Below, piece by piece: positions 1-64,000 of a stretch of 64,000 bases of DNA; position 1 is the first letter of the stretch, and every line of letters starts with the position of its first letter. This DNA comes from Anarhynchus alexandrinus (taxonomy: Eukaryota; Chordata; Aves; Charadriiformes; Charadriidae). A program made the position numbers and the translations under genes. Below the pieces are notes generated by a model that was given only the letters and a program-made list of their open reading frames with translations, was not told where the DNA came from and made no database searches. The stretch spans positions 1,562,519-1,626,518 of the forward strand of contig VUYV01000156.1 of assembly GCA_008711295.1 (NCBI GenBank). Reading direction: 5' to 3'.

Positions 1-900
1 TGCGGTTTGGGGAGAACTTGACGTGACCGATTCGCGGAAGGAGAGGCAGGAGGGCGGGAGGGAGGTTTCCCTCTGACGGCAACGGCGACAGGAGCCACCT
101 CTGTGTTTTGGGGGGAAAACCCCCATGTGACAGGGCGAGAGCGGGGCGCCGCAGCCAGCGAGCCGCGGGGGGGGACGGGCTGGCGGGGCAGGGACCGGCA
201 CACAGCATCGCCCCGCTCCCGGCCCGCCCTGCTTTCCCCAGGCTGGTCCGTCGCAAAGCTGTTTCCAATATTGCCATTGAACGCTTAACTGTTACACTGA
301 TGGAATAAATTAGACCGAACCTTTCATCCCGAAATCTTCTCTGTAAGAAAGAGACATCTGAGGGCTCTGGCACGCTGACGGGTATTCCCTTCCCCCGGGG
401 CTGGCAGGGGGGTCACAGATGTCCCCGGCGGACGCCAGCCGGCGCGGGGTGTCAGCGCTCCGGCGCTCCCGCACGTCCCTCACCCGCGGGAAGGGTTATC
501 CCGGCGTGGGCACGGCCCGGCCGCGGGGAGGGATCGCCTTCGGCAGGGGATCGCTAGCACCGCTCTGGCAAGCGCCAGAGCGCTGCGGAACAGCCCACGC
601 GGCGTGGCGACCGGGTCTGCAACACGACGGGAATCAGCCGAATAATTGCTCTGGGCTTCGGCGTGCCCCGGCCACCCCGAGGTGCGGTGTCGGGTGGGAG
701 CTCTGCTCCGCCACGGCCCCGCCGGCGGTGCGGGCCAGCGAGGGCAGCATTGCCGCCGGGATGGGACCGGCTGCATCCCAGACTGGTCTGCGCTGGGACC
801 GGCCTTGCTGGTCCACAACAAGGAGCGGCACTGGTGTCAAAATACGCAGGCGAGCGGCTGTGCCGCTTCGTATTCTACCTTCGTATTCAAAGGTAGATCT
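1..900. other. CpG-rich noncoding stretch
   Basis: GC-rich, CpG-dense DNA, densest at about 1-260 and 420-800, with a short AT pocket at 262-340. Open frames on both strands overlap one another and show no recognisable domain. I see no gene here. It could be the edge of an unmethylated CpG island, which the sequence alone cannot prove. Confidence 0.5.
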
Positions 901-1210
901 GCTGATGCTGGAGCTAATAAAAAAAAAAAAAGTATTCAAATTAGCAATCAGCGCAAACGATTGCTCTTCCATTCCCGTCCCTGTTCTGAAATAGGAGCTC
1001 CAGTCTCTCTGCACATAAACAGCAAACACACACTCAGCATCTGATAGCAAAGAAGGCTCCCGACACCGTGAAAAGAACAGGGAGAAGGTACTGCAGAGTG
1101 GGAGCTGCCATCTGGGCTTGCATCTGCGAGTGTTTGGCGAGGCACATATGGAGGATCCTTTTCTCTGCCTCGTATTTGGCCCTGGAAACTCGGGGATGAT
1201 GGAATGAAGA
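900..1210. other. AT-richer islet with short poly-A run
   Basis: Composition drops to AT-rich between two CpG-rich stretches. A 13-A run occupies 919-931 and is preceded by an overlapping AATAAA. No target-site duplication or coding similarity upstream suggests a retrocopy. No gene is seen. Confidence 0.35.
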
Positions 1211-2980
1211 AGCAGCTCTGCCTGGGGTCTGGCCGCTGTTCGGGACCCACCGTCAGTCCCAAGCCCGCAGAGACTCCTGCGGACCAGCACCGAGGGAGAC
1301 GCAGGTCGGACACCGCGGGGACGTTGGCTGTCGGTACGGCCCCTCCACCGTCGCTGGCAAACGGTGGCGCGCACGACGCTGGTACGTGGCGCGCCATCCC
1401 GCTTCTCGCTGCTCCTGACCGACGCAACGCTGACACCCACACCCTCGCGGGGCAGGATGGATTAGGCGCTTTGCTGTGGCGCATCGGCATCCTCACCTTC
1501 GGGTTCTCTCGAGTCTGTGCTTGGGTTTGCCCATGAAGTGACAACTGACTTCACAGTGACAAAGAAAACAAGATCGCGTCTGACTGGCAAGAACAAGAAT
1601 ATTACAGGAATAAGGAAGCTTGATGCCAATGGCAGGAGGAGCTTGAGCTCTGCAGAAGAAATAAGGGGAGTTCTTCGAAGCAGCCCCCTGCAAGCAGTGA
1701 GGTCTTTTCTGCAGGTCAAGAGCTGGAGCCAAGTTACAGCTGAACGTGCATGTGCTGGTAACAGGGGAGGTCTGTGCAGGAGCCAAATGCGTCTTAAAAC
1801 ATACATAGGAAATAACAATGGCACGAAAATACTTGAGAGTTCTCCTTTCCTTTTCCAAGGATGACATTTTTGGCTCTCTTTGTTAAAGTCACACATAACC
1901 TAAATTCCTCCCTTTTCTCTTACCCCATTCATCCCTAACGAGGTTGGGATCTTGGGTCCTTTTCTACCGTTATTCTCTGGCACTGAAGAGAGACTCTCTT
2001 GAAGTGGAAAAGAACGAAGGACGGTCAAGGGTGCAGCCTCGGCAGCGCGCACAGGAACGCCCGCAGACTCCAGCTGCCCCCAGACTCAGCATCTGCCCTT
2101 CCACCAGGCGGCCGTGGGGCTGACTCAATGAGCGCAAGCTATCGTTGGAATGAATCTCCGCTATCTCCTTTTGCCCCGTCAGCAAGAGGGAGGGGACAGA
2201 AGAGTAGGGACAGCTCTGGAGGGACAGTGGGAGAACATTTTCGGGTTTAACGTACAATACACAGTGGCCATCCAGAGCTCAGGGCTTCCACAAACGCAGA
2301 CGATCGTCCCCTGGCATAGGAAGGCGTGCGCTTGGCTCTCTCTGCCCGAGTTCAGCTCCTGCCGTTTCAGCGCGTGGGTTCTGGCGGCTGCGCTGAGTTC
2401 CCAGCATGAGGGGCCGATTTCCCCAGCCTTCTCCTGCCGAACTCCCAGGGCTTCTGTCTTCTCCTTCCAAACTCCCTCCTCAGCATAAAGGCAGGGAAAC
2501 AGAGAGAAACCCATTACACCCAACCTACAGCAGCCTCAGCATCAAAAAACACTATTCAAAGTGTAAAGCCCTGGGGAGGCAGAAGCCTGAACAGGCGGAG
2601 CAGCAGAAGACTAAGAGGCAGCGGTGGCACAAATCAGAGAGGGGGTTTGAGCCTTTTTGGTGCCGGGCTGAACTGAGAAAGGAACCGGCCCCCGGCCAGG
2701 ACAGCCGCGCGTTCGCTGGGCCGTGCGCCTGGGGAGCAGAGCGCGCCTCGCTCAGCCAAGCAAAACTGCAGCACCTTGACACAGCGCGTACATTCGCGGC
2801 GTTTCGCGAGTCTAATTGAGTGCAGGAGCAGAAATGATGGAGTACAACTGAGGACCTGGAGGCTGGCTGTCCACAAAGGCTTCCTCAGAGCCGGATTGTT
2901 CAGACGGAGGAATGATCTCATGAGCAGATGGGAGAGAGGCTTTGCTCGCTCCGCAGAAATCTGGGCTGGAGCAGACATGA
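1210..2980. other. Mixed noncoding stretch
   Basis: CpG-rich to about 1540, then moderately AT-rich at 1545-2020, then mixed composition. A perfect 7+7 inverted repeat (AAGAGAG, one base, CTCTCTT) lies at 1986-2000. No exon-like frame or repeat family is recognised. Confidence 0.4.
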
Positions 2981-3790
2981 GAAAATGCAGCACAGAAAAC
3001 TATTGTGCTCGAGTGTGAGAATGGAGCCAGCAGCCCACCACGCGAAGGTGGGGGGGTCTGCCCCCCGCTCGCCGGCGGCAGTCAGGGACGCGGTCGGGCA
3101 GCAGAGCCCACGGCCTTCCCCGGTGGCTGCGTTTGGAGGGGGGGTCTCCCCTGGGCGCCGCGTCCCCGCGGGGACCAGCGCTGCAAAGGAGAGCATCGGC
3201 GGTGCCACCTCCTGAGGCGCAGGACACGCGCCGGGGGGGGCTCAGGGGCGCTGCTCTGCCCGACAGACCGGGAAGAGGAGGTTTGTCGACAGCAAAAGTT
3301 GGGGTTTTTTTTTCTTCTTTTAAATAAGGTTAATTATTTATTCATGCACAAAACACAGGTTATTGTTTGCTAAACAAATCTGTGCGCCAGTCTGTGTGCC
3401 TCCCTCCGTCTGTGCCAAACGCCCTGTTTCAAAACAAATCGTGTCTCAGTTAGTTCGTAACTCCGCTCCTGCGCCGGGCTGGGCTCTGCCTCGCGCCCTC
3501 CGAGGGTCACATCCCACCCGAGGGGGCCACGGGCAGCAGCGGAGGAGAGGAGGGGAGAGACCCCTGTCCCGAAGGCGGGGACAAGCGAGGTGCCGCAGCC
3601 GCCACCACCACCCGGGGAGCCGCAGGGGTCAGCAGCCCGCAGCGGCGGGGCGGAAGGGTCCTGCCGGGAGAGCGCCGCCTTTCCAGCGCTGCCCGATCTG
3701 ATCCCTGAAACCATTTCAGAAAGAAATTCGGGAATAGCGGCGTTAGGAGACTCCGCATCTCTGCGGGAGCCCAGGCATAAAACTAAAGCC
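2980..3790. other. CpG-rich stretch with AT pocket
   Basis: CpG-dense at about 3010-3260 and 3460-3710. Between them is a T-run and an AT-rich pocket (about 3300-3440) with a TTAATTATT core. Nothing gene-like is supported. Confidence 0.4.
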
Positions 3791-4270
3791 TCACAGGGTT
3801 TTGTTATCACAACACCACACCGTTAAATGTCCTAAGCAATCTTTTTTTAAGGAAAACAAGTCTTTAGAAACAGAGGTGACCCTAGAAGTGATAAGTGAAG
3901 AGGTGCACCTGAAAGTCTGTTATCAGCTATTTGTGCCTGGCTCTGCCTCAGATTTCTCATTTCGATGTGACGGCGGCTGAAAATTGGATAGATACTGACT
4001 TCACCTCAAACAAGACTTTCTCTTTTTGTCTTCAAGGGCAACTTAAGTGCTTTACCCTCTGAGGTCGCAGAGAATCGCAGGATGCGAGAAAAGGAGCGTT
4101 CTGGAGAGGGAATCGTAGCGCTGCTGTGCGGCGTATTTTGATAATTAAACTGCACAGCAAAGTAAGCACGAGGGAGGCTGGAAGAGCGCAAGTTCCTGGA
4201 GGCTTGCTTGTTCTTAAAATCGGGGGTTGATGAGGTTTCCCTCGCTAACAAAAAGCAGGTTTAATTTCCA
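3790..4270. promoter_or_regulatory. Candidate regulatory element with GATA cores
   Basis: AT-rich islet. It contains GATA or TATC cores at 3804-3808, 3890-3895, 3920-3924, 3987-3990 and 3991-3994, three of them extended to TTATC or GATAAG. A perfect 10-bp palindrome AGGTGCACCT at 3901-3910 overlaps an E-box CACCTG. The enhancer reading is inference from motif clustering; conservation was not tested. Confidence 0.35.
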
Positions 4271-4730
4271 GCACCGGTGACCGGTTCAAAACGACGTTCT
4301 GTCGCCACCGTTGCCTCCAGCCCTGTCCCCGCGGCCGCCGGTGGACACCGGGCGCCCAGGGAGACGCTGGTGCCGGCGGCAAACTCGTGGGGCGGTCCCT
4401 GGCGCCGCTGAGGGCTCGTCTTTGGGAGACACTCGCTGGAAGAGAGGCAAAGGCGAAGCGCAGGGAGTCAGCGGGGTCTCAGCCCCGAGAGCGCACAAAG
4501 GGTGAGGGGGAGACGGGACCGGAGGGACGCTGGGACGAGGGGACACGCTTCTCCTAAAGGGGAGATGCTCTGAGGGACACTCCAGAGGAGAGGCAGGTAG
4601 AGAAGTGGAGAAGCATCTAACGAGGCAAGGGGCTGTTGGAGACAAGATTTACACGAGGGCCGAGACGCTCCGGGGCTGCTGGGTCCCCGAGCGGGGGTTC
4701 AGCTCCCGGGGGAAAACCGCGGAGCTGGTG
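4270..4730. other. GC-rich noncoding stretch
   Basis: CpG-rich DNA between two AT-rich islets. No coding frame, repeat or RNA gene recognised. Confidence 0.4.
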
Positions 4731-5260
4731 CGCTGTGACACACGTTTTCATCAGATTCGTCTCATTTTAGAAACAGTTCTCAATGAGAACAGACAAAGGT
4801 ATGAACGGCCTTCTGACTGCTGCAGCAGAGCTCTGCAACACGGCCGGTTAAAACGTGAAGGTAACCCACGGAAACGGTTTGCCGTACCCCGATGTGTGGC
4901 TGCCGTGTGCCTACTGGTTCCAGCGGGTCCGGCATGTGTCGGAGCGAGTTGCGTGTGAGCAAACGGATCTGTTCACATGTAGTACATCTGCCTGCAGAAA
5001 CGCAGAAATCTGGCAAACCCAACTGCCTTGCCAAGTCAGCCAGACAACAGTAAATCCAGCTGAGCTCTCTGAATTAACAGTTTAATTCTTTAGGAAACAG
5101 TACAATAAATACTTCAGAGAGTTCCTAAACACCAGCATCTTTTACTTTGACTCACATAAGCAATATGATAATTCAGATTAAATCATACAGACACCTAAGC
5201 ACATTTATCTTTCTTACTTCTGCGTTACAAAACCTTTGCACGTGAGCGGTGTTCTCTACC
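4730..5260. promoter_or_regulatory. AT-rich candidate conserved element
   Basis: Carries two palindromic sites: a 7+7 inverted repeat GTTCTCA/TGAGAAC with one central base at 4776-4790, and GAATTAA/TTAATTC separated by four bases at 5071-5088, the latter shaped like a paired homeodomain site. Further homeodomain-like cores occur around 5165-5185. Function is inferred from motif content only. Confidence 0.35.
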
Positions 5261-6290
5261 AGAGCAGCATCCCAAGCCCGCTCACGGGTTTTTTCTCTGA
5301 AGCACTGAGCTTCGACTTTTCCAGGACAGCCTGTCTCCTTATTTTCTGGCAGTTCCTGGAGTTTCCCAGGATCTCCTTGCTGTCGCCACGAGCCTTTCCC
5401 TCCCTGTGTGCTCCTGCCGGAGCTCAGCACTCGCACCCCAGACCCGGGTTCTTGCTCAGCCCCCCCGGGAAAGCTCAGCGCCCTCCGTCCCCGCGGGAAG
5501 GTTCAGTTCGCCCAAGACACCAGGAAAAGCGACAACCACAAATGCCAAATGGAAGTTGAGTCTGACAGAAGAAGACAGAGGGAAAGGGAGTCCCTGGCAG
5601 CAGGCGGAGATGGTACAGCGGCGCGTTCGGCTCAGACTGTTGCATCCCCTGAAGGCGAGTGCAGGCGACAACCTCAGCCGCCCTTAGAGCCTCCCTCACC
5701 CCGGGAGCTGGAGCGCTCTCCCTACATGAAAACACCTTCTATCTTACTCGAATTCTGAGCAGGTTACATCCCACAGAGTTCCCAGCACCCAGTGACAAAG
5801 TAATCTGCCCCAAATTCTTCATTTCCCAGTGTTTTTACTATTAATAAGCACGTTTTATCCTTTCGGGAATGGTGGAGGGAGGGGACGGCCGTCGCACATC
5901 TCTGACAGCGGGTGCCCGGGAGCGCTGCTGCCGGAGAGGCAAGCGGAGGAGCAAGGGGGCTGTAAACAGAGCAGAGACCCCAAACAGCACCGGGACAGAG
6001 AACGCAGCCGGGACGGTGGGAAGACACCTTCGCTTTCCCTCCGTTTCATTTCAGCATCTTTCCAGAGCAAACCTGGTCCTCGTCTATCCTGGTCTCGGAA
6101 ATAAGCGCCGGCAGCTGCTCAGGAGAGGGATGCGGTGCGCGCGTGGGCATCGCCAGCCACGCGGCTGCCGAGAAGGTCCCTTTCCAGAGCCACCCCGAGC
6201 GGGGCTGGCGAGCTGCTGCGGCCAGGAGCGCCCATCAGGTGGTAAACGCAGCAATTGCTTCATCACCTGAGCTGAAGCGTTCGCCCAGGC
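5260..6290. other. Mixed noncoding stretch
   Basis: Mostly GC-rich with a small AT pocket at about 5820-5865. The overlapping short frames on both strands have arginine- and proline-rich composition typical of untranslated GC-rich DNA. No gene or repeat is recognised. Confidence 0.4.
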
Positions 6291-6690
6291 TGCCAGCTCC
6301 CCCTGATTTTTAATATTTCATCAGGGAAATTCTTGTTTCGGGGAGTTCAGCTGCTGCTGGAATGTCGGCATTTCCAAGAGAACACCGACAGAGGCGGGTT
6401 TGATTTGGTGCTGGGGGTAAGGGGGGGCAGACAGGACGGTGCTGCCCAGCCCGCTCCGGCCGCAGGGGAGAGCGGGAGGGAGCGCGCAGGAGCAGCGGCG
6501 CGTGGGGAGGGAGCGGGGCCCCTCGCACAGGGCGAGGGCTGGGCGCCGGTTTTGGGATCCTGAGCCTCCCGCCCGGCTTCCAGACCTGCCTGGCACCTTC
6601 CCAGCTCCCAGCAGAGAGTCCACGGTCACCTCCTCCTCCTCTTTCTCCTTCTCTTCCTCCGCCCTGGGGCAGGAGCAGGGAGACAGCACC
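6290..6690. other. CpG-rich stretch with pyrimidine tract
   Basis: CpG-dense at about 6420-6620, followed by an uninterrupted 32-base pyrimidine tract at 6629-6660 built of CCT and CTT units. No gene seen. Confidence 0.45.
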
Positions 6691-6970
6691 GTGCAGAGAG
6701 GAATAGCCTTTCCCCAGAAACCTGTTTACTTTTCAAACTCAGGTTACCACAGCAACGCGATACAACTATTTAGCTGGAATCTCTTCTCCCCCTTTCTCGG
6801 CTTAAGCTCTATAGTAAGAGTGCAGATTCTGAATCAACACATTTTTTCAGTCAATGTTTTTGTCTGTTTTTTCCTATAAACACACATCAAATACAATGTG
6901 CGAAACTCAGACGTGCTAAGTGGGAAAGCTGAGTTTTATAGGCTCATCCTGTGCTAACGTAAATGGCGAA
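6690..6970. promoter_or_regulatory. AT-rich candidate element containing an RFX X-box
   Basis: AT-rich islet with the 14-bp motif GTTACCACAGCAAC at 6743-6756. This fits the RFX-factor X-box layout, two inverted half-sites (GTTACC and AGCAAC) two bases apart. RFX factors bind such sites in ciliary and neural genes, which is established knowledge; use of this site is inference. Confidence 0.45.
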
Positions 6971-7790
6971 AGCTTCCTGCGGGAGCCGCAGCTGGGGAGC
7001 AGCGCAGCTGCAGATGTGCTCCGCCGCGGGCTCCCGGACCCGTCCTGGGCGGAGGGAGCCCCACCAAAGCAGGGCCCCGAGCAAACCCCAAAAGCCTTGG
7101 GCTGGCCCCAGCGAGGCGCACACCGCCGCTCTTCTGCCTGGATCTGGGGCTGGAACGGGGAACCGGGGCCGGGTCCCGCAGGCAAAGGGAGGGGATCCCA
7201 CCCGGAGCATCCCAGCGCTGCCAGAGGGCCAAAACACCCTGGCAGTCCCGGGGCGCTGGGGGTGACAGGCGTGCGTGGAGCCTGTGGCTGCCCTAGGACA
7301 GACAGACGGACGGACAACTGGACGTGCGCCCAGCACACAGGCCACCGTGCTCAGCAGCAGCCAACACCTCCCGCATCCCGCAGGGAGACCTCGGCTCTCC
7401 GAAAGCCAAACCACCAACAGGGACACGACCTCCCTTACTGCATTACCTGAGCAGGGGACGCAGAAGGGAAAGCACACCACCGCAGGACCTGACCCTGCAG
7501 CACACACCCAAACACCATCTTTTCCATCCCCCGTTCCCCCAGCAAAGTCCCCTCTCCCCAGCAAGCCCTGAGAGTCATCTCCCGACAGCGTCTGAAACGC
7601 CGCCCGTATCCACGGTGCAGAGACGAGCACCGAGCGATACTTCAGGATACTTAAGAAACGTTTCCCAAACACCTCCTGAGCTTGAAAGACTGTCAGCTCA
7701 GCTCCACCACTTCTGCGAGACGGGTTTCAAACCGCACCAAAGCCTCCCTGGTGCCACTTCACTTTATAATGAGTTGTCTGTTTTTTCCTG
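6970..7790. other. GC-rich noncoding stretch
   Basis: GC- and CpG-rich to about 7330, then C-rich mixed DNA. Open frames on both strands (up to 242 codons) overlap and have no family resemblance. No gene supported. Confidence 0.4.
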
Positions 7791-8130
7791 ATACTTCGGT
7801 GGGATTCTTTTTCCTTTAATACCAACAGCTGACACATTACTAGTAAAAGGAAGAGTTCACAGAATAAACTTCAGTGCATTAATTATTGAGGGATATAATC
7901 CAAATTTATTTAATGAATTAATAATAAGTCATAGGGGTATTTTAATAATGAAATACTTCTAGTTGTGTTTCAATAATTACGGCTGGCTCTCATAATTACA
8001 CTGCTGCAGTGAAAATAAAATCAAAATCAATTAGGTGGTAGCAATTCCGTCCCAAGAGTGCCCTGTGCAACTCTATGTAGATCAGGTTTAAAGGGACATA
8101 ATGAAAACCAATGTTGGTTTAAACTTCCAG
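7790..8130. promoter_or_regulatory. Homeodomain-core-dense candidate enhancer
   Basis: Very AT-rich islet. By eye I count about 15-17 TAAT or ATTA cores between 7815 and 8035, several overlapping, for example around 7878-7885, 7911-7925, 7941-7950 and 7973-7979. This exceeds what the AT content alone would give by roughly twofold. Homeodomain binding is the natural reading but is inferred. Confidence 0.45.
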
Positions 8131-9540
8131 CATGCAACTAGTTCTCTGCTTCACCAGCGGGAAGACGTTGGGGCTCCCCTACGTATAGCCGCTTCGGGAG
8201 ATGAGGAGCAGCTCTCCCCAGAAGGATTTGGGAGCAGACTGAGGCCCTACACGGTCTCTCCGTGGCAGAGGCAGACGGCCTTCGCCGTGGCACGGCATTG
8301 GGACGGTTTGAGCCGTGTCCCTGCAGGCGCCCGAGCAGACGGGCTCCATCCTCACCCGCTCCCCTCCGCCTGCACCCGAAGCGCTCGCACCGCGGCAGGA
8401 CGCCCGCCGTGCCAACCCCCCTCTCCCTGTTCCCTCCAACACAGCATAGCTCGATTCTGTCTCATTTTATGCCTTCAGAGGTTGTGGTTGCCACGTTTTT
8501 TCTCTGCAAGCAGGAGGATCATAAGTTTCCTTTTAGAGAAAACCTACAGCTTCTCCCAGCCATCGATTTTGGGAACTGAAGCTGGCCACGCTGCCGGGTC
8601 CATCGCCCTCCGGCTGTGGCGAGTGCCGAGACCCCCCCGGGGCGCTGGAGGGGGAGAGGCAAAGAGAGACCGCGCCGCTCGTTCCCACACCATTTGTGTT
8701 TGTTTAGAGATAACACTCCCGGAGTATTTTTCCAAAAGGGCAGACGAAGTGTTTGTATCTCCTTCCCATCCCGGGGAACCTTTATCCCACCCTCCAGCTC
8801 AGCTGCTCAACTCGGAAAGCAGCTGGGTTTCTTTGACCTTTTTCATCTCAAGAAAGAGTGTTTGGAACTGGAAGGAGCTCCCAATTCAGCTTGTTGAGGC
8901 AAGTTGTCATTTCCAGCAGCTGGGATCCTTCCCAAAGGCTGCTGAGCACCACAGCTGGGCGGGAGGGAGAACGCAGCCTTTCCTTCAGCTGCCCCGGCAG
9001 CCGAGCCCCACAGCCGAACCTCCGTTTCTCCCGGCATCTGGCCACCAGGCTCTGCAGGCAGCTGGGACCCCCGTCCCTCAACCGGGGTAGGTGACACCGT
9101 GTCCCAACGCCACCCTGACGCTCGCCTCCGCGAGCGCAGCCACCTCTCAAGGCACCGAGCGGGTCCCGCTCCCGAGAAGCCCATCTGTGGGGTGGAGGTT
9201 GGGGTCCAACACCAGCATCTCCCCGAGCGCCGCCGGCGATGCGCTAACAGGGAGATGGCGCTGAGCCCCCAAGCAGCACCGCCGCGCTGGGGGACTGCGG
9301 CCAGACAGAGCAAACCGGTGGAGCTGAAAAGGTTACCAGGGAAGAAAGGGCTGGACGTGCTTCTCCTTGCATTTGTTCGGGTTCCTAAGCGGCCGTGCTC
9401 AGGTCAGCCCTTTCTGCCTGATGCTGTTGACTCGTCTCTGCTGCGAGATGAGCGGAGCTCCGCCGTCCCCTCTGCGTCTGCCTTTGCATCAGGCTGAGGA
9501 TGCCCCATCCCATCCCCCTCTCTTTGCGGGGAGAGACCTC
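8130..9540. other. GC-rich stretch with a long unsupported open frame
   Basis: An open frame of 329 codons runs on the plus strand at 8101-9090. Its composition is low-complexity (proline, serine, arginine), it overlaps several open frames on the other strand, and no domain is visible. I treat it as chance. A small AT pocket lies at 8440-8580. Confidence 0.45.
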
Positions 9541-10075
9541 CCTCAGCAACTGCCAGCCTTGTTCACGGCTCGCGCATCTTTAAACACGTACCTGCTAGAC
9601 ATCTGGCTGCTCCCCGCTGAGGGCCTTCGAAGAATACCCCCTTCCCCAAAATACGTTGCAGCCAGGAGTCTCCAGGCTGTGGCTCCCGTGACCCGGAGGT
9701 CTCACACAGAAATAGCCCAGAGGCAGCACAGTAACAGGGGGCTGCCCAAAATAGGACGGGACAGAGATTTTCAGCATCAAAGATTAAGAGCCTTAAAATA
9801 GAAAAGGGAAAATTCAAGTTAAAACATTAGGGCAAAGTAGTCATAAGCAAGAGGTCAATCGGGCAATAGAATAATTTATCTGGAGAGGTGTCGTCACCAG
9901 AGGCCCGAGCACAGATGAGATTTGACACTTGGAGGAGCGGCGAGAGGGGCTCCAGTGCTGGTGTGAAAAACGGGTGCGTGCCTGAGGCCGTCTGCGCGGC
10001 AGCGAGAGGAAAGCGCTGGCGCTGCTGCGGCTCCTCCGCACTGCTCCAGCAGCACCGCAGACTGCACTTACGTCG
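9540..10075. promoter_or_regulatory. Mixed stretch with AT-rich islet
   Basis: The AT-rich part is about 9760-9900 and holds a TCF/LEF-type core ATCAAAG at 9776-9782. Flanking DNA is GC-rich without genes. Regulatory role is only suggested. Confidence 0.25.
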
Positions 10076-10860
10076 GGAAAGTTGCAGATATGGTTTAATT
10101 GAAAAAAAAAATTAATGACATTGATATTTGTGTCCTGTGCAATTTAAGCAGACACCAGTGTTACCTGTGAGTTAATCGCCGCCACGCAGTTGCGCATTCA
10201 GCATGCCAATGCCCATCGCATGCAAAACCACCGCAGCGGAGTACCTTGATGCCACCGTAACGCTGCTGGGGAGCGCTCGCATTTTGGATCATAAATGGAA
10301 TATAATGCGCTGCGCTTTATGGCGGAGATCGTTACTGAGCGAACACCCGTAATTCTGTCCTCCGCGCGGCAGCGTGGGTCACCCTCGCGCCTCGGCTGGG
10401 GCTCGACTGTAATACTGTGAGAAAATGCATAAGAAATCAACCTAAACCAGCTCAAACATGCAGTTTGCTCTACCACAGCTTTTGCAATTATACTCAGAGG
10501 ATGCAAAACATTCACACTGAAGAACTCACACAGTTTTGCAAGCAAAAATAGCGGCTAGTTAAGGAAAAATGAGCTTCAATTTCTGAGTTTGTATTTGTTA
10601 CTTAAAAAACAGTCCCCAGGATTATATTCCGGCACATCAGTTGTTACTTCACCGGGTACTGCTTTAAGCTGCTATTCAAACCGTGTAGACTATCCTCTAA
10701 ATTACCTAGTACTTCTTTGAGCTCCTTAATTAAGACTATGTCCCATAAAAAGATTTGATGCAGGAACACATCACAGGGAAATATTACACAGCTACACATT
10801 CATAAATGCTTATTTCAGCCCACGAACACAGCTGGGAGAGGAAACCCTGAGGTGCGAAGG
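10075..10860. promoter_or_regulatory. Two adjacent AT-rich candidate conserved elements
   Basis: The first part (to about 10345) alternates AT-rich runs with CpG pairs, unusual for decayed neutral DNA. The second (about 10395-10850) is uniformly AT-rich with cores such as TTAATTAAG near 10727. No open frame of note; read as noncoding regulatory DNA by inference. Confidence 0.35.
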
Positions 10861-12460
10861 CTCCTGCCCTGAGCCAAACCCAGAGACGTTCAGCACCTGT
10901 ACTCAGCCCAGAAAACAGGTAAATAACTCTGCATCATTTGCAAATCGTTGCCACGCGCAGGACCCTGTAACTATTCAGAGCGCGCACGACGTTGGTCAAT
11001 GAGCCCTGCCAACAGGGGGGAACCCACAGAAGGAGAGAAAGAGCAACAGTGGCATCCCACCGGTCCCCTCGCCGCGGGACGGGCAGGAGGTGGCCCCAGG
11101 CTGGCAGGTCCCTCATTGCTGCACGGCCAGCCCTCAGCCCTCCTGCCACAAGTGCCGAGGCGGACAGCGGGGACGGAGGAACTCCGCAAAATCATTTCTT
11201 GCCGAAACGCCTCCAGCCGGTCGGAGGCATGCTCTCCGCCACGGGAGACTCACACCAGGTTAGTTTTGCTGCGAGCGCTTTCTGAGATGACATCGGTCGA
11301 GTTGGCTGCCAGGAAAACAGGGTTCTGCCTCCGCAGCCGCCGCCGCCTGTGTCCAGCCACCCTGGTCCCGCAGCCCCTCAGCCCATTTTCTCAGCTCATG
11401 CCGTTTCAGAAGCAGGCGCACACTATTAATGGCGCGGCACGCGGCACTGTAAATCACACGCAGCATTCCCGGTTTTATGTTGCCCTGCAGGTACTGGAGA
11501 GTACAAGCATCTCTGCTGATACCAGGAGAACAATATGCAAAATGCGAGCTGGCTCCCCGGCAGATTCCTGTAAGCAGAGACAGCACAGACCCAGGGCAGA
11601 GCAAGGAAAAGCCCAGAAGGACCGAGCGCAGCCGCCAGCGCCTGGGCTGCCCCGTGGTGCCGGACAACGCGTGGCTCGGTGCATGCTGGCTCTGGTGGCA
11701 TCTCCACCCCACACTGGGTAACCCAGGGGTAGGAAATGGGGGGGTTATGCCTGTTTTCCCACTTGCTCTAGCTCAGCTTCTCCATTCCGTCTTGCCACAA
11801 TTGGTTGTCCTTAAATAGACTGAAGTGCTGTTGAGTAGGTCAATCCATCTCATCACGCCATCCAGCCTGACCTTTCCCGACGCACAGCAGCGCAATTTAT
11901 ACTGCAGATCAGAGCGCCACTGAGCATTGCGCTCGTCCGGTTCCTAACCGGGAGAAAACGAGGAGGGCAAGAGCCCGCAGCAGATTGTTCTAACCACCGA
12001 TTAGCGGGGGGTCCTTGTCACAGACCCAGCGGTGAAGTGCCATCAGCACTCGCAGCTCCATAGGAAAGAAAGAGCACCAGGGCTGCAGGATCCCGCTGTC
12101 CCTCCCTCGCTCCCGTGAGAAGTGACTCCCAGAAGAGGGTGGTGAGAGTCCTCCAGGCTCTGGCACACGGTGCTGAGGGTCCCACTCAGCCCTTCTGCTC
12201 CTGCAGCAGAAGCACCGGCCACCGGTGGGAGCTCCCACCACCGCGGGGGTCAGGGCACAAGGGAAACGGGGCACAGCCCTGAGCTCGCGGCGTATCGATG
12301 ACCCCCAGCTCCCCCCAAACTCACATACGCCGTTCAAACCCGGCTGGCAGAACATGGGCAGGGGAAGCTCCCTCTCATCATTTTTTCTAAGTGACACATG
12401 GGACAACACCGCTCCTCAAAATACGAATTGCGTCTCTGTGAGCGCAGTCTCTGCACGAGA
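10860..12460. other. Mixed GC-rich noncoding stretch
   Basis: A 257-codon plus-strand frame at 10948-11721 overlaps minus-strand frames and shows no domain. An AT-richer interval lies at about 11430-11560. No gene supported. Confidence 0.4.
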
Positions 12461-12463
12461 AGC

Positions 12464-12612
12464 AAAATTCCAGTTGGATGTAGGGAGCGGTCCTTCACTG
12501 TGCGAGTGGTCCAGTGCTGGAGCAGTGGCCATGGAATCTCCATCCCTGGAAACAGTCACAACTCGTCTGGAAAAGGACTGGGACATCCTGCTCTAGCTGT
12601 GAAGTTGGATGT
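12464..12612 (+). mobile_element. Truncated CR1 LINE fragment, sense strand
   Basis: The interval resembles the 3-prime part of the CR1 non-LTR retrotransposon in sense orientation: the segment that reads like 'cactgtg...gtggtccagtg', then GGAATCTCCATCCCTGGA (12534-12551), then ACTCGTCTGGAAAAGGACTG (12561-12580), then CTGCTCTAGCTGTGAAGT. It lacks the terminal octamer repeat and is diverged, so it is an old fragment. Identification is from memory of the avian consensus, not a search. Confidence 0.7.
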
Positions 12613-13010
12613 AACTTCACGGCCAATCCTCCCTTGAGCAGGGAGCAGGACCAGCATCGCAGCCTGCGATAAAGGATGCCACCGTGCCACCTGCACGCAA
12701 GCAGCCTCTATTGGTGGTAGATCCTCCGAAGGCACCAGCTCTGCTCCTCCTTCACCATCACACTGGAAGGAATCCGTGTACAGATAATTGATGCATTTTT
12801 AACTTGCAAATGCGACACAAACTTCCCTCAGGAACGTCTAATTCACATTTTAAGTAACAAAAGGGCTCAAATCCCTTTCTTGCCTACTTAGTCATGCTGC
12901 ATTTAGTATAAGCGAGATGAAATGCTAAGCTCAGGGAAGATCAGAGAGAAATTGTATGATTTCCACATTATAGGATAATTCCATGGCTGACTTACCCAAA
13001 TGCACAAGAT
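12612..13010. promoter_or_regulatory. AT-rich candidate element downstream of CR1 fragment
   Basis: From about 12760 to 13000 the DNA is AT-rich with a TAATTGATGCAT core near 12785. No open frame of note. Regulatory reading is inferred from composition. Confidence 0.3.
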
Positions 13011-13575
13011 GAGACACCACACTCAGACAACGTTCAGTGTGCAGAGCTGAACTCTGGATCTCAGAGCCAAAGGAGAACGGAGCAAGGCGGGCAGCGGGAG
13101 AATAATAGATGGGGTCTTGGAGCATGAAGGCACGAATGAGAGCAGCGGAAAGGCATCGAGGTGCTGGAGCCTGGCTGCAGCACCAAATGAGCAGTGCTTT
13201 GCACAGCTTGGGAGGGACAGGAGGAGACGCTGGCCAGGTCCCAGATAAGCGACAGCTCCAAGGTGAGATCACACGCACGGAGAGCCCTCGCTGGTCCCAC
13301 CAGCTCCGCTCCCCTCCACCGCCAGCTGTGGGCAGGGGGTGTCCCCATCTCTGAGCATCGCCCACCACCGCACAGGCAGGAGCCGGCAGAGTAAGGCAGC
13401 GCAGCCGCCCTCCCCCAACAACCATTTCTTTGTGTATTGGGTTCTTGACTTCTAAAGTGTGTCTGACCTTCTGCACCGCAGCAGGTGCTGTCAGTGCCCC
13501 ACTCACAGCCTCCCAGCCAACCACCCCCGGTATTTACCTGCTCTGCAAGGTCATGACATGGCTTTTCCTTCCCAC
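13010..13575. other. GC-rich noncoding stretch
   Basis: Mixed GC-rich DNA; overlapping frames on both strands reach 197 codons but show no recognisable family. No gene or repeat seen. Confidence 0.4.
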
Positions 13576-13840
13576 CCCTGCCATTTCCTTTTGTTAATCA
13601 AACTGAGTTTTATCTCGAAACAGAGCATCTTTCCAGAACAGAAGGCTCAAATGCTTCATTTTGACAAAGTCAAAACCAAGCCTTTGTTTTGCCAAAAATA
13701 TCCCTTTCACTTTTTATTTTGTCCCGCTAGTCACCAGATTAAATCCAAATTAACAAATATTGTCACTCATCCCAGAACTATATTTTTTGGAGAGCAAACT
13801 ATTTGTTAAGAAAATATCACCCTGGTTGTTCCAGTCAGCC
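13575..13840. promoter_or_regulatory. AT-rich candidate conserved element
   Basis: Includes the inverted repeat TTTTGAC/GTCAAAA with three central bases at 13659-13675 and a SOX-like CCTTTGTTTTG just downstream. Homeodomain-like AATTAAC follows near 13748. Function inferred. Confidence 0.35.
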
Positions 13841-14360
13841 CCACGCACACGGGGGGAGCAGGAGCCTTTCCCAGCCCTTCGCTCACCGCCCGCCCGGAGC
13901 GCACCTCTGCCCGTGCTCCCAGGCAGGGAGAGCCCCAGGGAGCCCTCGCTGCCCTCCCCACCCCTCACCATCACTCGCTGCTCCCATAGTCACTGCTATT
14001 TATCTTATCACTGCTATTGGTGAGTGTCTATTCGCTACAGCTGTGCCTCCCATGGCTCCCAGCTGCGGTCGTCTCTCCAGGAGGGCTCCCGCAGCCCCCG
14101 TCTGCCGGAGCTGCTTCTCCAGAGCAAGGCTGGCCGTGGCGAACCCGGCATCCAGCCCAGCATTTTCCACTTGAGAAGACCCCAGGAGGACGTGGCTGTG
14201 CGGGGGCAGAGACCACGGGCAGAGCCATTGCCAGTGCCCAGGGCTCGGTCCCACGGAGAAGCAGCTCGTGGGGCTCCTGGCCAGGGAACGGTGTCCGTGC
14301 CGCCGGCCCTCAGCCTCCAAAGCCTCTGCACAAGAGGCACTCGTAGCCACTTGTCTCGCG
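13840..14360. other. GC-rich noncoding stretch
   Basis: CpG-moderate GC-rich DNA with open frames in many registers and no domain. No gene supported. Confidence 0.4.
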
Positions 14361-14535
14361 GCCCAGCACAATTTAATTATCAACTTGGAAGCTATCCAGC
14401 AAAGCATAAAAAGTCGACCCATTCCAGTTGTTTAGGTATATCATTGCCCTGCTAATTGAGTTTGATGGGAATTTCAAGAGGACTTTACAATATTTTCCTT
14501 AAGTGCTGTTACGTTTAACTCTTCCCCGTTCTGTG
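14360..14535. promoter_or_regulatory. Short AT-rich candidate element
   Basis: A 170-bp islet with TTTAATTATC near 14372 and CTAATTGAG near 14451, sharply bounded by GC-rich DNA on both sides. The contrast suggests constraint, but this is only compositional. Confidence 0.3.
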
Positions 14536-15306
14536 TGGTGGTGATGGCAGAGGAGGGGCGGGAGGGAGACCTCCCTTCATCCTCACACTCAGAACAGCAG
14601 ATAATACCTAGGGAGATGAGCCCTTACTGAGCCATGTCTCTCTCCCCGAGAGCCAATTCCCGTTTAAAGAGCGTTAACTCGTGCTGAACTACAACAACAA
14701 CCCCCATTTGTGTCTGCGGCAGAGGATGCTGCGCACGAGGACTTCCACCGGCGCCAGAGAGGGAGACCATCCTCGGTAATGCGATGGAGCCGCAGGATGG
14801 GACAAACAGCTCGCCAGCAATGCTCTTCTACCTCACCCCAAATCATTTCACCTCCAGGAAGAACTCACCCTGCCACGGTACGCAGCCCGAGGCTGAGCGC
14901 CCCAGCTGTAACCAGAGAGCCCAGATCCTTATCTCCGCAAGCCAGAAGCCGTGGGAAGCAGCAGCATAAAGGGCGCTTTGTGAGGGCGGCACGGTTCCCA
15001 CAGCGCCGGCGCAGCCCTGCATGCGGCCCCGCAGCACCTGCACCCTCCCGGGCTTTGGGGTCCGGCGCCGGGTGCGGGCAGCAAACGAGGCAGGCGTGGG
15101 GCAGCCTCCGGGAAAGGGGTGGGGGGTTTCTGGAAAGAGGGTCTGAAACAGAGATTCTGAGTCTGTTGTTATTTAAACTCTTAAGGTGCAGTAAGGCTCA
15201 GAAAATAAACAGAATCACTGAATTTGTATGAAAAAGCCTTCGGGGGCTCTGCCCAGCCTACGATACACGTTGTGCAGGAGTCGTTTTGGCTCAGCTGGAG
15301 AGGCTT
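14535..15306. other. Mixed noncoding stretch
   Basis: GC-rich with a short AT pocket at about 15160-15235. Nothing gene-like is recognised before the CR1 copy begins. Confidence 0.4.
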
Positions 15307-15575
15307 TCACAGAATCCCAGACTGGCAGGGGCTGGCAGGGACCTCTGGACGTCATCTCGTCCAACCCTCTGCCGGAGCAGGGGCACCCACAGCAGGTTGG
15401 AGAGGAACACCTCAGGTGGGTTTGCATCTCTCCAGCGAAGGAGACTCCTCAGCCTCCCCGGGCAGCCTGTGCCAGTGCTGGCACCCTCACAGTGAAGGAG
15501 CTTTTCTTCATGTTGAGATGGAACTTTCCATATTCCAGTTTGTGCCCATTGCCCCTTCTCCTGTCATTAACCAAA
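15307..15575 (-). mobile_element. CR1 LINE 3-prime fragment, antisense
   Basis: Reads as the complement of a CR1 3-prime end: a degenerate terminal repeat (TCACAGAATCCCAG at 15307), then GGGACCTCTGGA, TCCAACCCTCTGCC, GGAGACTCCTCAGCC, GGGCAGCCTGTGCCAGTGCT and CAGTTTGTGCCCATTGCCCC. It is 5-prime truncated near 15575. The internal sequence differs from the copy at 32027, indicating another CR1 subfamily and greater age. No reverse-transcriptase coding part is present. Confidence 0.85.
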
Positions 15576-15887
15576 AGTTCGGCCAGTAAGGCCAATGGGA
15601 CCAAACAAGACCTATTTCTTCCTGTAAATCCTGCAAAGCACCACGTGGGATGGTTCCAGCTCCCGCCCGCGCTCCGGTCGCAGGCAGGGCAGGAGCAGCA
15701 TCGCTGCCCCTCAGCGGACTCCCAGCGCTCCCCGCGAGTTATCTCTGTGGGAACCCTCCCGCGGCCAGGCAGCACTGACCGCTTCCACGCTTTGACAAAA
15801 CCAGAGCTCCCCGGGAAAGCCTGAGCTTCTTGCTCCCACCCGTGTCTGTCCAACACCGCCCTTCATCCGCCTCTTCAGCCACAGCGC

Positions 15888-15915
15888 GTCTGTACCATCG
15901 GGTCTGTACCATCGG
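15888..15915. repeat. 14-bp tandem duplication
   Basis: GTCTGTACCATCGG occurs twice head to tail, at 15888-15901 and 15902-15915, five bases before the 25-bp dispersed repeat copy. Confidence 0.9.
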
Positions 15916-15919
15916 CTGT

Positions 15920-15944
15920 AATCCCTCTGGAAGGTCATTAATTG
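15920..15944 (+). repeat. 25-bp perfect dispersed duplication, copy 1
   Basis: Identical over 25 bp to 28933-28957; begins AATCCCTCTGG and ends GGTCATTAATTG. Flanks are not clearly alignable beyond a few bases. Antisense translation contains NDLPEGL, which recalls a stretch before the catalytic motif in LINE reverse transcriptases, but no catalytic motif follows. Origin unknown: relic of an old repeat or a shared regulatory module. Confidence 0.85.
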
Positions 15945-17199
15945 TGTTCCCGCGCCGCACAGCTCAGCGAGGCGCTGCTGCGGACAGGCTGGGGTGGACG
16001 GAGACGGCGGCTCACGCTCTCACACCTCAGTCTTCGGTAACGCACTTACCGAGATAACCCCAACCACGGAACAAAATCCGGGAGGTTTTCAGAACCCCCA
16101 GCCTTAGTTGCAGCATACTGCTGCGCACCGCTGCCCCGTGCTCGTGCCCGCGGGGTCTGGTGCGCACTGGAAGCTCACGCTCAGCGTGGTTTTGTCCCTC
16201 ATCCTCAGGACTCGGGGAATTGCCGGGTCTCACTACAACTGCCCCAAGAGCCGCTGTCCCTGCGCTTTCCGGGGATGGAACTCTGCCGGCCGGTCCAAAC
16301 CCCATCACCAGCACAGAGGTCTCTTTTCCACTTCATCAGTGGAAAGCTGTCGAGAGCTCAGTCACCAGACTGCTCCAGACGCCCAGTTCATCCCAGTACC
16401 ACTGGAGAGCACTTCTGGACAGGAATCCACGCTCAGGACGGGATGCGTCATTCTAATGCCAGAAACAGCGTCATTACCAACGTGTGCAGCCGCAAAACCA
16501 TCCGCCGCCTTTCCCCCGGGGGAAATGGTGTCCAGTGAGATCCCCGCGAGCAGAACGCAGGGCTGAGACGCTGACCTGTCTTACGGGGTGCTGCCCAGAG
16601 AAACCTGCCCTCGGCTTCGGGGCAGGGCCCCTCTCTGCTCCCCAGAAGCCTGGGCTCACCCCAGGCTTTATCCCAGCGCTTCCCCCTTCGGAGGCTCGCC
16701 TATAAATCACGCAGCCTCCTGCAAACGCGTGCAGCGACCGAGCAAAAGGCAAGTTTTAAAAAACCGTCAAGCCATTTCTGGCTGGGGGTTTCCTCCGTGC
16801 CCGCAGCGGGGCGAGGGCTGGCACGCGCCTCATGGCGCCCGCGCCCCGGGACAAAGCCAGGCCGGCAGCAGGCAGCTGCAGCCACAACCCCCTTCCAGCC
16901 CTTGCTGGTCAGTCCCTCCCTCGGAATTTGCTTTTCAGCTGAGTACCACACAGTTTCAGACCTTCCCAGCTATGGGCCGTCGGTCCTCGATTCACGTCGC
17001 AGCCCCGGCGCGCAGGCAACACGGCCCCGCGCCCGCGGAGGGTCCGGGAGCATCTCCCCGCCCAGGCAGCAGCAGCTCCGGCATCCCTCCCCGGCACTCG
17101 CCTGCCGGGCGCAGCGACGGTGCCGGCGTGACGATATCTGCCGTGACGTCTGCTCCCCGTCCGCACCGGCTCCCAGACACGGGAGGAAGAGACGCTTTT

Positions 17200-17640
17200 C
17201 TGTTCTCATCAGGAGCGATGGCAGAGGCACACGTAATCCTCACTGGCACCAGATTCTCCGTTTCTTGTTTGAATGATGCTGCCACAAACATTTATTGTCA
17301 CAAAAGAGGTTATTCAAACACAAGCAATTAGGCAACTATATTAGCATATTTTTCATTGTAATATTACAACAAAGGGTATATTCCTCCCAGTGAATGTATT
17401 TATAGGCTTTCGGAGCTAATATTTGTTTAAATGATTAATATGTTTTTCAAATACATGTGACAAGTGTGGCAGAAATATTTTTATCTCAGCAAACAATGTT
17501 CTGAAAGGCAAGAGCTCACGAGTCTCCAGGAGGGCTGTTTTCCAGGTTCAACAGAGTTTTTCAAGACATACAAATTAAATTTTTATCGTAACGAATTCCA
17601 AGAGAAGGGCTTTCTGCAAGGAATGTTTAGAAATAGATTG
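17200..17640. promoter_or_regulatory. AT-rich candidate conserved element with 14-bp palindrome
   Basis: Strongly AT-rich islet directly after a CpG-rich stretch. TTGTAATATTACAA at 17356-17369 is a perfect 14-bp palindrome, and an ATGATTAATATG core lies near 17431. No open frame of note. Regulatory role inferred. Confidence 0.4.
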
Positions 17641-18600
17641 AGGCTGCGAGACCTCCGCCCCAGCGCAGGTACCTTCCTGTACGGCACGTTTCCAAAGAGC
17701 CCCCGGATTATCTCTGCAGTCGGATTGCTGTCTTCATCCAGAGTGCGTACAATGCTCTCCCTTTGATAAGAAAATCCCAATATACTGATGGTTAAAAGCA
17801 AGGCTCGGGGCAGTCCTGTGTGTCACAATCCTTTAACCAGCATTTTACATTTACTGAGCACCCTTCACACGAGGGGATTCGGGATTTTAATGGAAATTCT
17901 GGTGTGTGGTTGGCAGGAGGCGACTTCCCACACCCAAGTTACGTGCTCCTGTCGCCGGTCGTTACCACGGATAAGCGCATCCCTCGAACCTTAGTGATCC
18001 GCGAACTCCCGCTCTCTGTCTTTGCTTGCAAAACAAGAGCAAAAGCACAGAGGGAAGTAAATTCCCAAAGCTTAACTTTGACACGTCTGCAGCTGAGAGG
18101 CTACTGCTGGAGGGAGCAGAGCTGTGGGGTTACGGCGCTGAGCCCCCAAGAGCCCGGACCACGCGTCAGAGACGGACCGGCAACCCCCTCGTGCCCCGCC
18201 TGGCCGGGGCGAGCCGACCTGCGCTGACCACCCTGCCCTTCTGCAGCTGGTGTTCTCCCCACTAATTACTCCGTGTCCAAATTGGTCAGCCCCCGCTCCC
18301 TGGTGAGAAGGGGCTGGGCCGGAGCAGGGCATTCCGACACGTTGCTGTTTATTTAATACCCTTCGCAAAAGTTTGGAAAAGTTATGAAAAAGCCTCTTAA
18401 TGCCGGCGGGTCCCACGGGCGCCTCCCTGACGGTGCTGTTCATTGACTCGCGTGTGTCCCCATCACCTCGTGTCCCCCTTCCCCCAGGCACACTGGTTTT
18501 GGGGACGGGCTGGCTATAGCAGACCCGGATGGGACGGCAGCCTCTTGTACCTGCAGTGTCTCTCCAGACACTAAAAGCCACGTTTTTTTCCCCACTGACA
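17640..18600. other. Mixed noncoding stretch
   Basis: GC-rich with AT pockets at about 17820-17900 and 18340-18400. No gene, RNA or repeat recognised. Confidence 0.4.
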
Positions 18601-18860
18601 ATCCCCGTGTCCTCAGCAGCTTTCTAGAGCTGAAGGAATGAAGCTGACATTAACAGAAGAGTATAATATGTCTATGATCAATACCACGAGTGAAATCTCA
18701 GCCTGTGATTTTTCTGCCAATTCGAGTCATCTCCCTCCTTTCCTTTTAAATGACAACTGAGAAGTTATTTACATTGTACTCAGCTGTACGAGGAAGTGGA
18801 GTCTAAAGAGGAATATATTAACACCACCTGTGGAACCAATATAGCAGTCATCCGCAGAGG
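18600..18860. promoter_or_regulatory. AT-rich islet
   Basis: AT-rich, with homeodomain-poor but mixed motif content. It is bounded by GC-rich DNA. Weak candidate for a conserved noncoding element. Confidence 0.25.
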
Positions 18861-20000
18861 AAGACGGGCTGTGGGGCTTCAGCCTGACGTCTCTCTTTGG
18901 GAATGGCGAGCGTAAACTCTGCCCAGGCTTCAGAGCCGGGTCCCGCGTTTCTGGGATGAACCCTCCGCGAGGCGCAGGGAGGAGCGGCCGGGGGAGCTCT
19001 CCGGTGGCAAACCCCACAGCCACGGTCCCGCCGTGCACGGGGGCGCTCGTCCCCCAGGCTGGACGCTGCGGGTGACGTGGTCCGTCACACGCTCAAGCCA
19101 AACCGTGCCATAGACATTTTCCCCGTGTAGTTTTTCCCCCAAGGGATTGAGCTCAGAGCCCTGAACCCCTCCGGCTCTGCCGGAGCTGCTGCTCCCCAGG
19201 GCGGAAGGCAGCAAAGTGCAGTTTCAAGAGATCCCTCAGATTTTTTACAATGACTTGGAATAAAAGGACGCAATCGGTGTTTGGGATGTTGAGTAAATGC
19301 TCTGTCTGTGCTAGGAGAAACGTGGGATAAAAGACACGGCAAAGCTCGGGGACAGGCCCGTGCTCCAGGCTTTGGGAAAACCCCTCCTTGCCTGGTCCTG
19401 CAGCGACCGTGCCTTCTCTTCTGTGCAGCTCTTCCAGGACTCCTTTATCTTCAGTGGGCTACAGAGGGACATTTTGACATGGTTTCTTTCCAATTAATTA
19501 TTTCTCATGAAGGACAATACGACTGCCATTATTGCTTTTACTTCGCATCTATCTAATGCTGAGTCCAATAGGATTTAAGATCAGGTGGCCCCATCCTCCC
19601 CGGGACTGCTCCACGCGGTCCCAGGCAGGCGGCAGGCAGGGTCCATGTCTCTCTGATCCAGAGAGGAGCTCGAAGGGCTTTCCAGGTAGGATGCTTCTGC
19701 CCTGAGAGACATCACGGCATCCTCTGAGAACCCCTTGAGCCACCACGATGGTCTTAGCGTCAGAAATCCCCCCTGGCAGCGGGCAGGTCGCAGCAGGGTA
19801 CAGCTTCTGGCAGAGCTGGAGAGAGGAGGGGGCTCCTGGAAGCAGCCAGGTGAGGTATCGGCACCGGCGCGTGGTCCCTGCCCCCTCCTGAGCCCACCCG
19901 CAGCCCCCTCACCTCCCCGCGACGCACCAGTCCGAGTTTCCAGTGCCGCAGAACGTCCCTCGCAAAGGACAACCGTAAACGTCGACGAAATCCTTACAAC
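18860..20000. other. GC-rich stretch with small AT islet
   Basis: GC-rich apart from about 19460-19590, where CCAATTAATTA lies near 19490 and a CCAATAGG CCAAT-type motif near 19565. No gene is supported. Confidence 0.35.
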
Positions 20001-20940
20001 AACTGACACCTCGCAGCCGTGCTGGAAATGTGGTTTTCCACCATTTCTGCTATCTGCAGCAAGAGTAAACTCACAGACAAATTCCTGACCCTGGATTCTT
20101 TTGAAAATTCTCCAAATAGAGACTTAAAAATGCATGGCTTTGCTCAAGATCACCCTGTTTGTGTTGGTATGAGGCCAAAATCCATGAAAAATAGCGTGTA
20201 TGCCAAAAAAATCAATTTTATATAATAAATACAGATCATTTGGATGTTTCTTGCCAAAAACAATGCAAACATATACATCCTTCATGATTCTTATCAGAGC
20301 ACAGCTGAATCTTTAATACACTCTACTGACAAGCTACTAAAAGGCAAAAACATGCTGTTTAACCACCACTCATCAATGGTTAAAGTTTCTTCATTTCCAC
20401 CCGTTACAATGGCTTTTAACACGCAAAATTGTCGAATTCAGGTTATTGCAAAAATCAGTAAACCGAACCCCAAAGATTCATTCTAAGTAAAAACCTATCT
20501 TTAATGAAGAAACATAGGATCTGGTAGCAATATATACATATTTGGCAGCACTAAAATTGCTTTATGCTGCTACAAAAATGTGTACCGAGGAGCGGCTGGT
20601 CGGAGTTCCACATTCCCAACCATCTCCTGTGTTTAAGGTGCGCAGGCATGGCAGGGCACTCCGTGGCACCCTGTGCCGTTTTCTGGAAGACAAAAATGTT
20701 GCTGCAAATAGTTTAAATTCTCCGTTACAACCTAGGTGGAATAAATAAAATATTCCATCTGCCTAATGTGACATGCAGATCAGACCCCTGTGGGTAATAC
20801 TGGAGTTTGCAAAGGTGCAGATGGGATGCTCCAGCAAATTTAATAAATGTAAGGAGGGTTGTTTTATTTTTTAGAATAACCTTTATGTTATCCTTGCTAT
20901 AAATTATGTAAGAAGATGCTATTGTAAATGTGACACACAT
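20000..20940. promoter_or_regulatory. Long AT-rich block, candidate conserved noncoding region
   Basis: About 900 bp of AT-rich DNA, one of the longest such blocks in the window, ending abruptly at a CpG-rich stretch. Short open frames (at most 80 codons) are unconvincing. It could hold one or more enhancers; this is inference from composition. Confidence 0.35.
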
Positions 20941-21480
20941 GCTCACACGCGTACACGGGGGAAAGCCGGCGCTCAGCACCGCACCGGGCGCCGCGCAGGA
21001 TCCCTCTGTCTGCAGCCGACGCGGGGTCGGTGCCGCGGGCGCCCGGCTCCGCCAGGACGGCGTTCCACCCCCCCCCGCCCACTCTCTGCCGGGCCACGCA
21101 AGGAGACGCCGCCATGAAGGTAGGAAAGGCGCTGTTTGCTGTCCCGGCGGCTGTGACACAGCCCCCCAGCGCTGCAGAGCCGCTCGCTGCGGCCCCTCGA
21201 ATACCGCAGCCGCTCCTATTTCCCGCTTTCCTTCAAGTAAAACGTCCCGCGGGCTGTCGTCACGCTGAAGGTTTGCGGTGCCCCCCCAAGAGCCCCCAGC
21301 GCTCCCCTCCCCTCCGGAGGCGGCCGACCCCCCGGTCCCAGGCTGTTCGCGCTCCCGCTGTCGCTGGAGCGTCGCGTGAGGACGGAGGCTGCGGCACGCG
21401 GGGCTGCGCCGGGGCTGATGCGGGGCACGGCCTCCCTCCGCTCCACTCCAACACCGTTCGGTGACCACCTGCGCCCTTCG
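20940..21480. other. CpG island-like stretch
   Basis: Very CpG-dense from a sharp AT-rich boundary near 20940 to about 21480. It contains a start codon in good initiation context immediately followed by a consensus splice donor (21108-21125). A 330-codon minus-strand frame (20725-21717) also crosses it but has no domain. It may be a promoter island or an orphan island. Confidence 0.45.
21108..21125 (+). other. Possible start codon plus splice donor
   Basis: GCCGCCATGAAG followed at once by GTAGGA: the ATG at 21114 has an optimal vertebrate initiation context and the donor would leave a two-codon first coding segment (Met-Lys). The same bases include the YY1-type core CCGCCAT. It may be chance in CpG-rich DNA; no downstream exon is recognised. 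Confidence 0.2.
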
Positions 21481-22280
21481 CGGTACTCTTTGCGTATGAA
21501 TTACGGGTCTCAAAAACGTACATGCCAAAGAGGGGCTGTTTGGAAACAGAGGTTTCTCTGCTCCTTTTAAAATGCCCAAATTAGGACCTCTAATACTGAA
21601 CAAACCGTTCTTCAGTGCATCAGTGACCGTGGGGCTGTTCCTGTGCTGTACAGAGGAGCTGAAGGCACAGGATATAATTCCGGTACATCCCCAGAAACTC
21701 AGATAAAATACAAACATGTAACTATATTAAGCAGCACCTTTTGGCTGTGCTTACAGAAAGCCGCCTCTGCTGTGGTTCAAGTCTGACAGCGCGCACATGC
21801 AGAAAGCGCGAGGCCACGCTCCGTCCTCAGACCCCCCCGCTCACCACCACGTACCCCTCGGGAAGGGGGCTTCTCCCCCGGCGCCCTACCGCCATCGGGC
21901 AGCAATCAAAGAGCACAGCGGTAACGAAAGCGCCGGAGCTCGTCCTGGTCAATGCCCCCGGCGCAGGGGCTTCCCCAGCGCTGGGACGGGGGGATGCGCC
22001 GGGGCGCAGCCTGAGCCCCCGCGGCTCCTGCCCTGTCCCAGAGTTTCACAAACCCGTGTTTTCTGCAGCATCCCACGTGTCGATTCCTTACCTGAAAAGC
22101 TGGCGATGCTAACGGGGCCTGCGGAGGACGTCCGTCGAGGTCCGAGCACTGGAGCTATGCCCTGACCCGACCCGGCTCCGGCGCGCGTTTTCCCCATCTC
22201 TCCCACTCCTGGCAACCCCCTGCTGCAGGAACACGCACGGGACCGGGGCGAACCGGGTACTCATTTCCTCCAGCTTCCTG
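21480..22280. other. AT pocket then CpG-rich stretch
   Basis: AT-richer at about 21480-21740 and CpG-dense at 21750-22260. Open frames overlap in several registers without recognisable products. Confidence 0.4.
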
Positions 22281-22282
22281 GG

Positions 22283-22309
22283 AATAAACAAATAAATAAA
22301 TAAATAAAT
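22283..22309. repeat. AAAT-type microsatellite
   Basis: About six units of a 4-bp AAAT-type repeat, with one C interruption near its start. Confidence 0.85.
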
Positions 22310-22850
22310 CAGGATTATTTTTCCAGAGTTGAAAACATTGTACCGAGAAATTACATCCTGTCAATTTGGGAGAAAATAAATGGTCTTCCCCCTCAGCAGC
22401 CAGCCAAGGCAGCGCTGTCCCCGCACCGCCGACCGGCGGGTAGCTCCTTCTGTGCAAGCAGAGCTGAAAAAGGTGTGTGAACACGGCTCTGGGTAGTTTG
22501 AGTCTCTTTTTTTTTTATCCCCTTCTTTTTTAAAGCATCACTAATACTCGGAGAGGCTGCATTTCACAGCAAAGTTTGCACGAACTATAAGGCAGCATGT
22601 AACTGCTGGTGGTGGTGCCTAATGAAGTGTGTTTGAAATATTGAAGTATATGATAAACCATTATGTAAATTAAACTCATTGATAGCTCTGCTATGAAATC
22701 GCTCTGGTAGCAGAATAGTAGATAAACATGGAGCTTAGAAGGTGTCATTTATTCATCCTTAAAATGGTTCCGAGTTTCTAGTGATTCATTATCATCCAGC
22801 AGAAAACAAAGAGAACATTAGTTTCACGACTAAACTCCCGAGAAAGGCTC
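22310..22850. promoter_or_regulatory. AT-rich candidate conserved element
   Basis: The core, about 22520-22810, is AT-rich with TGTAAATTAAACTC and ATTGATAG motifs near 22663-22685 and no convincing open frame. It sits between two CpG-rich stretches, as several islets in this window do. Confidence 0.4.
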
Positions 22851-23570
22851 TCGGAGTCTGCCGGCGCCCGTGCCACGCTGAGGTTTTCAGACGCGGTGAC
22901 TCGTGCCAAACCAGGTCCTCCTCTTTCCCCCTGCAGGTCCTGCCTTGTCCGGCCACCAGGGAGAACCCGTCCTCGGGCTGAGCGAGCCCGGGAGGGACTG
23001 GAGGAGTGTGTGCGGGAAGAGGACAAAGCGCGAGGCCAAGGGGTCCTATCGCTGCCCGTGGCTGCTGTTTGCTTCTTGGCGACCGGCGCAGCCAACACCT
23101 AACGATGGAAATGGCGTTTGCCGCGCTCCCCCGCTGCCAGCCCCCGCTTCGCGCCTTCCCCGGGCAGGGACCGCGCAGCAGCGATGCCGGTCGGCGTCTT
23201 GCTCCCCGTGCAGACACGAGAAGGAAGGTTGGGTCAACCCTTCCTGCTGTGGCCATGGTTTATAGATTCACCTGGTTTCTGGTATTACCTGAATCTTTGT
23301 AAAGAATTGCAGGTAAAGATGTTCCTGCAGGGAACGGCGGGGGGCACGGCTCAGGGCGTCCCGCTGGGGAGCCTGGGGTGAGCTGCCGGGGCCACGTCAC
23401 CACCACGACGGCCCCCATGGCCCCGTAAGCCCAGCGCGGGCGCGCGCTGTGCCTGGCCACGGGAGCGGGGCGGACACCGGCGTCCCCGCGGCGCAGGGTG
23501 GGAGCGGGCGGGCGCGAGGGGTTAACGCTCCCGCCGCCGCCAGCCAAGCGTGCTGGGAAGCAGACAACCC
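22850..23570. other. CpG-rich noncoding stretch
   Basis: CpG-dense, especially about 23390-23550. No recognisable coding sequence; overlapping frames on both strands. Confidence 0.4.
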
Positions 23571-24850
23571 GCTGCTCTGAAACTAATTTTACAGCTTAAC
23601 TCCTATCAAATATCCTGGGCCCCCCTCAAAAACCCTCTTTGAGAGGAGTGCTCCTAACCCGTTGGAAAACCCGTGGCGTGTTTTGATTGGCACGGTTTCT
23701 GCCAGACGGTGGGAGTTATAAATAAACATCTCAGCGGGCCCTGGAAAAGTCCAGCTCATTTTGCCAGCCCGAGACGGCGTGAGTGCCTCTCCGCAGGGTC
23801 GGTCCCTCGCTGGAGCCCCTCCATCCCATTACATAAGCCCCAAACAGGACATTACTGCATGTGTGTGAACAACTCGTGTTACAGGAACAGCAACTCCTAT
23901 TCACCGGGAAAATTGCTGTGGCTCTCAAAAGGCCCCTTTTCTCGCAGCCTTTCGGCCCGAAAAGCTGAGGGAGCTGCCGTTCGCAGGACCAGGGACAAAC
24001 TGCGGCTCGAGCTCTTGCCCCCGGTGCTCCTCGCTGGAGGGGCTGTGCAGGAGCCGGAGCTGAGGGTGCGGACGGGGGGGTGTCCTGCCAGCCGCCCTCC
24101 TGCCCCGGCACGCGCCGCATCAGCCCCAGAGACCCCACCGGCCCCTCCGCCGGCAGCAGCAGCAGGGCTGTGTGCCCATCGGCGGCATCCCTCCGTCCCC
24201 GTCCCGCAGCCCCGCAGGGGAACCGGCCCACCCAGCCGATGGCGGGCCGTGGGTCACTCCCCAGGGACCGTCCCCACGCTGGCGTTCAACCGCCGGCCAG
24301 ACGTACGGGGTGAGCGCTGCAGCGTGGGTCTCCCATGGCGGATGGGGACCCCCATGGCGGATGGGGACCCGGCTCAATGCTGCGCCTGCCTCGGCCATCT
24401 CGGAATGGCACATCCCCTCCACCCACACCATGCCTCCTACGGTGTGAGGGAGACCACGGGCACATGCAGGGGTGTGCTCCCCTCTCTGCCAGGACTGGGT
24501 GCCCTGGCTCACGGAGGCGGCCAGCCGGCCCCCGGGGCGCTCCCCCCGCGCTGGGCAGGGACACCGCGTTGGGTTTAGCAGAGCTGCTGTGGGACGGGGA
24601 TGTTCCCACCACACAGCATCACGACGTACCCCCGGCCTCTCGGCGCCTTCCCTGCCCCACGTCCCCGCCGTCCAAGGCCCAGCCAGGCCATGGGCAGCCA
24701 CGCTGCGCCCGAGGGCAGTGTCCCCCTGCCTGCTCTGCCCCGGCCGGTCCTGCCCGTGCCGGCGCTCGCTGCGGTGAGCCGGAGCTCTGCTGATGTATGG
24801 TGCGAGCAGCGCTGGTCCGGTGATCGATTGCGGCCATACTTCACCAAATG
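23570..24850. other. GC-rich noncoding stretch
   Basis: Includes a 301-codon plus-strand frame at 23673-24578 of low-complexity proline- and arginine-rich composition, overlapping a minus-strand frame of 193 codons. No domain is visible, so I do not call a gene. Confidence 0.4.
24333..24370. repeat. 19-bp tandem duplication with YY1-type core
   Basis: CCATGGCGGATGGGGACCC is present twice head to tail. Each unit contains ATGGCGG, a YY1-type core. Confidence 0.85.
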
Positions 24851-24897
24851 CCGTCGCTCCTGTGATGTGTTATTGCAATACATCACCGGCGCGACGG
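24851..24897. repeat. Imperfect inverted repeat
   Basis: Arms 24851-24875 and 24876-24897 pair at 19 positions with two mismatches and a three-base bulge (GTT). The centre ATTGCAAT has no spacer. The DNA could extrude as a cruciform; the centre also resembles a C/EBP-type site. Too short and loop-poor for a typical microRNA precursor. Confidence 0.75.
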
Positions 24898-24899
24898 GC

Positions 24900-25700
24900 G
24901 GCAGGACCACGACTCCGGCAGGTGCCCTTCATCAGGGCATTTAATTCTCCAGCTCTCAACTTTTCTCCTTTCCCCAGAAAATAAAGACTGTGTTTACAGC
25001 GTGTGGGCTGGGAGGTTCCCAAGTCGCTCCATCACGGGGCAGGGAAGCGGTAGCAGCCAGTTTAGCAGCGGGAGCACAAACCCCTCTGCATGACGATCGG
25101 ATCGGATCGTCTCTCTGGCTGTGACCTCTCCCCACAGCTCAGAAGTCACCACTGGTTTATCGATCCTGCTTTACCCTCCCTTTCAAGGGAGAGGAGCGTA
25201 CGCCTTAAAGCGGCAGTTTCTTTTGTAAGACAGGTTTTCCCCGAGTCCCACACCTACAACTGGTCCTGCATCATCCCGCGCCGCTTCCCGTGTGCAAGCA
25301 GAGACTGCGCGCGCCGGCTCTGCGGCGGGCAGCGTGCGCGGGGCTGCGCTGGGCTGGAGCTGCTCTCCCACCCGCCTGCAGCCGGGCGGGTGATCTGCGG
25401 GCGCCCTGCAACCCAGAGGCCGTCGCTAACTTTGTTCATCTGCGCAAACGGAGTTAATCTTGTAATGATCTGCTGCAACCGCTTCTGTCCTCCTCCCCGG
25501 GACCGCTTCAGCCCAGCGGGTCCCAGAGCTCCGAGGTGAAACCACCCTGCAGCTCCAGGGCACGTGGGGTTAGTCTGCGACCGCTTTAGACAGAAGCTAA
25601 AAATAGATTTCTCCACCTGAATTTCAGGTTGAATCCAGGTTTTATGTCTTACTGTTGAGGGTCCCCGGCCCCTCATGCCAACGCAGAGTGAACGGGAAGG
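24900..25700. other. Mixed GC-rich noncoding stretch
   Basis: CpG-rich mainly at 25270-25420. No gene, RNA gene or mobile element recognised. Confidence 0.4.
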
Positions 25701-26480
25701 GCTGGTGCCACGCAGAAACAATTCAATTACTTTCTGGGGATGCTGGGGAAGGCTGTTCTCATCTTAATGCTGTGGAGTAACTCATTTCATGCTGGAATTG
25801 CAAAGCACTCACTAGTCCCGCACACACACGGCCCCTGGAGAGCCTTTTCCAATTAATAACCATTAACATTCACTGCTTCAATAAGTGAAATGATTTCTGC
25901 ATCATCAAAGAGGGCTGGCTTTCCTTGCAAGTCAGGCAGTGCATCCCAGGCGCTGGCACTGCCTCAGCCATGCGCGTCTACGGGGCACGGGCAGGAATAA
26001 ACACTCTCCCCAAACGAGCCGCGGAAGCGTGGGACCTGCAGGTATTCATCTATTCAGTCTCCACACGCTCTTGCATTTATCTTTTACCTACTCAGTATCG
26101 TTCCTGCAGTGAGAAATTTTGGGCAAGTAGATTATCTTGCTATGAATATATGGCTTTGGGAACGATCACTGTGACCGGTGTGGCAGATTTGGAAGCTGCA
26201 GCTTCTCTGGTAAGAGGATTTGCTGCTCAGTATTTTTAACCGCAATTAGCTCGCTTTTGTAACACGCGGCAGAGACTGAAAACTGGCACAAGAACCATCC
26301 TTGTATGTTTACTTTGTGGGAAAATTTTATCGTGCATCTGCTGGCATCCGAATTTTAAAAGTTCATCCAATATTAATCACGCGGCCATTTATATTTGTGC
26401 ATGACCTGTTGTTCATCCGTCATTGGCACTTAGATATAAAATTGCACTTCTAATTTTAGGCGCTGGAGTTTGCCAGGTGT
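25700..26480. promoter_or_regulatory. AT-rich candidate conserved region
   Basis: Two AT-rich parts, about 25740-25920 and 26040-26470. The first has CCAATTAATAACCATTAAC near 25849; the second has an RBPJ-type core GTGGGAA at 26316-26322 and CCAATATTAATC near 26368. A 104-codon frame at 25925-26239 has no recognisable family. Regulatory role inferred. Confidence 0.35.
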
Positions 26481-28683
26481 ATTTTTGCCAACCAATTTTT
26501 GTCCCATTTTTCGGAAGGTGGAAGTGTCAGACACTCCAACCCGTGCAGCACCAGCATCCAGCCAGCGCCAGGGACGCATCTTGCGGTATCTGCAGCAAAC
26601 CCAGCCTGGGATTCCCGGGGCGCCCACGCTGAGAGGGGGTCTGGGGTACCTTCCCCGAGACCTGGAGCAGACAGAGAGCCCAAGGCACCACCCGCTCCAC
26701 GTGGTTCTTATCTGCAACGACCTTCTTAAAAGGTCCACCTATTGCTGTCACCTCCCCGCTGAAGGTCCCTTGGCGGCGTCTGCACGGGGCAGCCGGGCCG
26801 TCAGGGATGTCTCGGGTCCAAGGGTGAGAGCGCCTGGCTCGGTGGGACAGAGCGTGGCCGCCAGCAGACCCCGCTGCTAATCCAGGACCCGGAGCATCAG
26901 CCGTGAACCCACCAAAGCCTTCACAGAACAGAACTTGCCTCTGCCCCTTCAAGTAAACTCTTTTCTTTTTTTTTTTTTCCCCAATGGAATCAATTTTCCC
27001 TTTTGAAGCTGCAAAGAAATTTGGTATAACCTCCAGCCCCAGCGGGGAACGACGCTCCCAGCTAAACGCACCTCATCCTCACAGGCTCCTCCTGGTCCCA
27101 GAAGGCGGCAAAGCAGTGCCCGCCCGGGGGCCGGGTGGCAAACGGGCATCTCACGCTGGGTGCTCATAGCATGAGGGGCGCAGGAACAAGGGACACAGCG
27201 ACAAATAGCTTGCGAGGTGAGGTGCCGCGCCGGCCGGCCAGGCTGCGGATGCTCGGCGGCAGGGGATGCCTCCCAGCACGCGCTGTCCGTGAGCAGCGCT
27301 CATGCCAAGCGCCGCGGCTAACTGGGAATAGGTCATTCACGCTTGAGCTGGAATCCCAGTCACATTATATCACTTACAGCTAATTAGCAGGCTCCAGGCA
27401 CAATGCAGCAAGACACGGTTTCTTGCAGAAACGGATAACTCGGGACAGCCCTCAGCACAGCGTTTGCTGAATTCTGCAGAAGCAGAGACCGCATTCATCT
27501 CCCGACCTCCGCTCTCGGCACGTAACCGCAAGCAGGGTTTGGGTAGGAACCACCCAGTGCAGGCTCAACCCAACAAGTGGCAGGTTATGCTGGAAGACTG
27601 CAGGAAGCCATTCCCAGAAGAAAGGCTGCATTGATCTGCAGGGGCAGGGTACCTTTTCTCACCCGCATTCACGACGTTGGGTTCCTCGGGACTCCTGGAT
27701 GTCCAGGCAGCAGCACGAGCTGAACCAGCCCCACCGCCGCTCGCCCCGAAGGTCTGCAGCCACGGCAGCGCCGGCGCATCGCCGGGTCCGGCTGCCACCG
27801 AGGGGTTGCGGCGGCGAAGCCACGCTGCTCCGGAGACGGCAGCCGGGCTCCGTGACGCAGAGCAGCCTCCGTGGCCATGCTGTACCGCCGGGAGCCATAT
27901 GGAAGCGCGGTGTGCGCCCCTGCTTCTCGCCAGCATAGTTAACCCCCCTGCCGGCACACAGAGGGGAGCATCTCCAGACCTTCAGAGTATGCAGGAGACA
28001 CCAGAAGGGTCTGAAACTCAGAGGGCGGGTGGAAGCAGAGGAAGACCGTGCTGGTCGCCCAGCTGCTGACCCGGGGAAAGCAGGGCTTTGCCCAAACCAC
28101 GTCTGAACGCACAGCAAGCTGCTGAAACCACCGAAAGAGCAAAGGATTCCCCTCCCTCCCCTTTAGCATCTCTCACTACCCGGCTTGGCGCTCTTAACGT
28201 CATCTCATCACAGTGCTTTCCCTGGCTCAGGCTCAGAGAAAGGGTCTTCCACTGGCGGAGGAGTCGGTGCAGAGGGTGCAGGGCTGCAGGCAGCAGCGAC
28301 AGGAGCGAGCCGGGGACGGGGGGGTCCCGGGAGGCCGGGGCAGGATTCCCCCAGCGGGAAATGGGCAACTCCAGTGTAATTAGGGCCAAGGATTGACTCC
28401 GCCTAATCTGTGAGGGACCCCAAGCGCATGAATATCTGCTGGTTTTCCACTATCTTGCCCAGCTGAGCCATGAGGGGTCCGACCTTTACTTATGAGAAAA
28501 CTAGAAGAGCTCCAGTGAAAAAGGACCCAAACCCTTCCAACAGGACGCGCATCCCCTCTTCTGTTCCAAAACACTTTCTCTCTGAAGGTGCCCAAAGGGG
28601 ATGTAGATGAGGACATGGGAAGCACACAAGTATTTTTGCCTTCTGTCATGATGCAGGTGTGCCCCTTGCTCATGCAACAGCCT
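26480..28683. other. Mixed GC-rich noncoding stretch
   Basis: GC-rich apart from a T-rich pyrimidine tract at 26958-26982 and an AT pocket near 27340-27380. Open frames on both strands up to 152 codons lack domains. Nothing gene-like is supported. Confidence 0.4.
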
Positions 28684-28761
28684 CCAGGTGATGCACAATG
28701 GAGCAATTAACCCAGGTGATGCACAATGGGGGCAATTAACCCAGGTTATTAGGCAATTAAC
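28684..28761. repeat. Tandem repeat of an E-box plus CAATTA module
   Basis: Three head-to-tail units at 28684-28711 (28 bp), 28712-28740 (29 bp) and 28741-28761 (21 bp, internally deleted). Each begins CCAGGT and ends CAATTAAC. Units 1 and 2 carry the E-box CAGGTG; all three carry the homeodomain core CAATTA. Confidence 0.85.
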
Positions 28762-28932
28762 CCCCACACTGGGCTGGGTCTGCCGGAAAGGAGTTGGTTT
28801 CCCCCCACCGCCACAGCGCCGGGACGCTGCGCAGGCAGCGGGGACCCAGCCACGGGCTGTGCGGAGGCGCTGACAGCGGCCGCGCTTGTCTCCAGCCGCC
28901 ACCGCTGTTCTGGAATAAGAGCATTGGTGTCC

Positions 28933-28957
28933 AATCCCTCTGGAAGGTCATTAATTG
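28933..28957 (+). repeat. 25-bp perfect dispersed duplication, copy 2
   Basis: Same 25 bp as 15920-15944, in the same orientation, about 13.0 kb away. The flanks differ, and the adjacent 14-bp tandem duplication of copy 1 is not present here. Confidence 0.85.
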
Positions 28958-29054
28958 GAGGCCGCGACGTACTCTGCCCAAAGAGGGGAGTGAGGCAGGG
29001 TGGCGGGCGAGCAGTCCCCGCGCTCTCCCACCACGCTCTGGGTCAGCCCCGGCG

Positions 29055-29116
29055 GCGGCAGAGCCCCCGGCAGCGGCAGAGCCCCCACAGTCGCAGCCGC
29101 AGCCGCAGCCGCAGCC
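29055..29116. repeat. 18-bp duplication followed by GCAGCC hexamer array
   Basis: An 18-bp unit starting GCGGCAGAGCCCCC occurs at 29055-29072 and 29073-29090 (last bases differ). It is followed by four GCAGCC units at 29093-29116. Confidence 0.85.
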
Positions 29117-29149
29117 CTGTGCACCCACAGCGGATGAAAAGGTCGGTCT

Positions 29150-29740
29150 CGCTGTCACTTGTAAACACTTTAAAAACATTTCCACAGGTTTCCTGACGGT
29201 GTTCTCCTGCCGAGGAGCCGGGGAACAAACGCACTCTGTCAGACCTGGGTTAATTCAGGTAGTATTAATCAAGATTATTTTTTTTTTCTGTTTTCTGTTA
29301 TTGTTGTTATTTTTGTCAGTCTGGATTATTTGCCAGAAACAAAGGAATTATTCCTTTTTTAGCTGAACGCAGCAGTTGTGTAGACAGTTCAGTTCCAGCA
29401 AAGCTTCACGGAGGATGTTTCAGACGAGATTTACCTTGCTTTAACACACGTTAGTGTACGCTGAGCAGTCGCATCTCAGTGAATTTGCTCTGTGCATTTA
29501 CGAGGGCATTTCTTTGGAGAGATGCCGGCTAAGCAATTTAACTAATTACTTGCAAAATCATTCTTTACTTGACAATAACAGCTACCACCTGTTCCGAGGG
29601 CAGGCCTGCGCGCTGGTCAAACAGTTCACTCGTGTGTTCATTTCCCCGCCGGGGAAAGTGAGAAACGCTCTGTTTTTATACGAGTTATTTCTACAGAGCC
29701 GTCCTCGATAGACGGGTAAAGAGAGCGCTCCCGCAGAGGC
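29150..29740. promoter_or_regulatory. AT-rich candidate conserved element
   Basis: Contains an 11-T run at 29278-29288 and a 17-bp dyad AAAGGAAT, T, ATTCCTTT at 29341-29357, which places two TEAD-like GGAAT half-sites face to face. Homeodomain-like TTAACTAATTAC lies near 29538. Role inferred. Confidence 0.35.
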
Positions 29741-30440
29741 CAGGGACGGTGGTCACTTTCGAAATGCAAGGGTTTGTTGGAGTTGCAGAGAAGCAGAAAC
29801 GGCAGGATTATAATCCTGGACTCGAGGAACGCGGACAACAGCTCCCTTGTGCTGCTGAGGGAGAACCTGACCTGTGCGCTCCTCCGGGGAAATTTCTGAT
29901 GGCCCAAACCCGAAATTGCTTCGGTTTCTTCGACAACTGTGTCAAACCGCTACCTAAAGCATCCCGAGGAAACCTTAGCAGCTCACCCCAGCTGCCTCAG
30001 CCCCACAGCGTTCCCCACGCTCACCCCAAGTGTTCACACTCATGCACTTGGAAAAACAGCAACACCCCCCCCGCCCCCCACCACCAAATAACGATAATTA
30101 CTCTGGCTGGCAAAGAGGGAGACGGAGCTTCAGAGGCAATTGGCACCTCTGAGCGTGCGAGCCCCCCGTCCTCCGCACCCTGGGCTCAGCGCCGCGGCCC
30201 ACAGGGAAGGGCTACGAGCAGCCGTCCCCCGGGAGCCACGGGCATCCTCCGCAGCCACGGCGGCCGCAGGGCAGCACGGGCGGGAGCAGATCGCCTCTGC
30301 CTGCTCGGGTCCCACCGGTTTCCAAGGGCCCGATCCAGACAGGGACACAGGCACTCGCGGCCACCGAACCCCGGCGGTTCGCAGGTCTCACCACACAGAG
30401 CTCTCTGTCCTAACACGGGGCTCTGGGAAAAGCCAAAGAA
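29740..30440. other. GC-rich noncoding stretch
   Basis: GC-rich with a C-run at about 30063-30080. A 231-codon plus-strand frame at 29749-30444 overlaps minus-strand frames and has no domain. Confidence 0.4.
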
Positions 30441-31190
30441 ATGAGCAGAAAAAGCCATTTTTGAGGCTGAGGCTATTTTGAGTGCTAGCGGATTATATTG
30501 TAATGCAGCCCAAGTGCCAAAATACACTATGCTTGGGGGTATGTAAACTAATTCCCAAAAAAATCTTGGGACTTTATTCCACTGTCCTGTCCCTCCATCT
30601 GACACGGAGCCAAGCCTTGCACAGCCCAAGTACCACAGCCTATTAGAGATTTTGCTCTAAGCAGCTTGAGAGTGTTTATTTGGTGTGCAAAGAAGATTGG
30701 AGCTGGGAAAAGCACAAAAAGGATTATTCTGTTTATCACTCAGCTTTCCCTGGCCAATCTCTATTCATGGAAAAAGTCATTTACTCGGGTTATCCACAGG
30801 CTCTGCTCGCCAGGAAGTGTTGAAAGCCCTGAAAATTAGAGAGATGCAGAATGGATTGGCAAAATGTAAGGCACTTAGGAGCATCTGACACCCAGAAATA
30901 CACAAGCCGAACGCAAGGCTTTTTCAATCCCAACTTTCCCCCACCGCTAATAAGAAACTGTCCAAGTCCCAGCACGTGCCAGTTAAACCTCTCCATAGGC
31001 CAAGCAATAATTAGATGGATTGTCACATCTGGGAGGTTGTTTTTTGAGAAGAAAATTAGAAACCAAAACATCAGATTGAGATAATGAGTTCTTCATTAAT
31101 TCTTTTCTTTCGCTTTTTGCTTTTTACATAGTCTACAAATGCCATTTGATTTTATTTCCACTGTAGCAAACAGGAACCAGGAATCCACTG
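30440..31190. promoter_or_regulatory. AT-rich candidate conserved region
   Basis: About 700 bp of AT-rich DNA. Features include a forkhead-like TGTTTATTTGG near 30674, CAATAATTAG near 31004 and TTCATTAATTC near 31091. Frames are short and unconvincing. Confidence 0.35.
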
Positions 31191-32026
31191 GGCTCACGCA
31201 GTAACTACAGACAAGGAAAAAAAGGACCAGAGAAGCAGGACGGCTGCAGCCATCGCGCTCAGCCCCCGGCACATGGCATCACCTCGGAGCACACCGCCCG
31301 CCTCTGGCCTGGCCGTAATGGGAGAGATGTGCAGATACGCCACGAGATGCAGAACGCCTCATTGCGAAGCACTGGAACACGCCGAGAAGACAGACTGTTA
31401 GGCTGGGGCTGTAAATCAGCACTGAAAATACAACTCCGAAATCAAATCCGCTCCCTTCCCCCTCCCCGAAAAAGCAAAATCCCTCCTCAGGCTTTGTGCA
31501 GAGAACCGCCCTGCAGCGCTCGCGGCACGCCGCCAGGTCCGCGGGCACCCGGCATCCTCTTATCCCCACGCAGCGGCTCCCCGCTGGCAGCAGCGCTCGG
31601 GGTAACCCTCCCCGGGAGCCCCTGAGGATGCTCAACCGCAGGAGCGTGGGTTTGTTCGGGTCCGTCACTGCGCATCTGGTGGAAGAACTGCGTCGTGCCG
31701 AGCCCTCGCAGCCCAGTCCTGCCCAGCGCCCACCCGAGAGCAGAGCTGGCCGTCCTTCGCAGACTGTTTGCACTGGTTTTGTTAAGAAAACTAATTGGGA
31801 GAGAGGTGTACTGAGCCAGACCACAGGGGGGGCCGAGGATCTGCTCTGCACTGATGGGACACTTCAAGGAGGAGAAACTCAAGACCAGGAGTGTGTGTGC
31901 AGCTGCGGCCAAGAGAGACCCGTCTTCCTCCCCTTCCCCGCTGGCGCTGGTTTGTGACACCCGCGGTGGCTGCTCGTCCCCCTCCAGCCCCTCCGCTGGG
32001 ATACAGCCAAAACCTCGGGACTGATA
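31190..32026. other. Mixed GC-rich noncoding stretch
   Basis: GC-rich DNA up to the CR1 insertion. Overlapping frames on both strands reach 199 codons but match nothing I know. Confidence 0.4.
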
Positions 32027-32402
32027 AATCATAGAATCACAGAACAGTTTGGGTTGGAAGGGACCTTGAAGACCATCCAGTGCCACCCCCTGCCCTGGGC
32101 AGGGACACCTCCCACCAGCCCAGGTTGCTCCAAGCCCCGTCCAACCTGGCCTTGAACACCTCCAGGGATGGGGCAGCCACAGCTTCTCGGGGCAACCTGC
32201 GCCAGGGGCTCACCGCCCTCACAGGGAAAAAATTCTTCCTAATATCTCATCTAAACCTCCCCTCTTCCAGTTCAAAACTGTCACCCCTTGTCCCATCGCT
32301 CTTCTCCCTGATCCAGAGTCCCTCCCCAGCTCTCCTGGAGCCCCTTTAGGGACTGGAAGGGGCTCTGAGGTCTCCCCGGAGCCTTCTCTCCTCCAGGCTG
32401 AT
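32027..32402 (-). mobile_element. CR1 LINE 3-prime end, antisense, well preserved
   Basis: Complement of a CR1 tail: AATCATAGAATCACAGAA (the terminal octamer repeat), then GGGTTGGAAGGGACCTTGAA, CCCCTGCCCTGGGCAGGGAC, CCAACCTGGCCTTGAACACC, GGGATGGGGCAGCCACAGCT, TTCTTCCTAATATCTCATCT and CCGGAGCCTTCTCTCCTCCA. It is 5-prime truncated at about 32402, so no complete coding part remains. Agreement with the avian consensus, recalled from memory, is high, so it is younger than the other two copies. Confidence 0.93.
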
Positions 32403-32690
32403 GCTGAAGAGCAGCCAGTGTAATGGTGGGGCTGCGGTGGAACTGGTCAACGCTGACGCCAGCTCCTGCTGCTGCAGGGTTTACACTGGAGCTGCGGTGG
32501 CCAGCAGCCGCCGGGCTGCAGAGCTGCGAGTCCTCCTCACCACGTGCTGCGCGTCCCTGCGCGTCGCCAGCCCGGCGCCCCGGGAGCGGGGACCCCCACG
32601 TGGGGCTGCGCGGCCCCGCGGTCCCCTCGCACCCCGGCTCTCGCCGGAGCTGGCCAGACGGCTGCTCTGACACCACGAGGCCTCCCTGAA
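32403..32690. other. CpG-rich noncoding stretch
   Basis: GC- and CpG-rich immediately beside the CR1 truncation point. No gene supported. Confidence 0.4.
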
Positions 32691-33330
32691 AAGAGAGACT
32701 GTTTCTCAAAAATAAATATTAAATAACTCTAAAATTTCAAATAATTCAGAGCTCTGCTATTTTCCATGCATTATGAAAATAAAATTGAGGGGAAAAGGTA
32801 TGTAATACGTTTCCTATTTCCTGTTTCTGCAGCCCTGCATGTGCCCCGGGGGATCAGCACAAGTGGAATTATCTATCCTCTGGCTGGGAGCGTTCATTTC
32901 GGGCCAAAAACACCAAAAAAGTATGAACTAATCCCTACATAGAGCTGGGGAAGTGTGGGATCGCAGGCCAAACGCTGAAAAATGAGGCAATTTTCCCCAT
33001 TTCAAGAAGTGACTAAAATCCCTCTGCTGTTTTCAGCACAAGCGCATTCTGTTCCACCCCAAACCACTTCAAGAGCCGATCGCCTCTCCTGAGAACAGGC
33101 AGCGGCGAGAAAGCGGTGCACAATGCAAATACTGTCTCTCTCACCAGAGTTTCTGGATGGAGAAGGGGGCACTTCTCAGATATTGTTTCATTTTCTCTGT
33201 GATGTTTGGAGCAGCTGGAAGAGCGGCATTAAATAAATTAAAAAGCATGGAATACCGGAGGAAGATCTTCTGGAAACTGATAAACTCATCACTGAAAGTG
33301 GGATTAGCGCAGCACAAAAGCATCCCCTTC
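32690..33330. promoter_or_regulatory. AT-rich candidate conserved region
   Basis: Two AT-rich parts, about 32700-33020 and 33130-33310. The first starts with AAATAAATATTAAATAACTC and includes GCATTATGAAAATAAAATTG; the second has ATTAAATAAATTAAAAAGC. An octamer-like ATGCAAAT lies at 33123-33130. Regulatory role inferred. Confidence 0.35.
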
Positions 33331-33770
33331 CTCGGGGGGTGGGGGGACACCCAGGAGGCACAGAGCTTGACCTTTCCCAAGTGCCACCAGCAGGATCAGC
33401 CCTCCGGCTGGGTGCGGGGTGGGAAGGAGCACCGCGGCTCTGTGGGCTGGATGACTTGGCGGGGATGTCCACGGAGGGTACGGGCAGCACAGCAGGGTCC
33501 CGGCAGCCTCACGCAGCCCGTTCACCCGAGGTTTTGCCCAAGCAGCTTCAGGTGACGGCAGGATCGGGCACGTCGGCAGAACGTCCCTGCGCAGGACGAG
33601 CAACAACCGGCGCTCGTGGCCACCGCACCTGCGGTGAGAGGCAGAGCGGGGCGTGCGGCTGCTGCAGCAGGGAGGACGGGGGGAAGGCAGAAATCACCTA
33701 TCCCTCAGGAAAATACCTGCCAGCTGAAGGCAGGAGCCTGCACGAGGCGCAAAAATTACAGGAATGTGAT
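33330..33770. other. GC-rich noncoding stretch
   Basis: GC-rich DNA with short overlapping frames; no gene, repeat or RNA recognised. Confidence 0.4.
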
Positions 33771-34500
33771 GCTCTGGTTGTGTAACTTCAAAAAAAGTCA
33801 AGAAACACAGCAGACGATACTCACACATGGTACCCAGCCACAGCTCGTGAGCATCACGCAGTGAGCACCCTAACAGTTTGCGCTACATAGTTAAGGGTAA
33901 ATCCGAGCTTTGGACACATACGTTTGCATCCACTAAATAAGACACCTGTGTGTGCCGTGGGTACGTGTTGGCTCTAATCACATATCCGCAGCCAGGCTGG
34001 CCACATACCCCGCAGGTCTTTCCCTCTCAAATGCATCTCTCAGATTTCCAAAGACCGGGAAACACGTACAAGGATGTGCACATTAATACACGATTTTCTG
34101 TCTGGTCCAGTTTACTGCACATTTAACCAGAAAAATGTATCTTTTCTTTAAACTCTATGAGCACCACAGAGGAGAAAGTCAATGTAGGAATCCACCTTTT
34201 TCATATTTCCTTCATTTAATGGTGCAGCTTCATCAACAAAGATCCTGCTTTTAACCTGCTTACTTAAAAAAAAAGAAAAAAAAGACTTTAAAAGAAGGCA
34301 CTCAAGTTTCTAAGCATGAAAATTTTCAGCGTGCTCATCAGACTGAGAGTTCTTCCTCCAATTAACAATACGTTTTAGGGAAGGGGGAAGTTCCCACCCT
34401 TTGTTTTTATCATTCTTACTGATGCCTTTTAATAAGGCTTTACAGCGTGGAAAGACGGTTGGAGAAACGGACCCTTGGTTTCCTGAGCGTGTAATGATGA
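33770..34500. promoter_or_regulatory. Long AT-rich candidate conserved region
   Basis: About 700 bp of AT-rich DNA with a SOX-like AACAAAG near 34236, an A-rich run near 34266-34284 and several short T/A runs. No convincing open frame. The block could hold more than one element. Confidence 0.35.
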
Positions 34501-35332
34501 AGCACACGCCTCTCGGCTTTGCTGCACGGGGTGTTTCTCCCCCACCTCGGCCTCGGGCTGCTGCCCCACCGTCGCACCGGCCACCAACCCGTCTGCCCAC
34601 CCTGCCCAAGGGCACCGCCGACCGCTCGGCGTCCACGCTGACGCCGCGACTGCAAAGCTCGCGAAGCTGCGTTAGGCAACGCCAAAAAAAGGCAAAGAGA
34701 GAAGTGACGGAAAGGCAGAGCATGCTCAAACGGAGTGACGCCCTCCCCCAGCCCCTTTTGCCCAGTCTCCCGGCTTCTTATCCCTTTTTTTCCTTCACTT
34801 TAATCTTCCCACTGAGGTACTTGGCTTGGAGAAACGCTAGGTTCAGGCCAAGTTTCGAGGCTTTTCAGACTCAGACTTTTTCTGTAGTCCTGTCTGAAGA
34901 AGAAGGGGGGAAAAAAAAGTAGCTAAAGATTTTCCAGTGGGAAGAGAGTATTTTCTCTTCTCCCATAACTCCGACACAGCCAAAGGAATTTTTCTCAAGC
35001 TTGAAAACAATTCACCTTCAGGCAAAGAACAAGCATGGAAAATTTAAGCCCAGCAGGTGAATGTTTGGGAAAATTTTTAGCCTATAGAAATTCTCATGTA
35101 ACCTTAACTATAGGGGTCGCTGTATGGCATTTAACCATTATGCAGCACCCTCCTCCACGCTGCCGGCTGTCATCGGCTTTCCCAAAGACAGCTACAAGTA
35201 TTGGCATGAGAAAATATGATCTTGAAAAAAGCACACACCCAACCCCTTGAAAGCACTGTGCAGTGGCTGAGGCTCTTCCCCGCGTCTCGGTTCCCCCGCC
35301 GAGGGTCGCCCGCTGGCTCGCTGCCGGCCACG
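34500..35332. other. Mixed stretch before minisatellite
   Basis: GC-rich to about 34760, then AT-richer to about 35260. Nothing recognised as a gene or mobile element. Confidence 0.35.
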
Positions 35333-35503
35333 CAGGCAGGGACCCCCGGCAGGCAGGGACCCTGGGCAGGCAGGGAACCCCAGCAGGCAGGGACCCCCGG
35401 CAGGCAGGGACCCCGGGCAGGCAGGGACCTCCAGCAGGCAGGGATCCCCGGCAGGCAGGGACCCCGGGCAGGCAGGGACCCCCAGCAGGCAGGGACCCCC
35501 GGG
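35333..35503. repeat. 17-bp minisatellite with 51-bp higher-order period
   Basis: Ten head-to-tail units, each starting CAGGCAGGGA and 17 bp long (the last is 18). The unit ends cycle in threes: CCCCCGG, CCCCGGG, then a CAG-ending form, repeated three times plus one. The array therefore has a 51-bp superstructure. Because 51 is divisible by three, repetitive open frames occur on both strands; I see no sign that they are genes. Confidence 0.95.
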
Positions 35504-36600
35504 CGGGCAGCGACGGAGCTCGGCAGCCACCGCGCCTGGGACCACACAGGAATGCACACAGGCTGCAAATTCAGCTTTGCTGAGCAGCCCGGACTCAGTG
35601 TATATATTTCAGTTAATCAGAAACAACCGAGCCACCAAGAGACTAATGTCACCGTAGTTAACCAGCCACCGCGGGACCTTTGCAGGGAAGGCTCCAGCGC
35701 GTCCTCTCAGCCCGATGACGCGAGCTACCGTCCGAGCAAACATCCCCAGAAAAAGCAAGCAAGCTAAATATCTCCTCAGCAGAGCACTAACTCTGTGCCT
35801 GCGTGGCAGATCCACCGTGTCCCCTTCCAGCTACACGGCACCACCACTCAGCTGATCCTGAAAATTTAAGCTAGGATAAAGCTCCTTTCTTCCCCCAAAT
35901 CCTTCTTCATGACATTCCTCCAGAAATACCATTTTTAGCAGAGAGCATCCAAACGCTGCTCAGCTGAGCGGATGCCAGAATGGCAAGGCCGGCTTCATCT
36001 GGAGATGTTCTGGTGCACTGACCAAGAGGAAAGAACACAGACCTTGGACCCCAGACCTTGCCTGACACTCCCAGGCAGGGAGAACCATTTACCAAGCAAG
36101 GTGGCTTTGAGTCCCTCTAACAACCATCCCTTCCCCCGGGCAGGAGCAGCTGCACTGAACGACAATGTTCGGCCAAAAAGAGAGGGAATTTTGCCACTGC
36201 TCAGAATTAACCATAACGAGTCATCTCTATGCCACTGCTCTGGACTGCAGACTCCCGTTGGGGTGTGGGGGTACACGTGCATCGCGGTCCCAGCCGGAGC
36301 ACCCAGGAGGAGCAGCGGCAGCGTGCTCACCCATCTGCCCGCCAGGAACAGCCAGCCTCCCCAGCGGTCCCAGCGCCGGTCCTGGGGCAGCCCACGGCCG
36401 CGGACTCACCAGAGCATCCCTGCAGTGCAGCCCGCGGAGCGGACCCTACCGCCCGGCTGCCGGCCAGACCCCGACCCGGGCATGGGACAGAGAGTCCTTT
36501 GGGAGTGAAGACACATGGCCACGCGCCGCTTGGCACGGGCGGCCCACCGGACCACGGATCCCACACCCCACCAGCAGGGCAGCTCGTCTGCTGGAGAATA
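35504..36600. other. Mixed noncoding stretch
   Basis: GC-rich at about 36260-36580, AT-richer at about 35580-35940. Frames up to 183 codons overlap the minisatellite or each other and show no domain. Confidence 0.4.
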
Positions 36601-37080
36601 AGCAAACACAAGAGGTGATCGATGGTTCCCTTTGGAAAACACTAATCACTTGGCCGCAGCGCATTTAGCAAGGCAGAGCGTGCATCAATCCCAGCAGCTG
36701 CCTTCAATCACAGCCGAGTTTAACTCAACCAGTTAAGGGACTGCTATTAACCATCATCTGGTAGACAACATGCCCTTATTGTAGTAAACATTCATTTACA
36801 GCTGAAGGACAGCAGCACTTCTCATTGTCTCCACATATTTGTGGTGCTCCAGCTGGTCCGGAGATGACTCGCCGAGCAGCAGTGGAAATGGCGGCTGAAG
36901 CGCGGGCTGGATGCAGTTACTGTTGGAAGGGGGAGATATTTTGAAAATACCGTGGCTGATATTTTTATACAATAGAGACATCATGTACGTAGGAGGCCTT
37001 TTTACATTTTAAAACACAAACTGAATTACCAAAGATAGAAGATGAACAAACCTACAAGCATATGAAGGTTTCAGATCTCA
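36600..37080. promoter_or_regulatory. AT-rich candidate conserved element
   Basis: AT-rich with multiple homeodomain- and forkhead-like cores, such as CACTAATCAC near 36640, CTATTAACC near 36742 and GTAAACATTCATTTAC near 36784. Role inferred from composition and motifs. Confidence 0.35.
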
Positions 37081-37600
37081 CAGATTTCGCTCCTCAGCGC
37101 TCCGGGGAGCCAACAGGCAGCGTTCGCCGGCAGCTCACGGGCCGGGGCATCGCCTCGTCTCAGCGGGGACGGGCGGGGAGACGGAGACAGAAGCCAATGG
37201 TTTCTGTCTTGCTCTTTCCCTTGAGCTCACCCTCACCCCGGGCACTAGAGCAGCCACCAGCGCAATGAGAGGAGAGGCCACCTGCCCAAAGGGAGCCAAA
37301 ACATTGGGGTTTATTGCCTGGAGCTGGCAGCACATCGCGCTCTCCAGGCAGGCGAGTCAACCCAGCGAGCTCCCAGGGCGAGGGCAGACACGGGCAGTGG
37401 TGGACAAATCGTGTCTACGCCCAAGGGCAGAGCTCACGGCGGAACCTCGGGACGCCCAGGAGACGGCAGCCTCCACGCTCCCATCCTCTGCGCCCACCAG
37501 GGTGGGGACGCAACAGCTTCATCCAGCCCCGCAGGCGGGAGCTGCCCCCGGCAGATGCCCACATCCCGGACCAGCTGCTAAAGATGCCTGGCAAGGTACA
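37080..37600. other. GC-rich noncoding stretch
   Basis: CpG-moderate GC-rich DNA with no recognisable gene. A weak CTCF-like CCACCAGGGTGGGG lies near 37495 but departs from the consensus at its end. Confidence 0.35.
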
Positions 37601-37870
37601 GGAGGTCGTGTTTGGAGAGGCAAATAAATGAGAACCAAATGGAGGGATGGCTACTTGGAGCGGACTGGACTAGTGCTCCAAGAGTTTGAAATGCGCTGCA
37701 CTTTAATTACAGCTCTTACCAATCAGGCGGTAATTACCGGTATCCTTCCTGTAGCCTACAATTGCCTAATCTTGTTATTTGAGAGCCATCAAGATTTAAA
37801 CAGCTGGCGGGCCCTGCCTGCTCCTCAAAAAGGCATCACTTGGCCCCGACACTGATTGTTCAACCTGGAA
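37600..37870. promoter_or_regulatory. AT-rich candidate element with homeodomain palindrome
   Basis: CTTTAATTAC near 37701 and the perfect 10-bp palindrome GGTAATTACC at 37729-37738 supply two TAATTA-type homeodomain sites about 30 bp apart. The islet is bounded by GC-rich DNA. Enhancer function is inferred. Confidence 0.4.
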
Positions 37871-38300
37871 ACCGTGTGTGACGGCGTGCGTTGGTGTTCC
37901 CTCCGCAGCTCCGTGGGTCCCTCGGGGGTGGCAACCCCTCGCCAATGTCCTGTTGCCCCTTTCCAGGCCGTCGGTGCCAGGTCTGACCCCAGCTTAGCCG
38001 AAGAGCCGAGCCTGAGCCTCCCCCCCACCGGCAGCCCCGCACACGGCACAGCCAGCCCCGGCCGCACCGAGGGCCGGGGGGTGCAGAGGGACATCCCGCC
38101 CGGCTCCTGTCCGGAGCGGGCACCAGCAGTGCCCGGCAGCAGCGGCCTCACGGTGGGAAATACCCTATGCAGAAATAACACTTCATGGGACAGTTTGGGA
38201 GGTTTCCCTGCAGGAACGCAGCACCTCCCTCGGCCCGCCTGGCTGGGGCCATCCCCAGCGGGGACGCCTGCCTTACAGCGTCTCCAGAAGGGAGCAGCTT
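37870..38300. other. CpG-rich noncoding stretch
   Basis: GC- and CpG-rich, with overlapping open frames and no recognisable product. Confidence 0.4.
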
Positions 38301-38980
38301 CTGTGTGTGCGATAGAGGCTTGGGCAGCAGATCATCACAGAAGTCAAAAATCCACCTTTTGGCCTCGTAAGAATAGATTAAGCATTCACACCTAACAATT
38401 TCTTTTTCTTTCTCAGTATTGGAGACTGCCGTTACTGAAGCGACACCAGCTGAGCTTGGTTATCCTCAGGGTGGCATGGAGGTGACTTCTCCCCTTGGGT
38501 GTCCTCAGGGAAGGGGTGCCACGGCGCAGGGCTGACCCCGACGCACCGAACACCCCGCAGACCCTGTCGTGCTGCGCCTCGAGGCGAGCAGGGAGCAGAC
38601 CTGACTTGCGATGGTCACTGGTGAGACGGCAAAGTGAATCAAGCACAAACTGTCCTAACAGCTCTTAACGTGACTCTGCTCAAAGCCACAGCAAGTGGGA
38701 GTTCTGGAAAATGCTCGTTTCCCTTTGGTCACATTTAAGAATTAATGCCTGGTGGAAATGCTGATTGTATCTCCGCACCATTCTTCCTTGCATACTTGTG
38801 TGACTTATCAGCCTGGGAAGCAGCTAAGGAGATGTTGTCAGCAGCGTCCATCTCCAAAGAGAGCCTGAAATGACTGTGATAATACTGCAAATACTCCGGG
38901 CTTTTATTTTCCGAGCATTACTAATTACAGGGGGATACCGAAGTCCCTCGGCTCAAAACCTCAGCTTGCGAGGAGAAGGG
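38300..38980. promoter_or_regulatory. AT-rich candidate conserved region
   Basis: AT-richer DNA, best at about 38640-38950, with AAGAATTAATGCC near 38738 and CATTACTAATTACAG near 38918. Ends at a strongly CpG-rich stretch. Confidence 0.35.
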
Positions 38981-40110
38981 GGCTGAAGTCGTGCCGGGGT
39001 CGAGAGGAGCGGGCTGCCGTCACCATGAGGGTTTTCCCGGTCCGGGAGGTGGCATCGCACCGGGGACCCATCGGTGGCCCAGTGCTTGGGTTTGAGCAGC
39101 AGTTCTGTGCGAGCCACCAAATGATGCCGGACCTTCCAACGGCCCTTCCCGCTCCCGCGGCAGCCGGGCAGAGGCACCACCGCTCTCACCTCTGCCGGGC
39201 CAGAAAGCGAGCGCCGCGGAGCGGTGCGGGCACACGCTTCGGGGTGTTGGCTTTAGAGCCGCCTCCGTGGGCGTCAGAAAGGGCGAGTTCAGCTGAGGGC
39301 AAACCTGGCCGGGCTGGGGGAGGCTCGGGAAGGTCGAGCCGGTAGCCGCGGTTCCTGCTCCATCCCTGCCCTGCACCGGCAGCCGCGGGGGCTGGTGTAC
39401 GGGCTGGGGGAGTGGGGACGGGCATGGGCAGTATCTGATTGCACCACCCCGCTAAGGGACGGCAACCTCTGACAGCTGAGCACAGTAACCCTTTAATCCA
39501 TTGCAGAGCTCGTCTGTCAGAGCTCCAATGCCCATGGGGAGGTATCAGTAACAAAACGCAGGAAAGAGAAATGAGAGTGGAAAATGTTTGGCTTTTTGTC
39601 TCCTTACTCGCTAGAAACACAACTGCTCTTGTTTTGCCGGTGGGAGCGTTTCTCCCAGGCGGTGCCCGATGCCCCCGTCGCGCGGAGGGTGCCGGCGGGA
39701 GGACCCCGCAGGACCCCGCGCAGCGGCTGTAGCCGCAGGAGTCCTGCAGCGTGGGCGACGGGCTTGGGTCGCTTCGCCCCCCGTCCTCCAGCCTGTGCCC
39801 GTCCTGCCCACGGGCGCAGCGGCGCCGGCACGAAAGCCCCGCGAGCAGCGGGGTGCACCCTCCTGCCCCAGGGGCGGGATGGGGCGCTGCACCCCAACCC
39901 GGCAAAGCCCCCGCGGCTGCTCCGTAGTGGCAGAAACCGGAGAGGGAGGAAGCGCTAAAGCTCGAGGGGAAGGCAAAGGGAGGCGAGGGGACCCCATTTC
40001 TGGGCAATTTAAAGCAGCAATCGACATCACCGTTTGGCCAGCGCGTTCCTCTGCCCAACGTCTCACCCAAAATGAGGCAAAACGTGTGGCTGCGCGGGGG
40101 CGAGCGGAGG
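38980..40110. other. CpG island-like stretch
   Basis: GC-rich throughout and very CpG-dense at about 39180-39420 and 39650-39960. A 294-codon minus-strand frame (39186-40070) spans it but is low-complexity and overlapped by frames on the other strand. An ATG in fair initiation context at 39025 opens a 106-codon frame without recognisable homology. No gene called. Confidence 0.4.
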
Positions 40111-40128
40111 CTGCGCCTCCCCCGCTTG

Positions 40129-40162
40129 TAATCTGCGGATTATAGCTTGTATAACGGGATTA
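40129..40162. promoter_or_regulatory. Cluster of K50 homeodomain-type sites
   Basis: TAATC (40129-40133) and GATTA (40138-40142) form an inverted pair four bases apart, and a second GGATTA follows at 40157-40162. TAATCC/GGATTA is the site class bound by OTX, CRX, PITX and GSC proteins with lysine 50. The spacing resembles dimer sites. Use in vivo is inference. Confidence 0.45.
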
Positions 40163-40680
40163 CCGGGGGCTGAGGAACGGCAGCGAGCGGGATCCAAATC
40201 ACTGAGCGAAACAGGAGAGAAACCTGGAAGAATGTCTCGCGCAGTACGAGTGCAAATACGTCCTCGCAAGACCACATTTATATTTTAATATCAAGTTTTC
40301 TGTAATGCAGAACATACTCATGGCCCAGCTCCCTCGCTGGGCAGCTGCTGGGTTTCAGCGTGGAGGAATTGGCAAGATCTTTTCACCAGGTGAAATAAAT
40401 AGAGTGCTGGGCCCCAGATAGGATTACGGTTTGTTTTCTTTAGGTGTATAGAATCCGCGGGAAAGCTGAGCCCAAACGGAAACTCAACTCCTAAAGAATT
40501 TGGCCTATACTGGCCAGCTCCTGTCTGCCTGCCAGGCATGCTCTCCTTGCCTTGTATTTCGCTCTTTATCTTTTAAGAGGCTTTGTTAGCAACGTATCAA
40601 GCTATTCTTTGTGTGCCTAGAGGACAGGGGGCTTCTTTTCAAATTATTTGAGGATGATAAAGTTACAGGGTTTTACCTGG
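40163..40680. promoter_or_regulatory. AT-rich candidate element
   Basis: AT-rich DNA with a TATATTTTAATATC stretch near 40280 and further T-rich parts to 40650. No gene seen; likely part of one regulatory islet with the K50 sites beside it. Confidence 0.3.
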
Positions 40681-41660
40681 AGAACTGCGATGAGAAAGTT
40701 CTCCCGGGCATTTCCAGGAACACCCCCTCCCCGCTCGCCAAACCCCCCCAACCCAATTCCCAGCATTTTCACGGCAAGCAGGGGGGCTGAGCTCAGCCGG
40801 GGAGAGACGCGCGACCCGGCAGAACCTCACCCGTCTCTGAATCCGATTTTCTGTTGCTAACACGTTTTCCTCCTTGTTGATTTTATCGTTTGTCCCACAA
40901 GGCTGGCGAAAACCCCGCGGTATCTCACGCGGGGAGAAAGCGCACGAGGTGCGCATCGCCCAGCAGCTTGGCGTCACCGCCACGCTCTGCCCCGGCCCCG
41001 AAACAGCCGCCACGGAGGGGATCTGGGCGAGGACGCTGACTCAAATTAACGCCAGAGACAGAGACAAGCACAGCCCCAACAAGCCGGAGGCTCGCATTCA
41101 GGCGTTTGCTGCACGTCTCCGCTCTCTCGCTTCCCTTTGTTCCTCCGGTGAGCAGCGTTTGGAGGAAGAGCCTTGGCTAGCATACGCTGGAGCCTCCGGG
41201 CAGCTGCCTCCTCCCGCGCCCTGCGCCGGGGGCTGCGCGCGCCGCCGAAAGCCGCACGGGTGGGAGCATCCCCGGGATGGACCCACTCAGACAGGCGGCT
41301 GCGGCCGCGTGGCAGGAGGAGCCGCGGGACCAGCACCGGGATGGCAGCACTTCCACCGGGTCGGAGCAATACGCGGAGAGCCTGGCTGGAGAAAGCCTTC
41401 TGGCTATTAGACTTAACGCAATAAGTGCGTTTCGGGGGCTCGGCACAAAGGAGACAGCTAGATGTGCCCTGGAACGGGCATGGGTGCGTTCAGTCAGTGC
41501 CCGGCACGACGTGCAATGTCCTTCAAAGCCAAAGGAGAGCCACCTCCGGGGTCCTGACCCGTGCGCTGCCCGCCGGGCGCCGACAGCCCTGCTCAGCCCC
41601 GCTCGGGCACTGCAGCGCCGCCGGCACCCCGGGGCACCTCACACGGGGAAACGGGCCCCG
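40680..41660. other. CpG-rich noncoding stretch
   Basis: CpG-dense, mainly 40900-41380. Frames up to 178 codons overlap in both directions. An ATG at 41277 starts a 135-codon frame of alanine- and arginine-rich composition without recognisable domain. Confidence 0.4.
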
Positions 41661-42150
41661 ACCCTGGAGAGTCACGCGTACTAAAAATTCTGAGCCGCAG
41701 GACTTCTAAATCTGCTACTCCAAGGAGACAGCAACACGCATTTTAAAGCACAAAAAAACTGTTTAGTCGGGCATTTCTCTGGCCGGGATGGAAGACCTTG
41801 TGCCTGTAGCTCGGTGCAAGGGGCAATGCTGGGCACAGAGGACATGCAGCGCGCTCCTCCGCTCTCGCAGCCGGGAGCAGCCTTTGCTCTTCCTGATTAA
41901 AATGCAGTCTTAAAAATTCTTGTGGGAATATCGAGGGGAATCTTGCACTGAAAACATATACAGTTGACTGCACAACTGCTTGCATTTTGGTAGTTCATGC
42001 AAAGCTTATTTTTTCGCCTCGTGCGTGACGCTCTTTACCCAGACACCTTTTATTTGGCTGCGGAAGGCAGCATCTTGTTTAGTTTGAGAAAACAGGGGAG
42101 GTAGAGTGACCTAACCAATACCGAGTCAAACAGAAGTCCCCAACGCAGCG
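41660..42150. promoter_or_regulatory. AT-rich candidate element
   Basis: AT-rich islet with an RBPJ-type core GTGGGAA at 41922-41928. No open frame of note. Regulatory role is suggested only. Confidence 0.3.
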
Positions 42151-42830
42151 GTCTGAGTTCCCTTCAGGTGTCGGCTACAGGAGCAGTAACACGTGTCAGC
42201 CCCCACCAAAACTGCCCCGCGGGGGTGCCCTTCTCTCCAGGCACTGCGACAGCCGTTGAAAAACGGGTCTGCCACTTCAGCGGCCCGGGTCTGCTCTCCG
42301 GTCAAACCTGGGTGGGTGCGCAAGGAGGCTCTGCAGAGCAATTCAGGGCTCATTTCAGATCTTTCTGAGCCTCTTCTCCCACTGTGAAGTCAAGGTGGCT
42401 CCATGCGCTGCTCCGACGTGCCGGGCTGTGAGCAGCAGATGTTCCCGAAGGCGAGGAGGGGACGGTGGGAGCAGCGCTCATCCCTCTGTACCGCCCCCCC
42501 CTCAGCTTCACCACCTGGGCAAAAAATTTGGGAGCGCTGCAGAGACATGATCCGAGCTGCCTTAGGGAGGATGAGCGTGGCCGAGCTCCTGTTGCTAATT
42601 ACACACGCCCGGAGCCGCAGGACTCCTCAGGTGAGCCCTTCGCGAGCTCCCCGGGAACAAAGGAGCCCTTGTAAGGAGCACGCTCGGCGTGCGCTCTCTG
42701 GATGTGAAGGACCGCAGCCCTCCTCGGCAGCTCTGCCCTGCGCTCCCCGGCCGGGCTGCGCGGGGTCCTCTCTGCCTCCCACCACGCAGCCTCCGCCGCT
42801 CGGCCCCCTCAGAAGGGGGACATTTCTAAC
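42150..42830. other. GC-rich noncoding stretch
   Basis: CpG-moderate DNA, no gene or repeat recognised. Confidence 0.4.
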
Positions 42831-43960
42831 GGGAAAGCACATGTTTCTGTTGTCTTTTGCCCGCAAATTGCTGCTTCACTTTTGCTGAAAGATTCGCAGA
42901 AATCTGACCACGACCTAGCATGAAAACTGCCAACCCTGGAGCTGTTGGTTCACAGCTTTACGACCGTCTGAGACCCGCAGATAACAAGAGGAAGAGGATT
43001 CATACCACCAAGAGAGAGCCAGGGAGGGGGCCGTTCCCCCGGCGGGGGCAGCGGGCTGGTTTGCCCGAGGTACCTGGCTGGCGGAGCAGAGGGGGAATTC
43101 TCCATAAAATGAAAAGATCGATATTTGCTTGACATCCAGAAAATTCCCCCAGCCTCTGCCCGCTGCAGTTACAAACCAGAGCAAACCAAAAAAACCAAAC
43201 CAATTGCGCACGTGAGCACTGTGAAGGCACTTCTCCCTGGAAGACTTTGGGTTTTTCGGTAAGTTGCCCACCCTCTGCCTCACGGAGACGCCTTGATAAT
43301 GCTAAAGTGTCAAAGTCACACGTGTGCGCTTAACAGGGAAAATGCCAGGTCTGGCCCACGATAACTGTCTGCCTAAGGCCACGCAAGTGTGACCTCCTCT
43401 GCCACAGTGGCCACTGGGGACAGTAATCCCAACCAGGAGACGCTGGTGGGTCCACGGGCATCTGGGGATGTGGCCTGGAGGAGTTCAGCGACGGGGCCGC
43501 GAGGGCTGCGAGCCGTTCGGTGCCTGAGCACACCAAACCCACAAAGGAATGGTCGGATCATGATATCACAGGGAACTCTCGCCAAACCAGCTGAAATCAT
43601 TCAAACATACAGACCGTGCTCAGGGCGGGGGGGACCCTCTGTTCTAAATATATTCCTTTGAAGGCAGCTTGTTATTTAAACAACTATTGCGAAACGGGGT
43701 TTACATGGAGCTGCTCTAAACTGAGGAGGGAGGGAAAGCTGGTTGCGGGCACACAGTCACCACCCAGGTATTTTAATTGCAAATCCCAGCATGTTTTATA
43801 GATGTCTAGAGAGTATCTTTTTACGTGGGCTCCCAGGACTACAATAAGATCCATCATGTTTTATATGAACCCAGTGACAGTACGTAAGTCCCACCCTGAC
43901 GCTGCCTAAGATGGGAGGATACCGTACAACAGCCCATCCAGGGAGCCGGGAGCCGTTCCA
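42830..43960. other. Mixed stretch with palindromic E-box
   Basis: AT-richer parts at about 43080-43330 and 43640-43880. CACACGTGTG at 43317-43326 is a perfect 10-bp palindrome with a central CACGTG E-box. No gene supported. Confidence 0.35.
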
Positions 43961-44700
43961 GCCATCTCCGCGCAGCCCGAGGCTCGCGGGAGGTGCTGAG
44001 CCCGGCAGAGCGGCTGCGGGGCAGCGCCTCCGTCCCGCGCGCTGCAGACGTGCCGTCTCTCGGTGCCTTCCCAACTCAGCGCCCGCGGGCGCCGGGAGAG
44101 CACGGTGCGGCAGCCCCCGCCGCCGCGGAGCCTGCGGGGGCCGAGGAGCCCGCAGCAGCCCCACCTCCAGACCCTGAAGCGAAAGGGCGGATTGCACCTC
44201 CGTTCCCAAAGGGCGCAGGTGCCCGCAGTCCGTTTAAGGCCATGTGGGGTTTCCGGGGCTCTCCTGGTGCGACGCACCGATCTGCATCGCGTCGGCGGCA
44301 AGAGCCGGCAGAGCGCTGGAGCGGGCGGGCAGTGCCCGGTCCCTTCCCGGGGGCACTGTGTTTGTCCTCGGGGCGCGAGGGCAGGACTGAGCCTGCGCCC
44401 GAGACCTCCCCCGGTACACCAGAGCCTCACGACTGGAGCAGAGAGATGTGCTGGGGCTGAGCTCAGCCCTCCAGGAGCCCCCGACCAGGAACCCACCCAC
44501 ACAGCTACCGGGACTTTGGCTGACCTGTTTTCCTGCAGCCCCTCAGCACCCCGGCGGCAGGCAGGACCGGCCCTGGAAGTGACCCGGCACCACCGGCTCC
44601 GCAGCGGCTCCTCACCCTCGCAGCCGGAGCGGGGCTGCTGTCCGTGATATCGCAACGTTCCCGGGAGAAGCGATGCCCCCTGTGCGTGCAATGCCCCGAC
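43960..44700. other. CpG island-like stretch
   Basis: CpG-dense, especially to about 44420. Overlapping frames on both strands (up to 261 codons) are arginine- and proline-rich, without domain. It could be an orphan CpG island. Confidence 0.4.
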
Positions 44701-46720
44701 TCCTCCACACCTCGCAGCATCCCAGTCTCAGCTCCCCGCTCCGACAAACAGGCCGTGGCTCTGTGGCTCGCTGCTTTTGGGCTCAAAAGCTCCAGTGCAT
44801 GAGGAAAAAGCCAGGGCAGGACTACGGGACGGTCTGCGCCAGACGCCCATGTGGGTTCTCCCCGCGCTCCCGCACAGCCGGCGCAGCGGGAAGAGCTGCT
44901 GCGACCTCCGGCCGTTCCCCTTCCAGCCCTGCAAGAGCGTTGCTTGTGCACACCGCCAGGCTTTAGCTCAGCTTTCGTTCTGTTGTTAGTACAAACAGGG
45001 GAGTCCCAAGTGTGTCTGCAACCCAAACGCGAGATTCCCAATGGCAACCAGCCCGGCAGTCAGCAGGGGCAGCATCTCCCATTTGGCCTGACATCACGAC
45101 CAGTGCATAAATGCTGCAACCTGCCACAGCGCTGATTCCAGAAATCCCCGGGGTGCAATCTTTCCCGAAAAGCGTGTCAGTCTGTGCTTCAGACGCAGGT
45201 TTTGCCGCCTGCCTTAGAAAGCCTGAACAGAGACGGTGGCAGGTCTACTGCGCCTCTGCTGGTCTGGGTCGCCACGCACAGCGGTAGCCTTTGGAGGAAG
45301 ACTGCGCCCTTTGTGGACTTGTACACCCATAAATTCCCACCCGAGGGTACCCAACTGTGCTTCCCAAGTGCAGCAGCAGCGAGGGGAGAGCAGCCCCCCC
45401 AAAGCGCGCAGGGTGGGAACCGTGGCATCGGCGATCACGCTGACACTCAGCAGCACGGGCACGGGGACACAAAGGCGCTCGCCTGCCAGCAGCAGCGCGA
45501 TGGCTGTGTACGTGACGTGAGTGTTAAAGGAAGATGTCTCCGCTGCTCCTGCGAAAACACTGGCCTGAATATCCCCCTCTCCCGATGACCTCTGTCCAGA
45601 CACGAGGGGCAACGTCTGGGCGAATTCAAATCCAAGCTCCCGTTCACCGCGCTCTTCCTACGCTCTCCGTCCTCGCGAGCGCTCGTTGGAGCTGAAGTCT
45701 GTTGTTGGAAATGCCCACAGCAAATGACCTGCCGGCCCCTGGCTGGAGCTCAGCTCCTCACGCCGTGGAATTTGCTTTGGTGGGAGCAGCGAACCGTCAT
45801 CCTCAGCGCTGTAAGTGAGGGGACTTTAGTGCGACAAGGGCGAGACAGCGTACCTTCGGCCACCAGGCGAGATGCCAGTCCTCCCAAACCCTACGCGGGG
45901 CACCTCCTGCCCCTGAGGATGGATCACGGACCCTCGCTTCTCTTTGCCAGGACAGGGACGCCTAACCCGCAGCACTCCTGTCACCTTTGCAGTAAGTGCC
46001 TGAGGACAGGGGGGCTGGAAAAGCCCCAAACCTCCCTGGCACCTGCGTATATAAAGTACCAATCAACAAGGACACAGCCTCCAGGGCAGCCACAAACACA
46101 GGCAAAACAAGAAAGTGTTCGTGTACCAGTACAAAAGCATCATAAATACTCTCCCACTGCCAAAAGACCTCTTCAGTCTTTTACTAAATCTCATCACAGG
46201 AACAATTTACAAGCCAATAATGCTGAACAACTCCATTCCAAACTCTGTGTTAAGCTTTATTTCAGGCTTTCACACTTTATCATGTTAGCACCTCCCGGGC
46301 TGGCACTGGACTCACGCACGCCAAGTTGAGAAGGGGGGTCGTGGAGAGGGCTTGTCTCTGCCACCGAAAGTCTCCCAGTTGGGAAAAACTGCTCTTCCGT
46401 CGGCACCCAGCTTGCAGAGTGGGCTTTGTGTCCCCTTCCAAACGAATGCCTCCTGATGGAGAACTTTGGCCTTAATCATTTTCCCCTGCGATGCAGTTCT
46501 GCAGTAAACACTGTGTCCTGGACAGCATCTCTTCCTGCAGGTACATCCAGGCCTTAACTTCTGCGACTGCGGGACAGTTCAGGAAGAGCTGGGTATTCTG
46601 GGCTCTGTGATCCGATGATCACCGCACTAGGCAGGTTCCCCTGTGTGCTTCCAGCCCTGCCGACAGAGCCAGCCCCGCTGGAAGCCCCACGTCTCCCTCT
46701 TGAGAGGGGTGTCACCCCAC
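44700..46720. other. Mixed noncoding stretch
   Basis: GC-moderate to 46040, then AT-richer around 46050-46300 with A-rich, CA-containing sequence. A 201-codon frame at 45724-46329 has no recognisable family. No RNA gene or mobile element seen. Confidence 0.4.
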
Positions 46721-47100
46721 GCTTATATCAGCAATAGCCATTGACCAAGAATCTAAAAAAACTACCTGGGAGCTGACGGGCTGTAGATCATGGAAAAACA
46801 CCCTCGTAGACCGAGTTTGAGAAGGGAACTTAATGTAATTATCTTAAATTAATAAGAGGAGAACATTCCTCTGTGGAGGTCATCTCCATTAACTAATGCA
46901 ATCCTATTCTGTTGTAATGTAATTGTGTACGCATTGTGTCCCCCATCCAAGAGCTAGGGCTCATTACAAGAACAATACAACTCTGTTGCATTCAGTGTCA
47001 AGGCATCGGTGTCCTTCTTCGCTTGCACACTGATACCCAAGAGCTGGAAGACACCGCTTGCAAATTTTCAGTAAACAATGAGGGGATGTAAAAGGAGACG
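46720..47100. promoter_or_regulatory. AT-rich candidate conserved element
   Basis: Holds a run of homeodomain cores: AATGTAATTATC near 46833, TTAAATTAATAAG near 46844, CCATTAACTAATGC near 46887 and AATGTAATTGTG near 46916. Regulatory function inferred. Confidence 0.4.
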
Positions 47101-47330
47101 GGTCCTGGAGGAGCACCGGGGGGGGGGACCGGCAGGGTCCTTCTGCGCGCTGAGCAGCGTGGTGTAGACCTTTCCTAAGCCTGGCCGCTCACCGCTTTTC
47201 CCTGACTTCAAAACGCGGCGATGCTCTGCCCCTGCTCCGTACTGCCAAGTCTGCTCTTAGATTTCAGGACTGCTGGCGCACAGCAAACGTACACGGCAAT
47301 CTCGGGTGGCGTGCCCTGAGAGAACGTGTT
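47100..47330. other. GC-rich spacer
   Basis: Short GC-rich interval with a nine-G run near 47121, between two AT-rich islets. No gene. Confidence 0.4.
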
Positions 47331-47780
47331 ACCAATGGCTGCTTAATTCAAATTGCAGCTTCTTTAGAAAATGCTTCTACAAACATTGACACTCCAAAAA
47401 AAAGCTCTCTTTAGCCTTTTATAAGCTAGGAGTTTATTTTGTTAATATTTTTCTGCATGACGTGTTTCAAATGAGAACATTCTGAAAGTAAATTGGCAGA
47501 GTATTTATTGCTGTTTATTTCTAAGCAGCTATAAGCCAATAATAATAGAGAATCCTCTTCAAGTGAAAACTAAATTCCTTTCAGTTAAAATGCTCAGCAC
47601 AAAGTCTGAAGCTGCGTTTTGTCAAGCAGATGCAGAGTGTCACCTTATAACGCCCATGCTAATGGAGTAATAGGATTGGAGCTGCGGCTAGCTACCCAGA
47701 TCATTACGATAATCCTGGCCTGGAGAAAACAATTCTGCGTTAAGCATTACTGCTCTGGAGAGAGTCCATTCCCCGGCTGG
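47330..47780. promoter_or_regulatory. AT-rich candidate conserved element
   Basis: AT-rich with TTTTGTTAATATTTTTC near 47438, CCAATAATAATAG near 47536 and AATGGAGTAATAGGATTGG near 47661. No convincing open frame. It ends at GC-rich DNA near 47780. Confidence 0.4.
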
Positions 47781-50530
47781 CCCAGCCACCTCTGCTGCAG
47801 GCACACGCGCGCACATGTACACAAACACGCTGGGGTTAGCACTTAATCCTCTAACTGCCCACGAATGCCACAAGCATGCAGCAAAACAGAGGTCTGGGTC
47901 CCCCCGCCGAGCCCGGACTCGCTGGGAAACCTCAGGCGCGGTTCTGCCCGATCGCTCCTTCTTAGCAGGGGACGCTGCATGGCGGCACGCGCACGCCAAA
48001 GCCATCCCTGCCCGCTGCTGGGGACGCGCGGCCCCGCACGGCGCAGGCACCACGGGCTGTCCGTGGCAGCGGCTGCAGCTGAGCACCGCCGCAGCACTGA
48101 GCCCCCGGAGCCGCAGGGCTGAGCGGGGACGGGGCTTTGCCCTGGGTGGCACGGAGGGAGTTCAGCCGGGTGGCAATCGGGGACCAGCTGAACCCGGACC
48201 CAGCTGCAGGGGATAATAGCACTGGAAGCACTTCTCTTTTTGGGGGGAGTGTTTGAGGGAGGGGTTAAGCAGAGCTCGGCTTTCTCAGCGAGGGCTGATA
48301 AGGGGCCTTGGAGGTCTGGCTGCTCTCCGGACTGGGACTGTGGGCTACAGCGGAGGTGAGTGGAGCGCCGGGTACGGTCTGTGGATGTGTCCCTGGAAGC
48401 TGAGGTCTCTACTGCAGGCAGCAGCACCTTTCAGCTGCAAACCGCCTCCTTCGGGGCTGCCGCTCAAAGGCAGCGCTTTTAGGAGCAAAGACCAGGCTAT
48501 AAAGTGAGAGCCCTCAGGAACGGTTGAGGGTTTTGTTACTGTTGAGGATTTTGTTTATTCCTCCTGGAAAGTTCCCAGTCCCTGGGGCTCAGGGCAAGCC
48601 GCGATGAGCCTGGCATCCAAGAGGCAGTGCTTCTCGGAGGTTTCTCTATCCCCGCTGGTGGAGCAGCCAGCCCGGGCCCCCTGGGGGAGCCCAGGACACT
48701 GCTGCAGGGGGGCCTGAGCCCCCCGTGTCGCTGCCCTCGCTTGTGCAGCGTGGCCGGCGGCCAGCGAGGCAGCCGGGCTCACTGCAGAGGGGTCTGGAAA
48801 GCGCTGGGAATCGGACCCCCCTGCACACAGCTTTGGGTGCTTGGGGCTGCTCTCGTCTTGTTTGACCAGGGGCTGAAGGGCACCCGGTAGAGATCCGCAG
48901 CACTAAAGCTGGTGGGAGGAACGGAGCTCCCGCCCATAGGGGTGACAGGAACCCCACGGTGCCGTTTGGTTCCGGGGAGCACCGTGCTCCCCGCTGCGCG
49001 GCTGGCAGGGAACCGTCCCGAGGCCTGATGGCGGAGCACCCCTCTATCCCCCTGCACGAGTACCACCTCGTTTCGGCTCGCCGTCAGCAGCGCTGTGCCG
49101 CCAGCCCCCGAGAACTGCTCTGCTGCAGGGGGAGCCGGGCCAGTCCCGCTGCCCGGCCGCGGCTGTGCTCGCTGGGTGGCAGTGCCCGGGGGTTTCCACC
49201 TGGCTGTTTGCTCTCCTGCTGCACATCCCTCCAGACCTGCTGGAGCTCTGACCGTCCTGATATCATTTCTACTACATGCAATAGGCGTGCAGCAAAAGCT
49301 CCTCTGGCAAGAGTGAAATAGTGGTGCTGCTGCCCGTGCTGGGGGCAGGAGGTATCTCGGAGACATCCACCCGCTCGACTGGCAGTAGATTTCCTCCAGA
49401 AGTGTGAGCAGATGCTGGATATGTGACTGCTTATACTGGGTTTTCCTTAGAGCTGGGCAGCATCACGTGTGCCCGTGACACCTCTGCAGTGACGCCCCAA
49501 CACAAACCACTGCGCCCGGTGGGAAAGGTGCCGAGCCGGGCGTGCAGGACCCGGCACAGGGCTACAGGAGCTGCAGTGGCGATTTTCCTGCCTTGGTGTC
49601 TTCTGGCAGCAGAGGACGGGGCAGCGAACACCCCCGCTGGCTGCCGGACCGGGTCCCGCAGGGCAGCGCTGCCCCAGCCTGCGGAGAGAGGCGACCCCTT
49701 CCCAACCACGCAGAGTCAAACAAAGGGGCAGCCAAACCACAGGGTTCAGCTTGGTTTGACCTGCAATGACGAGGAACGGGGCTGGTGGCAGAGGAAGGAG
49801 CAGAGAGACTCCCGAGCGCGCCGGAGAGCCCGGCAGCTGCGGGCACTGGGCGGTGTGGTGCGAAGTGCTGCGCTGTGCTTTCCCAGTCGTGCACCCAGCA
49901 AGGCTGCGGCTACGAAACACGAAGGTTAAGAGAGGAAGGATGCCAAACCGCTAACAAAACAAACCCTGCTGGTGCAAGGAATCCCAGAAGCGTCTGGAAT
50001 TTGCTTGTGAAGCTGGGCAGCCCCTGCTGCCCATCTGCTCTTCTGGTCTCGCCATTCACACGCTCCTTTTCTCATTATTTTAGGAATTAAAAATCGCAAC
50101 AGCTTCTCTCCAGGTTTGAAGGGAGCGCAGGGAGGCGACTGAAGGGACTCCCTTTGCTCTGAGCAGAGCCTGGTTCGTGCTTCCCGCGTCTCACCCAGCC
50201 CGATTCATCGCCCCTGCGAGGTCGCCTCTCCAGAAGCGTGAACAAGCCCACCTGCGGGGCGGGAACTCGCTCAGCGTAGGATTCGAGGCTGGTCCGGTCC
50301 TCCTCCTTCAGAACGGGTCATATTTGGCTCCCGGGGTCCAGCTGGGACCTGACCGCAGCCCAGCACTTCCCCAAGGAAAGGAGGATCAGTCGCTTTGATC
50401 TCCAGCGGCTGCAGAGATGATGTTGGAGCCATGTGTGACGGTGACAGGCACTACCTGTGCCCACCGTAGGTGGGCTGCGGGGGGTTGGGGGGGAGCAGCC
50501 GCTCACCAGCCTGCGGTTCTGATCCCATTT
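47780..50530. other. Long GC-rich noncoding stretch
   Basis: The longest GC-rich interval without an AT islet. Overlapping frames reach 195 codons with no domain. A G-quadruplex-type G-run cluster lies at 50472-50493 (GGG, six G, seven G with short loops). Nothing gene-like is supported. Confidence 0.4.
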
Positions 50531-50720
50531 CCTAAATTGCAGGCTTTGCGCATGCCACAGGGCAATTACTAAAGGAAAAATCCTTTTATCCAGAATACAG
50601 TACTTTGTTAATCTGATTACTTGTTAATTGCTCCAATTTCACTGGAAGTGGGAAAGCTCTACATTTTAACCATTGGTAGGCTGTCACCGAGTCGGTGACC
50701 TGCTTTCCCAGCAGGTTCAC
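50530..50720. promoter_or_regulatory. AT-rich candidate element with perfect inverted repeat
   Basis: CAATTACTAAAGG near 50562 and TTGTTAATTGCTCC near 50621 supply homeodomain cores. At 50683-50699 lies a perfect inverted repeat, GTCACCGA and TCGGTGAC around one G. Confidence 0.4.
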
Positions 50721-52640
50721 TCAGCGTTCCCGGTCACTGCCCCATCACTGCACCCCTGAAGGCTCTGACAGTGTGAGCAAACCCAGAGAAAAATATCTTC
50801 TCTCGGAGCAGCCCCGAGTGCTGGGGCTGGTGGAATTCACCACCTTCAAGTTCAGGCTCTGAGTGAGCATTTACCACACGTTACCCACGGACCGACGCTG
50901 GGGACGCAGACCTCGGGGGCACTCTGCGCTGGGCTGTTTGTACAAGCCACTTTGGAAAAGAGGGCAGGTTTCTATGAAGAACGCGTTCCAGCTGCTGACA
51001 CACAACGCTATTACTAAAACTGGAAAGGGTAGTGCTTGTATGATCACCCTTTATCTTTATTGCTTCCTCAAAGAGTGAAGAAACTTGATTAAACTCATTT
51101 TTAACACTGCCACTGGAGTCCGTGGGAGTCTTCCCCACTCCTGACAGACCTGGCTAATTGCTGATTGCGACGAGCTGCGGTTTCCCTCATGTCCGAGGGG
51201 AGAAAGGCTTCAAGACCGGACTTCTGTGATGGTGGAATTCATTTGGCGCTCTGCGGCCGCTGAGCGGGACAATGCCAGCTCTGCCAGTGTCACCCCGTGC
51301 CACCGGGAGCCACCATCCCAGCCGACCAGCGAGTCTGGGCACCGAGCCCGGCTCGAGCTCTGCATCCCCCTCGTGCTGGAGGAGCCGCCAGCAGACACCG
51401 CGGTACCCATTAACGCCGCTGCATTCCTGAGGTGGTGCCTGGCCTTGGTGGGCACTGGTGCCATGCCTGCACCCTGCCAGTCCCACTGGGAGCTCCCCTG
51501 GGGCTGTTCCACTGTGGGGCAGAGGCAAGTGTGCCCATGTCCTCTACCCGAGAGGTTGTTCCCAAACCAGGGTCCTCACGTGGCCTGAGGACTCCCCTTG
51601 GCACGGCACAGCGAGTGTTCACTGCTCGCGTGTATGTGTTTGAGGTTGGGCGTTTTCCAAGCGTGGTGCTCCGATCGCCGTGCTGGGGGGGGGGAGGGCA
51701 ATCAGCAGCATCGGCGAGGGTCTCCTTGGGCCTGTGGAACATCAAACCCCCAACAAAACACTTCCATGTGCGCCTTCCCGCTCCCTGCATGTCAGTCATG
51801 CTTTATTAATCCATTGGCCGGCATGAACGTTGCTGTCCCCACAAGTGTTCTTTCATGTTTGCCTACAATCTCAATGTCATCGCACAAAATCAAGAGTAAT
51901 TATGAACAGATACCAGCCCCTCGCTCTCCCTCCCCCTCCTGACGGCTCCTCAACATCTGGTTTCCACAACTGCTCTCGGGGGTGCTCGGAGCCGCGGCTT
52001 CGGAGCACAGACCCTCGGAGCAGCTCTGCTGAGAATTAACCTCTGCTCCCCATTCCCTCCCTCCCCCCCCAATAATTTTTCATTTTGATCGGCGATCAGC
52101 ATCGAGCAGGTTTCAGTCCCCCAGCGCACCGTTCCAGCCGGGCTCATCCCGGGTGTTCTGGCAGCACAGAGACAGAGCACCACCCCATCAGAGGGACCTC
52201 ATCTGCCCCGTCCCGCAGCAAACCCCCTCTGTCCCGGCTCTGTCCTGGCATCCTTTTGCCATCCCCATTTGCCATTTCAAATTCTGGATTTAGAGTACCT
52301 GTGCAGCCTGCTGGCTGCAGGGCTCGGGGGAATAAATGCCGCCATCCCCATGTGCGGAGAATTTAACCACTGTCCTTCTACCAAGTCTTTCTGTTTGGAT
52401 CGACCCGCTGTCGCACCGAGCGGACATGGATTTCTGATCAGAGCATCTTGTTTGCTCCCTGTGCCACTTGTCGCTTTCACCTTCCTCCAAAGAAAGTCCC
52501 CTGAAGTGTCCGTGGAGTTGGGCATAGCACCTCTCCTTGGGTTTCTCCAGGAGTAAGACCAGAGCAGGTCTGAGGTCTGTCCCAGTCCGCCCCGGGCAGC
52601 ATCCCCTTCCCACCACTGCCGGCTATCAACCCCAAACTGG
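50720..52640. other. Mixed GC-rich noncoding stretch
   Basis: GC-rich with AT pockets at about 51000-51120, 51795-51910 and 52050-52095. No gene, RNA gene or mobile element recognised. Confidence 0.4.
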
Positions 52641-52970
52641 AAAATGCTGGATGCATTGAACACTTCTCGAGTTGTTTGAAACTGTTCATGTTTATGTTTG
52701 CAATAAAAGCTGAACAGGTGCTGGCAATTTAACTAATCAGGTACCATCTACATCTCCTCTGAACTGATTCCTTTGCCGTACGCTCCAATGGCTGCTTGGC
52801 CGTCCGACAGCCTGCAATTATGCAAACATCCCGATTCACATGGTCCTTATTACGGGCACAAGATGTGCCGTAATCCTGTAATTTTTGCTGAGGCCTGGAA
52901 CTTGCTGCATCAGCTTTTTGGGCCCCTGGTGCAGATGATTTTTCCTTTACTGCCCTTTTAGGTGGGAAGG
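52640..52970. promoter_or_regulatory. AT-rich candidate element with hairpin and POU site
   Basis: An octamer-like ATGCAAA at 52820-52826 precedes a near-perfect inverted repeat at 52849-52874: ATTACGGGCACA, AGA, TGTGCCGTAAT, with one bulged G. Another TAAT-containing run follows. Likely regulatory, by inference. Confidence 0.45.
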
Positions 52971-53640
52971 GGCTCCGAGGGGTCCCTGCGGCGGCAGGGC
53001 GGTGGGTGCCTTTAGAAAGGCATCACTAAGAGTCCCAAGCGTTTTCCTGACGATGCTCAGCGTGGTTCGGTGCGCCAGGCCGCCTGCGGGGACCAAGGCG
53101 GGGGTCTGGCTCAGAGTGGCCCCGGGTGCCGCGGCCACCGTCCCCCCTCCTGAGCTCACGAGCTGAATTTCCCTACTGGAAAGAAAAACTGCATGACCCG
53201 CTGGCCAAGTCTATCTTGCCGCCATCGGTGGGGATGTTGCATTGGGCCGATGGAGGTGCCAGCCGTGCTGCGCACACCGGTGTTGGCTGTGCCAACAGCC
53301 GGGTCAGAGCGACGCACACAGCGACGACGATGCGACCCCAGAGCCACCTCAGTGGGAAAAAAAAAAAGTCAGATAATTACAACTTTTGTAAAGAAAGCAA
53401 CCGCTCCACCCCTCAGCAGCCCTGGCCCAGCGGCAAGGTTGCGGTTTCACTGGTACGTTCATTTCTTTTGCCGAGCAGAGGACACCGTCTGCCGCCCTCT
53501 CCTCTCGCAGGAAAGGGCTTTCGGGTCCCCCCACCCGCACGGTCCAGAGGGGCGGCTGCAGTGACGGGCGATGTGCCCCGGGCTCTGCCCGGGTACCGCT
53601 GCCTTCCACTGGCCTGGGAAACACAGGTTGCGTTTAAAAT
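52970..53640. other. GC-rich stretch carrying a dispersed duplication
   Basis: GC-rich DNA with an 11-A run at 53357-53367. It holds the first copy of the 35-bp perfect duplication. No coding function is recognised. Confidence 0.4.
53162..53196 (+). repeat. 35-bp perfect dispersed duplication, copy 1
   Basis: Identical base for base to 59242-59276 in the same orientation. It begins GCTGAATTTCCC and ends AAAACTGCATGA. The flanks differ from the first base outside. It is not part of any repeat family I recognise. Shared constraint, an ancient repeat relic, or recent local copying would each fit. Confidence 0.9.
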
Positions 53641-53870
53641 GAAAGGAGGAAAAGGGGAAAAAAATCTATTAGACATCATGCATTTAACCAATTCCGACTT
53701 GACCAGAATCCAATAAAATGCAGTTCATACAACATTTTTATTGCTAATTGGTTTGACTCTTAAAATTTAAATGCATGAAGTTACTTTAATGACGGACAGA
53801 GTGGACCTTGTTAACCTTTAAAAGGGTCTTAATTCATTTATATACCTCCTAAAACGCTTTGCACTTCTCC
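53640..53870. promoter_or_regulatory. AT-rich candidate conserved element
   Basis: AT-rich islet with TTTTTATTGCTAATTGG near 53734, AAATTTAAATGCATG near 53764 and TCTTAATTCATTTATATACC near 53826. Bounded by CpG-rich DNA at 53870. Confidence 0.4.
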
Positions 53871-54370
53871 CTCCGGTGCGCGGCCCTTGCCGTCTTGGCC
53901 GGTCTCCCGCGCAGCCCCCGGCGCGCTCCTGCTGCGCGTGGCCGCAGAGCGCCTCTTGGAACAGGTTATGAAACGCAAAAGGCGGCAGACGCGGGGGCCA
54001 GCAAAGCGTGGCCAGCGCTGGCCGGGGGCACAGGCGCCGCTGCGGGTGAGCGCCCACTGCGGGGGGGTCTGGGACTCCCCATGCGCCTTTCTGCAGGCGG
54101 TGTGTATCTTAGGTCCGTGCTCCCAACGCGGCGAGGGGCAGAGGGTGGCGGGGAGCCCCGAGGCGGGTGTGCAGCCCGCGGCGAGCGGAGGCGTTGGGTG
54201 GGCGCTGCAGCCCGGCGGGCGCAGGGGAGGCGGATGAGGCTCTGGAGCAGCGGAGGCTGGTGCAGCCCCTCTTGCTCCTTGGAGGTCTGCTTCCCGGGAC
54301 CCGGCGTTGCCGCCGCTGGTGTTTTCACCACGGCCCAGGGACCCCTGCCGCGCACAGGTCCTGGTGTGTT
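53870..54370. other. CpG island-like stretch
   Basis: CpG-dense, mainly 53870-54240. Overlapping alanine-, arginine- and glycine-rich frames without domain. It could be a promoter or orphan island. Confidence 0.4.
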
Positions 54371-55250
54371 ACACACTGTCGAAGGTTTTCTATTTAAATG
54401 CAAATTTTGACTTTTCACTCAGTAGCTCGAGAAAGTTTTTCACACCGGAATGAGGGTCACGATAATAATTTATCCACAGGCCTCTTTCTACAATTACTAT
54501 TTGTACAAGAAAAGTGTTGATCCTTGGGTGGGTGGGTGAGGACTCCCGCAGCAGAGTCAGGCGGCCGAGGGAAAGGCGGGAGCACAGCCACGTCAGCGTC
54601 CGGACGCGGTTGTTTCCTTGGGATAATCTCAATGCACGGACATCGCTGGGAAAAAAGCGCTGCGCTGTGCAGGAGTCGCACCGCTAACGGTGCCGTTGGC
54701 TGCTGAGGGGTCAGGCACTGTGTCTCTGGCTGTGGCAGAGCTCCCGGGCAAGGGCAAAACGGCACCAAAACCCACAAATCGGCTCTGCAGACCATCTGGG
54801 GGAAAGAATGCTCCCTGTTGGGGTTTGGCAAAGTACCTGTCCTCTCGCCTTGGCTCAGTGGGACACCTCAACTGCAGCACACTGCATTTGTCAGTCTCTA
54901 GGAGTCTGCCTGACATCCCTTTATAATTAATTACTTAATGACTGGCACAAGTGGGCATCTTATGTTCCTCAGAGCCATAATGAGAGTTCACAGTCAGCAA
55001 GAGACTGGATGGGAGACAATGCCCCAGGGAGGGTTAAGCTGGCGGGAGACCTGGACCGGCAAATTACCTCCCCACAACCTGAACCCCACCGCGCTCCCCA
55101 GCCCGTGCCATCAGCATGGCTCATCCCGTGTCACCAGCACCGCTTGCCAGAGGCCACAGAGAGGGTCCCAAACCCAACCACTCGGTGCTTTATCTTTCCC
55201 CGGCCCACCTGGGCGAACGCTGGCACAGCCCCTGAGACTGAGCTGTCCCT
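54370..55250. other. Mixed noncoding stretch
   Basis: AT-rich pockets at about 54380-54520 (with ATGCAAAT at 54399-54406) and 54915-54945 flank GC-moderate DNA. No gene seen. Confidence 0.35.
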
Positions 55251-55800
55251 TTGAAATGTGCAAAATGCAGCTTAATTAAAATCACACAGAAGTTACATCA
55301 TTAAATAATGTCATTGTTTCAAAGCCAAGCAGTCAGAGTTACCAAATGTTAAAACTGCGGTGGCTGTTGCAATCTTAATTCTGTTCGTTTTGCTCAGCTG
55401 CACCAAGACAGAGCCCTTAACCGTGTGATGCATGCTGAACTTCCTACGGTGCAACTCTTTTTCAATATTTATCTTATTCTCATTCTTCAGTACACAGCCC
55501 CTGCCAGAGTTACCATGTTTAAAACCGTGCTTGGAAGGCAGAGTGTTTATTTGATGCGCCAGGGAGGCTTTTCTGCAAGGCACATCATCACAGTGTTTGA
55601 TATACACACAAATGTATCTTCATTTATCTCTGAGCCTTCTTACAAGGTACCGGGGATGATATTTCACAACGTCATAAAAAAGGGCAGAGATGCAAGAAGA
55701 TTAAATTCAGCGGTTTCCACTAATTTTGGATATCCAGTAAGTAGCTCCTGTTTTTTTCCAAACACTGAGCATTCACAGCATCCTTTTCACTCGTGATCAG
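55250..55800. promoter_or_regulatory. AT-rich candidate conserved region
   Basis: About 550 bp of AT-rich DNA. A 123-codon plus-strand frame (55425-55796) crosses it but resembles no family I know and lacks a good initiation context. Read as noncoding regulatory DNA. Confidence 0.35.
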
Positions 55801-56720
55801 AGGGTGAATCTGGGCTGACTTTGGCCGTTCGCTCTGAGCTCCCGGCAGTCGCAGCCCGTGGCCCCAACAGCGGCCGCCCGCGCGCAGCCCACCCCGTCTG
55901 CCAGCGTGGACCAGAGACGGAGAACCCGCAGAGACGTGCTGCACCCCCGAAACATCAGCCCCCCTTTCTGTTGCCGTTATCCCCCGCTTCGTCCCCACGT
56001 CCCGTCTGGCAGCCCACGCCAGGTTCCCGTGGGCAGCAGCCGCCTCCTCGGGCAGCCCCAGCCCCGAGACGAGGGGCTCGGACCGAATTGGGCAGATCTC
56101 CGGCTGACTGAACGGCGCGCGAAGCATCGGGCCCAAACCCCATTAGGGCAGAGGATTAAGAGAAGTGGAAAAAAATAGAAAGCCCATCGTGTGGCATCAT
56201 GTCACCCCCTCCCTGGTTCATCAGCAGGACAGGGATTATCTGAGCGCCCAGCCCACGTGCAGCCTCTGTTTTTCATGTGACCTGCGGAGCCGGCAGCAGA
56301 AGGGACAGGACTCTCCCGGGCAGCTCTCTGGATAGCTGGGGGCAGCCAGAGGGACAGGAGATGAGTTTGCCGGGCACCCCCCAGCCCCACTCTGGAAGAG
56401 ACAATGCTCTCTGCCCTCATCCTCTGCTCTTTCCAGACACGCTCTCCCCGCTCGGCCGGCGCAGGCAGCCCGGGACAGCGGCTGAGAGGTTGGCAGGGGA
56501 GAACGGGCACCTTGCAGGGCACAGGGAACGGCCGGCACCTCGAGCGAGGGCCCGCGCGAGTCGCGTCCCCGGCACCACGCGCTGCGTCGCCCCGCGCGGC
56601 TCGCTGCCAGGAGAGGGGAAGCGGCACCGCTGCCCGCGCGGCCTCCCCAACCCCGCCACCGCGAGACGCGCCACCTCCACGTACCGCCGGAGCCACAGAA
56701 AAGGGATCTGGAGCCGAGGT
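55800..56720. other. CpG-rich noncoding stretch
   Basis: CpG-dense at about 55850-56100 and 56430-56700. No recognised gene. Confidence 0.4.
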
Positions 56721-57235
56721 CACATCCTTTTTCTAATGTGAATTAGTCTGAGCACTAAATGAGTTCAGACTTAATTGTAAGCGTTTTCTGTTAACTAAGC
56801 AAGAAATCTTATAATAACACAATAAGGTGCCATTTCACAGCATCCAAATGGAGCAATAAGCTAGTGCCTCATTTGTATGTATTTTTTTTTTCACAGTGAT
56901 TGCTGACGCTGCTGCTTTTAATATATTCACATTGGCACAGCCATTTGCATTCAGATGCAATTATGAGTTAGAAACTCCCTCCCTTCTGCAGGCTCCAGAA
57001 AGGGAGAATTTCAGCCCAGAGACACGTTACTGTTCATTTTGTGGGGTCTAATTAAGGAGTCTGCTCTGGCAGGAATCGAATTCCTATTGTTACCAAAGGG
57101 AGCGTCCTGCAAAGAAATAGATTAAATTAAACCAAGCCTTTAAAATTCTTCCTTTTTTCTCCGCAAAATCTTATTGATCTTGAGCAGAAATAGTTGTTTC
57201 CTATGGAAATAATGACCCTTCGGGGACAGAGGCCA
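56720..57235. promoter_or_regulatory. AT-rich candidate conserved element
   Basis: About 500 bp, sharply AT-rich between two CpG-rich stretches. It includes an inverted pair AGGAAT, CGA, ATTCCT at 57071-57085, a T-run near 56881-56890, and homeodomain cores such as CTAATTAAGG near 57048. Regulatory role inferred. Confidence 0.4.
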
Positions 57236-58600
57236 AAAAGATGCATGAACCGCAGCCGTTCCTAAGGAGCGCTGTCAGGCTGCAGCTGTGCCACACACAC
57301 AGTCTGCCGCCGGACAAGCAGCGCCGAGGTCCTCCACGCCAAGGAGGGCTCGAGGTCGACGGCAAAGCCACCGCAGACCCTGCCGCCACCGAACCTCACC
57401 CCAGCCTGGAGGCAGCGATGGGGTGTGCCGAGTCCCGCCGGCGGCGGGGGGGGACCGGGCTGCCACAGGGCCAAAGGCGGCGCGGACGCTCGCGGCAGCG
57501 TCCCCGCGGGAGCAGCTGGGCTGGGCGGCCTCCCCGCTCCGGGCTACGTCCGTGAAGAGACCCCAGCGCGGGGGAAAGGGCGCCGGGGAAGAGATGGCGT
57601 CTGTGAACCTCCGATATTGACAGGCCACAGCACGAGGCTGCGTGGCGCGGGCCGCTCCGGGACCGGAGGTGTCCCCCACTTCCATTGGCGACGCTGCTGC
57701 CGGCAGGCCGGCTGTACGAAAAATCGCAGATATAGCTGCTGGCGCTCTGCCTGGAACAAGGGCCCCCCATGTCCCCACCAGTGGCAGCTGTCCCTTGGCC
57801 CCTCCTGGTCAGCCCCCCTCCTCCCCCAGCCTATGCACCCAGTGAGATTCCCACGGCTCCAAGGGAAGCCTGTCGTCTCCTAAATGTTTCTCCCCAAGAA
57901 AAAGCCCCCACCTGGGCTTGGAGAGGCGAATACCCCCTGTCCTGACACCCGCAGCCCGCACCTCTGCCCGGGAGTCCGGAGGACACCCCTCGCCCTGCAC
58001 CCCCGTGCTGCTTCAGGGGGGCCTGGGCAGGTCCCAGCTGCCTGCGGAGATGGCAGCACCATCCAACATCTCACACACGTTCCCCATCACTCCCTTTCCC
58101 TTTGCCATGGGCTCTATTGACAAGATGCCACAGAAGAGCGATGGGAAGGCAGCACATCCCTCTGAACCCTCTGATTTCCACCTGTGGAACTAAAGCAGCA
58201 AATGAAAGAGAGAAGAGCAACATAAAGAAACCAAGAGAGGTTCAAGCTCCAGCACGGGATGGAGGTCCCCTCCTGCAGGGCAGGCTGGGGCGGGAAGAGC
58301 AGCGAGGCTCTTGCCTTGGCCGTAGGCACCGAGGCCCAGCCATGCCAAAATCCCACCCCGGCCAGGGAAACCTTGGCACGACCGTGGGAGCCGGCGAGAG
58401 CAGGAACCTCAGGTGGACCCTCGAGATGGGCACCAGCCTCTTCTGCCGCAGCGGGGCCAGAGATGGACTCTCAGGTGCTGGCGGGTGGCAACTGGCCTCC
58501 TCTGCCTCCTCTGCCTCCTCCTCCTCCTCCTCTCGCCAGGAGGGAGAAGTAGCAGAGGGAGGAGGAGGAGGAGAAGATGGTGTAATTACTGCAGCACCTG
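57235..58600. other. GC-rich stretch with purine-pyrimidine inverted repeat
   Basis: CpG-dense at 57330-57680, then GC-moderate. Near its end a pyrimidine tract and a complementary purine tract form an inverted repeat at 58514-58573. No gene supported. Confidence 0.4.
58514..58573. repeat. CCT/AGG inverted repeat
   Basis: CCT-unit tract at 58514-58533 faces an AGG-unit tract at 58554-58573 across about 20 bases. The arms could form a hairpin or triplex. Confidence 0.8.
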
Positions 58601-58960
58601 AGATCTCATAAAGAGTGCCATGTAGATTACCTCCTCCCGACAGGCTGGAGCTTTGGTTTATAGTTTACACCAGCATATATCGAATTAACCTCAGAGAAAA
58701 AGGTTAAACTATCAATCACGAACTGCAGTTTAAAGAACTGCATTCCCCGTGATATATGGCACTGGCAGGCACGTCAGAACTAAGCCAAAGACTGCTTAAA
58801 AGTAACTGGGGATAATGGGCCCGGCTCCTTATGGAGATAGATGTGCAGTGTGTTGACTTTAATATGCTGCATAAATGAGACCCCGGTGTGGAAATATTGC
58901 ATCACAATGTAAAACAATTTCCTCTATTCAAACAACCTCTAAGTAGACTTCTCCTATTTA
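58600..58960. promoter_or_regulatory. AT-rich candidate conserved element with paired motifs
   Basis: Contains TTAACCT and AGGTTAA inverted across nine bases (58685-58707), then the palindrome AACTGCAGTT at 58721-58730 with a second GAACTGCA just after. The paired AGGTTA half-sites resemble nuclear-receptor half-sites. Function inferred. Confidence 0.4.
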
Positions 58961-59140
58961 ATATTCGCTGGGCGGCTCGGCCGGCTGCGGGCTGCCCTCG
59001 GCCGTGGCGGAGGTGCCAGCGGGGTGCGGGAGGGCACGGCGGTGACGGGGGGACCCGGAGCTGCGCCGGGGCCGGGGGGACCCGGGTCAGGGAGCACCGG
59101 GCAGCCGCTGGCGCTCGCCTGGACCGGGGCCTCCGCTAGC
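58960..59140. other. CpG-rich stretch with G-quadruplex motif
   Basis: Extremely GC- and CpG-rich. Four G-runs with loops of 2, 4 and 3 bases at 59068-59092 meet the usual G-quadruplex pattern. Confidence 0.5.
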
Positions 59141-59290
59141 AGAGGGCTTCCATTAGCTGCACATGTGTAGAGCAGCGGGGCTGTAATTTGAAGACATGTA
59201 ACACAGACTGTTTACATTTTTGCAATCCTGGATAGTTATGCGCTGAATTTCCCTACTGGAAAGAAAAACTGCATGAGCGGGGAATGCGGA
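59140..59290. other. AT-richer pocket ending in a dispersed duplication
   Basis: A 140-bp AT-richer pocket with ACATGT twice, near 59160 and 59192. It ends in the second copy of the 35-bp duplication. Confidence 0.4.
59242..59276 (+). repeat. 35-bp perfect dispersed duplication, copy 2
   Basis: Same 35 bp as 53162-53196, 6,080 bp downstream. This copy lies at the edge of an AT-richer pocket, whereas copy 1 lies in GC-rich DNA, so the two local settings differ. Confidence 0.9.
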
Positions 59291-59760
59291 GAAGGAGGAG
59301 GCTTCTCCCCTCCGGAGCAGGGGGGGATGCATCGCATCTGGGAGCGGGCTCGGGAGCGGACACGCGCCCTCGCTGCGCCGGGCCGAGGGGCCCCCGGCGT
59401 CCCTGCTTGGGCGAGGGGGCTGCAGCCCGCGCTGGTCACGCTGGGCAGCCCGGGCGGTGGGACTGCTCACGGCCGGGGGCTGCCCGTGCCCTGCCCGAGA
59501 GGCTGGCAGCCCACCGCGGGCAGCCGCAGGGCTGGTGCCACACCGGCAGAGGGGCAGAGGTGGGGTCCTCGCCCGGGGCAGAGCTGGGACCCCGCTCCAG
59601 CCGTGCTCCCACGCCTCTCGCCGGGGTCGGCCCGAGGCTGCTGTGCCTCCGGAGCCGGAGCGAGGGGCAGCGCCCCGCAAAGCTCCGCACGGAGCCCCAC
59701 CACCATCACCACTGGCTCTGCTGCGTGTGGGGATGCACCTGCGGTCACAGGTTGGGGACC
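59290..59760. other. CpG island-like stretch
   Basis: CpG-dense to about 59680. Overlapping frames on both strands, alanine-, glycine- and arginine-rich, no domain. Together with 58960-59140 it could be one island split by an AT pocket. Confidence 0.4.
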
Positions 59761-59960
59761 TGTGCTACAAAGGTGATTTTTAACTGTAATAAATATAGTT
59801 GCTAGGTTTGGGCAAAGCTGCTCATTACTGCTTCAGGAACTTTGGGAGAATTATTGTGCGATGCTCTCAGCCAAGGATAACACCATCCAGTTCTCATTAC
59901 ACACTTTCTAATTGCAACCGCTACATAAAACCCATTGCTTCGGCCAAGGAATGGGAACGG
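59760..59960. promoter_or_regulatory. AT-rich candidate element
   Basis: A 200-bp AT-rich islet with an RFX-type half-site GTTGCTAGG at 59798-59806 and CTAATTGCAACC near 59909. Confidence 0.35.
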
Positions 59961-60290
59961 TCACACTGATGATGGCACCGGTGAGACTGGGCAGCTGTGA
60001 CAAACCTGTCCCTGCCCCAGGAGCAGCCGCCCCCAAATCGGGAGCGTGGCTCCCACGGGCACGGTGCTGGGAAAGGCAGCGCGAGCAATGGCGAGCTCCT
60101 CTCCCGCTCGCCGGGAAGGGTGTCCAGGCCGGTGCTCCAGCTGCTGCCCAGACACCCCCCGGCCCCGGCGAGCTCTCAAGTGTTGGGGCACTGTCCCCTC
60201 CGGCCCCGGCCTTCAGATCAGCGCTCCTTCCCGATGAGCTGAGACCAGATCCGCTCGTTGCAGTCTTTGAGCCTAAAAAAAGGCTCATCT
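59960..60290. other. GC-rich noncoding stretch
   Basis: GC-rich interval between two AT-rich islets; frames of 126 codons on each strand mirror one another and show no domain. Confidence 0.4.
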
Positions 60291-61800
60291 GAGGTTAGCG
60301 CTTTACCTAACGCGCTGTCTTGAGGAGAAGAAAAGGTCAGTGAGACTTTTGAAATAAAAATGTTTCCATCTCAGTTGAGAAAAAGCCCAGATGGGTGAGC
60401 AAAGTTTAGAAAAGGGAAAGAATTGAGCAAGCAAGCAATACTGTGAGAAGCTGATAAGAGGAGCTCTAGCAGGAGAATAGGGGAGCCTTGTCTATCAGCC
60501 TATTAAAGGCTATTCTTACAAGTTTTTTTTCTTTTCATTAATACGCAGGGTGAATAGAACATTGAATAAAAATCAGTACTTACTGCACAATTGTAGGATT
60601 GAAAGGTAACTGTCAACAGAAGGATTGGGGTGACAAAAGGGGCCATTTCAGTGCTTAGCAAATGATTTTCGGCTTGTCATTTCAATAGGCCGTGTTTTTC
60701 AGAGATTGTGTTTTTTTGAATAGCGTTTATTACCATGCTTTTTAAAAATTTCATGTTGTCTCTTTGCAGGCACCATTCATTTGCAGATGCAGTATTCCTT
60801 TTGGGTTGTCAGAGGGATACTGCTTTAGAAAAATAAAGTACAGTCGTCCAGTGAGAAAAAGGATTCTCTTGTGAAGCTAATGGCTGGGAGAAAAACAATC
60901 GGGGCAGCTCCTACCTTCTTGCCAGCCTGACCCAGTTTCTCCCACTGTTCTTTATTCATGATCGCGTGGGCCACCGGTTCTCTCCATTTCAAATTACAAG
61001 TACGATGCTGAGTAAGATAAAACTTTTTTAACTGAAAGCCCATCTTCCTCAGCGCTCCAATTTTGCAGCGGGAGACCCTAAAATACAAATAGGTCTCCTA
61101 TCTCCCCTCTACAGACAAGAGGGCCAATTTTGCAGTCCTTATTCAGACAAAATCCCATTTACCTCAATGGGGGCTTTGCTTGAATAAGCAGTGGGCAATT
61201 AATGCTCAGACTTTACAAAAGAGATACGTGGGGTGTTTAACGCATTGTGTGTATGCTCGAGAGGAGAAGCTAAGTGACAAAGTTTTACGGTTATCTGCTT
61301 TAAATAAAATCTTTGAAAACATGTGTTGGTTTAATCGAAATGATCATGTTCATTGCCACATAATTGCTCGCATAGGTCCAGAATTTGCATGACACTGTAT
61401 ACTATGCAATAGTGGTTAAAAGGACTTGCATTAGGATTTCATATCATTTTAACAAAAACCACCATTTTTGGCACCCTGGGCTCCTAAGTAGAGAGTAATC
61501 TAGAATTAGTGAGAAATAGATTTCATGGCTTTAAGTCACTTTATAGTGTGCAGGTCTTGAACCCTGATCTTTTGTAAATTGAACCACTTGTGAAAAAACA
61601 AAGGGCTCTAATCCTTTTAAACTGCCACTGCACATCCCTGGCCCAGTGCCCTTGAGAAGTGATTTAAATGGCATTGAGTATGGCAGTTCAAAACATACTC
61701 AAATCTGTTAAGAGGCTGATATCTATGAAGGGAATGGAAGCAGGGTAAAAAAAAGCTAATTAAAAGTATTGATGAATCTGCCAGAGAGAATAATATCCTT
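60290..61800. promoter_or_regulatory. Largest AT-rich block, candidate conserved regulatory region
   Basis: About 1.5 kb of continuous AT-rich DNA, the longest in the window, with an ancient foldback element inside it (61122-61200). Motifs include TTCATTAATACG near 60535, TTAACTG and CTGTCA MEIS-like cores near 60605, and AAAGCTAATTAAAAG near 61752. Frames are at most 108 codons and unconvincing. A cluster of enhancers is the most likely reading. Confidence 0.4.
61122..61200. mobile_element. Ancient foldback (MITE-like) element
   Basis: Starts GGCCAATTTTGCAGTCC and folds back: left arm 61138-61161 and right arm 61165-61188 pair at about two thirds of positions, meeting around CCATTTACCTCAATGG. 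It resembles a palindromic element I recall as common in turtle and crocodile genomes, here diverged and with the right end eroded. Family name not known to me; a search of curated repeats would settle it. Confidence 0.6.
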
Positions 61801-62075
61801 CAGCCCTCTGAAAATCACCCGGAGCAAGACCGGGATCCTCCTGCACCAGGCGCTGCGGCGCGGGGGAGAGGGAGGGCTGTGAGCAGAGGGTGCCGGGCTG
61901 GGGCTGGGGCTGCATTGGGGCAGGATGGGTCCCCGGTGCGGGTCGGTGCCCCGCACGTCGCCAGCACTGGCCGGGGCTGTGCACCAGCACGCACCACCAC
62001 CGGCTCCGAAGGATGCTGGCTGGATCCCAGCTCCTGCGTGGATCCCACATCTCTTCCCTGGCACTGGTCCCCAGC

Positions 62076-62090
62076 ACATCACATCACATC
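62076..62090. repeat. ACATC pentamer repeat
   Basis: Three head-to-tail ACATC units. Confidence 0.8.
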
Positions 62091-62210
62091 ACCTGCTGCT
62101 TTTGCTCTTCCACAACAGCCGCCGTGAGAGGCGAGTCGGGGCAGCCCAGCTGAAACCCCGTCAGGGCCAGCAGCGGTGGCCGGAGATGCTGGGGCAGCTG
62201 AGCTGGGGGG

Positions 62211-62248
62211 CTGCAGCCCGGACTGGGGGCTCCAGCCCGGACTGGGCG
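62211..62248. repeat. 19-bp tandem duplication
   Basis: Two units of about 19 bp, 62211-62229 and 62230-62248, sharing the core CAGCCCGGACTGGG. Confidence 0.8.
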
Positions 62249-62629
62249 GCAGGCAGCCGTGCTGCCCACCGGCAGGACTGGCTGCATCCACAGCCTCAGC
62301 AGCGGGGCGCAGGCTTCGGCCACGGAGCCCACCCTGGGTGGGCAGCGGGCAGGGCGCTGCCCCCAGACGTCCCCCCGGGCCGCTCTCATCGCTCGCTCTG
62401 CGTGGCGCCGGCCTCTCCTGCCACGTTAACGCCCCACGGGTTCAGAAAAATCTGTGCTTGCGATTTGGGACACCGTTTAGAAGATCTCTGCCCAGTGCGC
62501 AGCTCTGTAGCTCTGTAGCAATCTTGCACCTCCTGACCAAGCTCGGGGGAGCGTTTTGCCTCTTAAAATCCCTTTTTTTCCCTTTCCTCCAAAACACAAG
62601 GCACCGCTTGTGAACTATCCCAGGTGACC

Positions 62630-62800
62630 CGGAGTTTTCTGTGTTAGATAAACATTACTAATTCAAAAGCACTTTTCTTTTCAACAGCCAGAATTAAATC
62701 AGAACTCTTTCCCGAGGAACCGCAGCAATAATGGGTGTGTTAATGAGGATTATCCTTCCTGCCAGCCCCAAGGAAGAGCCGATAAATCAATAGACCCATC
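62630..62800. promoter_or_regulatory. Short AT-rich islet
   Basis: AT-rich with GTTAATGAGGATTATCC near 62738, which joins a TAAT core to a GGATTA K50-type site, and GATAAATCAATAG near 62781. Confidence 0.35.
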
Positions 62801-63358
62801 ATACGAGCACTCCTCCGTGTCTCCTGCTCTGCGGGCCCCGGCGAGGTGTGCGGCAGCGGCGGTGGGGAGAGGCATGACCGGTGTCCCCCCCCGGCAGGCA
62901 GCCGTGCTCACGGGGATGCTGCCCATGGCGTGGAGAGCAGAGATCCTGCCACTGTCACCGCGTTGCCTGGCCGGATCCTCCTCATCCCAGCCAGCACGGC
63001 TCCTGGCACAGAAGGTGCCAGGCTGGCAAAGCATCGCCCGGCGCCGCGCTCAGGCATCCCACCTCTGCTCTGCCTGCGCAGGGAGGGACGCCTGGCCTAT
63101 TCGTCTCTTTTTGCACCACCAGCCTGCATGTCACCCCCTCCTGTCCCCCCCGTGGGAGCTCTCCAGGTGTCCTCAGGGCTGTCCTGACGTCCCCGCTGCG
63201 TGCATTTGTCAGCGTCCCTGACCCTCGCGCAGACACCGAGCCCTGTGTGGAGCCTTTTCCGCCGCAGCAATAAGAGCTGGAGCTCAGGGGCCAGCAAGGA
63301 CAAAATGTTCAGTTTCCTTAGCAATAGCAGAAAAACAAGAATTTCACTTTTAAAAACT
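62800..63358. other. GC-rich noncoding stretch
   Basis: GC-rich, becoming AT-richer after 63300. No recognisable gene. Confidence 0.4.
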
Positions 63359-63396
63359 TAAAAAAAAAAAAAAAAAANAAAAAAAAAAAAAAAAAA
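63359..63396. repeat. Poly-A run with ambiguous base
   Basis: About 38 bases of A with a single N at 63378. No retrocopy or LINE body is recognised upstream, so this is called a homopolymer. The N marks uncertain consensus in the assembly. Confidence 0.85.
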
Positions 63397-64000
63397 GAAG
63401 AAGCACTCTTCTTTAACAAACCTGCTGTCTACTCTTCTCCCAGGGGAAGGGCTGAGACAAGGATCTCTGCCGTAGAAATGCCTGACTCGGTGTTTAAAGT
63501 GCCCTTGTTAGCCCTGCCTTGATGGCTGTCTTGAGAATCACAGATCCCACAGATATTTAAGGCCATATAATTTGCTTATCTCCTTCTACAGTCTTAAGCA
63601 GCCCCTGAAGAAAGAGAGAGGCTGTTCCCTTGCAGACACTTTTGTTTCCAGCCGATGTTGGGGTCACAGCAGAGGGACAGGGTGACAGCACAGGGGACCC
63701 CAACCCTGCACTGTGCCCCTGTCCTCAAGCAACCCCACAGCACACGTGTGCTGGGAGTGTGGATACCACCAGGCACCAGCCAGGACCACTGGTGGCTGCT
63801 GCTGGCCGGGGGACCTCCATGGCACCAGGCTGAGCCGCGGCCCCAGGAGCACCACCACAGGGGCTGTCGGGGATGCCTTCTGCAGGATTTGGCCTCTGAT
63901 CCCACTGTTCCAGTGGAACAAAGGGTTTCGGGGTGCCACTCTGCCCTCGCTCCGCGGCAGAGCCGTGTGCTCGTGTTCAGGCACCAGCAGCCGTTCCCTC
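63397..64000. other. Mixed noncoding end of window
   Basis: AT-moderate to about 63600, then GC-rich. Nothing gene-like or repetitive is recognised. Confidence 0.4.

Follow-up and report, generated by a model that had tools for sequence, protein, structure and literature searches.

Doublets, as Thomas et al. reportedly defined them in PNAS in 2004, are exact matches of 25–100 bp that lie mostly on the same strand and close to one another and do not belong to known repeats; they are said to be known from mammals, one plant and one worm, with a peak in spacing near 1 kb. Repair-mediated duplications, which Pace, Sen, Batzer and Feschotte connect with the doublets of Thomas et al., have been surveyed across vertebrates (Pace et al., 2009; PMC2671141). 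In the portions of that survey drawn on here, 824 of 1,136 human duplications have their donor within 5 kb, and deletions, filler or microhomology were encountered at 51 of the 68 human breakpoints examined, while for chicken, with inserts of 50 bp or longer considered, six cases are given, equivalent to a density of 0.08 per Mb of TE DNA (PMC2671141). One compendium of flies and primates ascribes 80–90% of short insertions to simple or complex tandem duplication, and on that account distant templates are not the usual source (PMC2374710, as far as cited here).

Within the 64-kb stretch of DNA analysed here (the window), the 35-bp sequence GCTGAATTTCCCTACTGGAAAGAAAAACTGCATGA is present twice in direct orientation, identical at 35 of 35 positions and with a start-to-start spacing of 6080 bp (Table 1), as the first-pass annotation had recorded. 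The accompanying judgement that such a match is far beyond chance is upheld. When the window was simulated 60 times under a local order-3 Markov model, every run had 15–19 bp as the length of its longest dispersed direct repeat, counting copies separated by 500 bp or more and excluding words that occur at least 30 times; a 19-bp core of the 35-mer has two matches in the window at up to three mismatches, against a shuffle mean of 0.02; and the pair is recovered by blastn of the window against itself with E = 1.7e-10. It is a true, non-chance short paired duplication. The edges of the match had been described as sharp, and the adjacent bases do differ on both sides, but every maximal match ends in this way and the edges provide no independent evidence. 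The contrast drawn between a GC-rich setting for one copy and the edge of an AT-rich pocket for the other is reflected in GC content measured in 35-bp steps, which runs 0.74, 0.40 and 0.66 around 53162 and 0.34, 0.40 and 0.66 around 59242. The 300-bp flanks of the two copies show no homology beyond that of random window pairs (alignment scores of 123 and 101, against a null distribution with a median of 80, a 95th percentile of 141 and a maximum of 192), so that no longer duplication is still visible, and a remnant of a segmental duplication was rejected on this ground.

The window contains 79 AT-rich pockets, defined as merged 100-bp windows with a GC content of 0.43 or less, which total 20,725 bp, about a third of the sequence, and are set amid GC-rich DNA. 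The pocket that holds the 59242 copy, to which that copy itself contributes, is bordered to the left by sequence with a GC content of 0.83–0.86 and to the right by sequence in which GC rises from 0.66 to 0.83 (35-bp steps), and it is a candidate conserved non-coding element; the pocket-rich window as a whole might be a gene desert with many such elements. A GC-rich minisatellite with a 17-bp unit, 10.7 copies and a 51-bp higher-order unit occupies 35332–35514, and a poly-A run at 63360–63396 contains the only N of the window, at 63378.

Table 1. Features of the two direct pairs and their surroundings in the window; donor and acceptor follow the inferred direction of copying.
Feature	Coordinates	Strand	Remarks
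14-bp tandem duplication, GTCTGTACCATCGG x2	15888..15915	+	Perfect; four bases before the 15920 copy begins
25-mer copy 1	15920..15944	+	Likely acceptor
25-mer copy 2	28933..28957	+	Likely donor
35-mer copy 1	53162..53196	+	Likely acceptor; outside the AT-rich pockets listed
AT-rich pocket	59140..59296		GC 0.46 over 157 bp; holds the presumed donor
35-mer copy 2	59242..59276	+	Likely donor (template); near the right end of the AT-rich pocket

Apart from tandem arrays and poly-A, the sole other exact repeat of at least 18 bp in the window is a second direct pair, AATCCCTCTGGAAGGTCATTAATTG, the copies of which are identical at 25 of 25 positions and lie 13.0 kb apart. Their flanks score 103 and 149, the latter slightly above the 95th percentile of the same null distribution and below its maximum. 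The longest inverted repeat, by comparison, measures 17 bp and falls within the simulated range (maximum 20). The highest-scoring matches within the window reach 64.4 and 46.4 bits and are followed by matches of 35.6 bits, two direct and one inverted. Two direct matches thus reach at least 40 bits, where simulation gave a mean of 0.05 per run and never more than one; matches of at least 35 bits were simulated with means of 0.5 (direct) and 0.2 (inverted) and maxima of 3 and 1; and there is a mild excess at 30 bits and above, with 20 direct and 16 inverted matches where simulation gave means of 7.1 and 6.25 (maxima 12 and 11). The existence of two direct pairs points to more than one duplication event of this type in the window.

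Immediately beside the 15920 copy is a 14-bp tandem duplication (Table 1), which could be a repair scar. A local repeat as long and as near as the one at this junction was found at 0.7% of 2000 random positions, which, allowing for the eight junctions tested, corresponds to a chance of about 5%. Local repeats at the remaining seven junctions are unremarkable. Four of these seven belong to the 35-mer, and a local repair scar was sought at those four and not found; at the left junction of the 53162 copy, for example, the longest local repeat is 5 bp, a length reached by 76% of random positions. The pentamer CTGTA, which lies within the 14-bp unit, recurs a third time spanning the junction with the 15920 copy. 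The interval 28684–28746, which lies some 190 bp upstream of the copy at 28933, consists of 2.2 repeats of a 29-bp unit (94% matches).

Taken together, the 35-bp pair is most likely an ordinary break-repair copy. The first-pass annotation had proposed either a constrained module or a dispersed element, and each retains some support (see below), but the most ordinary explanation, templated insertion during the repair of a break, was omitted. That the pair is a doublet generated by such an insertion, a known kind of event, is the reading we favour, with somewhat better than even confidence. Copying probably proceeded from 59242 to 53162, because the 35-mer forms an island of 40% GC within DNA of 66–74% GC at 53162 and because its composition is continuous with the left flank at 59242 and foreign at 53162. 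It can be proposed that a germline double-strand break occurred near 53162 and that a free 3′ end primed synthesis approximately 6 kb away, at the edge of the AT-rich pocket at 59242; roughly 30–35 bases would then have been copied before the strand was displaced, and the break would have been rejoined by end joining or synthesis-dependent strand annealing. The pathway responsible may have been synthesis-dependent annealing or one that employs polymerase theta, and a polymerase that re-copies local sequence before it jumps might be expected to leave a tandem duplication such as the one beside 15920. At 53162 a GA is common to the left flank and the insert's end, and at 59242 a GC is common to the insert's start and the right flank; both are 2-bp matches that are easily met by chance.

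A perfect insert of this kind would be young relative to the substitution rate and need not be under selection. The neutral rate is near 2e-9 per site per year, at which the 70 sites of the two copies would acquire one change in about 7 million years, so that a perfect pair, if unconstrained, is probably young. Against the doublet reading is the absence of imperfect pairs, some of which a steady neutral process should leave: no clear decayed pair was detected in the window, and no match lies between 46 and 36 bits, although weak matches of 30 bits and above are in mild excess. The lack of a local scar at 53162 also speaks against it, as does the spacing of 6 kb, which exceeds the 5 kb within which most of the human donors lie. 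Likewise, given the low density in chicken, two short pairs in 64 kb would be a large number if shorter inserts were not far more frequent. The scarcity of distant templates, the low chicken density and the lack of decayed pairs together keep a constrained pair alive as an explanation.

According to that explanation, which we regard as unlikely, two enhancers of a single target gene share the 35-mer as a transcription factor binding cassette, and selection keeps both copies identical. Perfect pairs unaccompanied by decayed ones fit constraint, and the 79 AT-rich pockets, together with the lack of recognisable coding sequence in the frames and segments scanned, would fit a regulatory-rich gene desert. 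A core, CCCT(N)CTGGAA, is moreover common to both pairs, and CCCT followed by zero to two bases and CTGGAA has four sites in the window, four on the plus strand and none on the minus strand, which are exactly the four copies. This core was, however, noticed post hoc and is only modestly unusual: in sets of 2000 each, the similarity is equalled by 19 random 25-mers, by 87 25-mers matched for GC and by 111 shuffles. The 53162 copy, in addition, lies outside the listed pockets. Resemblances to STAT, EBF and kappaB sites and to the CTCF core fit poorly, and none is claimed. The duplicated conserved non-coding elements (dCNEs) known so far lie near paralogous genes, and base-exact 35-mers that lack flank similarity and share one locus are not described in the part of that work cited here (PMC2781166). 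The broader proposal that all four copies belong to one undescribed type of module built around CCCT(N)CTGGAA, in one orientation within a gene desert and held base-exact by selection, is very improbable.

The scans for coding sequence were as follows. Open frames cross both copies of the 35-mer, which are translated in one and the same frame as AEFPYWKEKLH. A coding function for the 35-mer was rejected, since a Pfam search of 10 open frames chosen from the many in the window gave nothing above the cut-off (the best match, to DUF3108 in the frame at 53051–53713, scored 12.9 bits where 26 were required, with an E-value of 0.096), the copies overlap none of the top-scoring codon segments listed, and no AG that could serve as a splice acceptor directly precedes the 59242 copy. 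The highest codon score among those segments, 32 bits, belongs to 22533–22748 on the minus strand, which is without a Pfam match; neither the codon scores of the segments listed nor Pfam on the 10 chosen frames revealed a coding exon. No tRNA was found, Rfam returned no matches at the gathering threshold over the whole window, and a search of 701-bp stretches at E-values up to 1 yielded no Rfam match overlapping the 35-mer copies. A sub-threshold match to RMST_1 at 53010–53062 on the minus strand (16.5 bits against a cut-off of 40, E = 0.28) is probably due to chance. The hairpin that TTTCC and GGAAA could form within the 35-mer is weak, with a z-score of -2.15 alone and of -0.05 and -0.16 when the flanks are included.

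A further possibility is that the 35-mer derives, as a fragment, from a dispersed repeat, known or undescribed, of which the source genome holds many copies; finding two of them within 6 kb of each other would then be natural. The 19-bp core, nevertheless, occurs no third time in the window on either strand at up to three mismatches, no further self-blastn match at E-values up to 1 overlaps the copies, and at neither is there an Rfam match, a poly-A tail or a tandem array; membership of a repeat family is considered unlikely. An assembly artefact, in which one copy of the 35-mer was misplaced, is scarcely credible, since the 25-bp pair would require a second error and, to our knowledge, misassembly does not usually take the form of a 35-bp insert in otherwise unique sequence without Ns close by, even though the window does have one N, in its poly-A run. 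A viral or prokaryotic origin was also rejected: there were no exact matches among viral contigs, a 24-bp core had no match among the genome contigs searched, and the interval 59100–59330 had no plasmid match. Sequence strings tested against the text of the papers searched gave no match.

If the pair is a doublet, it would add to the known cases of a process by which short, ready-made binding sites become scattered around a locus, and the inserts, at 25–35 bp, would be smaller than the 50-bp cut-off given in the vertebrate survey (PMC2671141, as cited above). Two such events in 64 kb would hint that short ones are commoner than the chicken figure for longer ones implies. If the pair is instead constrained, two enhancers would share a base-exact cassette, an unusual situation.

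In comparison with doublets as they are reportedly defined, the two pairs are exact (35 of 35 and 25 of 25 positions), same-stranded and linked, whereas their separations of 6.1 and 13.0 kb differ from the peak near 1 kb that doublets are said to show. The 35-bp pair resembles the dCNEs in consisting of two non-coding copies that possibly lie in regulatory DNA, and differs from them, as the pair is known here, in that dCNEs sit near paralogous genes (PMC2781166, in the part cited). It differs from the repair-mediated duplications, as described in the cited portions of the survey, in its length of 35 bp, against a cut-off of at least 50 bp, and in its spacing of 6.08 kb, against a proximal class within 5 kb (PMC2671141); these figures are limits of a pipeline and of a class, and the claim made here is that the pair works like such duplications while being placed under the doublets. 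Like them, it consists of one extra copy of nearby unique DNA that has been carried without its flanks, a type of duplication known from chicken (PMC2671141, same portions).
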